Assembly: GCF_026341515.1 (NCBI RefSeq)
Contig: NZ_JAPEOK010000001.1
Coordinates: forward strand, 806,001 to 870,000
From: Streptomyces sp. NBC_00878
GTDB taxonomy: Bacteria; Actinomycetota; Actinomycetes; Streptomycetales; Streptomycetaceae
Length of the DNA: 64,000 bases
Reading direction: 5' to 3'
The position numbers and the translations under genes are program-made. Below the pieces are notes generated by a model that worked only from the letters and a program-made list of their open reading frames with translations, searched no databases and had not been told where the DNA came from. Of the stretch, positions 1-64,000 are shown piece after piece (the stretch's first letter is position 1; the number at the start of each line of letters is the position of its first letter).

Positions 1-258
1 CTCGTAGTTGTGGAGGGTCGGGTCTCTCGGCAGGAACTTGGGCGGCGAGCTGAAGATGTCCTCGGTCGGGCCCTTCAGCGAGGTGGACAGCTGCCACACG
101 AACGGCCCGACGGTGAGGGCGAGGACGGCGATCAACAGCAGGTAGCGCAGGGCGAGTTCCCACACCCGGATGCTTCGGCCGTGCTCGTCGGTGACACTCT
201 TGCGGCGGGGTGCCTCCATGGGGGCCGGCGCCTCGCGCACCTTCTCGGCGACGCTCAC
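1..258 (-). CDS. carbohydrate ABC transporter permease, second subunit (partial)
   Basis: Second inner-membrane permease of a CUT1-type sugar importer (MalG-like). Only the first 86 codons are in the window; the gene runs off the left edge. The GTG start overlaps the TGA stop of the upstream permease (GTGA overlap), so the two are translationally coupled. The first 30 residues are polar and charged, followed by one clear membrane segment (LLLIAVLALTVGPFVWQL) and then the start of the periplasmic loop, as usual for the second permease of these systems. The substrate cannot be read from this part alone. Confidence 0.85.
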   Translation of the reverse strand, partial: MSVAEKVREAPAPMEAPRRKSVTDEHGRSIRVWELALRYLLLIAVLALTVGPFVWQLSTSLKGPTEDIFSSPPKFLPRDPTLHNYE

Positions 259-1226
259 GCGTCCTCCTTCCGGTCGGCGCGCAGCACGAGCAGCATCAGC
301 GCGACGGTGACGACGAAGACGACGACCGAGATGGCGGAGGCGTAGCCGACCCGGCCGGTGAGGCCGGTGCCGGTGCGCTGCACGAGCATCACGAGAGTGG
401 TGTCCTCGCCCGCCGGGCCGCCGTCCGGGCCCGCCATCAGATACACCTCGGAGAACACCTTGAAGGCGAAGACCGAGGAGAGCGCGCCGACCAGCACCAT
501 CGTGGAACGGACGGCGGGCACGGTGACCGTGAGGAAGCGGCGGATCGCGCCCGCGCCGTCCACCGACGCTGCCTCGTGCAATTCGCGCGGCACGTTGGCG
601 AGCGCGGCCAGATAAATGATCATGTAGTAGCCGAGGCCCTTCCAGACCGTGACGGCCATGGCGCTCAGCAGAATCAGCCACTGGTCGCTGAGGAAGCCGA
701 CCCTGCCGATGCCGATCGTCTCCAACAGCGAGTTCACCAGGCCGCGTTCGTCGAGCAGCCACACCCAGATGAGTCCCACCACGACGATGGACGCGACGAC
801 CGGGGTGTAGAAGGCCGACCGGAAGAAGGCGATGCCGGGGATGTTCTTCTGGACCAGGAGCGCGAGCAGCAGGGGCAGCAGGACGAGCGCGGGGACCACC
901 CCGAGGACGTACAGCGTGCTGTTGCGCAGGCCGATCCAGAACATCTCGTCGTGCAGCAGCTCCCGGAAGTTGGCCAGGCCCACGAACTCGCCGGGGATCA
1001 GGGTCCGGCGGTCGGTGAAGGCGTTGACCAGCGTCGACACGAACGGGTAGAGGATGAAGATGCCCACGACCAGCAGCCCCGGGGCGGCGAACAGCCAGGG
1101 ACTGGTGGGGAGTTGGCGCCGCACCCGCGCGGTCCTCGGGGAAGCCGTACCGGAGGAAGTGGTACCAGAGGAACCAGTGCCGGGGGCGGCGGCGCCGGAG
1201 GACGCGGTGCTGGAGGAACTCGCCAT
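255..1226 (-). CDS. carbohydrate ABC transporter permease, first subunit
   Basis: MalF-like membrane subunit of a sugar importer, 323 aa. A Ser/Thr/Ala-rich cytoplasmic N-terminus of about 35 residues is followed by six predicted membrane segments. The coupling loop carries the permease EAA signature (EAASVDGAGAIRRFLTVTVP) that contacts the ATPase. The ATG start chosen lies 5 bp after the stop of the binding-protein gene; an upstream in-frame start would overlap that gene by 31 bp. No ATPase gene is visible, which is usual in Streptomyces, where a shared MsiK-type ATPase serves many sugar importers. The neighbouring glycosidases suggest glycan-derived sugars as substrate (inference). Confidence 0.92.
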   Translation of the reverse strand: MASSSSTASSGAAAPGTGSSGTTSSGTASPRTARVRRQLPTSPWLFAAPGLLVVGIFILYPFVSTLVNAFTDRRTLIPGEFVGLANFRELLHDEMFWIGLRNSTLYVLGVVPALVLLPLLLALLVQKNIPGIAFFRSAFYTPVVASIVVVGLIWVWLLDERGLVNSLLETIGIGRVGFLSDQWLILLSAMAVTVWKGLGYYMIIYLAALANVPRELHEAASVDGAGAIRRFLTVTVPAVRSTMVLVGALSSVFAFKVFSEVYLMAGPDGGPAGEDTTLVMLVQRTGTGLTGRVGYASAISVVVFVVTVALMLLVLRADRKEDA

Positions 1227-1231
1227 GTCGG

Positions 1232-2521
1232 TCAGCCCTGCTGCTTGAGCAGCCGGTCGCACGCCTTGACAGCGTTGTCGAGAGCCACCTTGGGGCTCTC
1301 CTTGCCCTGCAGCGCCTTGGCGACGGAGTTCCGCAGCTCGGTCTTCATCTGCTCGCTGAACAGGACCGGCGTGTAATTGACCGCGTTCTTCAGGGACTTG
1401 GCGGCGGCGATCCGGACGCGGGTCTCGTCCGTGCCGTCCTCCGTGGTGAAGTACGGGTCGTCCAGCGAACCGGCGGTGCTCGGGAAGATCGCGACCTTCT
1501 TGGCGAACGACATCTGGTTCTGCGCGTCGGTGACGTAGTGCGCGAAGGCGACCGCCGCGGGCGTCCGCTTGGTCCGGGCGTTGACCATCACACCCATCAC
1601 GTACATGTTGACCTTGCCGGTGCTGGTGATCTGGTCGGTGATACCGATGTTCTTGTAGAGGTTCGGCGCCTGCTTCTTGAAGTTGCCGAGGTCCAGGGCG
1701 CTGCCGGGGTTCATGGCGACGGCCTCGGTCAGGAACTTCTTGCCGGACGACTCGGGGGTCGCGGTCAGCGCCTGCGAGTCGAGCGCCTTGGCGTCGTACA
1801 ACTCCTTGTACTTGGTGAGGAGTTCGACTCCCTTGGCATCATTGAAGGCAAAGCCGGTGCCTTCCTTGTTCATCAGCTCGACGCCGTACCGCCCGAAGTC
1901 CTCGATGGTGGGCACATTGGCGAGGGTGGCGACCTTGCCGTCACTCTTCTCCGCCAACTCCAGGGCGTCGGCGAACAGTTCGTCGTACGTCTTCGGGGGC
2001 TTCGAGGCGTCCAGACCCGCCTCCTTGAACAGCGACTTGTTGTAGAAGAGCGGGCCGGTGTTCAGATACCAGGGGAAGGCGTACGTACCCTCCATGCCCG
2101 GTATCTCGTGGCTCGCCCAGGCGCCCGGCAGGTACTCCTTCCTGTACTTCGCGGCGGCCTTGTCGAGGTCGAGCGCGAGGCCCGCCTTGGCGAGCGGGGC
2201 GACGAGGTCGGGCGAGACGTTCACGACGTCGGGCAGGGTGCCGCCGGCCGCGTCCGCGCTGATCTTGTCGGCGTAGCCCTCGGCGGGCTGGTCGACCCAC
2301 TTCACCTTCGTGCCGGGGTACTTCTTCTCGAAGTCGGCGATCAGGCCCTCGAAGTACGGCTTGAAGTTGGCCCTCAGGTTCCAGGTCTGGAAGGTGATGT
2401 CGCCCTCGACCTTGCCGGAGGCGTCCGTGGAACCGCTGTCGTCACCTCCGGAGCCGCAGGCGCTGAGCGGCAGGACCAGGGCGACGACAGCGGCGGCGAG
2501 TGCTCTGCGAGGCATGCGCAC
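1232..2521 (-). CDS. extracellular sugar-binding lipoprotein of ABC importer
   Basis: Solute-binding protein, family 1, that captures the sugar outside the membrane for the two downstream permeases; 429 aa. The N-terminus MRMPRRALAAAVVALVLPL is a signal peptide ending in a lipobox LSAC, with the lipidated Cys at about residue 22. A GTG start is preferred because AAAGGAG (2532-2538) lies 10 bp upstream; ATG at 2515 is the alternative. A longer open frame reaching 2740 runs through the operator region and would bury the signal peptide, so it is rejected. First gene of the importer operon and divergent from the LacI gene, whose repressor probably controls it through the inverted repeat at 2704-2745. 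Confidence 0.93.
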   Translation of the reverse strand: MRMPRRALAAAVVALVLPLSACGSGGDDSGSTDASGKVEGDITFQTWNLRANFKPYFEGLIADFEKKYPGTKVKWVDQPAEGYADKISADAAGGTLPDVVNVSPDLVAPLAKAGLALDLDKAAAKYRKEYLPGAWASHEIPGMEGTYAFPWYLNTGPLFYNKSLFKEAGLDASKPPKTYDELFADALELAEKSDGKVATLANVPTIEDFGRYGVELMNKEGTGFAFNDAKGVELLTKYKELYDAKALDSQALTATPESSGKKFLTEAVAMNPGSALDLGNFKKQAPNLYKNIGITDQITSTGKVNMYVMGVMVNARTKRTPAAVAFAHYVTDAQNQMSFAKKVAIFPSTAGSLDDPYFTTEDGTDETRVRIAAAKSLKNAVNYTPVLFSEQMKTELRNSVAKALQGKESPKVALDNAVKACDRLLKQQG

Positions 2522-2703
2522 GGTGACCGGGCTCCTTTGCGACGGTTGCGAGAGGTTGCGAGGGGTTGCGACGGCGTGGGTCGGGGTGACGGGCAGACCT
2601 TGCATCCATCCCGGCGGGGAAGTCAATGGATTCCACCCCGCTAAATTCATTAGCTGAGCATTAGCCCTGCTCAAAGGATTGCGAGTCGACTCTTGCAGCC
2701 GAT

Positions 2704-2745
2704 CACTAATGCGCTTTAGAGTGATCTGGCTCAAGCGCATTAGTG
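2704..2745. promoter_or_regulatory. LacI-type double operator in divergent promoter region
   Basis: Perfect 13-bp inverted repeat CACTAATGCGCTT / AAGCGCATTAGTG with a 16-bp spacer. Each arm belongs to a near-palindrome with GCGC at its centre (CTAATGCGCTTTAG and CTCAAGCGCATTAG, 24 bp apart), the form expected for two LacI-family operators. CATTAG half-sites also occur at 2648-2653 and 2659-2664. The site lies between the binding-protein gene and the lacI-like gene, so it probably controls both. Confidence 0.75.
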
Positions 2746-2788
2746 CAGAGCTCCATTGAGCAGGCCTTCAGGGAAATGGGGAGCAAGG

Positions 2789-3847
2789 TTGCCAGCCAAG
2801 CGGTCTCCCGCGCGCCGGCCGACGATGAAGGACATCGCGCAGCGCGCCGGGGTCTCCGAGAGCGCGGTCTCCTTCGCGCTCAACGACCGGCCCGGGGTCT
2901 CCGAGATCACCCGGGACCGGGTGCGCCGGGTCGCCGAGCAACTGGGCTGGCGGCCCAGCACGGCCGCGCGCCAGCTGTCCGGCGAGGGCGCGGCGACGGT
3001 CGGTCTCGTCGTGGCCAGGCCCGCCGACACCCTGGGCGTGGACTCGTTCTTCCTTCAGCTCATCTCCGGCATCCAGGAAGTCCTGGCGGAGCGTCATCTC
3101 GGCCTGCTCTTCCAGGTGGTCGAGGACGTCGACGACGAGTGCGTGGTGTACCGGCGCTGGTGGGCGGAGCACCGGGTGGACGGGGTGATGGTCGTCGACC
3201 CCCGGACCGACGACGTACGCCCGGACCTGCTGGACGAGCTGGGCCTGCCCGCTGTGGTCATCGGCGGGGCGCCGGACGCGCGGCACCCGGGTCTGTCGAC
3301 CGTCTGGGCGGACGACGCGGGCGCGATGGCCTCGGTCGTGGACCGGCTGTCCGCGCTGGGGCACCGCCGGATCGTGCATATCGCGGGGCTGCCCGGCCTC
3401 GCGCACACCGAGCGCCGGATCCGTACGCTGCGCGCCGAGGCCGAGCGGCGCGGGCTCGCCGAGGTGCGCTCGGTGACCACGGACTACTCGGACGCGGAGG
3501 GGGCCGCCGTGACGCGCCGGGTCCTCGAAGGCGGGGTTCTGGAGGGCGGGTCACCGCCTACCGCGCTGGTCTACGACAACGACGTGATGGCCGTCGCCGG
3601 AGTCGCCGCGGCGACCGAGCTGGGCTTCTCGGTGCCGGGTGACGTCTCGGTCGTGGCCTGGGAGGACTCGGCGCTGTGCCGCATGGTCAAGCCGTGGCTG
3701 TCGGCGCTGTCCCGCGACACGGTGGAGTTCGGCCGGACGGCCGCGAAGGAATTGACCTCGCTGGTGGACGGGGGGCCCGCGCGGACTGTGCGGGTGCCGG
3801 TGCCGCGGTTGATCGAGCGGGAGAGTACGGGGCCCTGCGGGGCTTGA
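2789..3847 (+). CDS. LacI family transcriptional repressor
   Basis: DNA-binding regulator of about 352 aa. N-terminal LacI helix-turn-helix and hinge (from MKDIAQRAGVSESAVSFAL, residues about 13-62), then a periplasmic-binding-protein-like effector domain to the end. A TTG start is chosen because GGGGAG at 2778-2783 lies 5 bp upstream; a further in-frame TTG at 2756 has no ribosome-binding site. It diverges from the sugar importer, and the palindromes between them are the likely operators. The inducer is probably a sugar or sugar phosphate released by the importer and glycosidases nearby (inference). Confidence 0.93.
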   Translation: MPAKRSPARRPTMKDIAQRAGVSESAVSFALNDRPGVSEITRDRVRRVAEQLGWRPSTAARQLSGEGAATVGLVVARPADTLGVDSFFLQLISGIQEVLAERHLGLLFQVVEDVDDECVVYRRWWAEHRVDGVMVVDPRTDDVRPDLLDELGLPAVVIGGAPDARHPGLSTVWADDAGAMASVVDRLSALGHRRIVHIAGLPGLAHTERRIRTLRAEAERRGLAEVRSVTTDYSDAEGAAVTRRVLEGGVLEGGSPPTALVYDNDVMAVAGVAAATELGFSVPGDVSVVAWEDSALCRMVKPWLSALSRDTVEFGRTAAKELTSLVDGGPARTVRVPVPRLIERESTGPCGA

Positions 3848-3900
3848 GCGGGAAGGGGCGGGGGGGAGTGGGGGGCTGTGTTGCGTCTGCGGGTCCGTTG

Positions 3901-3955
3901 TGGCTGGTCGCGCCCACGCGGCGGAGCCGCAGATGTCACAGCCCCGCACCCCTGA
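3901..3955 (+). repeat. dispersed intergenic repeat, copy A
   Basis: Begins GGCTGGTCGCGCCCACG, continues GCGGAGCCGCA and ends CACAGCCCCGCACCCCT. Related copies lie at 7811-7841, 12244-12298 (reverse) and 25865-25954. All are intergenic and next to stop codons. GC-rich and partly self-complementary (GCGGCGGAGCCGC), so it may act as a transcript-end structure. Confidence 0.7.
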
Positions 3956-3977
3956 GGGTGCAACGGTGGCCGCTCCC

Positions 3978-5573
3978 TCAGAGGCGCGAGCGGTACAGGG
4001 CGAACTGGGTCAGGTGTGGCGGTTGGCGTGACTGTGTTACTCGTACGCGCCAGTGCCTTGCCCGTACGGGAGTTGGCAGGAGCAGGATGCGGCTGGCGCC
4101 GAGTGTGCCCGCCTCAGCCACCCGCGCCCAGGCACCGCCGGCGCCGGGCTGGGCCTCGACCACGAAGCTCTCCACCTGTTGCCCGTGTCGGATGTCCTCG
4201 GCGAGGCGGATACGGTTCACCTCGCGGGCGCGGCCGAGGTCGACCGTGATCGTGCCCGGGGAAGTGGTGCCCCGGGCTCCGCCCGCCAGGTCCTCCGGCA
4301 ACTCCCGGTCGATTCGTTCGCGGAACTCCCGTAGGCGGGTGACGTCGGCGGCCGGGAGGAGGCCCTGCTCGTCCGGCGGGATGTTGAGCAGGAGTACCGC
4401 GTTGCGGCCCACCGAGCCGAAGTAGATGTCCGTCAACTGCTGTACGGACTTGGGCTGTTGGTCGGCGTGGTAGAACCATCCGTCCCGGATGGACACGTCG
4501 GCCTCGGCCGGCCACCACTGCAGGTAGTCGGCCACGGGCCGCGCGGCGACCAGGGCGTCCCGGCCGCCCATGTCGGGCGCGTCGTACGAGAGGGCGAAGT
4601 CCATGCGCCCGTTGTCCTTCTCCTGGACGGGTACGACGCTCCACTCGTTCTCGCGGGCGAACCCGCCCTCGTTGCCGACCCAGCGCACGTCGGGTCCGGA
4701 CACGGCGACCGTGGCGTCCGGCACGAGTGTCCGGATCAGCATGTACCAGCTGTCCCAGTCGTACGTCTCGACCTGGTCCGGCGGGATCCGGCCCTGGGCA
4801 CCGTCGAACCAGACCTCGTCGACAGGCCCGTACTCGGTGAGAACCTCGTAGAGCTGGTCGAGCATATGGGCGCCGTAGTCGGTGGCCGGGAGCCTGAAGG
4901 TGGGCCCGTCCGGGCGGTCGTCGCCGGGGACCGGGGTGGGGATGGTGCGCTCGGAGCGGGCACTGCCGTTGGCGTACACGCCGTGCAGGTACTGGTTCTC
5001 GTCGGCCGGTGAGATGTAGACGCCGACCTTGATGCCATGGCGGCGCATCGAGTCGGCGAAGGAACGCAGGACGTCACCCTGTCCGCCCTGCCAACTGCTC
5101 GACGCCACCGAGTGGTTGGTGTACCGCGACCGGTAGAGCACGAAGCCGTCGTGGTGCTTGACGGTGAGGATGGCGAGCTTGAAGCCGCCGTCGCGCAGGG
5201 CGCGGGCCCACTGGTCGGTGTCGAGGCCGACCGGCTGGAAGACGTCGGGGTCCTCGTCCCCGGTACCCCATTCGAGGCCGGTGAAGGTATTCACGCCGAA
5301 GTGCAGGAAGGCGGTGCGTTCGAGGGCCTGCCAGGCGATCTGCCGTTCCGTGGGCCGTACTTGGGAAGCCTTGCTGACCAGCTCCTCCGCGGTGTCGTCC
5401 GGGCTGACGGGAATCCGGTACCACGGCTCCTCGGCAGAGGCGGCGGAAGCGGAGGCAGCGGAGGCGGACGCGGACGCGGAGGTGGTGGCGGAGGACGCGC
5501 GGGCCAGTGACGTACCGCTGGACGCGGCGAGAGCGGCGGCTGCCGTGACGAAGAGACGTCTGGAGACTTCCAT
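3978..5573 (-). CDS. secreted alpha-L-fucosidase, GH29
   Basis: Hydrolyses alpha-L-fucose from glycans outside the cell; 531 aa. The start ATG (GAGGAG about 10 bp upstream) gives an N-terminus with a Tat-like SRRLFVT motif and an Ala-rich signal peptide, then a Ser/Ala linker. The GH29 barrel follows: LHFGVNTF near residue 92, KHHDGF with His140/His141, and VDEVWFDG with the probable catalytic nucleophile Asp257. The last 100 residues (TITVDLGRAREVNRIRL onward) look like an F5/8-type discoidin/CBM32 domain. It lies downstream of the sugar importer and LacI gene and upstream of a GH20 enzyme on the same strand. The exact fucose linkage cannot be read from sequence. Confidence 0.93.
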   Translation of the reverse strand: MEVSRRLFVTAAAALAASSGTSLARASSATTSASASASAASASAASAEEPWYRIPVSPDDTAEELVSKASQVRPTERQIAWQALERTAFLHFGVNTFTGLEWGTGDEDPDVFQPVGLDTDQWARALRDGGFKLAILTVKHHDGFVLYRSRYTNHSVASSSWQGGQGDVLRSFADSMRRHGIKVGVYISPADENQYLHGVYANGSARSERTIPTPVPGDDRPDGPTFRLPATDYGAHMLDQLYEVLTEYGPVDEVWFDGAQGRIPPDQVETYDWDSWYMLIRTLVPDATVAVSGPDVRWVGNEGGFARENEWSVVPVQEKDNGRMDFALSYDAPDMGGRDALVAARPVADYLQWWPAEADVSIRDGWFYHADQQPKSVQQLTDIYFGSVGRNAVLLLNIPPDEQGLLPAADVTRLREFRERIDRELPEDLAGGARGTTSPGTITVDLGRAREVNRIRLAEDIRHGQQVESFVVEAQPGAGGAWARVAEAGTLGASRILLLPTPVRARHWRVRVTQSRQPPHLTQFALYRSRL

Positions 5574-5630
5574 GCGGGTCGGACTCCTCAGGTCAGGGAT
5601 GATCAACCAACGGGTCGACGGAGCTAGGGA

Positions 5631-5662
5631 CCTACGGGGCTACGGGTCTACGGGTCTACGGT
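5631..5662. repeat. 8-bp tandem repeat, four units
   Basis: CCTACGGG, GCTACGGG, TCTACGGG, TCTACGGT directly abutting, ending on the stop codon of the GH20 gene. Not coding. Slippage of an 8-bp unit at a gene end is the simplest explanation. Confidence 0.75.
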
Positions 5663-7575
5663 CATCCGGCAGCCAACTGCCATACGGCAGGGCTCTGTTG
5701 GTCAGGCGGGTACTGCACGAGCCGACCGTCATCGGTCACATGCACGGCCATCTGTGTGATCGCGTTGACGAGCCGGTAGCCGTCCTGCGCGGGCACCAAC
5801 TGCCAGCGCTGCAAGGTGTTCGCGGCGTCGCAGGTCTGCCGGGACACCTCGATGCCGGGCTGGAGCGGCACGTTGAGGGTGAGCCTGCCGCCGCGTATGT
5901 CGAGACAGCCGTTCGCGGTCTTCAAGGTCACGTAGCCGTCCGGGGTGCGCTTCACCTCGGCCGTGACGGACACGGTCCCCGCCCGGAAGGTGTACGTCCC
6001 GTCCGCGACCGGTACGCGGGTGAGGTCCCGCCATCCGGGCGCGTGGCCCACGGCAGCCGCGCGAGCGGTGAACTGCGCGTACGTGGCGTCCGGGTGGGGG
6101 CTGCCCCAGGTGGCCTGGGCGACGTGGCGCAGGGCCGGGTCGGTGTCTTGCGCGACCTCGTTCTCGGTCTCGCCGCGCCCGTTGTCGGGCCAGAGGCTGA
6201 TCTTGGCTCCGGTGATGCCCTCGCGCGAGGTGAGCTTCTCGCCCTCGAAGCTGCGCGGGTCCCAACTCTGCTCGTACAGGCCCTTGGTGTCCGAGTGGAA
6301 GCCGCCGCGTACGAGATAGAGGGCGTAGGCCGCGTTCATCAACGGGTAGCCCTGGGCTCGGAGTTGGCTGGGCTTCGTCGCCACGTTCAGCCAGTGCTCG
6401 ACCGTCGTCGCGGCCGTGACGGGCACGGTGTTGGCGCCGGTGAGACCGTCGTTCCAGATGCGCAGCTTCTTGCCCTTGTCCGCCGCGTGGGCGTGGACGC
6501 GGTTGACGAAGTCGATGAACGCGTCCTGCGGGGTGGCGTTCGCGCCGTACTTCGCCCGGGCGTACTCCAGGACCTGTGGGTACTTGGCGAAGTCGGAGCC
6601 GAGCATGTACTCGTCGGCGCCCATGTGCCAGGAGTCGGACGTGAACACCTCGGCGTACTCGTCCATCAGGCTCGTGTAGTAGGCGAAGGCCTCGGGGCGC
6701 GTGATGTCGAGCCGGGACGGCTGCTTGTTGCCGTCGGAGTCGGCGAGCTGGAGGTCCGGGCGGTTCTCGATCCACGGGTCCATGTGTCCCGGGGAGTTGA
6801 TCTCCGGGACGATCGTGACGTGGTACTTCTCGCCGAGGGCGACGAGGCTTCGTATCTCGTCCTTGGTGTAGTAGCCCCAGGTGTTGGCTTCGGGGTGCGC
6901 GTCGCTCTTCACCTTGAGTTCGAGCAGCAGCTGGTTGAGCCTGTGGTACGCCATGTCGCGTACGAGGTTCTCCAGCCAGGCCGTCGTGATGTGGATGTAG
7001 CAGGCGCAGACGCCGACACCGCGCTCCTCGTACTGCGGCACGTCGACCGTGCGTCCGGCGGGCAACCGGTCGCTCTGGGCGAGGAGTTGGAGGAGGGTCC
7101 GGGTGCCGTAGAAGGCGCCGGTCTCGGTGGCGCCCGTCACCGACAGGCGTTCGCCCGCGCGGAGTTCGTACCCCTCCTTCCCGAGCGCGGTTCTGGCGGG
7201 CGCGACGTCGATGACGATGTCTCCCGTACGTGCTCCCCCGCCGACGACGGGGACGGTGCCGTGGCCCGCCGCGCGCAGGTCCTCGGCGAGGGTGTCGGCG
7301 ACGCGGCGCTCGGCCGTTCCGTCCGCGACGAGGCGCGCGCCGCGGCCGTAGACGTATTGTCCGGAATCCGGCGCCCAGTCGGACAGCGCGGGAACGGTGA
7401 CAGGGGTCGCGGGGCCTGCCTTCTCGGCCCCTCCGGCCGTTCCGGATGCCCCTCCGGCCGCCTGAGCCGCCGGGGCCGGGACCGCGAGCAGCAGCAGCGC
7501 CGCCACGACGCCGACCAGCCGGGATCGTCTTGGACCCCTGCTCTTGCCTTCAGCGCTCCTGGCTTCCGCACGCAC
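5662..7575 (-). CDS. secreted beta-N-acetylhexosaminidase, GH20, with C-terminal lectin-like domain
   Basis: Releases terminal GlcNAc/GalNAc from glycans outside the cell; about 637 aa. Signal peptide (LVGVVAALLLLAVPAPAAQA), a GH20b-type N-terminal domain (residues about 60-180), then the GH20 barrel with the catalytic Asp-Glu pair in WHMGADEY (about Asp321-Glu322) and a PEINSPGH motif. The C-terminal 130 residues contain GCLDIRGG and LQRWQLVP, typical of a ricin-type beta-trefoil lectin. The GTG start has GGGAGGGG 5 bp upstream; an ATG 15 bp further out lies within that site. Related GH20 subfamilies include lacto-N-biosidases, so the precise substrate is open. Confidence 0.92.
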   Translation of the reverse strand: MRAEARSAEGKSRGPRRSRLVGVVAALLLLAVPAPAAQAAGGASGTAGGAEKAGPATPVTVPALSDWAPDSGQYVYGRGARLVADGTAERRVADTLAEDLRAAGHGTVPVVGGGARTGDIVIDVAPARTALGKEGYELRAGERLSVTGATETGAFYGTRTLLQLLAQSDRLPAGRTVDVPQYEERGVGVCACYIHITTAWLENLVRDMAYHRLNQLLLELKVKSDAHPEANTWGYYTKDEIRSLVALGEKYHVTIVPEINSPGHMDPWIENRPDLQLADSDGNKQPSRLDITRPEAFAYYTSLMDEYAEVFTSDSWHMGADEYMLGSDFAKYPQVLEYARAKYGANATPQDAFIDFVNRVHAHAADKGKKLRIWNDGLTGANTVPVTAATTVEHWLNVATKPSQLRAQGYPLMNAAYALYLVRGGFHSDTKGLYEQSWDPRSFEGEKLTSREGITGAKISLWPDNGRGETENEVAQDTDPALRHVAQATWGSPHPDATYAQFTARAAAVGHAPGWRDLTRVPVADGTYTFRAGTVSVTAEVKRTPDGYVTLKTANGCLDIRGGRLTLNVPLQPGIEVSRQTCDAANTLQRWQLVPAQDGYRLVNAITQMAVHVTDDGRLVQYPPDQQSPAVWQLAAG

Positions 7576-7637
7576 GGGCACCCCTCCCATTCATCGGAGG
7601 TGTGATGATTGAGCTGGCTCCAGGGCCTGTCAATGGG

Positions 7638-7651
7638 GTCTGAAGTCAGAC
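7638..7651. promoter_or_regulatory. palindrome upstream of GH20 gene
   Basis: GTCTGA-AG-TCAGAC, a perfect 6-2-6 inverted repeat 63 bp upstream of the GH20 start, in a position suited to an operator. It does not match the DasR dre consensus (TGGTCTAGACCA), though it shares the GGTCT half. Confidence 0.35.
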
Positions 7652-7810
7652 GGGTTGAGCCAGTGGTCGGATGACCTGCCACTCCTTGGGAACATCCGTA
7701 CGCTCGCGGCGCGAAAAGTCCAAGAGGACCGCAGCGAATGTCCAAGCGCGGCGGCTCAGCTCCGCGGGGGGCTTCGCGGGGAGGGTCGTAGGTCGACTGC
7801 GGGCTGTGTG

Positions 7811-7841
7811 TGGCTGGTCGCGCAGTTCCCCGCGCCCCTGA
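7811..7841 (+). repeat. dispersed intergenic repeat, copy B (short form)
   Basis: Short version of the element: GGCTGGTCGCGC followed directly by AGTTCCCCGCGCCCCT, lacking the central GGAGCCGCA section of copies A, C and D. It lies 31 bp beyond the 3' end of the GNAT gene, in the 296-bp gap between the GH20 and GNAT genes. Confidence 0.65.
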
Positions 7842-7871
7842 AAGAAGGCAGTTACCCCTGGCCCCTATCGG

Positions 7872-8354
7872 TCAGAGAGCGCGGTGCATGACGTGCAGGC
7901 CCACTCTGCCGTGGGTCGGGTGGTCGTAGGCGTCCGGGATCGTGCCCAGGATCGTGAAGCCCAGGGACGTCCACAGTTTCACCGCGGGGTTGGTTTCGAC
8001 CACCGCGTTGAAGACCATCGCTCGGTAGCCGTCGGCCTTGGCCGTTTCCAGGATGTGGTTGGCGAGGGCTCGGCCGATGCCCTGGCCCGAGCGGTCCGGG
8101 TCGACCATGAAGGCGGCGTTGGCGATGCGGGCGGCGGGGCCGCCGTAGTTGGGGGTGACGTAGGCGGAGCCGACCACGGCTCCCGTGGCGTCCTCGGCCA
8201 CGTACACCCGCTTGCCCCGGGCCATCCACAGGGCGCGGGCGTCCTCTTCGGAGGTGTCCGGGTCCCAGGTGTAGGTCTCGGCGGCGGCGACGATGCGGTG
8301 CCAGAAAGGCCAGATCCGCGGCCAGTCGTCGGCCGCGGCTTCTCTGATCAGCAT
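7872..8354 (-). CDS. GNAT family N-acetyltransferase
   Basis: 160-aa acetyl-CoA-dependent acetyltransferase. The GNAT fold is clear: MLIREAAADDWPRI at the start, the acetyl-CoA loop RSGQGIGRALANHIL in motif A, and NPAVKLWTSLGF near the C-terminus, closest to the phosphinothricin/ribosomal-protein acetyltransferase type. The start ATG has no clear ribosome-binding site and lies inside an 18-bp perfect hairpin (8344-8386). A longer frame runs upstream to 8597 but overlaps the well-supported 57-aa gene and is rejected. It is 62 bp downstream of that small gene on the same strand, so the two may be co-transcribed. Substrate unknown. Confidence 0.85.
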   Translation of the reverse strand: MLIREAAADDWPRIWPFWHRIVAAAETYTWDPDTSEEDARALWMARGKRVYVAEDATGAVVGSAYVTPNYGGPAARIANAAFMVDPDRSGQGIGRALANHILETAKADGYRAMVFNAVVETNPAVKLWTSLGFTILGTIPDAYDHPTHGRVGLHVMHRAL

Positions 8355-8386
8355 GGGCGTGAGTCTGGCACGCCCATGCTGATCAG
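8344..8386 (-). promoter_or_regulatory. 18-bp perfect inverted repeat covering the GNAT start codon
   Basis: Arms CTGATCAGCATGGGCGTG and CACGCCCATGCTGATCAG are exact complements separated by 7 bp. In the transcript the GNAT start codon is in the 3' arm, so a folded stem would hide it. The 5' arm contains another ATG that opens a 9-codon frame whose TGA stop overlaps the GNAT ATG region. It could be a translational attenuator, a terminator for the upstream small gene, or a protein-binding site. Confidence 0.7.
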
Positions 8387-8416
8387 CGATCGCGAGGGTG
8401 CTGGTGGACCTGGCGG

Positions 8417-8590
8417 TCAGTCCACGCTGGGCAGGATGTGGGGCTCGGCGAGGTCGTCCTCGTAGCCCGCCAGACGGATGGGGGCGGACCTGGCCCACAC
8501 CTCGAGGCTGCCGAGCTCGTCGGGCCGGCGGCTCCCGCCCTCCGTAGGTTCCTTGGGGCGCTTCTCGCGATTCGTCGTCTCTGGTGTCAC
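8417..8590 (-). CDS. small acidic-tailed protein of unknown function, 57 aa
   Basis: I do not recognise this family. A GTG start has AAGGAG 6 bp upstream (8598-8603), which is strong support for translation. The first 25 residues are polar and charged (Glu, Lys, Arg, Pro, Thr), then LGSLEVWARSAPIRLAGYED and an acidic end DLAEPHILPSVD. No signal peptide, Cys or membrane segment. A short polar leader with a compact acidic C-terminus is the general form of some peptide precursors, but no maturation enzyme other than the adjacent GNAT is nearby, so that is only a suggestion. The gene is followed by the 18-bp hairpin and the GNAT gene. Confidence 0.7.
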   Translation of the reverse strand: MTPETTNREKRPKEPTEGGSRRPDELGSLEVWARSAPIRLAGYEDDLAEPHILPSVD

Positions 8591-8982
8591 CGCGCACTCC
8601 TTATGTGTCGGTCACCCGCGGGGCGTGCAGGACCACTCTGCTGTCGGTCGCCTGACTCCCGCTCGGGTCTGAATAGAGGCACTTCGGACGCGGTGGCGCC
8701 AGTCAACTCATATGAGAGCAGGCCGTGGTGAACCGGCTTGTCCCGGGACGGACCGTGGGTGTGGGTGGGACCCAAATAGGCTGTCCGTCGCGTACAGGGT
8801 AACCAAATGAGCGGGCGCCCGCTCGATGGGGCCGAAAACAAGGTGTAACCATCTGAAGTCTTTGGGGTCCGTTCGGCCGCCGGTCGGGCGAGTTTCACCC
8901 GGTTGTCCACAGGCGCGGATACACCCGACTGGCCCTGTGCCAACATGATCGACGTCCCATTGTCCACGCGAAGGAGCCCGAC
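8591..8982. other. 392-bp divergent intergenic region
   Basis: Separates the 57-aa gene (left) from the alcohol dehydrogenase gene (right), so it should hold both promoters. It contains a 16-bp perfect palindrome GAGCGGGCGCCCGCTC (8809-8824) and two TTGTCCAC octamers (8903-8910 and 8960-8967), the first matching the DnaA-box form TTGTCCACA. No further gene seen. Confidence 0.5.
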
Positions 8983-10071
8983 ATGGCCGCCCAGCAGGTA
9001 CGCGGTGTCATCGCCCCCGGCAAGAACGAGCCGGTGCAGATCCGGACCATTCTCATCCCGGACCCGGGTCCCGGCGAGGCCGTGGTGCAAGTGCAGGCCT
9101 GCGGGGTCTGCCACACCGACCTGCACTACAAGCAGGGCGGCATCAGCGACGACTACCCCTTCCTCCTCGGCCACGAGGCGGCCGGTGTGGTGGAAGCGGT
9201 CGGCGAGGGCGTCACCGACGTGGCACCCGGCGACTTCGTCGTCCTCAACTGGCGTGCGGTGTGCGGCCAGTGCCGCGCCTGTCTGCGCGGCCGCCCCTGG
9301 TACTGCTTCAACACGCACAACGCCAAGCAGAAGATGACCCTGGAGGACGGCACGGAGCTCTCCCCCGCCCTGGGCATCGGCGCCTTCGCCGAGAAGACCC
9401 TGGTCGCCGCCGGCCAGTGCACCAAGGTCGACCCGTCCGTGTCCCCCGCGGTCGCGGGCCTGCTCGGCTGCGGCGTGATGGCCGGCATCGGCGCGGCCAT
9501 CAACACCGGCAACGTGGGCCGTGGCGACTCGGTGGCCGTCATCGGCTGCGGGGGCGTCGGAGACGCGGCCATCGCCGGCGCGAACCTCGCCGGCGCCGCG
9601 CGGATCATCGCGGTCGACATCGACGACCGGAAGCTGGAGAAGGCCCGCACGATGGGCGCCACCCACACGGTCAACTCCAAGGAGACGGACCCCGTCGAGG
9701 CGATCCGCGAGCTGACCGGCGGCCATGGCGCCGATGTCGTCATCGAGGCCGTCGGCCGCCCCGAGACGTACAAGCAGGCGTTCTACGCCCGGGATCTCGC
9801 GGGCACGGTGGTCCTGGTCGGTGTGCCGACACCGGAGATGAAGCTGGAGCTGCCGCTGCTGGACGTCTTCGGCCGCGGCGGCGCGCTCAAGTCGTCCTGG
9901 TACGGCGACTGTCTTCCCTCGCGCGACTTCCCGATGCTGATCGACCTCCACCAGCAGGGACGCCTGGACCTGGCGGCCTTCGTGACCGAGACGATCGAGC
10001 TGGACGCGGTGGAGCAGGCCTTCGACCGCATGCACCAGGGCGACGTACTGCGCTCGGTGGTGATGCTGTGA
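8983..10071 (+). CDS. mscR: S-(hydroxymethyl)mycothiol dehydrogenase
   Basis: Zinc-dependent class III type alcohol dehydrogenase, 362 aa, that oxidises the formaldehyde-mycothiol adduct with NAD; cytoplasmic detoxification. Catalytic zinc ligands Cys43 (GVCHTD) and His65-Glu66 (GHEAAG); structural zinc Cys94, Cys97, Cys100, Cys108 ([15 protein letters not shown]); NAD motif [13 protein letters not shown] around residue 185. AAGGAG lies 6 bp before the ATG. The stop overlaps the start of a metallo-beta-lactamase gene, the partner commonly found beside mycothiol-dependent formaldehyde dehydrogenase. A general NAD-dependent alcohol dehydrogenase is the alternative, but the pairing and sequence favour the mycothiol enzyme. 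Confidence 0.9.
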
Positions 10072-10700
10072 TGGCCGCCCGTATCGAGCATCTGGTCACG
10101 TCGGGCACGTTCAGCCTCGACGGCGGCACCTGGGACGTCGACAACAACGTCTGGATCGTGGGTGACGACTCCGAGGCGGTGGTCATCGACGCGGCGCACG
10201 ACGCCGACGCCATCGCCGAGGCCCTCGGCGACCGCACACTGCGGGCCGTCGTCTGCACCCACGCCCACAACGACCACATCGACGCGGCCCCCGCCCTCGC
10301 GGCCCGCACCGGCGCTCCGATCCTGCTCCACCCGGACGACCTCCCCCTGTGGAAGCAGACCCACCCGGACCGCCTGCCGGACGGAGAACTCTCCGACGGA
10401 CAGCAGCTGTCCGTGGCGGGCGTGGAGCTGACCGTCCTGCACACGCCGGGGCACGCACCGGGCGCCGTGTGCCTGTACGCCCCGGAGCTGGGCACGGTCT
10501 TCACCGGGGACACCCTGTTCCAGGGCGGCCCGGGCGCGACGGGCCGGTCGTTCTCCCACTTCCCGACGATCGTCGAGTCGATCCGGACCCGGCTGCTCGC
10601 CCTGCCCGCGGAGACCGTGGTCCGTACGGGCCACGGCGACTCGACGACGATCGGCGCCGAGGCACCACACCTTCAGGAGTGGATCGACCGGGGCCACTGA
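10071..10700 (+). CDS. metallo-beta-lactamase fold hydrolase, probable S-formylmycothiol hydrolase
   Basis: 209-aa MBL-fold enzyme. The metal motif THAHNDHID gives His64, His66, Asp68 and His69; HTPGHAPG and FTGDTLF supply the remaining His and bridging Asp. The ATG shares one base with the TGA of the dehydrogenase gene (TGATG), so translation is coupled. By context it probably hydrolyses the S-formylmycothiol made by the upstream enzyme, in the manner of glyoxalase II (inference). A perfect terminator hairpin follows at 10750-10786, closing a two-gene operon. Confidence 0.88.
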   Translation: MAARIEHLVTSGTFSLDGGTWDVDNNVWIVGDDSEAVVIDAAHDADAIAEALGDRTLRAVVCTHAHNDHIDAAPALAARTGAPILLHPDDLPLWKQTHPDRLPDGELSDGQQLSVAGVELTVLHTPGHAPGAVCLYAPELGTVFTGDTLFQGGPGATGRSFSHFPTIVESIRTRLLALPAETVVRTGHGDSTTIGAEAPHLQEWIDRGH

Positions 10701-10749
10701 GCCGAGAGCACTGAGTCGAGGGCACTCCACCGAGGCTGCTGAGACAGGC

Positions 10750-10786
10750 CTGCCCTGCCCCGGGAATCCTGCCCGGGGCAGGGCAG
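10750..10786 (+). terminator. hairpin terminator after the formaldehyde operon
   Basis: Perfect 15-bp stem CTGCCCTGCCCCGGG / CCCGGGGCAGGGCAG with a 7-bp loop, 50 bp after the MBL gene stop. No T-run, as is common for Streptomyces terminators. Confidence 0.75.
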
Positions 10787-10901
10787 CGCTCCCACGGCAC
10801 TCCACGGCTCGTAGTTCAGTTCCCGTTGGTTCGGTTGAAAGCTGGCCATGATCTGCTGACGCGTGGCAACGGCCTTTCTCGCCCGCAGGGAGGACTGGCG
10901 C

Positions 10902-11357
10902 ATGGAGCTGCGCAGTGTCGAAGAGCTGATGGATCTGCTGCACGCCTGTCGAGGTTCCCGGAACACCGCGGACCACGGCGGCGCTCCGGTCGATCTCCAC
11001 GACCACGCGCTGCAGACCGCGGCGCTGCTGCGTCGAAGTCGCCCCGCCGACAAGGAACTCCAGGTGGCGGGCCTGGTGCACGTCATCGGGCAGCTGTTGC
11101 GGCCGGGCGACGTCGCGCGTCACCCGGACCACGCGGCCGACACGGTACGGCCACTGCTCGGCGCGCGGGTCTCCGTTCTCGTACGCCTCCACAGGGACGG
11201 CTGGGAGGACGACCCGGTCATGGACGATGTCCTGCTTCTGCGGCAGGCGGACGAGGCCTCCTGGGCGTCCGGGCTGGACGCCGGGGTCCTTGAGGACTGG
11301 CGCACGGTGCTGGAGCTGGTCGCGGCACGTCACGCCCGGCCGAGGACCGTCGGCTGA
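10902..11357 (+). CDS. HD-domain-like protein with altered metal motif
   Basis: 151-aa protein resembling the PhnZ/phosphonate-breakdown-associated HD family (DHALQTAALL, then LVHVIGQLLRPGD, then LLGARVSVLVRLHRDG). In active members the second motif reads LLHDIG or LLHDVG; here the codon for the HD aspartate is GTC, giving His60-Val61. His35 of the HALQTA motif is kept. The loss of this metal-ligand Asp suggests a reduced or non-catalytic metal site. ATG preferred because GGGAGG lies about 8 bp upstream; an in-frame GTG at 10863 is the alternative. No phosphonate genes are next to it; flanked by a terminator and an SDR gene. Confidence 0.75.
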   Translation: MELRSVEELMDLLHACRGSRNTADHGGAPVDLHDHALQTAALLRRSRPADKELQVAGLVHVIGQLLRPGDVARHPDHAADTVRPLLGARVSVLVRLHRDGWEDDPVMDDVLLLRQADEASWASGLDAGVLEDWRTVLELVAARHARPRTVG

Positions 11358-11404
11358 CACCCACCCGCCCCCGCACAAGTACGGCCCGGCAAGGACCTGT
11401 TGAC

Positions 11405-11417
11405 TGACGGTCCGTCA
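11405..11417. promoter_or_regulatory. short palindrome upstream of SDR gene
   Basis: TGACGG-T-CCGTCA, a perfect 13-bp palindrome 15 bp before the SDR start codon, of the form bound by many TetR-family repressors. No regulator gene is adjacent. Confidence 0.4.
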
Positions 11418-11432
11418 TGAGACGGTACGCGG

Positions 11433-12245
11433 ATGACGTCGCCGTACGGACTTCAGGGCAGGGCCGCCGTCGTCACCGGGGCCTCGCGTGGCATCGGGCT
11501 GGCGGTCGCCGAGGCCCTCGTGGCGGCGGGCGCGCGCGTCTGCGTCACGGGTCGCGACGCCGACGGGGTGCGGCGGGCCGCCGCGGATCTGGGTGCCGTG
11601 GGGATCGCGGGTACCGTCGCCGATCCGGCCCATCTGCGGGAGCTGACCGAGCTGGCGATGGACGCGTTCGGCCGTATCGACATCGTGGTGAACAACGCCG
11701 CGACCAACCAGCCCTACGGCCCGCTCATGGACGCCGACCCGGACCTCTGGCGCGAGGCGTTCACGGTCAACGTCGAGGCACCACTGCGGCTGGTGCGGTA
11801 CGCGTGGCGGGCGTGGATGGCCGAGCACGGCGGCTCGGTGGTCAACATCTGCACCGAGGGCGCGACACACGTGGGCCCGAACGTGGGCGCGTACGGCACG
11901 AGCAAGGCGGCCCTCCTCCACCTCACCCAACAACTCGCGGGCGAACTGGCCCCGAGGGTCCGCGTCAACTCCGTCTCCCCCGGCCTCGTACGCACCGAGA
12001 TGGCCCGCTTCGTCTGGGAGTCGGCGGAGGAGGAACTCGCGGCCGGACTCCCACTGGGCGGCATCGGTGAGCCCGAGGACGTGGCCCGGGCCGTGGCGTG
12101 GCTGGCCTCCGACGAGGCGGGCTGGGTCACAGGGACGGACCTACTGGTGGACGGCGGAACGAGGGTGCGCGCAGCGCACACGGCGACCCCGTACGCCGTG
12201 CACGACCGCCTACGCTCACAAGCCCCGGGTCGGACCGCCTCCTGA
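11433..12245 (+). CDS. SDR family NAD(P)-dependent oxidoreductase
   Basis: 270-aa classical short-chain dehydrogenase. Cofactor motif TGASRGIG near residue 16, NNAAT at about 91, active-site Y-x3-K in AYGTSKAAL (the usual Ser position is in NICTEG, so Cys/Thr there), and a C-terminal DLLVDGG typical of 3-oxoacyl-ACP reductase-like SDRs. About 20 residues beyond the SDR end are extra and polar. Single gene; its stop codon touches repeat copy C. Substrate unknown. Confidence 0.88.
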   Translation: MTSPYGLQGRAAVVTGASRGIGLAVAEALVAAGARVCVTGRDADGVRRAAADLGAVGIAGTVADPAHLRELTELAMDAFGRIDIVVNNAATNQPYGPLMDADPDLWREAFTVNVEAPLRLVRYAWRAWMAEHGGSVVNICTEGATHVGPNVGAYGTSKAALLHLTQQLAGELAPRVRVNSVSPGLVRTEMARFVWESAEEELAAGLPLGGIGEPEDVARAVAWLASDEAGWVTGTDLLVDGGTRVRAAHTATPYAVHDRLRSQAPGRTAS

Positions 12246-12298
12246 GGGGCGCGGGGCTGTGACATGGTGCGGCTCCGCCGCGTGGGCGCGACCAGCCC
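12244..12298 (-). repeat. dispersed intergenic repeat, copy C (reverse orientation)
   Basis: On the minus strand reads GGCTGGTCGCGCCCACGCG, then GCGGAGCCGCA, then CACAGCCCCGCGCCCCT, closely matching copy A. It starts at the stop codon of the SDR gene and lies between two convergent genes, a position consistent with a transcription-end role. Confidence 0.75.
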
Positions 12299-12354
12299 CC
12301 ACCAACCCGCAGCTTCCGAACGGCGCCCAAGCACCCTTCCGAAGCCCCCTTCAT

Positions 12355-13851
12355 CTACCACTTACCAGGCGCGTAATCCTTCAAGAAGACCCCGTACAGG
12401 TCCTCGCCCTGTTCCCCCCGCACGATCGGGTCGTACACCCGGGCCGCCCCGTCGATCAGATCGAGCGGCGCGTGGAACCCGGCATCCGCGAGCCGCATCT
12501 TGTCCGGATGCGGCCGCTCGTCGGTGATCCACCCCGTGTCGACCGCGGTCATCAGGATGCCGTCCTTCTCGAACATCTCCTGGGCGCTGGTGCGCGTGAG
12601 CATGTTGAGCGCGGCCTTGGCCATGTTGGTGTGCGGGTGGCCCGCGCCCTTGTAGCCGCGGTTGAAGACACCCTCCATGGCGGAGACGTTCACGATGTAC
12701 GTGCGCTTCGCCCCGGCGGCCGCCATCGCCGCGCGCAACCGGCTGATCAGGATGAACGGCGCGGTGGAGTTGCAGAGCTGGACCTCCAGGAGCTCGACCG
12801 GCGTGACCTCCTCGACGGCCTGGATCCAGCTGTTGGTGTCGTGCAGATCGGGCACGAGGCCGCCCGCGTCGATCGCCGTACCGGCCGCGATCCGTTCGAG
12901 GGACGCCGAGCCGGACACGAGAGCCAGGCCGGTGACGTCCTGCGCGGTGAGCGCGCCGCCCCCGGCAACCGGAAGCGCGGACACCGCTCCGGAGCCGAAC
13001 GTGCCGATCACCTCGGCGGGTGGCAGTTCACCGGCGGGCAGCGGCCCCGACTCCGCGGCGAGCAGCTCGCTGTAGGCGCCCGGGGAGCGGCGTACGGTCT
13101 GGGCGGCGTTGTTGATCAGGATGTCGAGCGGGCCCTCGGCGGCTACCGAGTCGGCGAGCGCGACGACCTGGGCGGGGTCGCGCAGGTCGATGCCGACGAT
13201 CTTCAGGCGGCCGATCCACTCGTCGCTGTCGGGCATGGCCTTGAAGCGGCGGATCGCGTCGTTCGGGAAACGCGTGGTGATCGTGGTGTGCGCGCCGTCC
13301 CGCAGCAGCCTCAGCGCGATGTACATGCCGATCTTGGCTCGGCCGCCCGTGAGCAGCGCCCGCTTGCCGGTGAGGTCGGTGCGCGCGTCGCGGCGGGCGC
13401 GGTTCTCGGCGGCGCAGTTCTGGCAGAGCTGGTGGTAGAAGTAGTCGACCTCGACGTACCGGGTCTTGCAGGTGTAGCAGGAGCGGGGGCGCTCCAGTAT
13501 CCCGGCGATCTGGCCCTCGTCCGTCACCGACGACGGCAGGATGCCCTCGGTCTCGTCGTCGATGCGCTGGGCGGAGCCGGTGGCCGTGGCCTCGGTGACC
13601 GCCTTGTCGTGGGCGGTCTTGGCGGCCCGGCGCTCCTGGCGGCGGCGCTGCTTGACCGTGCGGTAGACGCCCGCGGTGGCGCGGCGCACGGCGATGGCGT
13701 CGGGGTGGTCGACCTCGATCTTCTCGAGTTCGTCGAGCACGCTGAGGCAGACGGCCAGCCTCTCCGGGTCGATTCCGCGACCGTACGAGCCTTCCGGGGC
13801 CTGAGCCGTGTCCACGGCGGGTGCCGCCTGGCTGTCCTCTGTCACCGTCAT
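12355..13851 (-). CDS. SDR oxidoreductase with N-terminal zinc ribbon
   Basis: 498-aa fusion. Residues 1-120 are charged and helical (RRRQERRAAK region); residues 125-146 hold CYTC and CQNC (Cys125, 128, 143, 146), a four-Cys zinc ribbon. The SDR domain follows: TGGRAKIG from residue 168, INNAAQ near 247. Around the active site, VSAMEG is followed by HPHTNMAKAAL, so the Tyr of the normal Y-x3-K is replaced by Thr, with a Tyr earlier (RGYKG) that could substitute. Substrate unknown; nucleic-acid or protein binding by the ribbon is possible. Single gene converging on the SDR to its left. Confidence 0.85.
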   Translation of the reverse strand: MTVTEDSQAAPAVDTAQAPEGSYGRGIDPERLAVCLSVLDELEKIEVDHPDAIAVRRATAGVYRTVKQRRRQERRAAKTAHDKAVTEATATGSAQRIDDETEGILPSSVTDEGQIAGILERPRSCYTCKTRYVEVDYFYHQLCQNCAAENRARRDARTDLTGKRALLTGGRAKIGMYIALRLLRDGAHTTITTRFPNDAIRRFKAMPDSDEWIGRLKIVGIDLRDPAQVVALADSVAAEGPLDILINNAAQTVRRSPGAYSELLAAESGPLPAGELPPAEVIGTFGSGAVSALPVAGGGALTAQDVTGLALVSGSASLERIAAGTAIDAGGLVPDLHDTNSWIQAVEEVTPVELLEVQLCNSTAPFILISRLRAAMAAAGAKRTYIVNVSAMEGVFNRGYKGAGHPHTNMAKAALNMLTRTSAQEMFEKDGILMTAVDTGWITDERPHPDKMRLADAGFHAPLDLIDGAARVYDPIVRGEQGEDLYGVFLKDYAPGKW

Positions 13852-14031
13852 CGCCGTTGCCGTTCCTAGGGTTCCGCGCCGCGCTCGAACCGCGCTCGCT
13901 TTCGAAGGCGGAATTTTACGGAGCGCAGGGCAAAGGCACCAAACCCGCGGTGATCACCGGTCTTTTCCGGGCCCCTGACAGGCGGTCCACGGGCCCCGGA
14001 GAGAGCCGTTCAGGGGACCGGAGGGGGCGGT

Positions 14032-15375
14032 TCAGGGCACGCAGGCGGTGATCAGCTCCTCCACCTCGGCGGTCAGCGCCTTGGCGAACCGGTCGAGGTC
14101 GGGCACGGCCTCCGCGTCGGCGACGAGCCCGTAGTGGACGCGTCCGCGGAACGTGGAGACCGCGACCGCGAGGGACTGGCCGCGGGCCAGCGGGGCGAGC
14201 GGATAGACCTCGGTGAGCGGGCAGCCGCCGAGCTTCATGCCGAGGCTGGGCAGCGGCACGCTGGTGACCAGGATGTCGAAGAGCAGCCGGGCGGCCTGTC
14301 CGACGACGGGCCCGCCGAGCCGGTGGCCGAGCGCGGGAACGTGGTCGGCGAGCAGCGCGACGGCGCCCGCGCCCCGGTGGGGGCCCAAGTCCTTGTTGCG
14401 GTTCATGGCCGTACGGACCGTGTCGAGCCGGCCGAGCGGGTCCGGGTCGTCGACGGGAAGCCGCATCAGGTAGCCGGAGAGCCGGTTGCCCTGCGGGTGG
14501 GCGGTGCGCGGGCGGCGCCGCGAAACGGGGATCAGGGCCCGGGGCGACACGCCCTCGCTGCCGTCACCGCGCTCGTCCAGCCAGCGCCGCAGGGCGCCGG
14601 CGACGACGGCGATCAGTACGTCGTTGACGGTGCCGCCGGCGCTCTTGCGGATCGTGTGGATGTCGTCGAGGTCCACGTTCACGCCCGCGACGCGACGAGT
14701 GCCGGTCGGCTCCGAGACCAGGGCGGCGGAGGACCGTACGCCCCAGGTGGCGCGGGCCACGGAGGCACCGATGTCGAGGGCCTGGCCCACGCCGGAGAGC
14801 GTGCCGCGGAGGAGGCCGGGCAGCTTGCGCACGTCGGGGAGGAAGCCGCGCGTGGGCGCCTCGGGGCGCGGGCGGGGCGTCGGCATGTCGATGGGGTCCA
14901 TGAGCGCCGCCGCGAGCGTCAGTGCCCGCAGTCCGTCGGCCAGGGCGTGATGGAACTTGAACAGCACGGCGAACGAGGTGCCGTCCACGCCGGGCAGCAC
15001 ATGGGCCTCCCACGGGGGCCTTTCGCGCTCCAGGGGGCGTTGCATGATCGCGCCCGCGGCGCTGTGGAAGTCCACGACGGGTGCGTGCAGCCGGATGTGG
15101 TCGAAGGGTTCGAAGTCGGCGACGGGTTCGCGGGCGGCTCCGCCGAAGGCGAAGGCCAGCGGCTGCCGCAGGTCGAGCGGCTGCCAGATGTCGCGGATCC
15201 GCATCCGCAGTCCGGGGACACCGGCCGCGCGGGCCGCGAGCAGGTCGGCCGCGTGCGGGGCCGCGGCGGGCGAGTTGGCCGCGAAGATCCCGAGTGCCCC
15301 GAGGTGCATCGGGTGCTCGGCGGACTCGATGTTCCAGAACGCCAGGTCGAGTGGTGCGAGAAGGTCAGAGGTCAA
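14032..15375 (-). CDS. wax ester synthase/diacylglycerol acyltransferase (WS/DGAT)
   Basis: 447-aa O-acyltransferase that joins acyl-CoA to diacylglycerol or a fatty alcohol to make storage lipid; probably membrane-associated in function. The catalytic HHxxxDG motif is present as HHALADG, preceded by PLERERPPWEAHVL, and the C-terminal DUF1298-type region has NDVLIAVVAGALRRWL. A TTG start beginning LTSDLLAPLDLAFWNIES fits the family's N-terminus (few residues before PLD..F); a longer in-frame extension to 15486 has no family support. Ribosome-binding site weak. Monocistronic, between the zinc-ribbon SDR and GH92 genes. Confidence 0.88.
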   Translation of the reverse strand: MTSDLLAPLDLAFWNIESAEHPMHLGALGIFAANSPAAAPHAADLLAARAAGVPGLRMRIRDIWQPLDLRQPLAFAFGGAAREPVADFEPFDHIRLHAPVVDFHSAAGAIMQRPLERERPPWEAHVLPGVDGTSFAVLFKFHHALADGLRALTLAAALMDPIDMPTPRPRPEAPTRGFLPDVRKLPGLLRGTLSGVGQALDIGASVARATWGVRSSAALVSEPTGTRRVAGVNVDLDDIHTIRKSAGGTVNDVLIAVVAGALRRWLDERGDGSEGVSPRALIPVSRRRPRTAHPQGNRLSGYLMRLPVDDPDPLGRLDTVRTAMNRNKDLGPHRGAGAVALLADHVPALGHRLGGPVVGQAARLLFDILVTSVPLPSLGMKLGGCPLTEVYPLAPLARGQSLAVAVSTFRGRVHYGLVADAEAVPDLDRFAKALTAEVEELITACVP

Positions 15376-15475
15376 GGGCTTGGCTCTCGCGTCGACGACG
15401 GGTGAGCAAGAAGTCAACCCGGCTGGGCGATTACGGTCAAGCGCGATCAAGCTACGCACAGTTAACAGCGTATTA

Positions 15476-15505
15476 AGTCCCGCCACTTGTGACAGTGGCG
15501 GGACT
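15476..15505 (-). terminator. hairpin between WS/DGAT and GH92 genes
   Basis: 12-bp perfect stem AGTCCCGCCACT / AGTGGCGGGACT with a 6-bp loop, 34 bp downstream of the GH92 stop on the minus strand; AT-richer sequence (TTAATACGC) follows in that direction. Likely GH92 terminator. Confidence 0.65.
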
Positions 15506-15539
15506 CGTGTGGCCTAAGAGGTCAGGCCAGTGGGCGATG

Positions 15540-17903
15540 TCACTTCAGCGCGGGCGGCGCCGCGTCCGCGGCCGTGCCCCAGTCGGACGGCGCTCCGCCC
15601 ACCGTGAAGGCCAGCTCGCGGATGCCGCGCAGCTCACCGGTCGTCAGGTACGTACGGTCGTGTGCGGCCCCGTCGCCCCGTACCGACTGGATGTACCGGC
15701 GCCCGTCCGAGGCGTCCGGCGTGGCCGTCACGGTCAGTGCGCCGAGTGGGTGGTAGCGGCGGTCGAGGGTCACGTCGACCCGCTCGAAGACCGGTGTGGA
15801 CAGGCCCCAGGTGTCGAATCCGGGCTGCACCGGGAAGATCCCGATCGACGACAGGACGTGCCAGGCGGACATGGTCCCCAGGTCGTCGTTTCCGGTCATG
15901 CCCGTCGGCGTGTCCGTGAAGAGGGTCAGCGCTGCATGCACCACGTCGGTGGTCTGCCAGGGCCGGCCGGTCGAGAGATAGGTGTAGGGGGCGATCAGGT
16001 CGGGCTCGTTCTGGGGGTTGTACTTGTCGGCGTTGTAGTAGGCGTACGGTCCGTTGACCCACACCTCGCGGGCCGTCTTCGCGGGGTCCTTCATCAGCTG
16101 GTCGTACGCGAAGAACGCGTCGAGCCGGTCGTTCGTGGCCTGCCTGCCGCCGATCAGGTCGATCATCCCCGGCAGGTCCTGCGGGACCAGCCACTGGTAC
16201 TGCCAGGACGTGCCCTCGTGGAATCCCTCGCTCCTGGCCGGATCGGCCGATCCGATGAAGGCGCCCGAGGCGTCCCGTGCCCGGAAGAATCCGGTCGAGG
16301 GGTCGAGGATCCGGCGGTAGTTCTGCGAACGGGCGGCGTACCGCGCGGCGTCCGCCTCGTGCCCCAGATCGCGGGCCATCTGGGCGAGCATCGCGTCGGA
16401 CAGGGCGTACTCGAGCGTCGCGGACGCGCCGAAGTCGTAGTCGGAGTTGCCGAGCTTGGCATGCGGGCGGCCCTTGATGAGGGGCACGAATCCGTCGGCG
16501 ATGTACTCCTTGTTGCCCTCGCGCCCCGCCGCGGGCGAGTCGGCGGGCGGCACGCCGTCGGCGTTTCTCTTCAGCGCGCGGTAGGTCCGCTCCTCGTGCC
16601 CGTCCAGCAGCCCCTGCTGGTAGGCGTTGGTGAGGAACGGGGTGACCGGATCGCCGGTCATGATGTTCGTCTCGACCGTCCCGTAGCCCCACTTGGGCAG
16701 CCAGCCGCCCTCTTCGCCGACCCTGAGGACGGACAGCGCCATGTCACGCGACTCACGCGGCGCGAGCAGGGCGAGGAGCTGTGCCTGGGTGCGGTACGTG
16801 TCCCACAGTGACCAGTTCTGGTAGTAGGTGAAGCCCATCTCTCGGTGAGCCTTCCCGTCCCAGCCGGTGTAGCGGCCGTCCGCGTCGCTGCCGATGTTGG
16901 GGGCGAGGAAGGACCGGTAGAGGGAGGAGTAGAAGGTGCGCCGGAGTGTGCCGTCGCCGCCTCGCACCCGTACGTCGTCGAGCCGCTCCTCCCAGGCCCG
17001 CCGTGCCGCGTCCCGGACGCTGTCGAAGGAACGGCCTCCTTCGGAGCGGAGGTTCACGGCCGCGCCGCGCGCGTCCACGTACGACAGCGCGGTGGTCGCC
17101 TCGACCGTGCGGTCCTTCGTCGTGTCGAAGCGGACGTACGCGCCGTTGCGGCCGGTGCCGGTCGAGCGCGCGGAGCCCTTGGTGACCGTGTCGCCGTGCC
17201 ACGTGCCCGACGTGGTGAACGGCCGGTCGAAGCGGGTGAGGGTGTGGACGGTGTACGGCCGGGTGGCGCGGCAGAAGCCGCTGCCGGTGATCGTGGTGCG
17301 TACGGTGCGGTCGTCGAGGATCTCGACCGTGGTGGAGACCGTCTTGTGCAGCGACTGGCCGGCGTTCAGGAGGACGTTCGCCTTGTCCGTGGCCGGGAAG
17401 GTGTAGCGCTGCACACCGGTGCGTGCGGTGGCCGTCAGCTCGGCGTCGATGACGGTGTCGCCGCTGCCGCTCTTCAGGCCGACCCGGTAGTGGCCGGGGC
17501 TCGCCTTCTCCGTGTCGTGGCCGAACTCCGCGGCGTACTTCGCGTAGTCGGTCTCGGTGACGTCACCCGTGGTGGGCAGGACCGGCAGGTCTCCGCCGAT
17601 GCGGCAGCCGACACCGGACAGGTGGACGAGCGAGAAGCCGCGGACGCGGTTCTGCGAGTAGTCGTAGCCGGTGTTGTGACCAGTGTCCGGGGACAGCTGG
17701 ACCATGCCGAAGGGCACAGCGGCGCCCGGGAAGGTGTTGCCCTCGGCCTCGGTGCCGATGAACGGGTTGACCAGGTCGGTGAGCCGGCCCGCCCCCGGTT
17801 CGGCGGCCGACACGGCGGGAGCGGCGAGCCCGCCGCCCAGCCCGAGCAGGGCGGCAGCGATCACCACGGCCGTACGCGGGCGCGGGCGTCCGGTCCATCT
17901 CAT
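15540..17903 (-). CDS. secreted alpha-mannosidase, GH92
   Basis: 787-aa calcium-dependent exo-alpha-mannosidase acting on mannose-rich glycans outside the cell. Start ATG with GGAGG 9 bp upstream, then a Tat-like/Sec signal (MRWTGRPRPRTAVVIAAALL, cleavage after AVSA). N-terminal beta domain begins VNPFIGTEAEGNTFPGA; the catalytic (alpha/alpha)6 domain contains NWSLWDTYRTQ and the GNDDLGTMSAW motif (residues about 671-681) carrying the paired Asp typical of the family. With the GH29 and GH20 enzymes 8-12 kb away it completes a set for N-glycan trimming. Most GH92 enzymes cut alpha-1,2 linkages, but other specificities exist. Confidence 0.95.
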   Translation of the reverse strand: MRWTGRPRPRTAVVIAAALLGLGGGLAAPAVSAAEPGAGRLTDLVNPFIGTEAEGNTFPGAAVPFGMVQLSPDTGHNTGYDYSQNRVRGFSLVHLSGVGCRIGGDLPVLPTTGDVTETDYAKYAAEFGHDTEKASPGHYRVGLKSGSGDTVIDAELTATARTGVQRYTFPATDKANVLLNAGQSLHKTVSTTVEILDDRTVRTTITGSGFCRATRPYTVHTLTRFDRPFTTSGTWHGDTVTKGSARSTGTGRNGAYVRFDTTKDRTVEATTALSYVDARGAAVNLRSEGGRSFDSVRDAARRAWEERLDDVRVRGGDGTLRRTFYSSLYRSFLAPNIGSDADGRYTGWDGKAHREMGFTYYQNWSLWDTYRTQAQLLALLAPRESRDMALSVLRVGEEGGWLPKWGYGTVETNIMTGDPVTPFLTNAYQQGLLDGHEERTYRALKRNADGVPPADSPAAGREGNKEYIADGFVPLIKGRPHAKLGNSDYDFGASATLEYALSDAMLAQMARDLGHEADAARYAARSQNYRRILDPSTGFFRARDASGAFIGSADPARSEGFHEGTSWQYQWLVPQDLPGMIDLIGGRQATNDRLDAFFAYDQLMKDPAKTAREVWVNGPYAYYNADKYNPQNEPDLIAPYTYLSTGRPWQTTDVVHAALTLFTDTPTGMTGNDDLGTMSAWHVLSSIGIFPVQPGFDTWGLSTPVFERVDVTLDRRYHPLGALTVTATPDASDGRRYIQSVRGDGAAHDRTYLTTGELRGIRELAFTVGGAPSDWGTAADAAPPALK

Positions 17904-18035
17904 ACGCGGGTCCTCCGTGTCGGGCTCGATCACCGTGCGGTCGTACGTCATGAGACCGCTCGGCCCGCCCGTCACCCCGGACCTGCCGTGGTGGGCCGCG
18001 CCATTGCCACCCCGGCAGCCCAACGCGCCCGGCGG

Positions 18036-19256
18036 CTACGACACGTGCTGGCCCTTTCCGAGCGCGATCACGCCCCCCTTGGAGACCGTGTAGAGCTCCT
18101 CGTCCCGCTCCGGGTTGACGCCGATCGTCGCTCCCGGGGGCACCTGTACGTTCTTGTCGAGGACCGCGCCGCGCACGACCGCGCCCCGCCCGATGTGCAC
18201 GTTGTCGTGCAGCACCGAGCCCTGGACGACGGCGCCCGGGTCGACGACGACCCCCGGCGACAGGACGGAACGGGTGACCTGGCCCCGGATCAGACAGCCC
18301 GCGCTGATGATGGACTCGCTCGCCATGCCGCCGGCGTTGAAGCGGGCCGGCGACAGCTGGCCGGAGTGGGTGTAGATGGGCCAGCTGCGGTTGTAGAGGT
18401 TGAAGGCGGGCCGCTCGGCGATCAGGTCCATATGGGCGTCGTAGTACGCGTCGAGGGTCCCGACGTCACGCCAGTAGCCCTGGTCGCGGACCGTCTCGCC
18501 GGGCACGTGGTTCTGGCTGAAGTCGTACAGCTGGGCCTCGCCGCGATCGGTGAGCGCCGGCAGGATCGAGCCGCCCATGTCGTGCACGGAGTTCTCGTCC
18601 TCGGCGTCCCGCTGCAACACCTCCACCAGGGCCTTCGTGGTGAAGATGTAGTTGCCCATGGAGGCGAAGACGCTCTCCGGGTCGTCCGGGAGGCCCGGCG
18701 GATCGGCGGGCTTCTCCAGGAAGCCGCGGACGCTCTGGCCGTCCGTCCCGGGCGAGATGACGCCGAAGGCCGACGACTCGTTCCGGGGCACGCGGATGCC
18801 CGCGACGGTCACGCCCGCACCGCTCTCGATGTGCTGGTTCAGCATCTGCCGCGGGTCCATGCGGTAGACGTGGTCGGCGCCGAAGACCGCGATGTAGTCG
18901 GGCTGCTCGTCGTGTACGAGGTTCAGCGACTGCAGGATCGCGTCGGCGCTGCCCAGGTACCAGCGCGGGCCGAGCCGCTGCTGCGCAGGGACCGGCGTCA
19001 CGTAGTTGCCGAGCAGGCTGGACATCCGCCAGGTCGTGGTGATGTGCCGGTCGAGCGAGTGCGACTTGTACTGCGTCAGGACGCAGATGCGCAGGATGTC
19101 GGCGTTGACGAGATTGGAGAGTACGAAATCCACCAGGCGATACGTTCCGCCGAAAGTCACAGCGGGTTTCGCACGGTCGGCTGTCAAAGGCATCAACCGC
19201 TTGCCCTCGCCACCCGCCAGTACGATTCCCAGCACCGAAGGTCCACCGCGTCGCAT
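18036..19256 (-). CDS. glgC: glucose-1-phosphate adenylyltransferase
   Basis: 406-aa ADP-glucose pyrophosphorylase, first committed step of glycogen synthesis from glucose-1-phosphate and ATP. Nucleotide motif [14 protein letters not shown] at the N-terminus, [32 protein letters not shown], and a C-terminal left-handed beta-helix ([19 protein letters not shown]). ATG chosen with GAGGGG 6 bp upstream, at the usual family start. Downstream of and on the same strand as glgA, 92 bp away. Confidence 0.96.
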
Positions 19257-19348
19257 GCCGCACCCCTCTACCGCCCGGTTTGAGCCATGTTCTCGAACTA
19301 CACCTGCCAGAGGACTATCCCCGTCGAAGGGTTGTTCTAGCCCGCGAG

Positions 19349-20509
19349 CTAGACCTGTTTGAGGATTTCCTCGTACAGCTGGACCGTCTGCCGGGCCACC
19401 GCGTCCCAGCCGAACGCCCGCACCGCCCGTTCGCGGCCCGCCTCGCCCATGCGCCGGGCGGCCTCCGGGTCGGCCAGCAGCGAGTCCAGGGCGCGCGCCA
19501 GCCGCGCCGCGTCCTCCTCGGCGGACCCCTCGACGGAGACGAGCAGCCCGGTCTCGCCGTCCGCGACGACCTCGGGAATCCCGCCCACCCGCGAGGCCAC
19601 CACGGCCGTGCCGCAGGCCATCGCCTCCAGGTTGACGATGCCCAGGGGCTCGTACACCGAGGGGCAGACGAACACGGTTGCATGCGTGAGGAGTTGGATC
19701 ACGTCCGGTCGCGGCAGCATCTGCGGGATCCAGTGCACGCCCTCGCGGACGCGGCTGAGCTCCTGGAACAGGTCGCGGAACTCCTGGTCGATCTCCGGTG
19801 TGTCGGGCGCTCCCGCGCACAGCACGACCTGCGCGGCCGGATCGATGTCCCGCACCGCGCGCAGCAGATGGGGCACGCCCTTCTGGCGGGTGATACGGCC
19901 GACGAACAGGACGTACGGGCGGGCGAGGTCGAGGCCGATGCGGTCGATCACGTCCGTGCCGTGGTCCGGCTCGTAGAGAGAGGTGTCGATGCCGTTGTGC
20001 ACGACGCGTACCTTCGCCGGGTCCAGGGAGGGGTAGCAGCCGAGGATGTCCTCGCGCATGGCTCCGGAGACGGCGATCACGGCGTCGGCAGCCTCGATGG
20101 CGGTCCGCTCGGCCCAGCTGGAGAGGGCGTAGCCGCCGCCGAGCTGCTCGGCCTTCCAGGGGCGCAGCGGCTCCAGGGAGTGGGCGGTCATGACGTGCGG
20201 GATGCCGTACAGCAGCTTCGCCATGTGGCCCGCGAGGTTCGCGTACCAGGTGTGCGAGTGGACGAGTTCGCGGCCTTCGAGGGCGGCGGCGATGGAAAGG
20301 TCCACGGAGAAGGTGCGCAGCGCGTCGTTCGCGCCGTCGAGCGCGGGCCAGGGCCGGTGGCGGACGACGCCGCCCGCGGCGCCCTCGCCCCAGCAGTGCA
20401 CGTCCAGGTCGGTGAGTGGCCTCAACTCCCGGGCGAGGAACTCGACGTGGACCCCCGCACCGCCGTACACATCCGGCGGGTACTCCCGGGAAAGTAGTCC
20501 CACTCGCAC
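19349..20509 (-). CDS. glgA: actinobacterial glycogen synthase / ADP-glucose-dependent glucosyltransferase
   Basis: 386-aa GT4 enzyme using the ADP-glucose made by the adjacent glgC. N-terminal [19 protein letters not shown]-terminal nucleotide domain with [10 protein letters not shown] and the donor-binding [18 protein letters not shown] (E-x7-E). In mycobacteria the orthologue (GlgM) makes maltose-1-phosphate for the GlgE pathway; the same reaction is likely here because Streptomyces also has GlgE. Short for a bacterial GlgA (usual about 475 aa), as expected for this type. Confidence 0.92.
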
Positions 20510-20615
20510 CCGGAACCCCCTGTCTCAGCGGTTGGTTCCCACATGGTCACCCAGAAGTGTGTCTTGGGGAAGACCGCGAAGGAAGGCAGGCCCCCATCGT
20601 GCCGCACGACCGTGC

Positions 20616-21389
20616 TCAGAGTCGGCGCGGGGGGCGTACGAAGCAGCAGTCGCCGCATACGCCTCCGCCGGGGACCCGGTAGTAGAGACAGCAGCTGCGC
20701 CGCCGGAACGCCGTGCCGGTCAGAGTGCCGGTGTCCCGCAGGTCGGGGTGGTCGAGGAGCTCGGCGGCCAGGGAGCGGGCCAGGTCACCCGTCTCCGGTC
20801 GGCCGTTGGCGCGGGCCCAGCGGTCGAGTTCGCGTGCGGCGCCCGCGAGCGCGGAGGCCGCGTTGCCCCACAACAGCCCCGCGGAGACGGGCTGCCGGGC
20901 CCGTAGTGCCGTCGCGAGAGGTTCGAGATGGCCGTACTGGACGACCTGCCGGACGGTCGCCGCGTCGCCTGGCAGGGCACGCGTCTCGGACAGCCACAGG
21001 TCGTCGGGCGCGCTGCCGTCCGCGTCCCAGCGCAGCAGCCGGGGGTCGAGGTCGGGAACCTGTCCGTAGAGAACGGCCGCGCCCAGCGCCACCGACCACA
21101 GCCGGGCGGCGAGTCCCTGCTGCGCCACCGAGACCCCGATCCGCGACTCGGGCGCGCCCAGCAGCCGCACGACCTTGCGGACACGGAAAGTGAGCGGATC
21201 CGACTCGACGGTGACATTCCGTGTCTCGTACACCTCCGCGAGCGTCGGCAGCGACGGCCCTCGTCCAGTGCGCAGGGCGAAGAAACCTTCGAGAGAGGCG
21301 AGCCGATCGAGGTCCGGATCGAGGTTCACGAACACCAAGTACACCAAGGGGCATAACGGAGCCACTAGGGGGGTTGTACTCGGTGTCAC
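20616..21389 (-). CDS. FhuF-like (2Fe-2S) protein
   Basis: Up to 257 aa. The C-terminus RRSCCLYYRVPGGGVCGDCC has the CC-x10-C-x2-C pattern of the FhuF ferric-siderophore reductase iron-sulfur domain; the preceding 200 residues (LWLSETRALP, AGLLWGNAASALAGAARELD) fit the same family. Probably a cytoplasmic reductase releasing iron from imported chelates (inference); no siderophore genes are adjacent. The start is uncertain: GTG at 21389 has no ribosome-binding site, and in-frame GTG codons further in (around 21344) may be the true start. Confidence 0.78.
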   Translation of the reverse strand: MTPSTTPLVAPLCPLVYLVFVNLDPDLDRLASLEGFFALRTGRGPSLPTLAEVYETRNVTVESDPLTFRVRKVVRLLGAPESRIGVSVAQQGLAARLWSVALGAAVLYGQVPDLDPRLLRWDADGSAPDDLWLSETRALPGDAATVRQVVQYGHLEPLATALRARQPVSAGLLWGNAASALAGAARELDRWARANGRPETGDLARSLAAELLDHPDLRDTGTLTGTAFRRRSCCLYYRVPGGGVCGDCCFVRPPRRL

Positions 21390-21571
21390 CCGACCTGGGG
21401 AGGACTGGGCCCAAGACGTACTCCATCGGCAGTAGGACCCAATGACTGCTCAGGTACGACGACACGGGCCCTTTCACGAGGGATCGTATTAACCATGGAA
21501 GCCGACCGATCGCCGTACCGGACTCTCCGCTCCACGAAGAGCGTCCGTCACCCGCAGAGGAGGAGCGACAC

Positions 21572-24382
<2,811 letters not shown>

Positions 24383-25822
24383 ATGAGCACTTCAGCCCAG
24401 ATCGGCGTCACGGGACTCGCGGTCATGGGGCGCAATCTCGCCCGTAACTTCGCGCGGAACGGGTATGCGGTCGCCCTGCACAACCGGACGGCCGCGCGTA
24501 CGCACGCGCTGGTGGAGGAGTTCGGCAGCGAAGGCACCTTCGTCGCGACGGACACCGCCAAGGAGTTCGTCGCCGCGCTGGAACGCCCCCGCCGCCTGGT
24601 CATCATGGTGAAGGCCGGCGAGCCGACCGACGCGGTGATCCAGGAGTTCGCCCCGCTCCTGGAGCCCGGCGACATGATCATCGACGGCGGCAACGCCCAC
24701 TTCGCCGACACCCGGCGCCGGGAGCGCGAACTGCGCGAGCAGGGCATCCACTTCGTCGGCGCGGGCATCTCCGGCGGCGAGGAGGGCGCGCTGCACGGGC
24801 CGAGCATCATGCCGGGCGGTCCGGCCGAGTCCTACGAGTCGCTCGGCCCGATGCTGGAGAAGATCTCCGCGAAGGCCGAAGACGGCGCGCCCTGCGTCAC
24901 GCACGTCGGCCCCGACGGCGCCGGACACTTCGTGAAGATGGTGCACAACGGCATCGAGTACGCCGACATGCAGCTGATCGGCGAGGCGTACCAGCTGCTG
25001 CGTGACGTGGCGGGCTACTCCCCCGCGCAGATCGCGGACATCTTCCGCACCTGGAACACCGGACGGCTCGACTCCTACCTGATCGAGATCACCGCCGAGG
25101 TCCTCTCCCACGTGGACGCGGCGACCGGCAAGCCCTTCGTCGACGTGGTGCAGGACCAGGCGGAGCAGAAGGGCACGGGTCGGTGGACCGTGCAGATCGC
25201 TCTCGACCTGGGCGTTCCCGTGTCGGGTATCGCCGAGGCCGTCTTCGCGCGGTCCCTGTCCGGTCACACCGAGCTGCGTGAGGCCTCGCGCGGGCTCGCC
25301 GGCCCGAAGGCCACGGCGCTGGGCGAGGCCGAGGCCTCGGCATTCGCCGACCGGGTGGAGCAGGCGCTGTACGCGTCGAAGATCGTGTCCTACACGCAGG
25401 GCTTCCACAAGATCGCGGCCGGCAGCGCCGAGTACGACTGGAACATCGACCTGGGTGCGGTCGCCTCGATCTGGCGCGGGGGCTGCATCATCCGGGCGGC
25501 GTTCCTGGACCGGATCCGGGCCGCGTACGACACGCGGGCCGATCTGCCGAGCCTGCTGTCCGACGAGACGTTCGCGCAGGAGATCGCGGCGGCTCAGGGC
25601 GACTGGCGGGCCGTGCTCGTCTCCGCCGTGCAGCAGGGGGTGCCCACGCCCGGGTTCGCGGCGGCGCTCTCGTACTACGACGCGTTGCGTGCGGAGCGGT
25701 TGCCTGCGGCTCTCACCCAGGGGCAGCGGGACTTCTTCGGTGCGCACACGTATCGGCGGACCGACCGGGAGGGGTCGTTCCACACGCTGTGGGGCGGGGA
25801 CCGGTCCGAGGTGGCCGGCTAG
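24383..25822 (+). CDS. gnd: NADP-dependent 6-phosphogluconate dehydrogenase
   Basis: 479-aa oxidative pentose phosphate enzyme: 6-phosphogluconate to ribulose-5-phosphate, CO2 and NADPH. N-terminal Rossmann motif GLAVMGRNLARN, IDGGNAHFADT, GISGGEEGA, then the signature region GAGHFVKMVHNGIEYADMQ with catalytic Lys and the C-terminal helical domain ending FHTLWGG. ATG supported by AGGAG 8 bp upstream; an earlier in-frame start at 24287 gives an unneeded 32-residue extension. Full family length. A strong hairpin terminator follows. Confidence 0.96.
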   Translation: MSTSAQIGVTGLAVMGRNLARNFARNGYAVALHNRTAARTHALVEEFGSEGTFVATDTAKEFVAALERPRRLVIMVKAGEPTDAVIQEFAPLLEPGDMIIDGGNAHFADTRRRERELREQGIHFVGAGISGGEEGALHGPSIMPGGPAESYESLGPMLEKISAKAEDGAPCVTHVGPDGAGHFVKMVHNGIEYADMQLIGEAYQLLRDVAGYSPAQIADIFRTWNTGRLDSYLIEITAEVLSHVDAATGKPFVDVVQDQAEQKGTGRWTVQIALDLGVPVSGIAEAVFARSLSGHTELREASRGLAGPKATALGEAEASAFADRVEQALYASKIVSYTQGFHKIAAGSAEYDWNIDLGAVASIWRGGCIIRAAFLDRIRAAYDTRADLPSLLSDETFAQEIAAAQGDWRAVLVSAVQQGVPTPGFAAALSYYDALRAERLPAALTQGQRDFFGAHTYRRTDREGSFHTLWGGDRSEVAG

Positions 25823-25864
25823 GCGCTCCGCGCAGGGGTCGGTTCTCGGAGTGCGGGTCCGTGG

Positions 25865-25954
25865 GGGCTTGTCGCGCCCACGATGGGGGTCCCCCCGCTC
25901 GAGCGAAGCCGAGAGTGGGGGAGGAGCCGCATATCGATACAGCCCCGCGTCCCT
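25865..25954 (+). repeat. dispersed intergenic repeat, copy D, with nested insertion
   Basis: Same ends as copies A and C (GTCGCGCCCACG ... GAGCCGCATATCG ... CAGCCCCGCGTCCCT), but the central GCGGC section is replaced by about 40 bp (25883-25923) that begins ATGGGGGTCCCCCCGCTC and ends GAGAGTGGGGGAG and can itself fold. It lies directly between the gnd stop and its terminator. Confidence 0.7.
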
Positions 25955-26007
25955 AAAAGATGCGGTGGCCCGGCGCGGATTCTCCGCGCCGGGCCACCGC
26001 ATCTTTT
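25955..26007 (+). terminator. 25-bp perfect hairpin terminator of gnd
   Basis: Perfect stem of 25 bp (arms 25955-25979 and 25983-26007) with a 3-bp loop, starting AAAAGATGCGG and ending CCGCATCTTTT. With A-run and T-run on either side it should work in both directions, serving gnd and the convergent proline-rich gene. Confidence 0.92.
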
Positions 26008-26016
26008 GTGGCGTCC

Positions 26017-26208
26017 TTAACCCATCGGGTCCGGCTGTGGTTCCGGGGGCGGGGTCGGGGCCGGGCCCGGGGGTTGCGGGACCGGGGACGGGGACGGCTC
26101 CGGGACCGGGTGGGGTTTCGGGGAAGGTTCCGGGAAGGGTTGGGGGTGGTCGGGGCCCGGGCCGGGCGTGGGCCCCGGCTTCACGGGGTCGGGGTACGGG
26201 TGCGTCAT
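26017..26208 (-). CDS. small proline-rich protein, 63 aa
   Basis: ATG preceded by GGAGG 5 bp upstream. After MTHPYPDPVK the protein is almost entirely Pro, Gly, Glu, Asp and Ser in PxP-type repeats (PEPSPKPHPVPEPSPSPVP). It should be extended and unstructured. No signal peptide. Function unknown. It sits between the gnd terminator and an Asp/Glu racemase-like gene. Confidence 0.65.
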   Translation of the reverse strand: MTHPYPDPVKPGPTPGPGPDHPQPFPEPSPKPHPVPEPSPSPVPQPPGPAPTPPPEPQPDPMG

Positions 26209-26314
26209 GGCGTCCTCCAACCAGTCGGTGTCTCGGCCCTGGACTTGTCCCACGCGTACCCGTGCCCCGCGCGCCCACTCACCCCGTCGCGGGACGAACG
26301 GGGACCAGGTGGGC

Positions 26315-26989
26315 CTACGCCGCCCCCGCCGCGCCGACCACGCCAGCCACATCCCCACCGACCGCCGCGGCCGCTCCCGCCGCGAGGCCGGGGCGCGGGC
26401 TGGACAGCACCGGTACGGCGGTCGTGGTGAGGTGCTGGGCAGGGGTCATCGAGGCCTGGGCGAGGACGATCACGTCGGCGTCCATGACGCGGTCGGCGGC
26501 GGACGCGACGGCGCGGGCGTAGGCGTCGGTGTCGCCCGCCACGAAGTGGTCCCAGGCGTCGGTCGCCAGCAGGGTGCGTACGACGGCCGGGGATCCCGCG
26601 CGGGCGGCCTCCTCCTGGACGAGGGCCACAGTCGGCTCCAGAGTGCTCTCCACCGTGGCGAGTACGACGATGCGCGGGCCCGCAGCCACCGCGGCAACGG
26701 CCATCGGACGGTCCACCCGGAGTACCGGTACGCCGGGGTCGGCCGCCTCGGCGACCGCGCCGATGGTGGAGCAGGTGCAGAGCACCGCCGCCGCCCCGTC
26801 GGCGACGGCCCGGTCCAGCATCGCGCGCACCTCGTCGGCCACCGCCTCCGGCCCTTCCTCCCGTGCCCGCTTCAGGAGTTCCTCGGACACGAAGTGCCGC
26901 AGTTCCAGGGCCGGGTGGTCCTCGTCGCGGAGCGCGTCGAAGACGGGGACGTGGGCGGGCGAGGTGTGCAGGAGGGCGAGCGGTCCCAT
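26315..26989 (-). CDS. Asp/Glu racemase-like protein
   Basis: 224-aa protein of the Asp/Glu/hydantoin racemase superfamily: MGPLALLHTSPAHVPVFDAL, then VLCTCSTIGAVAEAA with the first active-site Cys region, RVDRPMA, and IVVLATVESTLEPT. The second half has VIVLAQASMTPA, where a second catalytic Cys would be expected; Ala-Gln-Ala is seen instead, so a racemase reaction is doubtful. The ATG shares a base with the stop of the upstream GNAT gene, so the two are coupled. Substrate unknown. Confidence 0.75.
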   Translation of the reverse strand: MGPLALLHTSPAHVPVFDALRDEDHPALELRHFVSEELLKRAREEGPEAVADEVRAMLDRAVADGAAAVLCTCSTIGAVAEAADPGVPVLRVDRPMAVAAVAAGPRIVVLATVESTLEPTVALVQEEAARAGSPAVVRTLLATDAWDHFVAGDTDAYARAVASAADRVMDADVIVLAQASMTPAQHLTTTAVPVLSSPRPGLAAGAAAAVGGDVAGVVGAAGAA

Positions 26990-27333
26990 CAGAACCGGCC
27001 GGGGTGGGCCGCCAGCCATGCCTCCGCCGCGCTCAGCAGTTCGGGGTCGGCCACCGGGGCCTCGTCGGGGTGGCGTGCGGCCCACTTGACGACGTACGGG
27101 CAGAGCGGGGCGACCGGGACGCCCTCGCGGGCCGACATGGCGTACAGCTCGCGGGCGAGGGAGCCCGCGATGCCCTTGCCCTCATGGGCGGGCTCCACGA
27201 TCGTGTGGACCGGGACCAGCGCGCGCCCCGGGCTTTCGAGGACGAAGTACGCGATGTGGCCGACGACTTCGTCACCGGCGTACGCCTCCAGGCGGCCGGC
27301 CGCCCGGTCGTCACGGATCGCGATCTCGCTCAT
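26989..27333 (-). CDS. small GNAT/YidJ-type N-acetyltransferase-like protein
   Basis: 114 aa, a compact acetyltransferase of the Gcn5-related Yji/NATD1 type: short N-terminus with GRLEAYAGDEVVGHIAYF, HTIVEPAHEGKGIAGSLARE (acetyl-CoA loop EGKGIAG) and VAPLCPYVVKWAARHPDE near the end, the C-P-Y-V pattern typical of this subgroup. GAGGAG lies 6 bp before the ATG. First gene of a pair with the racemase-like gene. Confidence 0.88.
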   Translation of the reverse strand: MSEIAIRDDRAAGRLEAYAGDEVVGHIAYFVLESPGRALVPVHTIVEPAHEGKGIAGSLARELYAMSAREGVPVAPLCPYVVKWAARHPDEAPVADPELLSAAEAWLAAHPGRF

Positions 27334-27444
27334 GGTCTCTCCTCGTGGTGAGGGTCAGGCCGGGACGGCCTGGGCGACCGGGCCTCGACACAGGGGACCT
27401 GAGCGTAACCGATGGTGATCACCGTGACTGCAGGTCGGGCAGAG

Positions 27445-27461
27445 TTTGCCTACTAGGCAAA
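27445..27461. promoter_or_regulatory. TTTGCC-N5-GGCAAA operator upstream of alpha/beta hydrolase
   Basis: TTTGCC-TACTA-GGCAAA, 90 bp before the hydrolase start. Its core TTGCC-N5-GGCAA recurs at 28888-28902 in front of the XRE regulator gene, indicating one regulator for both. Confidence 0.7.
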
Positions 27462-27551
27462 TGAAATCGCCCTGCGGGTTGACCTCGGGTGCCGCTCGGT
27501 CGATCCTGGGTGCATCCGTAGGGACCCGCGACTCGCAGGAGGAAGAGCGCA

Positions 27552-28247
27552 ATGGCGACGTTCGTACTGATTCATGGTTCCTGGGGTGGAGGCTGGGTCT
27601 GGGACCGTATGCGGCCCGTCCTGGAAGAGGCCGGCCACCGTGTTCTGACTCCCACGCTCACCGGGTTCGCCGAGAAACACGATCTGTCCCGGCCGGAGGT
27701 GGGGCTCTCCGTGAATGTCCGGGAGGTCGCCGATCTGCTCGTCGGAGAGCAGGTCGAGGACGTGATTCTCGTGGGCCACAGCTACGGCGGCATGGTCATC
27801 ACCGGGGTGGCCGCCCTCGTCCCGGATCGCATCGGACAGATCGTGTACGTGGACGGCTTCGTCCCCACCACCGGCGAGTCGGCCTTCACCATGCTTCCCT
27901 GGCTGGAAGACGCGTTCGTGGCCCCCGAGGGCGGCCCGGACTGGGAGGCCGCCCCGCTGGACCCACGCGCGCTCGGCGCCGACGAGGACGGCGCCACCTG
28001 GCTGGAGAGCCGCCTGACCCCCATGCCTCGCCTCACCCATGCCGAACCGCTGGGACCGGGCAGCGAGGAAGTCCTGGACGGCAAGCAGGTGACCTACATT
28101 CACTGCGCGGCCCAGGAGTTCTTCAACGACACCGCCGCCGCCGTGGTCAAGCGCGGGTTCCGTCTTGTCACCCTCACCGAGGTCACTCACGTCGAGGTGC
28201 TGGTGCAACCGCGGGTCCTGGCCCGCGAACTGCTCGGACTTCTCTGA
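27552..28247 (+). CDS. alpha/beta hydrolase (MekB/SABP2-like esterase type)
   Basis: 231-aa serine hydrolase. LIHGSWGGGWVWDRM forms the oxyanion loop; VILVGHSYGGMVITG carries the nucleophile Ser77; VTLTEVTHVEVL supplies the likely catalytic His213. The layout matches plant salicylate-esterase/hydroxynitrile-lyase-like hydrolases widespread in soil bacteria. AGGAGGAAGAG precedes the ATG. It converges with the XRE-cupin regulator and shares an operator motif with it, so it is probably the regulator's target. Substrate unknown. Confidence 0.9.
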   Translation: MATFVLIHGSWGGGWVWDRMRPVLEEAGHRVLTPTLTGFAEKHDLSRPEVGLSVNVREVADLLVGEQVEDVILVGHSYGGMVITGVAALVPDRIGQIVYVDGFVPTTGESAFTMLPWLEDAFVAPEGGPDWEAAPLDPRALGADEDGATWLESRLTPMPRLTHAEPLGPGSEEVLDGKQVTYIHCAAQEFFNDTAAAVVKRGFRLVTLTEVTHVEVLVQPRVLARELLGLL

Positions 28248-28262
28248 CCGGTCGGCGAACGG

Positions 28263-28853
28263 TCAGCGCCGGGGTTTCGGTGAGGGAACCGGGTGATGCA
28301 TCGGCATGGTCGCGGCCGTCGACGCGACCAGCACGGTGGCGGGCTGCTCGCTCCTGTTGGTCAAGCGGTGGACCTTCGACGAGTCGAAGTGAAGGGAATC
28401 ACCGGCGCCCAGCGAGATGTCCTTGCCGTCCAGGCGGAAAAGCACGTCGCCCGACAGGACGTGCAGCCACTCTTCGCCCGCGTGCTTGGCGTCCTTGGTC
28501 GACTTTCCGGGCTCCACCTCCACGCGAATGACAGCGATCGTGGACCCCGGGCCGCTCAGGACGGTGTAGTGCCCGTCCTGCCCGGGATGCTCGACCACCT
28601 CGCCGCCTCGTACGAGGTGGTAGTCCTCCGGCTCCTGCTCCTGGATCAGCTCACTCACCGAGATCCCGTACACCCGGGCGATCTGGAGGAGGCTGCCGAT
28701 GGACGGCTGCCGATGCCCCTTCTCCAGACGGGAGAGGTGTGTGACGGAGATACCGGTCTGCTCGGACAAGGTCACCAGCGTGATGCCGCGTTCGCTGCGC
28801 AGGTCCTTCAGCCGATGACCTACCCAAGCGTCCAGCTCGTTCTCGTGCGCCAT
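28263..28853 (-). CDS. XRE family regulator with cupin domain
   Basis: 196-aa transcription factor. N-terminal XRE helix-turn-helix (residues about 13-68: LKDLRSERGITLVTLSEQ, THLSRLEKGHRQPS) and C-terminal cupin (about 110-185: GEEWLHVLSGDVLFRLDG, DSLHFDSSKVHRLTN) that binds a small ligand. Single-domain regulators of this type usually repress a neighbouring metabolic gene. A TTGCC-N5-GGCAA palindrome lies 35 bp upstream of its start and again before the alpha/beta hydrolase gene, pointing to autoregulation plus control of the hydrolase. Confidence 0.92.
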   Translation of the reverse strand: MAHENELDAWVGHRLKDLRSERGITLVTLSEQTGISVTHLSRLEKGHRQPSIGSLLQIARVYGISVSELIQEQEPEDYHLVRGGEVVEHPGQDGHYTVLSGPGSTIAVIRVEVEPGKSTKDAKHAGEEWLHVLSGDVLFRLDGKDISLGAGDSLHFDSSKVHRLTNRSEQPATVLVASTAATMPMHHPVPSPKPRR

Positions 28854-28887
28854 GTTCGTAACCTACACACCTCATAGACAAAGCATG

Positions 28888-28902
28888 TTGCCGAGTTGGC
28901 AA
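28888..28902. promoter_or_regulatory. TTGCC-N5-GGCAA operator upstream of XRE regulator
   Basis: TTGCC-GAGTT-GGCAA, 35 bp before the XRE-cupin start codon; spacing and half-sites match the site at 27445-27461. Confidence 0.7.
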
Positions 28903-28956
28903 ATATCGCGGGGCGAGTGTGCCGGGAAGGTCGATGCCCGCGGCTCAACCTCCCCC

Positions 28957-29568
28957 TCACCGCCCGGCGAGGATCGCGGCCACCCCGGATTCGAACCGCT
29001 CGTCGAAGGACGTCGGCGCGAGATGTCCGGCCACGCGATGGAGCGAGGGGTAGGCCGTCTCGGAGATCGCGCCCGCCAGGATGTCGCCCAGTGGGCGCTC
29101 GTTGACCGCCTGCTCCTCCTGCGTGAGGCCCAGGGTGAAGTAGGTGACCGCCCACGCCGTCCACGCGGCCTCGCGGTCACCCGGGCCGCACTTCAGCAGC
29201 GCCTCCACCAGGGCCTCCGCGAAGCGCAGGGTGTGCGGCTCGGCGGCATAGGTGCCTACCACCAGCGCGGCACCGTCGCGATGGGACAGCAGGGCGCGGC
29301 GGTAGCGGCGGGCCAGCTCGCGGGCGCGTTCGTCGGGGGCGGCCGACAGGTCGGTCAGCGGGATTTCGCCGAGTACGGCGTCCGCCATGAGCTCCAGCAT
29401 TCGGGCCTTGGTCTTCACGTGCCACTGCACGGTGTTCATCCGTACACCGAGGCGGTCGGCGACCGCTCTCGTGGACACCGCGTCCAGGCCCTTGTCGTCC
29501 AGGAGGCTCAGCGCCGCACGGATCACCGTGGCCGGATCCAGCCGGTCGCTCTGTTGCTTATTGGTCAC
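28957..29568 (-). CDS. TetR family repressor
   Basis: 203-aa regulator. GTG start (MTNKQQSDRL). Helix-turn-helix at about residues 13-55 (VIRAALSLLDDKGLDAVST, RLGVRMNTVQWHVKTK) and a TetR_C-type ligand-binding domain. Divergent from the FAD monooxygenase gene; an operator overlaps its own start codon (29560-29576) and a second lies nearer the monooxygenase. By analogy with TetX/Rdx-type systems, the ligand is probably an aromatic compound that the monooxygenase modifies (inference). Confidence 0.92.
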   Translation of the reverse strand: MTNKQQSDRLDPATVIRAALSLLDDKGLDAVSTRAVADRLGVRMNTVQWHVKTKARMLELMADAVLGEIPLTDLSAAPDERARELARRYRRALLSHRDGAALVVGTYAAEPHTLRFAEALVEALLKCGPGDREAAWTAWAVTYFTLGLTQEEQAVNERPLGDILAGAISETAYPSLHRVAGHLAPTSFDERFESGVAAILAGR

Positions 29569-29612
29569 CGACCTAGTTTACTGCATGACCAACCCCTAGG
29601 TCACCGACCTAG
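29560..29612. promoter_or_regulatory. paired TetR operators between regulator and monooxygenase
   Basis: CTAGGTC-ACC-GACCTAG (29596-29612) is a perfect 7-3-7 palindrome. A second copy 36 bp away, TTGGTC-ACC-GACCTAG (29561-29576), matches except in one half and covers the TetR start codon. GGTCACCGACCTAG is identical in both. They should control both divergent promoters. Confidence 0.8.
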
Positions 29613-29664
29613 AGCTGTCACGGCATCAGGCGTCTGGTCGCCGACCAAGAGAAGGGTGATTTTC

Positions 29665-31143
29665 ATGGAGACACAGCAGGTCGTCATCGCCGGAGGCGGC
29701 CCCGTCGGGCTCTGGCTCGCCGCCGAACTGCGGCTGAACGGCATCTCCGTCACCGTCCTTGAAGCACGCACCGAGATCGACCAGCGCTCCAAGGCGCTCA
29801 CCGTGCACCCGCGCGGAATCGAGGTACTGGCCTCACGCGGGATCCACCAGCGGTTCCTCGACGAGAGCCTGAAGATCTCCACCGGCCACTTCGCCAACCT
29901 CGCCAACCGGCTCGACTTCTCCGTCCTGGACACGCCGTTCCCCTACACCCTCTTCATCCCCCAGGCCCGCACCGAGGCGCTCTTCGAGGAGTACGCCCTC
30001 GGGCTCGGCGCCACCATCCGGCGCGGGCATCGCGTCACCGGCTTGACCGAGCACGCGGACTCGGTGACCGTGCGGGTGGAGGGGCCGGAAGGACCGTACG
30101 AGATCCAGGCCGAGTACATCGCCGGCTGTGACGGCACCAAGAGCACCGTGCGCGAGGCCGCCCGCATCGACTTCCCCGGTACGCCCTCCACCTACCTCGG
30201 CTGGCTCGGCGATGTCCTCTTCGACAACCCGCCCCCGCCCGGTTTCAACCGCTTCGACGAGCGTGGCGGGCTGATGATCATTCCGCTGCCCGACAACCAG
30301 TGGCGCATCGCAGGCACCAGCCCCGACAGCGCGACCACCGAGTGGCCCGGCGACCTCACGCTGGACGAACTGCGGCAGAAGGTCATCGACATCGCCGGTG
30401 ACGACTTCGGCATGCGCGCCCCGTCCTGGCTCTCCCGCTTCGGCAACGCCACCCGGCTGGCCACCCACTACCGGCGCGGACGCGTCGTGCTCGCGGGCGA
30501 CGCCGCCCACCAGCACTACCCCACCGGCGGCGTCGGCATGAACGTCGGCTTCCAGGACGCCTTCAACCTGGGCTGGAAGCTGGCCGCGACGATCGACGGC
30601 TGGGCCTCGGACGGGCTACTGGACAGCTACCACAGCGACCGGTACCCGGTCGGCGAGCAGCTGATGGAGCACAGCCGCGCGCAGACGTACCTGTTCCACG
30701 CCTTCTCGCCCGAGGGGCTCGCCCTGCGCGACCTGCTCAGCCGGATGGTCCCCGAGTCACGGGAGTTCAGCGACTTTCTGGCCGGTCGGCTCACCGCGCT
30801 CGACGTCGCCTACTCGAGCACCGACCCGACGGCCCACCCGGTGACCGGCACCCGCGCCCCCGACCTCCCGCTCACCGGCACGGACAGCACCTTGTTCGGC
30901 ACGCTGCGGGCGGACTCGTACGTGCTGCTCGACCTCACGGCAGACGGCGCGCTCACCGACCGCGCCCAGGAGCGGATCACCGTGCACGGCGGGGTGCCCG
31001 ACCGGACGCGGGACGCCTGGCAGGACGTACGCGCCGCCCTGATCCGGCCCGACGGGCATGTGACGTGGGCCTGGACGGAGCAGGACGACACCAAGCTGGG
31101 GGCGCACGTGGACGCGGTCATCGCCACCGCCCTCGGCCGCTAG
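29665..31143 (+). CDS. FAD-dependent aromatic monooxygenase
   Basis: 492-aa class A flavoprotein monooxygenase of the polyketide/rifampicin-hydroxylase type. FAD motif VVIAGGGPVGLWLAAEL at the N-terminus, GCDGTKSTVREAA (DG motif, about residues 155-167), and RVVLAGDAAHQHYPTGGVGMN (GD motif). The C-terminal 110 residues form the thioredoxin-like domain usual in this type. ATG with GAAGGG 11 bp upstream. First gene of a two-gene operon with an SDR, under the divergent TetR. It may hydroxylate or inactivate an aromatic antibiotic; the substrate is not predictable. Confidence 0.9.
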   Translation: METQQVVIAGGGPVGLWLAAELRLNGISVTVLEARTEIDQRSKALTVHPRGIEVLASRGIHQRFLDESLKISTGHFANLANRLDFSVLDTPFPYTLFIPQARTEALFEEYALGLGATIRRGHRVTGLTEHADSVTVRVEGPEGPYEIQAEYIAGCDGTKSTVREAARIDFPGTPSTYLGWLGDVLFDNPPPPGFNRFDERGGLMIIPLPDNQWRIAGTSPDSATTEWPGDLTLDELRQKVIDIAGDDFGMRAPSWLSRFGNATRLATHYRRGRVVLAGDAAHQHYPTGGVGMNVGFQDAFNLGWKLAATIDGWASDGLLDSYHSDRYPVGEQLMEHSRAQTYLFHAFSPEGLALRDLLSRMVPESREFSDFLAGRLTALDVAYSSTDPTAHPVTGTRAPDLPLTGTDSTLFGTLRADSYVLLDLTADGALTDRAQERITVHGGVPDRTRDAWQDVRAALIRPDGHVTWAWTEQDDTKLGAHVDAVIATALGR

Positions 31144-31157
31144 AAGGGACCGGAATC

Positions 31158-31913
31158 ATGGATCTCGGACTCAAGGACAGGGTGTACGTCCTCACCGGTG
31201 CCACGCGCGGGCTGGGTTACGCCGTCGCGCGCGAACTGGTCGCCGACGGGGCCAAGGTGGTCGTCACCGGCCGCGACGAGAAGCGCGCCGCCGAGGCGGC
31301 GGCCGAACTGGGCCCGAACGCGGCCGGAGTCGCCGTGGACAACTCCGCCCCCCAGGCACCACAGCAACTGATCGCCACCGCACGGGAGTTGTTCGGCGGC
31401 TTCGACGGCATCCTCGTCAGCGTCGGCGGACCGCCCGCGGGCAACGTGGCGGACAACACCGACGAGCAGTGGCAGGCGGCCTTCGAGTCGGTGTTCCTGG
31501 GCGCGGTACGGCTCGCCCGAGCGGCCGCCGCCGAACTGAAGGACGGGGGCTCCATCGGGTTCGTCCTGTCCATCACGGCGCACGAACCGGCCCCCGGAAT
31601 GGTCATCTCCAACGGGCTGCGGCCCGGACTCGCCGGGTTCGCCAAGTCACTCGCGGACGAGCTGGGCCCGCGCGGCATCCGCGTATTCGGCCTGCTGCCG
31701 GGGCGGATCGGTACGGATCGCATGCGCGAGCTGGACGGGCTGTCCCCCGATCCCGAGACCAGGCGGGCCGCCAACGAGTCCGGGATTCCGCTGCGGCGGT
31801 ACGGAGCGCCGGAGGAGTTCGGACGCGCGGGCGCGTTCATGCTCTCGCCGGCGGCCTCCTACGTGACCGGGGTGATGCTGTCGGTGGACGGCGGGGCCCG
31901 GCGCGGCTTCTGA
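31158..31913 (+). CDS. SDR-like protein lacking the catalytic Tyr-Lys pair
   Basis: 251 aa, 14 bp after the monooxygenase with GAAGGGA ribosome-binding site. The cofactor part is intact (TGATRGLGYAVAREL). In place of the Y-x3-K active site it has ISNGLRPGLAGFAKSL, so Ser and Arg occupy the Tyr and Lys positions; VSVGGPP replaces the usual NNAG. This matches a known atypical branch of 3-oxoacyl-ACP reductase-like SDRs. It may bind NAD(P) without acting as a standard reductase, or use other residues. Probably works on the monooxygenase product. Confidence 0.85.
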   Translation: MDLGLKDRVYVLTGATRGLGYAVARELVADGAKVVVTGRDEKRAAEAAAELGPNAAGVAVDNSAPQAPQQLIATARELFGGFDGILVSVGGPPAGNVADNTDEQWQAAFESVFLGAVRLARAAAAELKDGGSIGFVLSITAHEPAPGMVISNGLRPGLAGFAKSLADELGPRGIRVFGLLPGRIGTDRMRELDGLSPDPETRRAANESGIPLRRYGAPEEFGRAGAFMLSPAASYVTGVMLSVDGGARRGF

Positions 31914-31950
31914 CGTCGTTCGGCCAAGGCACACAGCCAAGGCACACAGC

Positions 31951-31982
31951 AGCGGCCATCGCGGGAGCTCGCGATGGCCGCT
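31951..31982 (+). terminator. hairpin after the monooxygenase-SDR operon
   Basis: 13-bp perfect stem AGCGGCCATCGCG / CGCGATGGCCGCT, loop GGAGCT, 38 bp after the SDR stop and 60 bp before the convergent gene's stop. Just upstream is a short direct repeat, CCAAGGCACACAG, present twice. Confidence 0.75.
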
Positions 31983-32041
31983 CTGTACTGAGCACTGTGC
32001 ACGGATCGGGCCGTTTGAACAGGTCGCGGGGTTGAGCGAGG

Positions 32042-32524
32042 TCACTTCGGACGATCATCCTCATCGAGCGGCCACAGCTGCAGCAACCACTCTTCGACAC
32101 CCTCGTAGTACAGCTCGTCGCCGATGAGGGCTTCCGCCTCGGCACGGCCCCGGCAGTGGGCCTTCAGCCGGTAGGAGCCGAGACGCTCGATCGGCAGAGG
32201 ATCGCCAACAGGGCCGCCGTCCCATTCGCGCAGAAGCAGGCTTCCACTGTCGGACCGAAGATCGGCCTCTTCCACGACCTCCCACAGCGAGGGGTCTTGA
32301 GGGTCCGGTTGCGCCGACCAGACTTCAACCTTCACCAGCGGGTAGAAGTCGTTCCCGCCTGTTCGAAGGATGGCCCCGTGCCCCGCAGCCACCACCATGT
32401 GGGGCGATCGCGCCCATCCGTCCGGGGCTTCCACACTGGCCCCGTCGTCGACCAGCTGGAAATGCCGGTACTCAATGCGTGGCATCGCATCATCGACAAC
32501 AGCAAGCAGTTGGCGATCAGCCAT
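32042..32524 (-). CDS. hypothetical protein, 160 aa
   Basis: Not recognised. Soluble, acidic (many Asp/Glu), with Trp-rich stretches: VEVWSAQPDPQDPSLWEVVE, LLLREWDGGPVGDPL, GSYRLKAHCRGRAEAEAL and VEEWLLQLWPLDED. No signal peptide or membrane segment. The composition resembles small actinobacterial proteins seen near toxin-immunity loci, but no toxin gene is adjacent. Start ATG (MADRQLL) has AAAGGAT nearby as a weak ribosome-binding site. The codon use is slightly less GC-biased than the neighbours. Confidence 0.7.
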   Translation of the reverse strand: MADRQLLAVVDDAMPRIEYRHFQLVDDGASVEAPDGWARSPHMVVAAGHGAILRTGGNDFYPLVKVEVWSAQPDPQDPSLWEVVEEADLRSDSGSLLLREWDGGPVGDPLPIERLGSYRLKAHCRGRAEAEALIGDELYYEGVEEWLLQLWPLDEDDRPK

Positions 32525-32768
32525 GAGCGATCCTTTCTGGGCGGCCCCTCAAGTTGGCTTGGCCGGCCTGGCCGAGGGGGCGTTGCAGCTGAGGCGCGGC
32601 CACGCTACCGGGGGATTGTGAAACTGGATGCGCTGCCCGAGTCTCGTAGCGGGCGATCTTGTGTGTTTCAGGCGGCGTTCGAAGTGGCCAAGCCCTGGCT
32701 GCGCGGCCTTGGGGTACTTCCGTTGCACAGGCATCGGCCCCGTGTTCTCACAGTGCTCACTGGGGAAA

Positions 32769-33713
32769 TCAGGCGGTGTTCACGCCAGGCACGCCTGCGA
32801 GCAGCGCGCGCCAGCGATCGACGATGCCGTCGACCGCCGCGTCGCCCTCGGGAATGAGATCGCCCAGCACCGGGAAGTCGTGGACCTGCCCGGCGACGCG
32901 GAGCAGGGATACGTCGACTCCGGCCGCCCGCAGAGCGCGGGCGTACTCCTCCCCGGCGTCACGGAGCGGGTCGTACTCGGCCGTGACGACCAAGGCCGCG
33001 GGTGTGCCCGCCAGTTCGGTGGCGGCGCCCGGGGACAGCCGGGGGTCCGACAGGTCCTGTCCAGGCGCGTAGAGGCTGATCCAGTGCTCGAACTCGCTCG
33101 TCGACACGAAGTAGCCCTTGGCGAACTCGACGTAGGAGCCATGGCGATGGACAAGGTTCACCGCCGCGCAGATGAGCAGTTGAGCGCGGACGGTGAAGTC
33201 GTCCGTGGACCGCGAGGCCTGTGCGACGACCGCGGCGAGATTGCCCCCGGCGCTGTCACCACCGACGAGGATGCCCGGTCCGCCGGCCTTGAGGTCGGCG
33301 GCGTTCCGGCTGAGCCAGGCCGCCGCGGCGAGCGCGTCCTCGACGGCGGCGGGGTACGGGTTCTCGGGTGCCAGCCGGTAGTCGACGTTCACCACCACTC
33401 CCCCGCTGCGTGCGGTGAGCTTGCGGCACAAGGCGTCGGAGGTCTTGAGCCCACCTACCGACCATCCGCCGCCGTGGAAGTACAGCAAGGGCGGCAGGCC
33501 GGAATCGCGCTCCGGGTGATACACCCTCGCGGGGACGGCTCCTGACGGCGTCGGTATGTCGACATCGGAGGTGGAGCCGACCTGGTCTCCCGGGCCGAAG
33601 CTCGCCGCCAACGTGTCGAGCTGAAGCCGGGCCTGCTGGATGGGAAGGTCCGCCAGCGACGGACCGTCCGAGGCCATCTCGATGAGGCGCTGCACGCCCG
33701 GGACAAGCGGCAT
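32769..33713 (-). CDS. hormone-sensitive-lipase family esterase
   Basis: 314-aa alpha/beta hydrolase of the HSL/GDSAG type. HGGGW oxyanion motif at residues 80-84, nucleophile Ser154 in GGDSAGGN, Asp249 in TAEYDPLRDAG, and His279 in GQVHDFPV. Hydrolyses short acyl esters in the cytoplasm. Last gene of a same-strand group Lrp - class II aldolase - RidA - esterase; gap to RidA 75 bp. The grouping suggests breakdown of an ester-containing compound, but the substrate is unknown. Confidence 0.93.
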   Translation of the reverse strand: MPLVPGVQRLIEMASDGPSLADLPIQQARLQLDTLAASFGPGDQVGSTSDVDIPTPSGAVPARVYHPERDSGLPPLLYFHGGGWSVGGLKTSDALCRKLTARSGGVVVNVDYRLAPENPYPAAVEDALAAAAWLSRNAADLKAGGPGILVGGDSAGGNLAAVVAQASRSTDDFTVRAQLLICAAVNLVHRHGSYVEFAKGYFVSTSEFEHWISLYAPGQDLSDPRLSPGAATELAGTPAALVVTAEYDPLRDAGEEYARALRAAGVDVSLLRVAGQVHDFPVLGDLIPEGDAAVDGIVDRWRALLAGVPGVNTA

Positions 33714-33788
33714 CAGGGCTCCTTTGTCATGGATGCGTGGACACGTTGAAAGCGGGCGTACATGAATGGTGAGGTCGCTCGGCGAGGC

Positions 33789-34196
33789 TCACCGCAGAAC
33801 CGCGAACCCATCGACCTCGATGAGCCACTCGGGCAGGCCGAGCGTCTGCACACCGAGGAAAGTGCTCGCCGATACCGGCCACGTGCCGTCGAAGGCACGC
33901 TGGCCCGCGGCGAAGATGGGACCGATCAACTCGGGTTTGTGACCGACGACGTGAATCGTGTTCTTGATCAGATCGTCCGGGGTGGCGCCTGCGGCTTCCA
34001 GGGCGGCCCTGAAGTTACGAAAGGCCTGTTCGGCCTGGGCTTCATGGTCTCCGGGTCCGACGAGGTTGCCCTCGGAGTCGAGCGCGATCTGCCCCGCGAT
34101 CGCGATGAAGCGGGTGCCCGTGCCGATCGCCGCGTGGGTGTAGAGGCCCTGGATCGGGGGCGCGACAGTGTCCGGGTCCACTCGTTGAATTGACAT
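33789..34196 (-). CDS. RidA family protein
   Basis: 135 aa, the YjgF/YER057c/UK114 fold: ALDSEGNLVGPGDHEAQAEQAFRNFRAALEAAGATPDDLIKNTIHVV is typical in order and length, though the canonical C-terminal Arg of imine deaminases (R in the NxxxR/CxxR strand) is not obvious, so it may belong to an Rid subgroup without 2-aminoacrylate deaminase activity. It lies 50 bp after the class II aldolase gene and is likely co-transcribed. Confidence 0.9.
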   Translation of the reverse strand: MSIQRVDPDTVAPPIQGLYTHAAIGTGTRFIAIAGQIALDSEGNLVGPGDHEAQAEQAFRNFRAALEAAGATPDDLIKNTIHVVGHKPELIGPIFAAGQRAFDGTWPVSASTFLGVQTLGLPEWLIEVDGFAVLR

Positions 34197-34246
34197 TGCG
34201 TCTCCAGTCTCATTTCAGGGTCGGCGCACGCACCTCGGCGCCTCCG

Positions 34247-35056
34247 TCAGTCCAGGACGTCGGGTTCCTCGTCCACGACGAGTCCGGCGAGGAGGTTGAA
34301 GTTGTGCCGGGCCATGTTGGCGTTGCTGAACTGCCGGTGAGCCAGCGTTACTTCCTCGTCGGTCATGATCCGCGGCTTGCCCGCCGCGTCGGCCAGCAGT
34401 TGCATCTGGCAGGCCCGGTCCATCGTGATGAACCACCAGGCCGCCTCTTCGACGGACCGACCCACGGTGAGCAGTCCGTGATGGCGCAGGATCGCCGCCC
34501 TGCTGTCTCCCAGCCGCTCGGCGATGCGCTCGCCCTCCGCCTTCTCCAGCACGAGGCCCTTGTACTCGTCGAAGAGCACATGGTCCCCGGCGAAGGCGCA
34601 CGATTCCTGGACGATCGGGTCGAGAAGCTTGTTCAGCGACGCGAACGCACGGCCGTGGATCGTGTGAGCGTGTGCGACGGCGACCGCGTCGGGGCGCGCG
34701 TGGTGAATCGAGGAGTGGATCCAGAAGGCGGCCTTGTTGGTGCGGCGATCGCCCTCGATCACCTGCCCCCGCTCGTCGATGAGCAGCAGATCACTGACCC
34801 GGATCTTCGAGAAGTGCACGGCGTACGGGTTGACCCAGAACCGGTCGGGGAACTCCGGGTCGCGTGCCGTGATGTGTCCTGCGATGCCTTCGTCGAACCC
34901 GTACCTCGCGAAGATCCGGAAGGCGGTCGCCAGCTGTTCCTTGCGGTGCCGGCGCTCGGCCTCGACCGAACCCTTCGCGTCCGACAGTTGGGGTATGTCG
35001 AGCTCGCCGATGCTGTCCAGTTCTTCTGCGCCGGCGCTCTCAGTCGACACGGACAT
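34247..35056 (-). CDS. class II aldolase/adducin family protein
   Basis: 269-aa zinc aldolase-like protein of the AraD/FucA family. GFDEGIAGHITARDP near residue 55, metal-binding HAHTIHGRAF and HHGLLTVGRSVEEA (third His). Residues 1-30 are a polar extension. Members cleave or isomerise sugar phosphates or decarboxylate hydroxy acids; several soil-bacterial relatives act on small aromatic or hydroxy acids. ATG with GGGAGG 9 bp upstream. First gene of the aldolase-RidA-esterase group; direct GGCAAAT repeats lie upstream. Confidence 0.9.
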   Translation of the reverse strand: MSVSTESAGAEELDSIGELDIPQLSDAKGSVEAERRHRKEQLATAFRIFARYGFDEGIAGHITARDPEFPDRFWVNPYAVHFSKIRVSDLLLIDERGQVIEGDRRTNKAAFWIHSSIHHARPDAVAVAHAHTIHGRAFASLNKLLDPIVQESCAFAGDHVLFDEYKGLVLEKAEGERIAERLGDSRAAILRHHGLLTVGRSVEEAAWWFITMDRACQMQLLADAAGKPRIMTDEEVTLAHRQFSNANMARHNFNLLAGLVVDEEPDVLD

Positions 35057-35133
35057 GAGCTCATGCCTCCCTGTTCGCTGCTGGTGGGACTCCTTCAGCG
35101 TGCGCCCGGCCAAGCAGGGAAGTCAACCCTGGT

Positions 35134-35161
35134 GGCAAATTCATGTGCCCCCAGGGCAAAT
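35134..35161. promoter_or_regulatory. direct repeats upstream of class II aldolase gene
   Basis: GGCAAAT occurs at 35134-35140 and 35155-35161, exactly 21 bp (two helical turns) apart, inside CCCTGG ... CCAGGG. Suited to a regulator binding one face of the helix, possibly the neighbouring Lrp protein. Confidence 0.4.
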
Positions 35162-35181
35162 GTCATCTCGCGCTTCCACCT

Positions 35182-35226
35182 GAGCTGTCAGAGCTGTCGG
35201 AGCTGTCGGAGCTGTCAGAGCTCTCG
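35182..35226. repeat. 9-bp tandem repeat, five units
   Basis: GAGCTGTCA, GAGCTGTCG, GAGCTGTCG, GAGCTGTCA, GAGCTCTCG, directly abutting and ending 2 bp before the Lrp stop codon, between Lrp and aldolase genes. Not coding. Confidence 0.85.
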
Positions 35227-35228
35227 GA

Positions 35229-35684
35229 TCAGGCTCGGCCGTCTCGCCGCCACGCGCCCAGCACCATCAACGTCTTCGTCCCGATCACCGGCCCCGCTCG
35301 CCGCAGCCGGTCGATGACATCCCGCAGATGCTGGACGCCCGACACGCGGACCCGGACCAGCGCGTCGGGATCCCCGGCCACCGTGAAGACCTCCAGGACC
35401 TCCGTGACACTGGTGGCCGCCATGGTGATCATCTCGACCTTCACGTCCCCTGCGAACCTCAGCTCGACGAACGCCTCGAAGCTGGACCCGAGCTTGCCGT
35501 GATCCAGAACGACCGTGTAGCCCGCGATCACCCCGACGCGTTCGAGGCGGTCGATGCGCCTCTTCACGGCGGAGGGAGACAGGCTGACCTGCTCCGCGAT
35601 CTCCGTGACCGACCGTCGGCCGTCCTGCACCAACAGGTCGATGATCGTGCTGTCGACACTGTCGACGTGCTCGGTGTCCGGCAT
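35229..35684 (-). CDS. Lrp/AsnC family regulator
   Basis: 151-aa feast/famine regulator. AsnC-type helix-turn-helix at residues about 8-60 (IIDLLVQDGRRSVTEIAEQ, LSPSAVKRRIDRLERVGVI) and a C-terminal RAM effector domain that binds amino acids. ATG chosen with GAGGAG 6 bp upstream. It diverges from the acyl-CoA dehydrogenase/branched-chain dehydrogenase operon, as BkdR does in pseudomonads, so it probably senses a branched-chain amino acid and controls that operon (inference). It may also affect the aldolase group downstream. Confidence 0.92.
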   Translation of the reverse strand: MPDTEHVDSVDSTIIDLLVQDGRRSVTEIAEQVSLSPSAVKRRIDRLERVGVIAGYTVVLDHGKLGSSFEAFVELRFAGDVKVEMITMAATSVTEVLEVFTVAGDPDALVRVRVSGVQHLRDVIDRLRRAGPVIGTKTLMVLGAWRRDGRA

Positions 35685-35704
35685 GGTCACTCCTCGCTCG
35701 CGAG

Positions 35705-35743
35705 CAGGTTCTTTGCGTAGAACCTTGATCGGACTTCATGAAG
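35705..35743. promoter_or_regulatory. palindromes between Lrp gene and acyl-CoA dehydrogenase operon
   Basis: AGGTTCT-N6-AGAACCT (35705-35724) and the 12-bp palindrome ACTTCATGAAGT (35732-35743) lie side by side in the divergent promoter region, centres 23 bp apart. Likely Lrp sites. Confidence 0.55.
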
Positions 35744-35853
35744 TTTGCGCGCACGACAAGATCTCAGCAGGTTAATTGCCTCATGGGCGGCGCGCTGTCG
35801 ACTGTAGTCATCCACGAGTCCACCGGGACGAGACCGCAGGAGAGGGCCCAGCA

Positions 35854-37005
35854 GTGAAAGTAGAACGCGAACTGCCATCCCGCGAGGCCTATGACCTGCT
35901 GGAACTGGTCATAGGCCTCGCGGACAAGGAGCTGGCACCACGGGCCGCCGACTTCGAGGACCAGGGCCGGTTCCCCCGCGAGATCTTCGGGCTGCTGGGC
36001 GAGGTCGGGCTGCTGACACTGCCGTTCAGCGAGGATCTCGGCGGCGGGGGCCAGCCCTACACGGTCTACCTCCAGGTGCTGGAAGAGATCGCCGCACGGT
36101 GGGCCGCGGTGGCCGTCGGCATGAGTGTGCACACGCTGTCCTGTCACCCGGTGACCACGTTCGGCACCGAGGCGCAGCGGGCCGAACTCCTGCCGTGGAT
36201 GCTGAGCGGCGAGGCCCTGGGCGCGTACTCCCTGTCCGAAGCCCACGCCGGTTCCGATCCCGGGGCGCTGCGCGCGTCCGCCGCACAGGCGCCGCACGGC
36301 TGGACCGCGCGGGGCACGAAGGCCTGGGTCACACACGGTGGCCAGGCCGACTTCTACACCGTGTTCCTGCGGACCTCCCCCGACGCGAGCCGGGGCATCT
36401 CCTGCTTCCACGTCGACGCCGACACGGCGGGGCTTGTCGCGGGAACACCGGAACGCAAGATGGGTCTGCGCAGCTCGACCACCGCCGAGATGCACTTCGA
36501 GGACGCGGCAATTCCCGAGGACAGACTCGTGGGCGCTCCTGGCCAGGGACTCCAGATCGCCCTGTCGGCGCTCGACGCGGGCCGGCTCGGTATCGCCGCG
36601 GTCGCCGTCGGCATCGCGCAGGCCGCGCTGAACTACGCGGTCGACTATGCCCGGGAGCGGCAGACGTTCGGGCGGCCGGTCATCGAGCACCAGGGCGTCG
36701 GATTCCTGCTGGCCGACATGGCCGCCAGGACCGAGGCCGCCCGGGCGACCTACCTGGTCGCCGCACGCCGCAAGGACAGCGGCCAGTCGTACACCCGGCA
36801 GGCCAGTGTGGCCAAGCTGATCGCGACCGATACGGCGATGGCGGTCACGACCGATGCGGTGCAGGTGCTCGGCGGCGCGGGATACGTGCTCGACCACCCG
36901 GTCGAACGGTTCATGCGGGAAGCGAAGATCACGCAGATCTTCGAAGGCACCAACCAGATCCAGCGCCTGGTGATCAGCCGTCAACTCGCGGGTCCCGCAC
37001 GCTGA
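35854..37005 (+). CDS. acyl-CoA dehydrogenase
   Basis: 383-aa FAD flavoenzyme oxidising a short or branched acyl-CoA to the 2-enoyl-CoA. Signatures: AYSLSEAHAGSDPGALR and WVTHGGQADFYTVF (FAD), GLRSSTTAEMHFED, and the catalytic base Glu364 in IFEGTNQIQRLVI. GTG start with GGAGAGGG upstream; a longer frame to 35776 has no support. Codons about 10-24 form a 17-bp perfect inverted repeat. First gene of the operon with 3-hydroxyacyl-CoA dehydrogenase and branched-chain dehydrogenase subunits, which favours isobutyryl/2-methylbutyryl-CoA as substrate. Confidence 0.93.
   Translation: MKVERELPSREAYDLLELVIGLADKELAPRAADFEDQGRFPREIFGLLGEVGLLTLPFSEDLGGGGQPYTVYLQVLEEIAARWAAVAVGMSVHTLSCHPVTTFGTEAQRAELLPWMLSGEALGAYSLSEAHAGSDPGALRASAAQAPHGWTARGTKAWVTHGGQADFYTVFLRTSPDASRGISCFHVDADTAGLVAGTPERKMGLRSSTTAEMHFEDAAIPEDRLVGAPGQGLQIALSALDAGRLGIAAVAVGIAQAALNYAVDYARERQTFGRPVIEHQGVGFLLADMAARTEAARATYLVAARRKDSGQSYTRQASVAKLIATDTAMAVTTDAVQVLGGAGYVLDHPVERFMREAKITQIFEGTNQIQRLVISRQLAGPAR
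35880..35923. repeat. 17-bp perfect inverted repeat inside the acyl-CoA dehydrogenase coding region
   Basis: Arms CCGCGAGGCCTATGACC and GGTCATAGGCCTCGCGG with a 10-bp loop, 27 bp after the start codon. The encoded peptide (SREAYDLLELVIGLADK) is an ordinary ACAD N-terminus. The stem would strongly fold in mRNA near the start. Confidence 0.85.
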
Positions 37006-37021
37006 CCGGCGCCACGACGCC

Positions 37022-37115
37022 AACCCTTCGCGTCTGGACACCAACCCTCGTGTCCGGACGCCGACCTCCACGTCTGGACACCAACTCCCGTGTCCGGACG
37101 CCAACCCTTCATGCC
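37022..37115. repeat. 20-bp tandem repeat, four units plus a partial
   Basis: Units of 20-21 bp alternate GTCTGGACACC and GTGTCCGGACGCC ends (e.g. AACCCTCGTGTCCGGACGCC), filling most of the 130-bp gap between acyl-CoA dehydrogenase and SDR genes. Each unit contains a GTCCGGAC or GTCTGGAC near-palindrome. Non-coding. Confidence 0.85.
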
Positions 37116-37135
37116 TACACGTGAGGAGAGCTGTC

Positions 37136-37897
37136 GTGCAGTATCGCGATGCCGTAGCCGTCGTCTCCGGCGGCGCTTCCGGCCTCGGGCGTGCCGTGGC
37201 CGAGAGGTTGCACTGGCAGGGAGCCACCGTGGTGGTTCTGGACCTGCCCACCGGCGCGGGCCGCGAGTTCGCCGACCATCTCGGCAAGCCCGCGCACTTC
37301 ATAGCGGCCGATGTCACGGACGAGTCCGCGGTGCGGGCGGCGTTCGCCGAGGCCGCTGAACTCGGCCCGCTGCGTGTGGCCGTCAACTGCGCCGGGGTGG
37401 CCACACCCGGACGGATCATCGGCAGCCGGGGGGTGCTCCCGCTCGACCAGTTCCGCCGCGTGGTGGACATCAACCTCGTGGGGACCTTCAACGTCCTCAG
37501 CAACGCCGCGGCGGTGATGGCCGGCAACGACCCCGTCGACGGTGACCGCGGGATCATCGTCTGCACCGCCTCCATCGCCGCGTACGACGGACAGATCGGG
37601 CAGGCCGCGTACGCCGCCAGCAAGGGCGGAGTCGTCTCGCTGACGTTGTCCGCCGCCCGGGACCTGGCGGACAAGGGCATCCGAGTGGTCACCGTCGCGC
37701 CCGGACTGTTCGACACCCCACTGATGGCGGGACTTCCGGAGAAGGCGCGTGCGGCGCTGGAGGTCTCCGTGCCCCACCCCTCCAGGCTGGGTGTGCCGGA
37801 CGAGTACGGCGCACTGGTCGAGCACATCATCGACAACCCCATGGTCAACGGCTGCGTGATCCGCCTCGACGGAGCACTCCGTATGGCACCGCGCTGA
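37136..37897 (+). CDS. 3-hydroxyacyl-CoA dehydrogenase, HSD17B10-like SDR
   Basis: 253-aa short-chain dehydrogenase of the type II 3-hydroxyacyl-CoA dehydrogenase group. SGGASGLGRAVAE cofactor motif, NCAGVATPGRIIG, and complete catalytic set: Ser in CTASIAAY, Tyr and Lys in AAYAASKGGVV. The insertion GRIIGSRGVLPLDQFRRVVDIN is characteristic of the HSD10 group, which oxidises 2-methyl-3-hydroxybutyryl-CoA in isoleucine breakdown. GTG start with GAGGAGAG 6 bp upstream. It follows the acyl-CoA dehydrogenase gene after a tandem-repeat spacer. Confidence 0.92.
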   Translation: MQYRDAVAVVSGGASGLGRAVAERLHWQGATVVVLDLPTGAGREFADHLGKPAHFIAADVTDESAVRAAFAEAAELGPLRVAVNCAGVATPGRIIGSRGVLPLDQFRRVVDINLVGTFNVLSNAAAVMAGNDPVDGDRGIIVCTASIAAYDGQIGQAAYAASKGGVVSLTLSAARDLADKGIRVVTVAPGLFDTPLMAGLPEKARAALEVSVPHPSRLGVPDEYGALVEHIIDNPMVNGCVIRLDGALRMAPR

Positions 37898-38000
37898 CGC
37901 GCCGAGGCACGTGCTGTCCAGTCATCCGCCGGCGCCCCCGATCGGCGGCGCAGCCGAAACGCGAACATCCGAAACGCGAGCATTCGAATCGAGATCCGCC

Positions 38001-39158
38001 ATGCCACGTAAGCAAGCCAAGTCGACCGCGGACGCCGAACCCGCCGACGGTCCGATCCAGTTCCTCTCGCCCGAGGGCGTGCTTGAGCCCGACAGCAGGC
38101 TCGAACTCCCTTCCAGGATCGACGGGATCGATCTGCTCGCGCTCTACCGGGACATGGCGCTGGTACGCCGCCTGGATTCCGAGGCGATCGCGCTCCAGCG
38201 TCAGGGGGAACTGGGGCTGTGGCCTTCACTGCGTGGTCAGGAGGCGGCCCAGGTCGGTGCGGCCTACGCGCTGGCCGAGCAGGACATGGTGTTCCCCACC
38301 TACCGTGAACACGGCGTGGCCTGGTGCCGCGGACTCGATCCGGTGTCGCTCCTCGGTCTCTTCCGCGGTTCGACCCTGGGCGGCTGGAACCCGTACGAGC
38401 GTCGCTTCGGCCTCTACAACCTGGTCATCGGCGCACAGACCCTGCACGCAGTCGGCTACGGCATGGGCCTGGTCCGGGACGACGCGATCGGCTCCGGGGA
38501 CGACACACGTGACACCGCGGTGCTGGTCTTCCTCGGTGACGGAGCCCTGAGCGAGGGCGAGACCAACGAGGCGTTCCTCTGGGCCGCCGCCCAGAACCTC
38601 CCCGTGGTCTTCTTCTGCCAGAACAACCAGTGGGCCATCTCCGCTCCTTACAGCGTGCAGAGCCGAGTTCCCGTCGCTCAGCGCGCGACCGGCTTCGGCT
38701 TTCCCGGCGTGTCCGTGGACGGCAATGACGTACTGGCTTGTCTCGGGGCGACCAGTGAGGCGCTGACCCGCGCCCGGTCCGGCGGCGGGCCGACCCTGAT
38801 CGAGGCGGTGACCTACCGGATCAATGCGCACACCACCGCCGACGACGCGACGCGTTACCGCCCGTCCGCCGAGACCGAGGAGTGGACGGCGAAGGATCCG
38901 CTGGAGCGGCTGCGCCTGCACCTCACAGCGAGCGGCGGAGCCGACGAGGCGTTCTTCGCCGACATCGAGCGACGGGAACAGGAACTGGCCGAACACCTGA
39001 GGGCGGGGTGCCGGGCGCTGCCCGCGCCTGACGATGCCTCGTCGTTCGAGAACACCTACACCGAAATGCCGGCGGAGCTCAGGCGCCAACTGGCCGAGCA
39101 CACGGAGTTCCTCGCCGCCGGGTTCCTCGCCGACCAGGAGATCGGAGCCACTCGATGA
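38001..39158 (+). CDS. bkdA: branched-chain 2-oxoacid dehydrogenase E1 alpha subunit
   Basis: 385-aa thiamine-diphosphate subunit. The TPP motif GDGALSEGETNEAFLWAAAQNLPVVFFCQNN is complete; TYREHGVAWCRG and YRINAHTTADDATRYR (phosphorylation-loop equivalent) are typical. Together with E1 beta it decarboxylates 2-oxo acids from Val, Leu and Ile and passes the acyl group to E2. Pyruvate- or acetoin-specific E1 are alternatives; the ACAD and HSD10-like neighbours favour branched-chain substrates. ATG chosen; upstream frame to 37911 lacks homology. Overlaps the E1 beta gene by 4 bp (ATGA). Confidence 0.9.
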   Translation: MPRKQAKSTADAEPADGPIQFLSPEGVLEPDSRLELPSRIDGIDLLALYRDMALVRRLDSEAIALQRQGELGLWPSLRGQEAAQVGAAYALAEQDMVFPTYREHGVAWCRGLDPVSLLGLFRGSTLGGWNPYERRFGLYNLVIGAQTLHAVGYGMGLVRDDAIGSGDDTRDTAVLVFLGDGALSEGETNEAFLWAAAQNLPVVFFCQNNQWAISAPYSVQSRVPVAQRATGFGFPGVSVDGNDVLACLGATSEALTRARSGGGPTLIEAVTYRINAHTTADDATRYRPSAETEEWTAKDPLERLRLHLTASGGADEAFFADIERREQELAEHLRAGCRALPAPDDASSFENTYTEMPAELRRQLAEHTEFLAAGFLADQEIGATR

Positions 39159-40123
39159 GCATCTCCATGGTCAAGGCCCTCAACAACGGGCTGCGCAAAG
39201 CCCTTCAGGACGATCCCAAAGTCCTGCTGATGGGTGAGGACATCGGGCGCCTCGGCGGGGTGTTCCGCGTCACCGATGGTCTACAGAAGGAATTCGGCAG
39301 CCTGAGAGTCATCGACACCCCCCTCGGTGAGGCGGGCATCGTCGGCTCCGCCGTCGGACTCGCCCTGCGCGGTTACCGCCCGGTCTGCGAGATCCAGTTC
39401 GACGGCTTCGTCTACCCGGCCGTCAACCAGATCATCAGCCAGCTCGCGAAGCTCCGGCACCGCTCGGGCGGTGTGATCACCCTGCCCGTGGTCATCCGCA
39501 TCCCGTTCGGCGGCGGCATCGGCTCCATCGAGCACCACTCGGAATCGCCCGAGGTCTACTTCGCCCACACCGCCGGGCTCAAGGTCGTCACCTGCTCCAA
39601 CCCGCAGGACGCATACGACATGATCCGCCAGGCCGTGGACGACGACGATCCGGTGATCTTCCTCGAACCCAAGCGGCACTACTGGACCAAGGGAGAGGTC
39701 ACCGACGGGACGCCGGCACCGTTCGCCCGGGCCCGCGTGCTGCGTTCGGGCACCGACGCGACCCTCATCGCGTACGGCCCCATGGTCCCGGCGGCTCTCG
39801 AAGCGGCCGAGTCCGCCGCCGATGAAGGCCGCAGCGTCGAGGTCATCGACCTGCGCAGCCTGTCACCGCTGGACCTGGACACCGTACGGGAGTCCGTCCA
39901 CCGCACCGGACGGGCCCTGGTCACCCACGAGGCCTCCCTGTCCCACGGGTTCGGGGCGGAGCTGGCCGCGAGGATCCAGCAGGAGGAGTTCCACTTCCTC
40001 GAAGCGCCGGTTCTCCGGATCACCGGATATGACACCCCGTACCCGCCGAGCCGCCTTGAGTCGGACTGGCTTCCGGGGGTCGACCGGATCCTCGATGCCC
40101 TCGACCGCAGCATGAGCTACTAG
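39155..40123 (+). CDS. bkdB: branched-chain 2-oxoacid dehydrogenase E1 beta subunit
   Basis: 322-aa partner of E1 alpha in the alpha2-beta2 decarboxylase. N-terminal LLMGEDIGRLGGVFRVTDGL, DTPLGEAGIVGSAVGLAL, the transketolase pyrimidine domain EIQFDGFVYPAVNQI and HHSESPEVYF; the C-terminal domain has DLRSLSPLDLDTV and THEASLSHGFGAELAARI. Start ATG overlaps the stop of E1 alpha; E2 follows after 19 bp with GAGGAGG. Full family length. Confidence 0.94.
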   Translation: MSISMVKALNNGLRKALQDDPKVLLMGEDIGRLGGVFRVTDGLQKEFGSLRVIDTPLGEAGIVGSAVGLALRGYRPVCEIQFDGFVYPAVNQIISQLAKLRHRSGGVITLPVVIRIPFGGGIGSIEHHSESPEVYFAHTAGLKVVTCSNPQDAYDMIRQAVDDDDPVIFLEPKRHYWTKGEVTDGTPAPFARARVLRSGTDATLIAYGPMVPAALEAAESAADEGRSVEVIDLRSLSPLDLDTVRESVHRTGRALVTHEASLSHGFGAELAARIQQEEFHFLEAPVLRITGYDTPYPPSRLESDWLPGVDRILDALDRSMSY

Positions 40124-40142
40124 AGAGGAGGTGCGGGTCACC

Positions 40143-41489
40143 GTGTCGAAAGAGCAAGTTTTCCTGCTGCCCGATGTCGGCGAGGGCCTCACCGAGGCCG
40201 AGATTCTGCAGTGGGCCGTGCGGGTGGGCGACTCCGTGGAGATCAACCAGGTCATCGTCGAGGTGGAAACGGCCAAGGCCGCCGTCGAACTGCCCTCTCC
40301 GTATGCGGGTGTTGTCGGGACGCTGCACGCGCAGGACGGGGAGACCCTGCCCGTGGGCAAACCCCTCATCACCATCCTCAGTGACGTCAGCGGCGCTCCC
40401 GACGCGACGGAACCTCCGGCCGCGGACGCGGCAGCGGCTTCCGACAGGGAGGCGCTGCTGGTGGGGTACGGCCCGCAGGAGGGCAGCGGTCGCCGCAGAC
40501 GCCGTCGGTCCGGGGCCCCGCCATCGCCGCCCGCGACCCGGCCAACAGCGCCGGCCCCCGTCCAGGCAGCGGACACGGCACCGGCCACCGAGCGGACGGC
40601 GGCCAAGCCCCCCGTCCGCAAACTCGCCAAGGACCTGGGCGTCGACATCACCACCGTCACCCCCACAGGCCCTGTGGGCACCGTCACCCGCGACGACGTA
40701 CGGCGGGCGGCGGAGGCCGGTGCAGCGGCGGCCGAACCCGTGGCGGCGGAAGCTCCGAAGGTCGGGGCCCCGGAGGGCGCGGCCGAGACCCGCGTCCCGA
40801 TTCGCGGCGTACGCAAGCACACCGCGGCCGCCATGGTCGCGTCCGCGTTCACGGCACCGCACGTCACCGAGTTCATGACGGTCGACATCACGGCGACCAT
40901 GCGGCTGCGCGACACGGTGGCCGCCCGCCGCGAGTTCCGCGATCTGCGCGTCACGCCGCTGCTGTTCGTGGCCCGGGCACTCCTGCTGGCCCTGCGCAAC
41001 ACCCCTGAGGCGAACGCCAGTTGGGACGAGCCGGCGCAGGAGATCGTGCTCAAGCACTACGTCAACCTGGGCATCGCCGCCGCGACCGGGCGAGGGCTCA
41101 TCGTCCCCAACATCAAGCACGCCGACCGGATGTCGCTGCGGGAACTCGCCGAAGCACTCGCCGCGCTCACCAGCACCGCCCGCGACGGCAGGACAACGCC
41201 CCAGTCGATGATGGACGGAACCATCACCATCACGAACGTCGGCGTGTTCGGCGTGGACACGGGAACGCCGATCCTCAACCCGGGCGAGGCGGCCATCCTC
41301 GCCATGGGTGCCATCCGCCGTACCCCCTGGGTCGTGACCGACGCGTCGGGGACCGAGACCATCGAGCCACGGTGGGTCACCCAGCTGGCACTGTCCTTCG
41401 ACCATCGCCTCGTCGACGGCCAGCAGGGCTCCCAGCTGCTGGCCGACCTGGCCGCCTTCCTGCACGACCCCGGGCTGGCGATGCTCTGA
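40143..41489 (+). CDS. bkdC: branched-chain 2-oxoacid dehydrogenase E2, dihydrolipoamide acyltransferase
   Basis: 448 aa. Lipoyl domain at residues 1-80 with lipoylated Lys45 in VEVETAKAAVEL; Ala/Pro-rich linker; E1/E3-binding domain at about 155-190 (RKLAKDLGVDITTVTPTGPVG); catalytic domain at about 220-448 with active-site His421 in SFDHRLVDGQ. GTG start preferred, 11 bp after GAGGAGG; an earlier GTG overlaps that site. Last gene of the operon; no E3 (lipoamide dehydrogenase) gene is adjacent, so it must use one made elsewhere. Confidence 0.94.
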   Translation: MSKEQVFLLPDVGEGLTEAEILQWAVRVGDSVEINQVIVEVETAKAAVELPSPYAGVVGTLHAQDGETLPVGKPLITILSDVSGAPDATEPPAADAAAASDREALLVGYGPQEGSGRRRRRRSGAPPSPPATRPTAPAPVQAADTAPATERTAAKPPVRKLAKDLGVDITTVTPTGPVGTVTRDDVRRAAEAGAAAAEPVAAEAPKVGAPEGAAETRVPIRGVRKHTAAAMVASAFTAPHVTEFMTVDITATMRLRDTVAARREFRDLRVTPLLFVARALLLALRNTPEANASWDEPAQEIVLKHYVNLGIAAATGRGLIVPNIKHADRMSLRELAEALAALTSTARDGRTTPQSMMDGTITITNVGVFGVDTGTPILNPGEAAILAMGAIRRTPWVVTDASGTETIEPRWVTQLALSFDHRLVDGQQGSQLLADLAAFLHDPGLAML

Positions 41490-41552
41490 GGCGGAGGTGC
41501 GGCGACGGATCGTGTAGGGATACGGGCCCGTGCACGGTGCCTACACCACCAC

Positions 41553-43445
41553 CTACACCACCACCTGCTCCGCCACAGCGATGGCCGGCTTCTTGAACTG
41601 TGTCCGGTACAGCTCCGCGTACCGCCCGTCCGCCGCGAGCAGTTGCTCGTGGGTGCCGCGTTCCACGATGCGGCCCGCCTCGACGACGAGGATCAGGTCC
41701 GCGGTCCGTACCGTCGAGAGCCGGTGGGCGATGACGAGGGCCGTGCGGCCTTCCAGGGCCTCGGCGAGTGCCTCCTGCACGGCGGCCTCGGAGGTGTTGT
41801 CCAGGTGGGCCGTCGCCTCGTCGAGGACCACCACCCGCTGGCGGGCCAGGAGCAGCCGGGCGATGGTCATGCGCTGGCGTTCGCCGCCGGAGAGGCGGTA
41901 GCCGCGCTCGCCCACGACCGTGTCGAGGCCGTCGGGCAGGGCGCGCACGAGGTCATCGAGGCGCGCCCGGCGCAGGACGTCCCACAGGTCGTCCTCGTGG
42001 GCGTCGGGCCGGGCGAGCAGCAGGTTGGCGCGGACCGAGTCGTGGAAGAGGTGGCCGTCCTGGGTGACCATGCCGAGGGTGGCCCGCATCGATTCGGCGC
42101 TCAGGTCGCGGACGTCGACGCCGCCGATGCGTACGGAGCCCTCGTCGGTGTCGTACAGCCGTGGCAGCAGTGCGGCGACGGTCGACTTGCCTGCGCCGGA
42201 CGAGCCGACGAGGGCGACGGTCTGGCCGGGTTCGGCGCGGAAGGAGATGCCGTGCAGGACTTCGGCGCCGCCGCGGGTGTCGAGTGCGGCGACCTCTTCC
42301 AGGGAGGCGAGGGAGACTTTGTCGGCGGAGGGGTAGGCGAAGCGGACGTCGGTGAACTCGACGGAGGCCGGGCCGTCGGGGACCGCTCGGGCGTCCGGTT
42401 TCTCGTCGATCAGCGGCTTCAGGTCGAGGACTTCGAAGACCCGCTCGAAGCTGACGAGGGCGGTCATGACCTCGACCCGGGCGCCCGCCAGGGAGGTGAG
42501 CGGCGCGTACAGGCGGGTCAGGAGCAGGGCGAGCGAGACGACGGCGCCCGGTTCCAGGCTGCCGCGCAGGGCGAACCAGCCGCCGAGGCCGTAAACGAGG
42601 GCGAGCGCGAGCGCGGAGACGAGGGTCAGGGCCGTGATGAACGCGGTCTGGGCCATCGCCGTGCGCACCCCGATGTCCCGCACGCGCCGGGCGCGCGCCG
42701 CGAACTGCGCGGACTCCTCACCGGGCCGGCCGAAGAGCTTGATCAGTGTGGCACCGGGCGCGGAAAAGCGTTCGGTCATCCGGGTACCCATGGACGCGTT
42801 CAGGTCGGCGGCCTCGCGCTGGAGCTTGGCCATCCTGCTGCCCATCCGGCGGGCGGGCACCACGAACACCGGGAGCAGGACGAGCGCGAGCAGCGTGATC
42901 TGCCAGGACAGGGTGAGCATCACGGCGAGGGTGAGCAGCAGGGTCACGAGGTTGCTGACGACTCCGGAGAGGGTGTTGCTGAACGCCCGCTGGGCGCCGA
43001 TCACGTCGTTGTTGAGACGACTGACGAGTGCACCCGTACGAGTGCGTGTGAAGAACGCGACCGGCATGCGCTGTACATGATCGAAGACCGCTGTCCGCAG
43101 ATCGAGGATCAGTCCTTCGCCGAGGGTCGCCGAGAGCCAGCGGCCCACCAGCCCGAACGCCGCCTCGGCGAACGCGATGAGGGCGATGAGCAGGGCGAGT
43201 CGTACGACCGTGCTCTCGTCGCCGCCGGACACGATCGCGTCCACGACGCGTCCGGCGAGGACCGGTGTGGCCACGGCGAGCAGTGCCGTCACCACACTGA
43301 GCACCACGAACCGGACGATTCGGGGGCGGTGCGGGCGGGCGAACCCGGCGATGCGGCGAAGGGTGGCGCGGGCGAAGGGGCGGCGTTCCTGCTGGGCGTT
43401 CATGACGCTGTGGAGCTGCATCCAGGCGGTGGTCTCCATACTCAT
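41553..43445 (-). CDS. ABC transporter, fused permease and ATPase
   Basis: 630-aa half-transporter of the MsbA/multidrug exporter type. Six membrane segments in residues 40-325, then the ATPase: Walker A GSSGAGKST (414-422), signature RLSGGERQRM, Walker B VVVLDEATAHLD, and H-loop IAHRLSTV. Probably a homodimeric exporter of lipids or drugs; no partner half-transporter adjacent. The 3' end carries a duplicated 12-bp unit, giving Val-Val-Val-stop followed by a second copy of the same. ATG at 43439 is an alternative start. Confidence 0.93.
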   Translation of the reverse strand: MSMETTAWMQLHSVMNAQQERRPFARATLRRIAGFARPHRPRIVRFVVLSVVTALLAVATPVLAGRVVDAIVSGGDESTVVRLALLIALIAFAEAAFGLVGRWLSATLGEGLILDLRTAVFDHVQRMPVAFFTRTRTGALVSRLNNDVIGAQRAFSNTLSGVVSNLVTLLLTLAVMLTLSWQITLLALVLLPVFVVPARRMGSRMAKLQREAADLNASMGTRMTERFSAPGATLIKLFGRPGEESAQFAARARRVRDIGVRTAMAQTAFITALTLVSALALALVYGLGGWFALRGSLEPGAVVSLALLLTRLYAPLTSLAGARVEVMTALVSFERVFEVLDLKPLIDEKPDARAVPDGPASVEFTDVRFAYPSADKVSLASLEEVAALDTRGGAEVLHGISFRAEPGQTVALVGSSGAGKSTVAALLPRLYDTDEGSVRIGGVDVRDLSAESMRATLGMVTQDGHLFHDSVRANLLLARPDAHEDDLWDVLRRARLDDLVRALPDGLDTVVGERGYRLSGGERQRMTIARLLLARQRVVVLDEATAHLDNTSEAAVQEALAEALEGRTALVIAHRLSTVRTADLILVVEAGRIVERGTHEQLLAADGRYAELYRTQFKKPAIAVAEQVVV

Positions 43446-43613
43446 GCGACCGACCGTAGGACCTCAAGCCTTCTTGAGGTCAACAACGACGCGGTCAACA
43501 ACGGCGCGGTGACGAGTGCGCGGGCGCACGACCCGATGCCGTGCCCGGCGCGTCAGCCGCTGTCCCCATGCCCGCAACCTCACGTTGGTGCGGCGTGGAG
43601 AGCCTGTACCGAT

Positions 43614-44576
43614 GTGACGTTCGAACGCTTGCGCCATGGCCTCCCCAGACGTCTTCCGGTCCGGCAGATCCTGTGCCTCCTCCCGCTCGCCCTCGTGGCC
43701 GTGGTCGCGGTGCGGCATCGGGACGTGCTCGCCGAGGGCTTCGGACACCTGGCGTCGGCGAAGTGGCCGTGGCTGCTGGCCGCGGTCGCCGCGACCTGTC
43801 TGACCTGGGTGGCGGCTGCCGTCACCCGGCAGGGCGCGCTCGTCGAACGGCTGCCCGTACTGCGGTTGCTGGCCACGCAGTTCGCGGCGGGCGCCGCCAA
43901 CCATCTGCTGCCGACGGGACTTGGCGCCAGCGCCGTGAATCTGCGGTTCATGACGGTGTGCGGGGTACCGCTGGCACGTTCGTCGGCGGCGCTCGCGCTC
44001 TATCTGCTCGCGGAGTCCATCGCCCGGGTCGGACTGCTGCTGGCCCTCCTGATCGCCTTCCCCGACGCGCTGCGGGTCGGCTCGCTCCTCCCGGACGGCG
44101 CGATCGGCCCGCTGCTGCTCGTCGTCGGAGCGGTGGCGTGTGTCGCGGTGGCGGTCCTGCTGCTCGTACGACGGGTGCGTACCGTCGTGTTCACCTTCCT
44201 GCGGACCGCGCTCGGCGAGGCGCGGTCCGTGCACACGCGGCCGGCCCGCGCGCTCGCGCTGTGGGGCGGGTCGCTCTCCTTCCCCATATTCCAGGCGGCC
44301 GGACTGGCCGCGGTGGGACAGGCACTCGGGCTGTCGGTGCCGCCGCTGCACATGGCGCTCGCGTATCTGGCGGCCACGGTGGCCGTCGCGCTGGTGCCGA
44401 CGCCGGGCGGGATCGGCTCGGTGGAGGCCGCGCTGATCGTGGCGCTGGTGGCGGCGGGCGCCCCGGTGGCGGTGGCGACGGGGGTGGTGCTCGCCTACCG
44501 CATCATCACGGTGTGGCTGCCGTTGCTGCCGGGGGCGCTGACGTTGGGCGCGCTCGTGCGGCTGAAGATGATCTGA
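43614..44576 (+). CDS. YbhN/AglD-like flippase-type membrane protein
   Basis: 320-aa integral membrane protein of the lysylphosphatidylglycerol-synthase transmembrane (UPF0104) family, without the synthase domain. About eight hydrophobic segments; family hallmarks AAGAANHLLPTGLGASAVNLRFM and VALVPTPGGIGSVEAALIVAL. Probably moves or binds a lipid or polyprenyl intermediate. GTG start with GGAG 12 bp upstream. The long open frame extending left to 41643 is only the antisense of the ABC gene. The MITE-like element begins 2 bp after its stop codon. Confidence 0.85.
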   Translation: MTFERLRHGLPRRLPVRQILCLLPLALVAVVAVRHRDVLAEGFGHLASAKWPWLLAAVAATCLTWVAAAVTRQGALVERLPVLRLLATQFAAGAANHLLPTGLGASAVNLRFMTVCGVPLARSSAALALYLLAESIARVGLLLALLIAFPDALRVGSLLPDGAIGPLLLVVGAVACVAVAVLLLVRRVRTVVFTFLRTALGEARSVHTRPARALALWGGSLSFPIFQAAGLAAVGQALGLSVPPLHMALAYLAATVAVALVPTPGGIGSVEAALIVALVAAGAPVAVATGVVLAYRIITVWLPLLPGALTLGALVRLKMI

Positions 44577-44578
44577 GC

Positions 44579-44760
44579 CCTAGGTCCTGTCGTCAAATTC
44601 CCGTCTGCCTCGCGACGCCATGCACGCACTCTCGCCGCACCGGGCGCAGCCCCAAGTACGTCCAGTACGAGGGTCTACGCCCGGCGCACCGAGAGCACGC
44701 ACCTGACGCCGCGAGGCCGCCCTTCGGGCGACGACGCGAATTTGACGACAGGACCTAGGC
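44579..44760. mobile_element. MITE-like element, 182 bp with 22-bp terminal inverted repeats
   Basis: The ends are perfect 22-bp inverted repeats (outer part CTAGGTCCTGTCGTCAAATT). Inner sections are also imperfectly complementary (CACTCTCGCCGCACCGGGCG against CGCCCGGCGCACCGAGAGCA), so the whole element folds into one long hairpin. It is too short for a transposase and has no ORF of its own. CTA at both outer edges could be the target duplication (TNA type, IS5-like). I recognise the end sequence as one repeated in Streptomyces genomes. It abuts the YbhN-like gene stop. Confidence 0.8.
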
Positions 44761-45284
44761 CGGACCGGAAGGTGCCGCCCACGGCTCTGCCCGGCCGCTT
44801 CCCGAGGCTGGTCCTCGACATGCCGGAAGGTGAGCGGCGTTGGTGCCCATCGATTCGAGCCCGGGGGCTGCTCGCGATGCCGGTTGACCACCGACTGGCG
44901 GCATCCGAGCGGTAGGCCCTCGGGAGCTCCCGCCACGACTCGCTTCCCTGTACGGGCTCGGGCGCGCCCACCGACGTCCCGAGTGATCACCGCGACCTGG
45001 CCCGGCGAGAGGGCCTGCCGCAGGAACGCGGCTTGGCCACGGCCTCGTTGTCGTCGTTGGGCGGCCGGTGGCGGAATGACAGCACCGGCCGCCCAACGAC
45101 GATGACGGCTGATGCCGCCTACGGCGCCAACGCGCCGGTTACTGGCTGCCAACCTGCCCACGGACAGCCCGGTCATCCACCCGGTCCGACCGGTCAAGAT
45201 CTGCCGACGCATCGACATGACCACCGCGGACTCAAACACGGTGCGGGCCGGCACCAAGATCAAGACGGACCCGCCGAAGTTCGA
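44761..45284. other. 524-bp gene-poor region with long hairpin
   Basis: No convincing gene. Contains a perfect 20-bp inverted repeat (45051-45070 and 45083-45102, arm TCGTCGTTGGGCGGCCGGTG, 12-bp loop) that could terminate the minus-strand membrane-protein gene, and a small plus-strand frame described separately. With the MITE next door it is probably a decayed insertion site. Confidence 0.6.
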
Positions 45285-45288
45285 CTAA
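45112..45288 (+). pseudogene. possible gene remnant, 58-codon frame
   Basis: Reads ATG to TAA without a ribosome-binding site. The second half (VKICRRIDMTTADSNTVRAG, then a Lys/Thr/Pro end KIKTDPPKFD) looks like the C-terminus of a real protein, whereas the first half is low-information. It starts 10 bp after the 20-bp hairpin and its stop overlaps the end of the convergent membrane-protein gene by 4 bp. Family not recognised. Confidence 0.3.
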
Positions 45289-45908
45289 CCGGCGGCCGGG
45301 GCCGTCTCGGCATCGCCGGAGGCGGCGACCGCGACCCGGGCTGCCTGCGGCCGGGGGTCGCCGACGGCCGCGGTCCCGGCGGGCAGCGGGTTGTAGATGA
45401 GGCTGAGATGCAGACCGAAGATCCAGTGCCAGACGAACACTGACGCGATGTATTTCCAGCCGAGATCAAGGCTCAGGAATCCAGGGTCCGTACCCCGCGC
45501 GGGGCCGTAGATGCGCGGCGTCATGAACGCGACGCTGATGACGGAGAGCACCGTGCCGAACACCAGCCCCTTGGTGAGATTGCCGAGGCCGGTGTTGCGC
45601 CACGGGAGCGCGGGGTGCATCGCGCAGGCGAAGACCACGGCGAACACGATCCCGTCGAGGTAGTGGAAGGCACCGCCTACCAGGAACTTCTCCAGGGGGG
45701 AGGAGGACGGCACGTACACGAAGCCGTTGGCCGTGTTCCAGTCGAGCCTGTTCAGCCCGACACCGGGGAACCAGTAGCCGATTATCGTCGCCACGTGCGT
45801 TGCGACGACGCCCGCGAGTAGCGCCGAGGCAACTCGGTGGCGGGTGGCCCACGTACGCCACCAGTGGATGCCGTCGTTCTCCGTGCCGAGTGTGCTGCTT
45901 TGTGACAT
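45285..45908 (-). CDS. integral membrane protein of unknown function
   Basis: 207 aa with about four or five hydrophobic segments: ALLAGVVATHVATIIGYW, FHYLDGIVFAVVFACAM, LTKGLVFGTVLSVISVAFM, YIASVFVWHWIFGLHLSLIY, and an Ala-rich soluble tail. His residues in or near the segments (ATHVATIIG, AFHYLDG, WHWIFGLH) might bind metal or haem, but no family is recognised. ATG start (MSQSSTLG) follows GGGACC only, a weak ribosome-binding site. It lies upstream of, and divergent from, the IclR gene. Confidence 0.75.
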   Translation of the reverse strand: MSQSSTLGTENDGIHWWRTWATRHRVASALLAGVVATHVATIIGYWFPGVGLNRLDWNTANGFVYVPSSSPLEKFLVGGAFHYLDGIVFAVVFACAMHPALPWRNTGLGNLTKGLVFGTVLSVISVAFMTPRIYGPARGTDPGFLSLDLGWKYIASVFVWHWIFGLHLSLIYNPLPAGTAAVGDPRPQAARVAVAASGDAETAPAAG

Positions 45909-46268
45909 GGAAGGTCCCGATTCGTCATAGGGGGTGCTCTTGTTCGCCGCACCCCGAGGGGGCGGTGAAGGGCGGGGAGCTCGAAGCCGCCGCGTCGAGG
46001 CCTCGGACGTGATCGATGCCGGGTACGACGTGGCTGTATCGGCGGGCCTGATCAGTCGAGTGCGACAGACCCTCCGAGTGACTCCGTTCCGATTATCGGA
46101 GTCGTGCTACTATTTATCGGTAGGGGCAAGTGTGAGACCGTCGGCCGACCGCGTCAACCAGGTCCATGCAATCCGTTGTCAACACGGTCGTAACCGATCC
46201 CCTGGATGGGCTTCGGCGGAGGCCGCCGGATACGGGCGCGCCATGGCGCGGTGGACGAGGGGGTCGCA
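45909..46268. other. 360-bp divergent intergenic region
   Basis: Between the membrane-protein gene and the IclR gene. Holds the CCGATTATCGG operator and TACTAT -10 described below. From 46114 to 46268 is an untranslated leader of about 150 bp. No additional gene seen. Confidence 0.5.
46088..46113 (+). promoter_or_regulatory. IclR promoter with TCCGATTATCGGA operator and TACTAT -10
   Basis: Palindrome TCCGAT-T-ATCGGA (46088-46100), with an overlapping GACTCCG ... CGGAGTC pair, followed by TACTAT at 46108-46113. The same arrangement occurs at 47211-47238 before the homogentisate operon. Confidence 0.75.
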
Positions 46269-47003
46269 TTGCCCGAGATTTCGAAGACCGCGGATCAGGC
46301 GCTCGCGCTGCTGCTGAGCATCGGCGAGGACGGTCCGGACACAGCGGCCGCACTGGCTGATCGGCTCGGGATGCACCGCACGGTTGCCCACCGGCTCCTG
46401 GCCACCTTGGAGGGGCGCGGCTTCGTGCGCCGCGGGCACGGGGGTTACGAGCTAGGCATGGTGCTGCGGCGCCTGGCGGCCGACGTGGAACCGGAGCTGC
46501 TGCAGGTGGCGCGTCCGATCATGGAAGAGCTGAGCCAAGTCACCGGGGAAGCCACGGTGCTCAGCGTCCTTGAGGGGAAAGACCTGGTCACGGCCGAGTT
46601 GGTACCTGGCACACGTCACCTGGTGCGCGTCACCCTGGACCCGGGTTACCGGCATCCGCTGCACGTGGGCGCGGCCGGCCGCGCGATCCTGGCCCACCTG
46701 CCGGATCGGATTCGCCGGGCGGCCGCCGATTCCAGCCCAACGCCCGAGGCGCTCCAGGCGCAACTGGAGGAGATCCGCCGGGCAGGCTACGCATACTCCC
46801 ACGACGAGTTGCAGGAGGGGGTGAGCGGTATCGCCGTCCCGGTCTTCCAGGGAGGCACCGTCAGCGCCGGCCTGAGTCTGGTGGTTCCCATCAGCCGGGA
46901 CACGGATCTGAAGTCGTGGCTGGGCGAGATCGTCGGGGCGGCCACCCGAATGAGCGACGCGCTGGAGGCGGCGCGCGAGAACGCCGAAGGGCAAGGCGCA
47001 TGA
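46269..47003 (+). CDS. IclR family regulator of homogentisate operon
   Basis: 244-aa regulator. N-terminal winged helix (residues about 8-65: ALALLLSIGEDGPDTAAALADRLGMHRTVAHRLLATLEGRGFV) and C-terminal IclR effector domain (VTLDPGYRHPLHVGAAGRAILA, EGVSGIAVPVF). TTG start chosen because GAGGGGG lies 5 bp upstream; GTG at 46251 is the alternative and lacks one. It lies 495 bp upstream of the homogentisate genes on the same strand and shares their operator, so it is probably the pathway-specific regulator; the ligand may be homogentisate or a related acid (inference). Confidence 0.9.
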   Translation: MPEISKTADQALALLLSIGEDGPDTAAALADRLGMHRTVAHRLLATLEGRGFVRRGHGGYELGMVLRRLAADVEPELLQVARPIMEELSQVTGEATVLSVLEGKDLVTAELVPGTRHLVRVTLDPGYRHPLHVGAAGRAILAHLPDRIRRAAADSSPTPEALQAQLEEIRRAGYAYSHDELQEGVSGIAVPVFQGGTVSAGLSLVVPISRDTDLKSWLGEIVGAATRMSDALEAARENAEGQGA

Positions 47004-47498
47004 CGCCTTGGAGACCGTCCGGCCCGTGATCCGGCACCGCCGCCCCACGTGAGGCCCGCTGTCGCATCCCGGTCCGGCCTGAGGCCGCAGCGGACAGGGG
47101 GCCGCCGACAGGCAAGAAGACCGGCCCGAAGACGGTGACAGCCAAGACGGACACTCCTGGCGACCGCACGGCATCCGCGCACGGTCCGGGCACGACAAAG
47201 GCATTCTGAACACCGATTATCGGTGACGCTTGTACTATTAACGGAATCTGCTTAGCATCCCTGCCATGTCACGGACTGTGTCGACGCAGGGATTGCCGAC
47301 TGCAGCCTTTCCTCGCCACCCGCACACCGCTCGCCACACACGGGCAACAGGCCGGTGCGTACGGCCCGTTCAGGCCGCAGCCCGGCGGTTCCTTCACCAG
47401 GGCCTCGCGGTCCTCGTGCGAGGAGTCGCACCCCGGCGGGCGAATGCCGAGCACCGCGGACCAGACCCCGACCACCGCTTTGCCCCAAGGAATCAGCT
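47004..47498. other. 495-bp region with promoter and long leader of homogentisate operon
   Basis: The first 200 bp after iclR show no feature. The promoter is at 47211-47238. The remaining 250 bp form an unusually long leader before the dioxygenase ATG. Open frames here (47266 plus strand, 47252-47488 minus strand) lack ribosome-binding sites. Confidence 0.5.
47211..47238 (+). promoter_or_regulatory. homogentisate operon promoter with CACCGATTATCGGTG operator
   Basis: Perfect 15-bp palindrome CACCGAT-T-ATCGGTG (47211-47225) followed by TACTAT (47233-47238). Core CCGATTATCGG and distance to the -10 (14-15 bp from palindrome centre) match the IclR gene promoter. The operator would cover the -35 region, implying repression. 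Confidence 0.8.
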
Positions 47499-48716
47499 AT
47501 GGCTTTCTACCGCCGCACCGGAGACATCCCGCGCAAGCGGCACACCCAGCACCGCCGCCCCGATGGCGGCCTGTACTACGAGGAACTGGTCGGGGAGGAA
47601 GGTTTCTCCACCGACTCCTCGCTGCTCTACCACCACCACATCCCCTCGGCGATCACTGGCAGCAGGTCCTGGGAAATCCCGGGCCTGACCACGCTCTCCA
47701 ACCACCCCCTCAAACCCCGCCACCTGCGGACGCACCGGCTCTTCCCCGGCGAGGAGTACAAGACACACGACGTGGTCACCGGGCGGCGACTCCTGCTGGC
47801 CAACGAGGACGTGCGCATCTCCTACGTGATGGCCGGCGGCCCGTCGCCGCTGTACCGCAACGCCGTCGGCGACGAGTGCGTGTACGTGGAGAGCGGCAGC
47901 GCCCGTGTGGAGACCACGTTCGGCACCCTGGACGTCAGCCGTGGTGACTACGTCGTCGTGCCGCGGGCCACCACGCACCGCTGGCTGCCCACCGGAACCG
48001 AGCCACTGCGCGCCTACTGCATCGAGGCCAACAGTCACATCGCGCCGCCGAAGCGATACCTGTCCAGGTACGGGCAGTTGCTGGAGCACTCCCCGTACTG
48101 CGAGCGGGACCTGCGCGGCCCCGACGGGCCACTGGTCGTCCCCGACGACGGCGAGGCCGATGTCCACGTCAAGCATCGTGGATCCGGCGCGAGCGGCATT
48201 GTCGGAAGCGTCCTCACCAGTTCCCGGCATCCGTTCGACGTAGTGGGATGGGACGGCTGCCTGTACCCGTACGCCTTCAATGTCGCGGACTTCGAGCCGA
48301 TAACCGGCCGGATTCACCAACCCCCGCCGGCCCACCAGGTCTTCGAGGGCCAGGGCTTCGTCATCTGCAACTTCGTACCGCGCAAGGTCGACTACCACCC
48401 GCTGTCGATCCCGGTTCCCTACCACCACTCCAACGTGGACTCCGATGAGGTGATGTTCTACTGCGGCGGGGACTACGAGGCCCGCAAGGGAACAGGGATC
48501 GGGCAGGGCTCTGTCTCGCTCCACCCGGGCGGGCTCCCGCACGGGCCGCAGCCGGGCGCCATGGAACGCAGCATCGGAATGGAGTTCTTCGACGAGCTGG
48601 CCGTCATGGTCGACACCTTCCGGCCGCTGAGGCTGGGCGAGGCCGCAGCCGCCTGCGAGGATCCCGGATACGCCTGGTCCTGGAGCGGCCGCGGCCCCGA
48701 TGGTGAACAGCGATGA
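47499..48716 (+). CDS. hmgA: homogentisate 1,2-dioxygenase
   Basis: 405-aa non-haem Fe(II) ring-cleaving enzyme of tyrosine/phenylalanine breakdown, converting homogentisate to maleylacetoacetate. Cupin-fold protein with the iron region PYHHSNVDSDEVMFYCGGDY (His309/310, Glu317) and LHPGGLPHGPQPGAME (His348). ATG preceded by AAGGA 7 bp upstream. The stop overlaps the start of the next gene by 4 bp (ATGA). First gene of a three-gene operon behind the IclR-type operator. Confidence 0.92.
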   Translation: MAFYRRTGDIPRKRHTQHRRPDGGLYYEELVGEEGFSTDSSLLYHHHIPSAITGSRSWEIPGLTTLSNHPLKPRHLRTHRLFPGEEYKTHDVVTGRRLLLANEDVRISYVMAGGPSPLYRNAVGDECVYVESGSARVETTFGTLDVSRGDYVVVPRATTHRWLPTGTEPLRAYCIEANSHIAPPKRYLSRYGQLLEHSPYCERDLRGPDGPLVVPDDGEADVHVKHRGSGASGIVGSVLTSSRHPFDVVGWDGCLYPYAFNVADFEPITGRIHQPPPAHQVFEGQGFVICNFVPRKVDYHPLSIPVPYHHSNVDSDEVMFYCGGDYEARKGTGIGQGSVSLHPGGLPHGPQPGAMERSIGMEFFDELAVMVDTFRPLRLGEAAAACEDPGYAWSWSGRGPDGEQR

Positions 48717-49588
48717 CGACGCATGCGGCTGCCTCCCCGCTGTTCAGCGCACTCGTGGACGATGCCGGACTGTTCCCGCCCGAGGCCCTCACCATGACCG
48801 CGGCGACAACCCGGCATCGCCGGGACAGTGCGGCGGCGCACCCCCTGCTGACCCACCGGTTCTTGTGCACGACCGGGCAGCTGCCCGAACTGCTCGCCGC
48901 CCTCGGCCCCGAGGACCGTTTCCGCCTCGGGCTGATCACGCAGCTGGACACGTCCACCGTCCCAAGCACGCCGGCACTTACAGCCGCCGACCCCCGCATC
49001 GAACTCGCGGCGGTCGAGGGACCGCTGCCGCCCGGGCCCGATCCCGTCGCGGCGGCACGGCAGGCGCTTGCCGCGCTGGGGGGCCTACCGGAGCACGTGC
49101 CGGGGTATGTCGAGATACCGCTCACCGGGGACCGTCCCACCATGACGTCCGTGCTCCACGTGCTCACCGAGGGCGGGCGAGGGGCGAAAGTTCGCTGTGG
49201 CGGCCTGCGAGCGGAGCTCTTTCCGAGCTGCGGACAGCTGGCGGCATTCGTACATGCCTGTGTGAGGGGCGGCGTCCCGTTCAAGGCGACCGCCGGACTG
49301 CACCATGCGGTCCGCCACCGCGACGAACGCACCGGCTTCACCCACCACGGATTTCTCAACCTGCTCCTCGCGGTGTGCCGCGCCGTCGACGGTGGCACCG
49401 CGCACGACGTGATGGCGGTGCTGGGCACTGTCGATGCCGAATCGCTCGCGGACGAGGCGCGCCACGTGCCCCGGCACACCGCGGTCGCGGCCCGGGCGCT
49501 GTTCACCGCGTACGGCTCATGCAGCACCAGCGAGCCGCTCGAAGACCTGCAGGCCCTTGGTCTGGACGCGAAGGAGACCACCGTATGA
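48713..49588 (+). CDS. conserved protein of unknown function in homogentisate operon
   Basis: 291 aa, not recognised as a named enzyme. The order of alternating strands and helices fits a TIM-barrel-like fold. Blocks that look conserved: FSALVDDAGLFPP (11-23), GYVEIPL (131-137), AKVRCGGLRAELFPS (158-172) and VPFKATAGLHHAVRH (188-202, with Lys191, His197, His198) followed by GFTHHGFLNLLLA. No thioredoxin or DinB domain, so it is not a usual glutathione- or mycothiol-dependent isomerase. Start overlaps hmgA and stop overlaps the fumarylacetoacetase gene by 4 bp each, so all three are coupled. By position it may isomerise or process maleylacetoacetate (inference). Confidence 0.85.
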   Translation: MTTHAAASPLFSALVDDAGLFPPEALTMTAATTRHRRDSAAAHPLLTHRFLCTTGQLPELLAALGPEDRFRLGLITQLDTSTVPSTPALTAADPRIELAAVEGPLPPGPDPVAAARQALAALGGLPEHVPGYVEIPLTGDRPTMTSVLHVLTEGGRGAKVRCGGLRAELFPSCGQLAAFVHACVRGGVPFKATAGLHHAVRHRDERTGFTHHGFLNLLLAVCRAVDGGTAHDVMAVLGTVDAESLADEARHVPRHTAVAARALFTAYGSCSTSEPLEDLQALGLDAKETTV

Positions 49589-50784
49589 CCCGCCCCTGGG
49601 CACCCGTGCCCGACAACAGCGACTTCCCCGTGCAGAACCTGCCCTACGGGGTGTTCTCCCTCACCGGTCAGGATCCCCGCGTGGGAGTGGCCATCGGGGA
49701 CGCCGTGCTGGACCTCTCCCAACTGGACCTGCCCCACCGGGCCGACTTCGCCACGGCCTCCCTCAACGCGTTCATGAGCCGAGGGCGCCAGGCATGGGGT
49801 GCGGTGCGCGCCCGTCTCACCGAGCTGCTGACTGATCAGGCCCACCGCCCCGCAGTGCAGCCGCACTTGATACCGCGTTCGGACATCAGGCTCCATCTGC
49901 CGTTCCAAGTGGCCGACTACGCCGACTTCTACGCCTCTGAGCACCACGCCACCAACCTCGGGAAGATCTTCCGGCCCGGGCAGCCGCCGCTGACCCCCAA
50001 CTGGAAGCACCTGCCCATCGGCTATCACGGCCGAGCCGGCACCGTCGTGGTGTCCGGGACACCGGTGACGCGCCCCAAGGGGCAGTACATGGTGGCGGAC
50101 GCCGCGGTCCCCGCCTTCGGGCCGTCACGACGCCTGGACATCGAGGCCGAGGTCGGATTCGTGGTGGGCGCGCCCTCGGCTTTGGGCACTTCCGTGCCCA
50201 CGACGGCCTTCGCCGACCACGTGTTCGGCGTGGTGTTGGTCAACGACTGGAGCGCCCGGGACATCCAGGCCTGGGAGTACGCCCCGCTCGGGCCCTTTCT
50301 CGGCAAGTCGTTCGCCACCTCGGTGTCGCCCTGGGTGGTTCCGCTCGACGCGCTGAGCGGCGCACGGGTCCAGCCGCACCAGGAGCCGGCGCCGTTGCCG
50401 TACCTGAGCCAGGGGCCGAGATGGGGCCTGGACATCACCCTGGAGGTCCGGCTCAACGGCCACCTGGTCTCAACTCCCCCCTTCGGCAGCGTGTACTGGA
50501 CCGCCGACCAGCAACTGGCCCACATGACGAGCAACGGTGCCTCGCTGCGTACCGGTGACCTGTACGCCTCGGGCACCGTGTCCGGTCCCCGCCGTGACCA
50601 ACGCGGTTCACTGATCGAACTGACCTGGAACGGTGCGGAACCGCTGGAACTGCCCGACGGCTCCAGCCGCGCCTATCTCACGGACGGCGACACGGTCACC
50701 ATCAGTGCCTCTGCCCGTTGCGCGGACGGCACCCGGCTCGGCTTCGGCGAAGTGACCGGAACCATCGAAGCGGCTGATGCCTGA
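49585..50784 (+). CDS. fahA: fumarylacetoacetase
   Basis: 399-aa hydrolase cleaving fumarylacetoacetate to fumarate and acetoacetate, last step of homogentisate breakdown. N-terminal SH3-like domain, then the catalytic FAH fold with ADYADFYASEHHATNLG (Ca/Mg ligand Asp114, base His121), DIEAEVGFVVG (Glu187, Glu189) and VLVNDWSARDIQAWEY (Asp221); TSNGASLRTGDLYASGTVSG near the C-terminus. AAGGAG lies 8 bp before the ATG. Last gene of the operon; the next gene is convergent, 20 bp away. Confidence 0.95.
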   Translation: MTRPWAPVPDNSDFPVQNLPYGVFSLTGQDPRVGVAIGDAVLDLSQLDLPHRADFATASLNAFMSRGRQAWGAVRARLTELLTDQAHRPAVQPHLIPRSDIRLHLPFQVADYADFYASEHHATNLGKIFRPGQPPLTPNWKHLPIGYHGRAGTVVVSGTPVTRPKGQYMVADAAVPAFGPSRRLDIEAEVGFVVGAPSALGTSVPTTAFADHVFGVVLVNDWSARDIQAWEYAPLGPFLGKSFATSVSPWVVPLDALSGARVQPHQEPAPLPYLSQGPRWGLDITLEVRLNGHLVSTPPFGSVYWTADQQLAHMTSNGASLRTGDLYASGTVSGPRRDQRGSLIELTWNGAEPLELPDGSSRAYLTDGDTVTISASARCADGTRLGFGEVTGTIEAADA

Positions 50785-50804
50785 GCCGACCAGGCACGCA
50801 CGTG

Positions 50805-51299
50805 CTAGGTCAGCGGCGCGTCGGAGGGCAGGGCGGCCAGCACCCAGGGGTAGGTCGTGCGGACCTTTTGCCGGTCGAAGTTGAACTTGTCCATGGCCGC
50901 GGAGGTGATCTCGCGCTTGCTGACGTTCGTGACGAGGTAGATGGTGGGGTCGTCGGTGCTCCGGGCGAGGTACGCGTAAGCCATGAGCGGACCACCGTCG
51001 GTGATGTTCTCGGTGGTCAGCACGAGCCGTTCGCCGTCGGTGTTGCGGAAAAGGGCGTTGTACGTCACGGAGCTGGGTATCAGGTGCCGCTTGCCGTCCA
51101 GGACGAGGTAGACGTCCGCGGAGTCGACCGCCCTGATCCGCAGTCCGTCGAGCTCGGGGTGGAGTTCGTCCTGGCTGTCCGCCGCGACGGTTGCGGTCCG
51201 TTCTCGCGCGGGCGTGGCGTGTGCCGCGGACGGGAGTGCGACGACGCCCAGGGTCGCGATGGCCACGGCGGCTGCCGACAGCAGTGAACGCTTGAACAT
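50805..51299 (-). CDS. secreted protein with surface-type repeat domain
   Basis: 164 aa. ATG with GGAGG upstream and a signal peptide MFKRSLLSAAAVAIATLGVV ending at AHA. The mature part contains SADVYLVLDGKRHLIPSSVTYNALF, the single-domain form of a motif found in actinobacterial surface and cell-wall proteins (YL-DG-KRHIP). Function unknown; extracellular. A longer frame to 51383 would run past the signal peptide and is rejected. Confidence 0.78.
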   Translation of the reverse strand: MFKRSLLSAAAVAIATLGVVALPSAAHATPARERTATVAADSQDELHPELDGLRIRAVDSADVYLVLDGKRHLIPSSVTYNALFRNTDGERLVLTTENITDGGPLMAYAYLARSTDDPTIYLVTNVSKREITSAAMDKFNFDRQKVRTTYPWVLAALPSDAPLT

Positions 51300-51393
51300 G
51301 GTGATCCTCCAGTCAGCCTCGGGGAACGCACGTGGGGGCTGTTGCCCCCGGTAACTTCCGCACCCGGAGTGGTAGTTGAACATTAACCCACAC

Positions 51394-51411
51394 TTGTTGA
51401 TGTATCAACAA
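51394..51411. promoter_or_regulatory. AT-rich palindrome between secreted protein and enoyl-CoA hydratase genes
   Basis: TTGTTGAT-GT-ATCAACAA, perfect 8-2-8 inverted repeat in an AT-rich patch that contrasts with the surrounding high GC. Of the form bound by MarR- or TetR-family regulators; no such gene is adjacent. Confidence 0.5.
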
Positions 51412-51527
51412 CCTTGCTTGACGGAGAGGTTGAACGACGGCAGCGCGGGGCGGTACGGGACGGCCTGAACTCGTCGGTACAACCCGGGAGTAACCTGCTG
51501 GCGTCGCCACACGAAGGGGTTCGCGCG

Positions 51528-52292
51528 ATGCCGGTCCGGATCGAACGCCAGGAACACGTCACCACCGTCGTCCTCTCCCGTCCCGAGGTCCGCAACGCGG
51601 TGGACGGGCCCACGGCGGCCGACCTCGCGGACGCGTTCCGCGCGTTCGAGAACGACGAGACGGCCCGGGTGGCGGTGCTGTGGGGCGAGGGCGGCACGTT
51701 CTGCGCGGGCGCGGACCTCAAGGCGCTCGGCACGGAACGCGGCAACCATGTCACGGAGGACGGCGACGGCCCGATGGGCCCCACCCGGATACGGCTGTCG
51801 AAGCCCGTGATCGCCGCGGTCGCGGGCCATGCCGTGGCGGGTGGTCTGGAACTGGCCCTCTGGTGCGATCTGCGGGTCGCCGAGGAGGACGCGGTCTTCG
51901 GCGTCTTCTGCCGCCGCTGGGGCGTGCCTCTCATCGACGGCGGCACGGTACGACTCCCCCGCCTCATCGGCACCAGCCGAGCGATGGACATGATCCTGAC
52001 CGGCCGCCCGGTGACGGCCCCGGAGGCGTACGAGATGGGCCTCGCGAACCGGGTCGTCCCGCCGGGGCGGGCGCGCGCGGAGGCGGAGGCGCTGGCCGCG
52101 GAGATCGCCCGGTTCCCGCAGGCCTGCCTCCGGGGCGACCGCGGTTCCGTCCTCGACCAGGAGGGTCTGACCGAGCGCGCCGCCATGCGGGGTGAGTTCC
52201 GGCACGGGACGAGCGTGTTGGAGGAGAGCCTGGAGGGGGTGGCGCGGTTCTCGGCGGGGGCGGGGCGGCACGGGTCGTTCGGCGAGATCTGA
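51528..52292 (+). CDS. enoyl-CoA hydratase/isomerase family protein
   Basis: 254-aa crotonase-fold enzyme. LSRPEVRNAVDGPTAADL, the oxyanion-hole GGTFCAGADLKAL, AVAGHAVAGGLELALWCDLRV and GVPLIDGGTVRLPRLIG. The catalytic Glu of hydratases (usually in E-x-GL-x-GD) appears as WGVPLIDGG here, lacking one Glu, so an isomerase or other crotonase reaction is possible. ATG with AAGGGG about 8 bp upstream. Monocistronic. Confidence 0.88.
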   Translation: MPVRIERQEHVTTVVLSRPEVRNAVDGPTAADLADAFRAFENDETARVAVLWGEGGTFCAGADLKALGTERGNHVTEDGDGPMGPTRIRLSKPVIAAVAGHAVAGGLELALWCDLRVAEEDAVFGVFCRRWGVPLIDGGTVRLPRLIGTSRAMDMILTGRPVTAPEAYEMGLANRVVPPGRARAEAEALAAEIARFPQACLRGDRGSVLDQEGLTERAAMRGEFRHGTSVLEESLEGVARFSAGAGRHGSFGEI

Positions 52293-52645
52293 GCGTCCCG
52301 GACGGCGTATCCAGGCCAAGTTGGGGCACGATCCGCCAGGGGCCGGGACACGTCCACCCGGCCGGACGGCCGGAGTGCCTCGGTGCCCGTCCGAGCAGGG
52401 GAGGGCGTCAACATGCCTGCGGGCATGGGGAGTTGGCGGCGGTGCTCGTGGGAGATGGCCTGACCCGAGCGGTCCTGGCACGGAACACCTGTGCGCATGT
52501 AGCAAGATGAGCGAATCCGCCGGTCAACGACTCGTCGTTCCCGGCCGGGTCGTACATCACGTAATCGAGCAGCAGGTGGCAACAAGGTGACGACACATCA
52601 CATAGTGGGCGCGAGCGCCCTTCGCGGCACGACGGGAGGCAATCG
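52293..52645. other. 353-bp intergenic region without recognised features
   Basis: Between enoyl-CoA hydratase and MscS genes. Only a ribosome-binding site (GGGAGG) before the MscS GTG is clear. No gene, terminator hairpin or repeat was found. Confidence 0.5.
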
Positions 52646-53719
52646 GTGAACCGGGATCTCACTGTGCACGACTGGATCGTCGCGGGTGTCTGGCTGGCCG
52701 TCGGGCTCGCGGCGGGCGTTCTGCTCCGCCTCCTCCTGCGCTGGCTGGGCAAGCACGCGACCCGCACCCGGTGGAGCGGCGACGACGTCCTCGTCGACGC
52801 GCTGCGCGCGCTGATACCGGTCGCGGCCCTCACGGGCGGGATCGCCGCCGCCGCGGCGGCGCTGCCGCTGACCGGCAAGGTCAACCACACCGTCAACCAG
52901 GTCCTGACGGTCCTGCTGATCCTGGCCGCCACCATCACCGCGGCGCGCGTGATCACCGGTCTGGTGCAGGCCGTCACCCATTCCCGCTCCGGGGTCGCCG
53001 GATCGGCCTCGATCTTCGTCAACATCACCCGGGTCGTCGTCCTGGCCATGGGCTGCCTGATCGTCCTGCAGACCCTGGGCATCTCCATCGCCCCGCTGCT
53101 CACGGCCCTCGGGGTCGGCGGTCTCGCGGTCGCCCTGGCTCTCCAGGACACCCTCGCCAACCTCTTCGCGGGCATCCACATCCTCGCCTCGAAGACGATC
53201 CAGCCCGGCGACTACATCCGTCTCACCAGCGGGGAGGAGGGGTACGTCGTCGACATCAACTGGCGCAACACCGTCGTACAGAACCTCTCCAACAACCTCG
53301 TCATCATCCCGAACGCCCAGCTCTCCAGCACCAACATGACCAACTTCAGCCGTCCGGAACAGGAGATGACCCTCACCGTGCAGGTAGGCGTCGGCTACGA
53401 CAGCGACCTCGACCACGTGGAGCGCGTCACCTCCGAGGTCGTCGCCGAGGTCATGACGGAGATCGAGGGCGCGGTTCCCGAGCACGAACCCGCCATCCGC
53501 TTCCACACGTTCGGGGACTCGCGGATCAGCTTCACCGTCATCCTGGGTGTCGGGGAGTTCAGCGACCAGTACCGGATCAAGCACGAGTTCGTGAAGCGGC
53601 TGCACAAGCGGTACCACGTGGAGGGCATCCGCATCCCCGCCCCCGCGCGCACCGTCGCCCTCCAGCAGAACGGCGTGGCGATTCCGCCGCAGCGCGACGG
53701 ATCCCTGTCGATCCCGTAG
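52646..53719 (+). CDS. MscS-type mechanosensitive channel
   Basis: 357-aa membrane channel that opens on hypo-osmotic stress. Four predicted membrane segments (WIVAGVWLAVGLAAGVLL; ALTGGIAAAAAALPL; VLTVLLILAATITAARVI; IFVNITRVVVLAMGCLIVLQ) then the pore helix LLTALGVGGLAVALALQDTLANLFAGI and the cytoplasmic beta domain (QPGDYIRL, GYVVDINWRNTVVQ, VIIPNAQLSS). GTG start with GGGAGG 6 bp upstream. Confidence 0.94.
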   Translation: MNRDLTVHDWIVAGVWLAVGLAAGVLLRLLLRWLGKHATRTRWSGDDVLVDALRALIPVAALTGGIAAAAAALPLTGKVNHTVNQVLTVLLILAATITAARVITGLVQAVTHSRSGVAGSASIFVNITRVVVLAMGCLIVLQTLGISIAPLLTALGVGGLAVALALQDTLANLFAGIHILASKTIQPGDYIRLTSGEEGYVVDINWRNTVVQNLSNNLVIIPNAQLSSTNMTNFSRPEQEMTLTVQVGVGYDSDLDHVERVTSEVVAEVMTEIEGAVPEHEPAIRFHTFGDSRISFTVILGVGEFSDQYRIKHEFVKRLHKRYHVEGIRIPAPARTVALQQNGVAIPPQRDGSLSIP

Positions 53720-53826
53720 AACATCGGGGTGGGGCGAGCCGCGAGTGAAGGCCGCCCCGCGCCGGGCCGGGTCGGACATGACCCAGCGCCGGGCCGCGTG
53801 GCGAGTGAGCGGGGAGACGTGAGCGT

Positions 53827-55311
53827 ATGACGGTGGTCGGCGTCGACATCGGTACGTCCAGCGGCAAGGGCGTGCTGGTGGGCGAGGACGGAACCGTCCT
53901 CGCCACGGCTGTCCGCCCGCACACCGTCGCCCGTCCGCACCCCGGGCACGTCGAGATGGACGCACAGGTGTGGTGGGACGAGTTCACCTCCATCACCCGG
54001 GAGTTGCTGAAGTCCGCGCCGGACGGCACCTCCGTCACCGCGGTCGGAGTCAGCGGCACGGGCCCGTGCGTCGCCCTCACCGACGAGGCGGACACGCCGC
54101 TGCGCCCGGCGATCCTGTACGGCGTCGACACCCGGGCCACCGAGCAGATCGCCCGCCTTGACGCCGAGTTGGGCCGCGACGCCGTACTGCGGCGGTGCGG
54201 TTCCCTGCTCTCCACCCAGGCGGTCGGCCCCAAGATCGCCTGGCTGGCGGAGCACGAGCCCGACGTGGTCGCGCGGGCCCGGCGCCTCTACATGCCCAGC
54301 TCGTACCTGGCGGTCCGGCTCACCGGGGCCTATGTGCTCGACCACCACTCGGCGAGCCAGGCCGTCCCGCTGTACGACTCCGTGGCCCAGGAGTGGTACG
54401 AGCCGTGGACCCGGCACATCGCACCGTGGCTCGAACTCCCCCGCCTGCTGTGGCCGGGAGACATCGCCGGTCGGATCACGGCCGAGGCCGCCGACGCCAC
54501 GGGGCTGCCCGCCGGGATCCCGGTCGTCGCCGGCACGATCGACGCCTGGTCCGAGGCGCTGAGCGTGGGCGCACAACACACCGGCGACCTGATGCTCATG
54601 TACGGCAGCACCATGTTCCTCATCAACACCCTGTCCGAGCGTCTGCTGGTGCCCGAGCTGTGGAGCACCGTCGGGGCGTTGCCCGGAACGCGCAGCCTCG
54701 CCGGTGGCATGGCCACCTCCGGCATGATCACGGACTGGCTCCGGGAGCTGTTCGGCACGCCCGAGCACACCGAGCTGCTCGCCGGGGCGGAGGCGTCCGG
54801 GCCCGGCGCGCGGGGGCTGCTGATGCTGCCGTACTTCGCGGGCGAGCGGACGCCGGTGGCCGATCCGTTCGCGCGCGGGGTGATCGCCGGGCTGACGGTG
54901 GAGCACACGCGGGGCGATCTCTACCGTGCCGCCCTGGAGGCGACGGCCTTCGGGGTGCGGCACAACGTCGAGGCGATGCGTGCCGCGGGCGCGGACATCC
55001 GCCGGGTCGTCGCGGTGGGCGGAGGCACCCGGGGCGGCCTGTGGACCAGGATCGTCTCGGCCGTGACGGGCCTGGAGCAGGAGATCAGGACCGTCACGCT
55101 CGGGGCGAGCTACGGTGCGGCGTTCCTCGCGGCGGACGCGATCGGCGACCCGCTCATCGACGTATGGAACCCGGTGCGCGAACGTGTCACCCCGGACCCG
55201 CAACTGCGCTCCCACTACGACGAGTTGTACGCGCTGTACCTCCGGCTGTATCCGGCGACGCGCGACATCACCCACGCACTGGCCGAACACCGGCGGCACA
55301 CCGCCGGCTGA
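53827..55311 (+). CDS. FGGY family carbohydrate kinase
   Basis: 494-aa sugar kinase, closest to xylulokinase/gluconokinase-like members. N-terminal phosphate motif VVGVDIGTSSGKGVLV, substrate region GVSGTGPCVALTD, YMPSSYLAVRLTG, catalytic Asp in AGTIDAWSEAL, and adenosine motif VAVGGGTRGGLWTRI. ATG with GGGGAG upstream. Converges on the Ldh-type dehydrogenase gene of the next operon. Substrate unknown. Confidence 0.92.
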   Translation: MTVVGVDIGTSSGKGVLVGEDGTVLATAVRPHTVARPHPGHVEMDAQVWWDEFTSITRELLKSAPDGTSVTAVGVSGTGPCVALTDEADTPLRPAILYGVDTRATEQIARLDAELGRDAVLRRCGSLLSTQAVGPKIAWLAEHEPDVVARARRLYMPSSYLAVRLTGAYVLDHHSASQAVPLYDSVAQEWYEPWTRHIAPWLELPRLLWPGDIAGRITAEAADATGLPAGIPVVAGTIDAWSEALSVGAQHTGDLMLMYGSTMFLINTLSERLLVPELWSTVGALPGTRSLAGGMATSGMITDWLRELFGTPEHTELLAGAEASGPGARGLLMLPYFAGERTPVADPFARGVIAGLTVEHTRGDLYRAALEATAFGVRHNVEAMRAAGADIRRVVAVGGGTRGGLWTRIVSAVTGLEQEIRTVTLGASYGAAFLAADAIGDPLIDVWNPVRERVTPDPQLRSHYDELYALYLRLYPATRDITHALAEHRRHTAG

Positions 55312-55345
55312 CGGGCGGGACGCGGGGGCGGCCCCCGCTCTCCCG

Positions 55346-56428
55346 TCAGACGACCGGCGTGGGCGGGGCGATCCCGAACTTCTCCGCGCTCTCCGTCAGT
55401 TCGCGCCACACCTTCGGAGCCACCGGAACTCCCTTCTCAGCCCGCTCCACCGCGACGGCGGCACTGCGCTCGCCCGGGTAGAACACGCCCGCCGCGCCGT
55501 CCGCCGACGGCAGTCCCTTGAGGGTGCTCAGGGTGGTGCCGACGTCCGCGGTGAAGCGGTCCGGGTCGCCGAAGGCCGCCGGGTCCAGGGCGATGAGCAG
55601 GGCGTTCTGCCGGTGCTTGCGGGCCTTGGGGTCGTCCGAGTGGAAGGCGGAGAAGATCGGCGCACCGACGAGCACGCTGGTGAGCAGCTCGAACGCGAGT
55701 GACATGCCGGACCCCTTGGCGCCGCCCAGCGGCAGCGGCATGACGGCCTTCTCCGGGTCGGTGGTGGGCGTGCCGTCCTCGGTGGCGGCGGCGCCCTCGG
55801 GCAGCGTCGTTCCACTCGCCCTGGCCTGGCGGATCTTCCCGAGGGCGATGGTGGCGGTGGCCATGTCGAGCAGCAGCGGGGCGTGCCCCGACGACGCGGC
55901 GGTGGGTACGGCGATGGCGAGCGGGCTGGTCGCCACGGCGGCGCCCCGCACCCCCGTATAGCCCATGTTCGGCATTCCGGCGACGAACCCGATGCCGACC
56001 AGGCCCTGTTCGGCGATCTTCGACACGTAGTAGCCGATGGCGCCGGTGTGGACGGTGCCGCGCACGCCGACGGAGGCGATGCCGGTGGTCCGCGCTCGGC
56101 TCACGGCCTCCTCGGCGGCGGCGCTTAGGGCCACCGGGCCGGGGGCGCGGTCGGCGTCCAGGACGGCGGCGGCCGGCGTGGTCGACTCGACGGTGATCTC
56201 GGCCCGCGCGTTGGCCACGCCCTTGGCGAGGAGCTCCAGGTAGGCGGGGACGCGGGCGATGCCGTGCGAGTCGACGCCACGCAGGGCGGCCCAGACGAAC
56301 ACGTCGGCGGTGGTGGCGGCGTGCTCGGCGCTGAGCCCGCCGTTCTCCAGGAGGGCGGCGGAGAAGGTGCGCAGGTCCTCGGCTCGGACGCGGACCTTAC
56401 CCGGCTTGGGGGTGGGGGTGTCGGTCAT
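55346..56428 (-). CDS. Ldh/YlbC-type (malate/L-sulfolactate) dehydrogenase
   Basis: 360-aa NAD(P)-dependent oxidoreductase of the Ldh_2 family (malate, ureidoglycolate, sulfolactate, 2,3-diketo-gulonate type). VDSHGIARVPAYLELL with the proton-relay His, VGIGFVAGMPNMGYTGVRGAAVATSPLAIA, and GGAKGSGMSLAFELLTSVLVG are diagnostic. ATG with AGGAGG upstream; 20 bp after the TPP enzyme gene, so last in its operon. It should interconvert a 2-hydroxyacid and a 2-oxoacid, which the upstream decarboxylase could use. Confidence 0.92.
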   Translation of the reverse strand: MTDTPTPKPGKVRVRAEDLRTFSAALLENGGLSAEHAATTADVFVWAALRGVDSHGIARVPAYLELLAKGVANARAEITVESTTPAAAVLDADRAPGPVALSAAAEEAVSRARTTGIASVGVRGTVHTGAIGYYVSKIAEQGLVGIGFVAGMPNMGYTGVRGAAVATSPLAIAVPTAASSGHAPLLLDMATATIALGKIRQARASGTTLPEGAAATEDGTPTTDPEKAVMPLPLGGAKGSGMSLAFELLTSVLVGAPIFSAFHSDDPKARKHRQNALLIALDPAAFGDPDRFTADVGTTLSTLKGLPSADGAAGVFYPGERSAAVAVERAEKGVPVAPKVWRELTESAEKFGIAPPTPVV

Positions 56429-56448
56429 GGTGGCGAATGCCTCCTGGG

Positions 56449-58188
56449 TCAGCGGGTGACGAGGACGTCGACGACGGCGGTGGTGCCCTCGGACACGGCC
56501 TTGAGGGCACGCTCCAGCGCGGGAGCGAGCGCGTCCGGCGCGTCGACGGTCTCGGTGTGCATGCCGAACGGCTCGGCGAACGCGGCGAGTCGGGGCAGCC
56601 GGTGCAGCTCGGTGCCGAGCCACTCCCCCGTCTCGGCGGCGGCACCCTCGGGGTAGAACCGGCGATGGTTGAGGTTCATCGACTTGTAGGCGCGGTTGTT
56701 GAACACCACGATCAGCAACGGGAGTTCGTACGCCCTGGACGCGTCGTACGAGGGGATGACCGGGTTGTAGGCGAAGGCGCCGTCGCCGATCGTGAGCACC
56801 ACCGGGCGTTCCTGGGCGGCGAGTTTGACGCCGAGCGCGACGGCGATGCCCTGGCCGAGGCCGCCCTGCACGTAGAAGTACGAGTCGGGTGCGTCGGTCC
56901 GCAGATGGCGCTTGACGATCCGGCTGTGGGTGATGGTCTCGTCGACGACGATCCCGTCCCGGCCGTCGAGCAGCGTGCGCAGGGTGGCGGCGAGGAGGAC
57001 CGGGTCGATGCCTTCGGTCTGTTGCTCGGCCTTCGCCTCCGTAGCGGCGACGGCCGTTCGCTCGGCGGCGAACCGCGTTTCCTGCGCCGACCGGCGTTCG
57101 GCGACCGCCCTCTCGTCGAGATCCTTCGCCCGCTTGGTGAGCCGGCGCAGGGTGTTGGCGGCGTTGCCTTCCAAGTACGTGTCGGCGAACAGGACTTGGT
57201 AGACGACGTGCGGGCGTTGCGGCACCTCGTCGATGACGACGATCCGCGCTTTGGACGGCTGGCGCGAGGGCGGGTAGAAGGGCGCGCGGCAGTTGACGAG
57301 CAGGATCAGGTCCGCCTCGTCCATCCAGGGCCCGATGTCCGAGCCCGCGTGCAGCGGGTGGGTGCGCGGGAAGTTGCCGCACACCGCCGAGTCCGGCTCG
57401 ACGACCGGGATGTGCCAGGCCTCGGCGAAGGCGACCAGTGCCTCGAAACCGCCCGCCTCACGGCCGGACGTCTCGGTCACGATCACGGGATCGCGGGCCT
57501 CCCGGATCAACCGCGCGACGGAGTCGGCCTCTTCGGGCGAACTGTGCGTGGAACCCGGCGGCACGACGGGCTTGGCCGCGCGGCCGTCCCAGTCCTCCAG
57601 GAGGATCTCCAGCGGGATGTTGAGGTACGCCGGTCCGGCCGGGGCGCGCCAGGCCAGTTCCGCCGCCCTCGTGATCATCGTGGGCAGGGTGTGGACGCTC
57701 GCGGCCTCGTTGGACCACTTGGTGAACGGCTGCGCGACGCCGTGCGGGCCGCCCACGATGGACAGGTTGCGGTACCACTGGCCGCCCGGGTCCTGGCCGG
57801 GCCCGTCGCCGTAGGTGGTCGACTCCGAGGAGGCCACCACCATCGGCACTCCGGCCAGCAGCGCCCCGTGCACGGCCATGGAGCCCTGCAGCAGGCCGGG
57901 AGCCGCGTGCAGCAGCACGCCCTGCGGCCTGCGCCTGACGAGTCCGTAGCCGGTGGCCATGCCGACGGCGACGGTCTCGTGCGTCAGGTCGAGGTACCGC
58001 GGACAGGGCAGCCCGTCGCGGTGGCGCCGGGCCAGGGACTCCCACACCGGGGCCCACTCGGACCCCGACGAGCAGAAGAGGTAGTCGGCGCCGACGGCGT
58101 CGAAGGCGGATACGAGAGCGTCGCCGCCGTCACCGCCATCGCCGCCATCAGCGCTGCCGGCGCCCGGGGTTTTCTGGGTGTCCGTCAT
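56449..58188 (-). CDS. thiamine-diphosphate-dependent enzyme, acetolactate synthase-like
   Basis: 579 aa with the three POX/ILVB domains. N-terminal pyrimidine domain: cofactor-activating Glu71 in LTHETVAVGMATGYG; AAPGLLQGSMAVHGALLAGVPMVV; central domain; C-terminal PP domain with the GDGAFAYNPVIPSYDASRAYELPLLIVVFNN metal motif. A Gly/Asp repeat fills residues 11-23. Probably decarboxylates a 2-oxo acid (benzoylformate-, sulfopyruvate- or oxalyl-like) rather than making acetolactate, because an amidohydrolase, an Ldh-type dehydrogenase and an aldehyde dehydrogenase share the operon. Confidence 0.9.
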   Translation of the reverse strand: MTDTQKTPGAGSADGGDGGDGGDALVSAFDAVGADYLFCSSGSEWAPVWESLARRHRDGLPCPRYLDLTHETVAVGMATGYGLVRRRPQGVLLHAAPGLLQGSMAVHGALLAGVPMVVASSESTTYGDGPGQDPGGQWYRNLSIVGGPHGVAQPFTKWSNEAASVHTLPTMITRAAELAWRAPAGPAYLNIPLEILLEDWDGRAAKPVVPPGSTHSSPEEADSVARLIREARDPVIVTETSGREAGGFEALVAFAEAWHIPVVEPDSAVCGNFPRTHPLHAGSDIGPWMDEADLILLVNCRAPFYPPSRQPSKARIVVIDEVPQRPHVVYQVLFADTYLEGNAANTLRRLTKRAKDLDERAVAERRSAQETRFAAERTAVAATEAKAEQQTEGIDPVLLAATLRTLLDGRDGIVVDETITHSRIVKRHLRTDAPDSYFYVQGGLGQGIAVALGVKLAAQERPVVLTIGDGAFAYNPVIPSYDASRAYELPLLIVVFNNRAYKSMNLNHRRFYPEGAAAETGEWLGTELHRLPRLAAFAEPFGMHTETVDAPDALAPALERALKAVSEGTTAVVDVLVTR

Positions 58189-58210
58189 CTCTGGCGCTTC
58201 CTCAGCTTCC

Positions 58211-59071
58211 TCAGCCCTCGATCGGCCAGTCGAGGACCTCGGAGATACCGCGGCCCATGATCCACTCAAGCTCCTCGGGCGTGAAGTCCCAGTGCTTGGT
58301 GAACTGTTCGATCGTGTCGGTGTACGTGATGCCGTGGCCGAGCAGCCGGGTGATGTCGGTGCCGTAGAAGCAGCGCCGCGGGCCCATCTTGTCGACCATC
58401 TCGCGCACGTACTTCTCGATGTTCTTGTTCGGGAAGGGCTGCGTCGAATAGCCGGGGAGCGCCGAGAGCTTGACGTAGATGTTCGGGTGCGCGTGCAGGT
58501 CGGCGGTCTCCTGGACCCAGTAGCCGATCGCGTCGTCGACGCAGCGGGCCATGATGCCCATGTGGTCGATGATGATCTTCAACTCGGGGTGCTTGCCTGC
58601 GATCCGGCCGAGCTCCCGCTTCCAGATCGGGGCGTGGACCATGGTGGGGACGCCGAGTTCCTCGGCGATCGGCCAGTACCAGTCGTTCGTGCCGTCGATC
58701 ATCCAGTTGCGGTCCTGCGGGCGGTGGAAGGTGAGCCGGGTGCCCTTGATGTACGGGTTGCCGGCGAAGTCCTTGAGCAGGGCGGTGCCCTCGACCGGGT
58801 CGTCCTGGGGGACGCGGGCCATGATGCCGAAGCGGTCCGGGTGCGCCTCGCAGGCCTCCAGGGCGTAGTCGATGCGGTTGCCCTCCCACGACGGGGGCAG
58901 GATCAGCGCCCGGTTGACGCCCGCCTCGTCCATCAGCTCCAGGGCCTCCTCGTACGAGAAGGGGTCCTCGCGGTGGCCGTTGAGGCGGATGCGCTCCCGT
59001 GCCCCCGGGACCCAGGGGCGGTCCGGGGTCTCTTCCTTCCAGATGTGGATCTGCGTGTCGACGACGAACAT
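58211..59071 (-). CDS. amidohydrolase family protein (2-pyrone-dicarboxylate lactonase type)
   Basis: 286-aa metal-dependent TIM-barrel hydrolase. VVDTQIHIW at the N-terminus (metal HxH position as Gln-Ile-His-Ile, with the first His missing), then MVHAPIW, IIDHMGIMARCVDD, IYVKLSALPGYS and CFYGTDITRL, the pattern of the amidohydrolase_2/PDC-lactonase/fucono-lactonase group. ATG with GAGGAAG about 9 bp upstream. 22 bp before the TPP enzyme gene. It may hydrolyse a lactone or decarboxylate in the pathway. Confidence 0.9.
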   Translation of the reverse strand: MFVVDTQIHIWKEETPDRPWVPGARERIRLNGHREDPFSYEEALELMDEAGVNRALILPPSWEGNRIDYALEACEAHPDRFGIMARVPQDDPVEGTALLKDFAGNPYIKGTRLTFHRPQDRNWMIDGTNDWYWPIAEELGVPTMVHAPIWKRELGRIAGKHPELKIIIDHMGIMARCVDDAIGYWVQETADLHAHPNIYVKLSALPGYSTQPFPNKNIEKYVREMVDKMGPRRCFYGTDITRLLGHGITYTDTIEQFTKHWDFTPEELEWIMGRGISEVLDWPIEG

Positions 59072-59102
59072 GTCTTCAACTCTTCCTCTAGAACGACGTG
59101 GT

Positions 59103-59127
59103 GGGGTGGGGTGGGGTGGGGTGGGGT
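59103..59127. repeat. GGGGT microsatellite, five units
   Basis: (GGGGT)5 on the plus strand, followed by GTGG. Four or more G-runs allow a G-quadruplex. It lies 31 bp upstream of the amidohydrolase start, within the leader between the L-2-hydroxyglutarate oxidase-like and amidohydrolase genes; the G-rich strand is the transcription template there. Confidence 0.9.
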
Positions 59128-59219
59128 GTGGAAGGAACGCTAGGCGGGACGTGAGGCCTTGCAGAGCGCTGGGAGCGCAAGCTGTTGTTGCGCGGAAGTG
59201 CGGTGTGAACAGCGCGTTC

Positions 59220-60455
59220 TCAGGGGGCGGAGGCATCGCCGAGTACGGCGTCGACGATGTGTTCGGCGATCGCCATGGAGGCGGTGGCGGCCGGCGAGGG
59301 CGCGTTGCGGACGGCGGTGATCCGGCCCGCCCGGTGGATGCGGAAGTCGTCCACGAGCGTGCCGTCCCGGTCCAGGGCCTGGGCGCGTACGCCGGCTCCG
59401 CCGCGCACCACGTCCCGGACGCCGACGCCGGGCACGTACCGCTGGGCGTCCCTCATGAAGGCCGTCCTGGACAGCGAGCCGCGGTACTCCTTGATGCCCG
59501 TCCGCCAGTGCCGGGCGGCCATCTTCCAGGTGCCGGGGTAGGCGACGAGTCCGGCGAGGTCCCTGGGCGAGACGCTGCCGAGCCGGTAGCCCTCCTTCGC
59601 CAGGGCCAGGACGGCGTTCGGACCGACCTCGACGGAGCCGTCGACCCGCGGGGTGAAGTGCACGCCGAGGAAGGGGTAACGCGGGTCGGGCACCGGGTAG
59701 ATCAGCCCGCGGACCAGGTCCCTCGACTCCGGTTTGAGGAGCAGGTACTCGCCTCGGAAGGGCACGATCCGCGGTTCCTTCCTGTCGTGGGCCAGCTTGG
59801 CGACGGAGTCCGAGTGGAGCCCCGCGCAGAGGATCAGCCGGTCGACGCGGACCCTCCCCCCGCCTTCGTTCCGATGAGCGTGTTTCTGCCCGGAGGCCAC
59901 CTCGACGCCGCCCGGGACGTCGGTGATCGAGGTGACCGGGAAGCCGAGCCGCACCTCGCCGCCCGAGGCCTCGATGTCCTTGGCGAACTCCCGGGCGATC
60001 GCCGGGTAGTCGGTGATCGCGGTGCGCGGTGAGTGCAGGGCCGCGATGCCTCCGGCGTGCGGCTCGATCTCCTTGATCTCCTCCTTGGAGATCTTTCGGA
60101 GGTCGGGCACGTGGTTGTTCCGCGCCCGCCGGTAGAGGTTCTCCATCCGGTCCAGCTCGTCCTCGCGCACCGCCAGGACGAGCTTGCCGGTCTCCGCGTA
60201 CGGCAGGGCCCGTTCCTGGCAGTACTCGCGGAGCATGGACACGCCCCGGACGCACAGGGCCGCCTTGAGGCTGCCGGGGGCGTAGTAGATCCCGGCGTGC
60301 ACGACGCCCGAGTTGTGGCCGGTCTGGTGGACGGCGATCCGCTGTTCCTTCTCCAGCACCACGACCCGGGTGCCGGGGCGGCGCAGGGCGATCTCGCGGC
60401 CGGTGGCGAGGCCGACGATGCCGGCGCCGACGATGCCGATCGTCTCGTCAGCCAT
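59220..60455 (-). CDS. lhgO: L-2-hydroxyglutarate oxidase-like FAD enzyme
   Basis: 411-aa FAD oxidoreductase of the DAO family. GIVGAGIVGLATGREIAL at the N-terminus, HNSGVVHAGIYYAPGSLKAALCVRG, VPFRGEYLLLKP, and the C-terminal APSPAATASMAIAEHI (FAD tail). All are typical of LhgO, which oxidises L-2-hydroxyglutarate to 2-oxoglutarate, but the operon suggests another 2-hydroxyacid may be the substrate. ATG with GAGGAGG upstream; in-frame His/Asn-rich HAHRNEGGGR segment around residue 195 is an insertion relative to E. coli LhgO. Confidence 0.88.
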   Translation of the reverse strand: MADETIGIVGAGIVGLATGREIALRRPGTRVVVLEKEQRIAVHQTGHNSGVVHAGIYYAPGSLKAALCVRGVSMLREYCQERALPYAETGKLVLAVREDELDRMENLYRRARNNHVPDLRKISKEEIKEIEPHAGGIAALHSPRTAITDYPAIAREFAKDIEASGGEVRLGFPVTSITDVPGGVEVASGQKHAHRNEGGGRVRVDRLILCAGLHSDSVAKLAHDRKEPRIVPFRGEYLLLKPESRDLVRGLIYPVPDPRYPFLGVHFTPRVDGSVEVGPNAVLALAKEGYRLGSVSPRDLAGLVAYPGTWKMAARHWRTGIKEYRGSLSRTAFMRDAQRYVPGVGVRDVVRGGAGVRAQALDRDGTLVDDFRIHRAGRITAVRNAPSPAATASMAIAEHIVDAVLGDASAP

Positions 60456-60533
60456 CGGCGTCCTCCTCTCTCCTTCTGCCGACGCCGGTCCTGCCGCTCC
60501 CCCGAGTCACGACCCGCACAACCGCCACGACCG

Positions 60534-61982
60534 TCACGCGCCGAAGTGGACGGCGACGGTCTTGACGCGGGTGGAGAAGCGCAGGACCTCGTCGCCCTGC
60601 TCCTTGTAGGCCGTTCCGGAGTCGCGGAACCCGCCGAACGGCAGGTGGACGTCCCAGCCGGTGGTGGTCGTGTTCACCGCGACCTGCCCGCACTCGGCCT
60701 CGTCGGCGAAGCGGTACGCGGCCGTGAGGTCGCGGGTGAAGACGGCGGCGGCGAGACCGAAGCCGGAGTCGTTGACCGCCTCGACGGCCCGGTCGAAGTC
60801 GTCGACCGCGCGTACGGCGAGGACCGGGCCGAAGACCTCCTCGCGCCAGATCGCCGTCTCGGGGGTGACGTCGGCGAGGACGGTCGGCCGTACGTAGCAG
60901 CCGTGGGCGCGGTCGCCCTCGGTGTCCGCGCCGCCGCCGGTGAGGACGGTGGCGCCCTGGTCGATCGCCCTGTTCAGGTCAGCGAGGACGCTGTCGCGCT
61001 GCTGGGGGCTGGACAGCGGGCACAGGGTGGTGGCCGGGTCGCTGCCCGGGCCCGTCGTCAGCGCCTCCACCTCGGTGACCAGGAGCCGGGTGAACTCCTC
61101 GTACACCGGCCGCTCGACGACGACCCGACTGGTGGCGGTGCAGCGCTGTCCGGCCTGGCCGAAGGAGGCCGCGACGACGGCCTTCGCGGCGGTCGGCAGA
61201 TCGGCGTCGCGCAGGACGACGGAGGCGTTCTTGCCGCCGAGTTCGCCCTGGAAGCGGACGTTGCGGTCGGCGAGGCGGCGGCGGATCCGGTTGCCGACCG
61301 CGTTGGAGCCGGTGAAGGTGATGCCCGCGATCCGCGAGTCGTCGAGCAGCGCCTCCTCGATGTCGGCCGTGCGGCCCGTCACCACGTTCAGGACACCGGC
61401 CGGCAGGCCCGCGTCGTGCAGGGCTCGGGCGAAGTGCAGGCCGGAGAGGGGGGTCTGGGTGGCGGGCTTGAAGACGGCCGCGTTGCCGGCCGCGAGGAGC
61501 GGGGCGAGCTTGCGGGCCGGGGTGATCAACGGGTCGTTCCACGGGCTGATCACGAGGATCACGCCGATCGGCTCCCGCTGGGTGTGCACCCGGGTATCGG
61601 GGCGGACGTCGTGCAGCAGGGTGCCGTAGCCCTGGCGGGCCAGACCTGCGTAGTAGTCGAGGAAGTCGGCGGACTTGAGGGTCTCGCCGCGGGCCTCGGC
61701 GCCGGTCTTGCCGTTCTCGGCGGTGACGTCGGCCGCGATCCCGTCGGCCCGCTCCCGGATCAGCCGCGCGGCTTCGGTGAGGATCCGGGCGCGTTCGAAG
61801 GGGCTGGTGCGTTTCCAGGCGGCGAACCCGCGCTCGGCGTGGTCGTAGGCGCGGGTGACGTCCTTGGCGGCGAGGGCGGGTACGCGCGCGAACGGGGTAC
61901 GGACGTCGGCGGGGTCGTGGACGTCGATCCACTCGCCGGTCGCCACCCACTCTCCACCGGAGAGGGTTTCCAGGGTTCGCAT
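60534..61982 (-). CDS. aldehyde dehydrogenase (benzaldehyde/semialdehyde type)
   Basis: 482-aa NAD(P) aldehyde dehydrogenase. Catalytic Cys281 in GQAGQRCTATSR, general base Glu247 in FQGELGGKNASVVL, cofactor Lys172 in AVFKPATQTP, ISPWNDPLITPARK, EEVFGPVLAV near the C-terminus. Closest in layout to benzaldehyde/vanillin or 2-oxoglutarate-semialdehyde dehydrogenases. GAAGGAAG precedes the ATG; an in-frame ATG 9 bp upstream is possible. First gene of the five-gene operon; should oxidise the aldehyde formed by the TPP enzyme. Confidence 0.93.
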   Translation of the reverse strand: MRTLETLSGGEWVATGEWIDVHDPADVRTPFARVPALAAKDVTRAYDHAERGFAAWKRTSPFERARILTEAARLIRERADGIAADVTAENGKTGAEARGETLKSADFLDYYAGLARQGYGTLLHDVRPDTRVHTQREPIGVILVISPWNDPLITPARKLAPLLAAGNAAVFKPATQTPLSGLHFARALHDAGLPAGVLNVVTGRTADIEEALLDDSRIAGITFTGSNAVGNRIRRRLADRNVRFQGELGGKNASVVLRDADLPTAAKAVVAASFGQAGQRCTATSRVVVERPVYEEFTRLLVTEVEALTTGPGSDPATTLCPLSSPQQRDSVLADLNRAIDQGATVLTGGGADTEGDRAHGCYVRPTVLADVTPETAIWREEVFGPVLAVRAVDDFDRAVEAVNDSGFGLAAAVFTRDLTAAYRFADEAECGQVAVNTTTTGWDVHLPFGGFRDSGTAYKEQGDEVLRFSTRVKTVAVHFGA

Positions 61983-62214
61983 GAAGATCACTTCCTTCGT
62001 CCGCCGCGGCGCGGGTCCGCGGTCTGCACAGGGAGCACCCGTACGGGCCGGATGCGACAACACACCATGGGGGAACTGGCCACCAGCCCCGCGGAGGCAG
62101 TCATTGCTTGCGCCGCGCGCAGGTCGGCGGGCGGTTGATCCGTGCTGGAATCGGCAGGCCGGACGGCATGTGGCAGGCCGCCGGGAGCCGAGATTCCGCT
62201 GAGGAGAGACAGAC

Positions 62215-62502
62215 ATGGCGTACGCGGTCATCGCCCGCTACCACTGCGAGCCCGCCGACGAGGCATCGGTGCGTGCCGCGCTGCTGAAGGCGCGCGGGCA
62301 CACCCGCGCCGAGCCGGCGAACCTGGCGTACGAGGTGCACGCCGAGGCGGACCGCCCGGGGAGCTTCGTGCTGTACGAGCAGTACACCGACCGGGCCGGA
62401 TTCGACGCGCACAGGGCCACCGAGCACTTCGACGAACTCATCGTGGGGACGGTGTGGCCGCTGCTGACGGAGCGGACGGTGACCTTCGCCGAGGTCCTGT
62501 AA
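62215..62502 (+). CDS. antibiotic biosynthesis monooxygenase (ABM) domain protein
   Basis: 95-aa ferredoxin-like alpha/beta dimer: VIARYHCEPADEASVRAALL, TRAEPANLAYEVHAEADRPGSFVLYEQYTDRAGFDAHRATEHF. Family members are cofactor-free quinone-forming monooxygenases (ActVA-Orf6, YgiN) or haem-degrading IsdG types. GAGGAG 9 bp before the ATG. It stands alone between two minus-strand operons; it may act on a quinol or a haem-like substrate made nearby. Confidence 0.92.
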   Translation: MAYAVIARYHCEPADEASVRAALLKARGHTRAEPANLAYEVHAEADRPGSFVLYEQYTDRAGFDAHRATEHFDELIVGTVWPLLTERTVTFAEVL

Positions 62503-62559
62503 GGCCGTGCCCCGCCGGGAAGCGCGGGCGCTCTTCCCGGCCGTATCGGGGCCATCGGC

Positions 62560-63600
62560 TCAGAACTCGTTGCCCCAGCAGTAGCGGGCGACGGTCTCCA
62601 CCAGGACCAGCTTGCGGCGCTGGTCCTCGGCGCTCAGCAGGGGCCGGGCGGCCGAGTCGGCGAAGCCGCGGGACGGTGCGACGGCCATGTCCTCGATGTC
62701 CTTGACCTCGGCCCCGGCGTCGAGGCGGGCCAACACCGTGTCGATGTCCTCCAGTTCGGGCACGGCCGGGTCCACCACGCCCAGGCAGGCGTCCCGGTCC
62801 TCGGGCAGCGCCCTGAGCAGGTCCAGCTCGGCGGCGGTGCCTTTGTCGTACGGCAGGATCCAGCGGTCGGCCGGGACCTCGCCGAACAGGCTCTCGGCCC
62901 CGGCCCGGTCCACCACCGCGGGCGCCGCCCAGCCCGGGCAGAGGCCGATGCGCACGCCTGTCGGTCGCACGTCGAGGCGTACGGCCTGTGCCTCCACGGC
63001 CAGTGCGTCCACGAAGGAGAGCGGGCCGGGCTCGGCCGGGTCGGCGGCGACCTGGCCGAGGAGGAGCGGGTTGTTCAGCTGGATCAGCCGGACGCCCCGG
63101 GAGACCAGCAGCTCGATCTCCGCGTGGATGATCTCCGCGAGGGCCTCGCCGAGTTCGCGGGCCGAGGCCGGGCCGCCGGAGCCGACCAGCTCCGGGGCGA
63201 AGGTGGTCGCGGCCAGGTAGGCCGGTGACGGCAGTGAGACCTTGGGCGCGATCACCGTCAGGTCCGCGATCCGCCCGGCCCAGTCGGCCGGCAGCGGGCC
63301 GTTGGCCTTGGGCAGGGACTCCGCCACCCAGCGGGGCAGCCCGTCGGCGGTCCGCTCCTCCGTACGCCGGAAGCCGGAGACTGCGTCGAGGACGGCACCG
63401 CGGAAGTCCTCGCGGGGGAAGTCGCCGTCGGTGACGACCGTGGAGCGCAGCCTGCGCTGGTAGGCCACCGCCTCCTCGACCGCGGCGAGTTCGGCCTTGT
63501 GCAGGGCCTCGGGGTCGCCCGCTGCCCGGGCCGCGAGGAGTTCGGTGGGGCGGACCAGGCTGCCGTGGTGGTCGATGCGGTAGTTGAAGGTGTCCGCCAT
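62560..63600 (-). CDS. MetE C-terminal-like (cobalamin-independent) methyltransferase-family protein
   Basis: 346-aa TIM-barrel protein of the MetE catalytic-domain family (also methylthiol transferase-like). HHGSLVRPTELLAARAAGD, VTDGDFPRED, PKVSLPSPAYLAATTF, RLIQLNNPLLLG, VRIGLCPGWAAP and the end YCWGNEF. Of the MetE zinc ligands, Cys in GLCPGW and Cys in RYCWG are present; the His of the HxC motif is not (RIGLC). Short relative to MetE (about 750), as expected for the stand-alone family, which acts on varied methyl or thiol donors. GGAGG before the ATG; preceded within 3 bp by a GlcG/HbpS gene. Confidence 0.88.
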   Translation of the reverse strand: MADTFNYRIDHHGSLVRPTELLAARAAGDPEALHKAELAAVEEAVAYQRRLRSTVVTDGDFPREDFRGAVLDAVSGFRRTEERTADGLPRWVAESLPKANGPLPADWAGRIADLTVIAPKVSLPSPAYLAATTFAPELVGSGGPASARELGEALAEIIHAEIELLVSRGVRLIQLNNPLLLGQVAADPAEPGPLSFVDALAVEAQAVRLDVRPTGVRIGLCPGWAAPAVVDRAGAESLFGEVPADRWILPYDKGTAAELDLLRALPEDRDACLGVVDPAVPELEDIDTVLARLDAGAEVKDIEDMAVAPSRGFADSAARPLLSAEDQRRKLVLVETVARYCWGNEF

Positions 63601-63603
63601 GAC

Positions 63604-64000
63604 TCAGGCCTCCTTTTCCGTGGTCCCGGCCTGTTCCGTAGCCCCGGCGGGCTTGCCCGCGACGCCCCACGCCGCGAACTCCAGCTCGTAGCCGAGGGAT
63701 TCGAGTACGTCGTCGGCGACCTGCTGGTCCTCGTCGGCGGTGCCGCCCGCGATGCCGAGGCCGCCGATGATCTCGCCGTCCTTCTTGATGGTGACGCTGC
63801 CCTCGGTGGCCATGATCGGCAGGGCCGCGCCCGGGAGTTGGGACAGCTGGGCGAAGAAGACCGGCTGGCTCTCCTGCCACTTCTTCAGCATCTTGCCGGG
63901 CCGCTGCATCACGGCCGCGGTGTACGCCTTGGCGCGGGCGATGTCCGGCGTCAGCGGGCGGGCGCCGTCCGAGCGGCGGACGCTGATGACGAAGCCGCCC
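63604..64000 (-). CDS. GlcG/HbpS-like protein (partial)
   Basis: Heme-binding/GlcG (DUF336) family, of which the last 131 codons are in the window; the start lies beyond the right edge. Visible: GFVISVRRSDGARPLTPDIARAKAYTAAV, PVFFAQLSQLPGAALPIMATEGSVTIKKDGEIIGGLGIAGG (the family core), and DDVLESLGYELEF, then a Glu/Thr-rich tail. Two-domain relatives bind haem or small organic acids. The stop is 3 bp before the MetE-like start, so the two are co-transcribed. Confidence 0.85.
   Translation of the reverse strand, partial: GGFVISVRRSDGARPLTPDIARAKAYTAAVMQRPGKMLKKWQESQPVFFAQLSQLPGAALPIMATEGSVTIKKDGEIIGGLGIAGGTADEDQQVADDVLESLGYELEFAAWGVAGKPAGATEQAGTTEKEA

Follow-up and report, generated by a model that had tools for sequence, protein, structure and literature searches.

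Tyrosine and phenylalanine are commonly degraded through the homogentisate route, whose known isomerase, MaiA, depends on glutathione and is a zeta-class glutathione S-transferase (TIGR01262). In Sphingobium RAC03, maiA directly follows fahA, the fumarylacetoacetase gene. Deoxyribose-phosphate aldolase (DERA, encoded by deoC) belongs to nucleoside salvage; it has lysines on strands 6 and 7 and an acidic residue on strand 4, and Lys201 lowers the pKa of its partner lysine. In actinobacteria an analogous cis-trans isomerisation, that of the gentisate pathway, is attributed to the mycothiol-dependent maleylpyruvate isomerase (MDMPI, PF11716) in PMC6498646. For Bacillus the corresponding gene has been elusive: according to two reports, B. 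anthracis has no identifiable gene for maleylacetoacetate isomerase (PMC4457819), and isomerisation genes are not directly identifiable in B. thuringiensis (PMC6193087). HmgA and HmgB were reported from the proteome of Rhodococcus globerulus (PMC11889516).

Here a 291-residue protein, UNK, encoded between hmgA and fahA in Streptomyces sp. NBC_00878, is compared with these systems.

The homogentisate operon and the UNK family

The host genome is 11.1 Mb in size, and the stretch of it that was analysed, 64,000 nucleotides in length, is referred to as the window. The features of the operon are collected in Table 1. The UNK open reading frame proposed in the earlier note is real, and it overlaps both neighbours by 4 bp as claimed there, with one ATGA at 48713-48716 shared with the hmgA stop and a second at 49585-49588 shared with the fahA start.

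Table 1. Features of the homogentisate operon in the window.
Feature	Position	Strand	Match or conservation
IclR-family regulator upstream of operon	46206..47003	+	Pfam IclR_C 4.8e-26, HTH_IclR 5.6e-11
Divergent homogentisate 1,2-dioxygenase (hmgA), 405 aa	47499..48716	+	HgmA_N and HgmA_C above Pfam cut-offs
UNK, conserved uncharacterised protein, 291 aa, ATG start, predicted beta/alpha barrel, candidate maleylacetoacetate isomerase	48713..49588	+	
Lys159 codon of UNK, on predicted strand 6; candidate residue for Schiff-base formation	49187..49189	+	39/39 and 27/27 relatives
Lys191 codon of UNK, predicted strand 7	49283..49285	+	38/39 and 26/27 relatives
His197 codon of UNK, loop past strand 7	49301..49303	+	39/39 and 27/27 relatives
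fahA, fumarylacetoacetase, 399 aa	49585..50784	+	TIGR01266 468.7 bits (cut-off 375.3); FAA_hydrolase 2.3e-37

By its family matches the gene downstream of UNK is clearly a fumarylacetoacetase. The upstream product scores only 52.4 bits with TIGR01015, far under the 510.75-bit cut-off, and shares 27% identity with an hmgA product annotated in Sphingobium, the two sequences aligning at the HxN..E and HGP motifs; from its sequence it is a divergent homogentisate dioxygenase. The regulator starts some 14 residues later in its relatives, and copies 71-73% identical to it stand upstream of the operon at three further loci (L004, L005, where it is 3.3 kb away, and L006). Past the operon, with one opposite-strand open reading frame in between, lies an enoyl-CoA hydratase gene (51528-52292); an ech gene is also listed in the homogentisate cluster described for Rhodococcus ruber (PMC6498646).

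Elsewhere in the host genome there is a second FahA (G000:C1:6371609-6372832, minus strand, 402.7 bits). A second HmgA, which is a distant match (G000:C1:8745908-8746762, minus strand, 55 bits to query A3), is probably of the canonical type. Both are remote from UNK, and since they lie outside the window the host may run two homogentisate pathways.

Searches with UNK matched no curated family in Pfam (E <= 1) or NCBIfam and gave chance matches only against the PDB, both by sequence and by profile. Aldolase families of Pfam were absent for UNK at E <= 1 and for 39 aligned members of its family at E <= 0.1; weak Pfam matches among those members, to CbiZ (nine members, best 0.0051), HRCT1 (one) and BCA_ABC_TP_C (one), were set aside as chance. 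The earlier note had named a strong match to a family of other known function as an argument against its own proposal, and none was found in the Pfam, NCBIfam, PDB and hhalign searches.

A scan of genome contigs located relatives of UNK at 221 places, the best 80 of which were used for locus analysis. The closest named relatives among these 80 are from Lentzea indica (70% identity) and Streptomyces scopuliridis (69%). Within the host genus a single-sequence query gave no match in 58 of 61 genomes. In the 39 aligned members the residues D16, D17, F21-P23, E134, K159, R161, G163, G164, F170, P171, T193, L196, H197, A199, G208, F209, H211-G213, L215, N216, G227, L237, R261 and P275 are invariant. 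When the alignment includes one Bacillota and one cyanobacterial member (27 rows), those still invariant are D16, F21-P23, E134, K159, R161, G163, G164, P171, T193, L196, H197, G213, L215, N216 and P275. The conserved blocks picked out in the earlier note therefore largely stand, with D16, D17, F21, P22, P23, T193 and H197 in 39 of 39 members and K191 in 38; His198, which it had also singled out, is variable. UNK of the window has three lysines in total, and the only lysine-conserved columns of the 27-row alignment are 159 (27/27) and 191 (26/27). No cysteine is invariant throughout the aligned members. Position 211 is Gln in six of the seven fahA-adjacent copies of the Amycolatopsis type, as is position 212 in the protein from Kovacikia. 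On these alignments UNK is a member of a conserved, widespread and so far unnamed family, and no paper naming its gene was found in the openly accessible (PMC) literature.

Linkage of UNK to homogentisate breakdown

In the best 80 of the 221 places, fahA directly follows UNK at 67 loci, counting L006, where the two genes abut (66 by a strict test); an hmgA match is likewise present at 67, and nine loci have neither gene. Among 72,556 plasmid records, 119 encode FahA and 24 encode UNK, and all 24 of the latter encode FahA as well. The order hppD-UNK-fahA-hisC-hmgA was read on a Priestia megaterium plasmid (one of six Priestia records), and the plasmid of the cyanobacterium Kovacikia carries UNK-fahA with hppD and hmgA on the opposite strand; records from Rhodococcus, Pseudonocardia, Streptomyces and Tsukamurella are also among the 24. 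Wherever the two genes are coupled UNK is placed before fahA. CoA-transferase genes occur in two UNK regions (L085 and L088), one of which also has an acetyl-CoA acetyltransferase gene.

Across 296 genomes of the phylum Actinomycetota, UNK was found in 20, FahA above cut-off in 35 and both in 17, and the two genes are neighbours in 16 of these 17 (the exception is G302). As to UNK matches in genomes with no FahA above cut-off, G326 has a 359-bit FahA adjacent, G296 holds an UNK fragment at a contig end with HmgA on the same contig, and the weak match in G063, which has no HmgA, is probably chance. A denser sample was provided by 100 genomes from the family of Actinophytocola xanthii (G380, locus L018). 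All 100 contain UNK, with 137 matches in total. FahA genes scoring 300 bits or more number 106 and are spread over 93 of the genomes, leaving seven with UNK and no such FahA. UNK lies directly upstream of FahA, on the same strand and within 2 kb, for 93 of the 106 genes, with a median gap of 33 bp; 44 of the 137 matches have no adjacent FahA. We infer that the UNK family almost certainly belongs to homogentisate breakdown. A restriction of UNK to the divergent type of HmgA was considered and rejected, as a distantly matching HmgA is also found upstream of UNK (L134).

Several loci show local peculiarities. In Streptomyces violaceus (L011) the UNK match is split and stretched (8001-9145 for residues 2-291) and the FahA match ends at residue 339 of 399, so this copy looks disturbed. 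A gene of the metallo-beta-lactamase fold recurs around these clusters: L123 and L085 have it near UNK, accompanied by an FAD monooxygenase of the ring-hydroxylase type, and in L132 (15674-16675) it comes immediately after hmgA. One hmgA match (G256:C1:2894777-2895997) contains a single in-frame TGA.

Twelve UNK copies stand away from both hmgA and fahA. All twelve keep K159, R161, D16, E102, E134, H212 and N216. Six of them have lost K191, T193 and H197, all three at once; these residues are kept in 69 of 69 copies that have hmgA or fahA in the locus. The genomes of three degenerate orphans (G435, G465 and G487) lack FahA of at least 300 bits, those of two others (G443 and G472) hold another UNK adjoining FahA, and that of the sixth (G403) has a single FahA at a different place. 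The remaining six keep K191, T193 and H197 with no hmgA or fahA nearby and count against a simple reading of the residue loss; four of them, which also keep K159, belong to genomes without a full FahA (G414 and G461, and G429 and G441, where FahA matches are partial only). Prephenate dehydratase (PF00800) is encoded beside four orphans in the family of Actinophytocola (L168, L171, L174 and L175) and an IclR-type gene beside two (L165 and L170), and the orphans may have a further role, in the metabolism of aromatic amino acids.

An UNK paralogue of the Amycolatopsis type, followed by an IclR gene, occurs at eleven loci (L059, L062, L064, L067, L068, L070-L072, L075, L081 and L083), and G268 and C270 are replaced by Ala in all eleven. 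These copies, which lack fahA, were considered as a counter-example to the linkage and set aside: all eleven genomes have FahA, and in seven of nine inspected a second UNK stands beside it. The two exceptions (L154 in G361 and L156 in G360) show the best FahA without UNK, and both genomes have a further FahA.

Occurrence of known isomerases

The host genome gave no match to MaiA (TIGR01262, E <= 0.001), and its 17 MDMPI_N matches, of the mycothiol-isomerase type, all lie outside the window; for these two families the results agree with the statement in the earlier note that the operon has no isomerase of the glutathione S-transferase or mycothiol type. MaiA was above cut-off in none of 43 genomes bearing FahA or UNK (20 with an UNK match), with weak matches of at most 58 bits in three, and in none of 40 UNK genomes and seven UNK plasmid records (plasmid sequence only; L091 left out). 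In the latter scan, of 48 genomes and records, the Sphingobium record served as positive control and was the sole one above cut-off (260.6 bits). On the Kovacikia plasmid five GST-type matches stay under the cut-off, the highest at 87 bits; a cyanobacterium is expected to make glutathione. The earlier note had held that co-occurrence of UNK with a regular maleylacetoacetate isomerase would speak against its idea, and no UNK-bearing genome or record had MaiA above cut-off. Likewise, UNK is absent from all 60 MaiA plasmid records among the matches listed (of 231), and 13 of the 88 FahA records listed (of 119) are also among those 60. A fahA region of Rhizobium (L160, a record not among the 24 with UNK) has no annotated maiA, which indicates that not every fahA adjoins an isomerase gene.

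The tested actinobacteria lack MaiA anyway, so that its absence alone is no evidence for UNK. Of the 35 FahA-bearing actinobacterial genomes, 18, including all 11 other members of the host genus in that sample, have no match to UNK or MaiA. These genomes, the second FahA and HmgA of the host and its 17 MDMPI_N matches suggest that the route is presumably workable without UNK: the isomerisation could be chemical, an MDMPI-type enzyme could catalyse it, or FahA could accept the cis isomer. A search beside fahA and hmgA for a replacement isomerase covered twelve stretches (L121, L122 and L124-L133, belonging to eleven genomes; crude gene calls, with three proteins scanned against Pfam) and recognised none; only G302 among these genomes has UNK, located elsewhere. 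The premise of the earlier note that the operon needs an isomerase gene is therefore weaker than had been assumed, both from the 18 genomes and from the R. ruber cluster considered below. In Streptomyces humicola a lone UNK (L016:8882-9724) adjoins an MDMPI_N gene, with no hmgA or fahA in the 16.9 kb covered there.

Predicted fold, candidate mechanism and rival explanations

Two confident models of UNK predict a beta/alpha barrel whose best solved match is DERA, so the new fold suggested in the earlier note gives way to an ordinary barrel. A Foldseek search of the UNK model against the PDB and viral models returned nothing at E <= 0.001. In the models strand 6 (residues 157-161) carries K159 and strand 7 (190-193) carries K191; with E102 on strand 4, the three residues are placed, by strand count in the two models rather than by superposition, much as in DERA, and an Asp on strand 1 is a further feature common to both. 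Eight DERAs compared here share invariant K167, K201 and D102. The PDB entry titles 9fd8 and 9fd9 describe engineered DERAs that bind conjugated aldehydes as Schiff bases.

The strand 6 motif KTSTG is invariant in the eight DERAs, whereas UNK has KVRCGG and its family KxRxGG; with 291 residues UNK exceeds E. coli DERA (259) by 32, and its context is aromatic breakdown rather than nucleoside salvage. No significant sequence match connects the two: with six DERAs hhalign aligned 13 columns at P 0.14 and 0.19, and its global mode, run with eight, yielded nothing usable. Descent of UNK from DERA is thus not supported by sequence comparison. UNK resembles MaiA in the reaction proposed for it and in its position, as the maiA of Sphingobium RAC03 adjoins fahA where UNK does so elsewhere; however, UNK matches neither TIGR01262 nor a GST family at E <= 1 and is predicted to be a barrel. 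It differs from MDMPI in the same way, with no PF11716 or DinB family match at E <= 1, a predicted barrel fold and no invariant cysteine.

The analysis shows conservation, pathway linkage, absence of MaiA, a predicted fold and the strand positions of the lysines; which reaction UNK catalyses, that it does so through a Schiff base and what each residue contributes are inferred. Taking context and modelled fold together, the best reading, to which we give an even chance, is that UNK is a thiol-free, Schiff-base maleylacetoacetate isomerase, which would make it a non-homologous replacement for glutathione-dependent MaiA in the homogentisate operon. Counting against it are the 18 genomes with FahA alone, the second FahA and HmgA and the MDMPI_N genes of the host, the scarcity of UNK matches in the host genus, the UNK copies with no FahA beside them, the orphans that keep all the key residues, the missing KTSTG motif, and the Gln found at positions 211 and 212 in some members. 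Schiff-base chemistry is the best mechanism for such a protein. Lys159, on strand 6 of the DERA-like barrel, would attack the ketone adjoining the cis double bond to give a Schiff base; the iminium or enamine would lower the double-bond order and so allow rotation, and hydrolysis would then free fumarylacetoacetate for FahA, which is translated along with UNK. Lys191 on strand 7 may lower the pKa of Lys159, as Lys201 does in DERA, a carboxylate may be held by Arg161, and proton transfer may fall to His197, possibly aided by His212. To our knowledge iminium-assisted double-bond rotation has no natural precedent in the homogentisate pathway.

The main competitor, unlikely yet to be taken seriously, is that there is no dedicated isomerase: the step would be non-enzymatic, or be carried out by mycothiol, by an MDMPI-type enzyme in trans or by FahA on the cis isomer, and UNK would be auxiliary, clearing by-products or assisting FahA. 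The genomes with FahA and neither UNK nor MaiA, the MDMPI_N matches of the host and the one UNK beside an MDMPI_N gene are all consistent with this, as are the growth of R. ruber on homogentisate with a described cluster in which hmgA and hmgB are named and an isomerase is not (PMC6498646), and human GSTZ1 deficiency, termed clinically insignificant in PMC11457941. Against an auxiliary role, the tight UNK-fahA coupling in three phyla, in the position that maiA takes in one proteobacterial operon, would exceed what is usual for such a gene. UNK might instead hydrolyse the cis isomer to maleate and acetoacetate, or handle the maleate left once that isomer is cleaved by FahA. A maleylacetoacetate hydrolase is mentioned for some Bacillus species (PMC4457819, in a passage citing Crawford 1976), and the B. 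thuringiensis operon is described as hppD, fahA and hmgA, no gene for an isomerase having been located (PMC6193087). This is nevertheless improbable: FahA, itself from a hydrolase family, is beside UNK in 93 of 137 matches, which would make a second hydrolase redundant, and two barrel-strand lysines would fit imine chemistry better than hydrolysis.

A lysine pair in a DERA-like fold would also suit Schiff-base chemistry on a beta-keto acid, and acetoacetate is a product of FahA, so that UNK could act on the end product, as an acetoacetate decarboxylase or as an aldolase using acetoacetate or fumarate. The CoA-transferase genes at L085 and L088, with the acetyl-CoA acetyltransferase in one of them, better suit conversion of acetoacetate to acetyl-CoA, and UNK stands before fahA where the two are coupled; this explanation is accordingly held to be highly improbable. 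Among the options listed in the earlier note isomerisation remains the best: the pathway role it gave to UNK is well supported, and the catalysis stays a candidate.

The broader form of the isomerase proposal is that a new DERA-like, thiol-free family isomerises maleylacetoacetate through a lysine Schiff base and has taken the place of glutathione-dependent MaiA, not only in many Actinomycetota but also in Priestia and at least one cyanobacterium; we regard it as tentative, with a likelihood somewhat short of even. UNK alone would not solve the cases of B. anthracis and B. thuringiensis, since the Bacillus operons are described without a further gene. The UNK family is nonetheless a concrete, clonable isomerase candidate for Gram-positive bacteria and one cyanobacterium. 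If the proposal is true, it would supply a gene for a step of Gram-positive homogentisate breakdown that has had no known gene, and would give a name to proteins called hypothetical in plasmid records.
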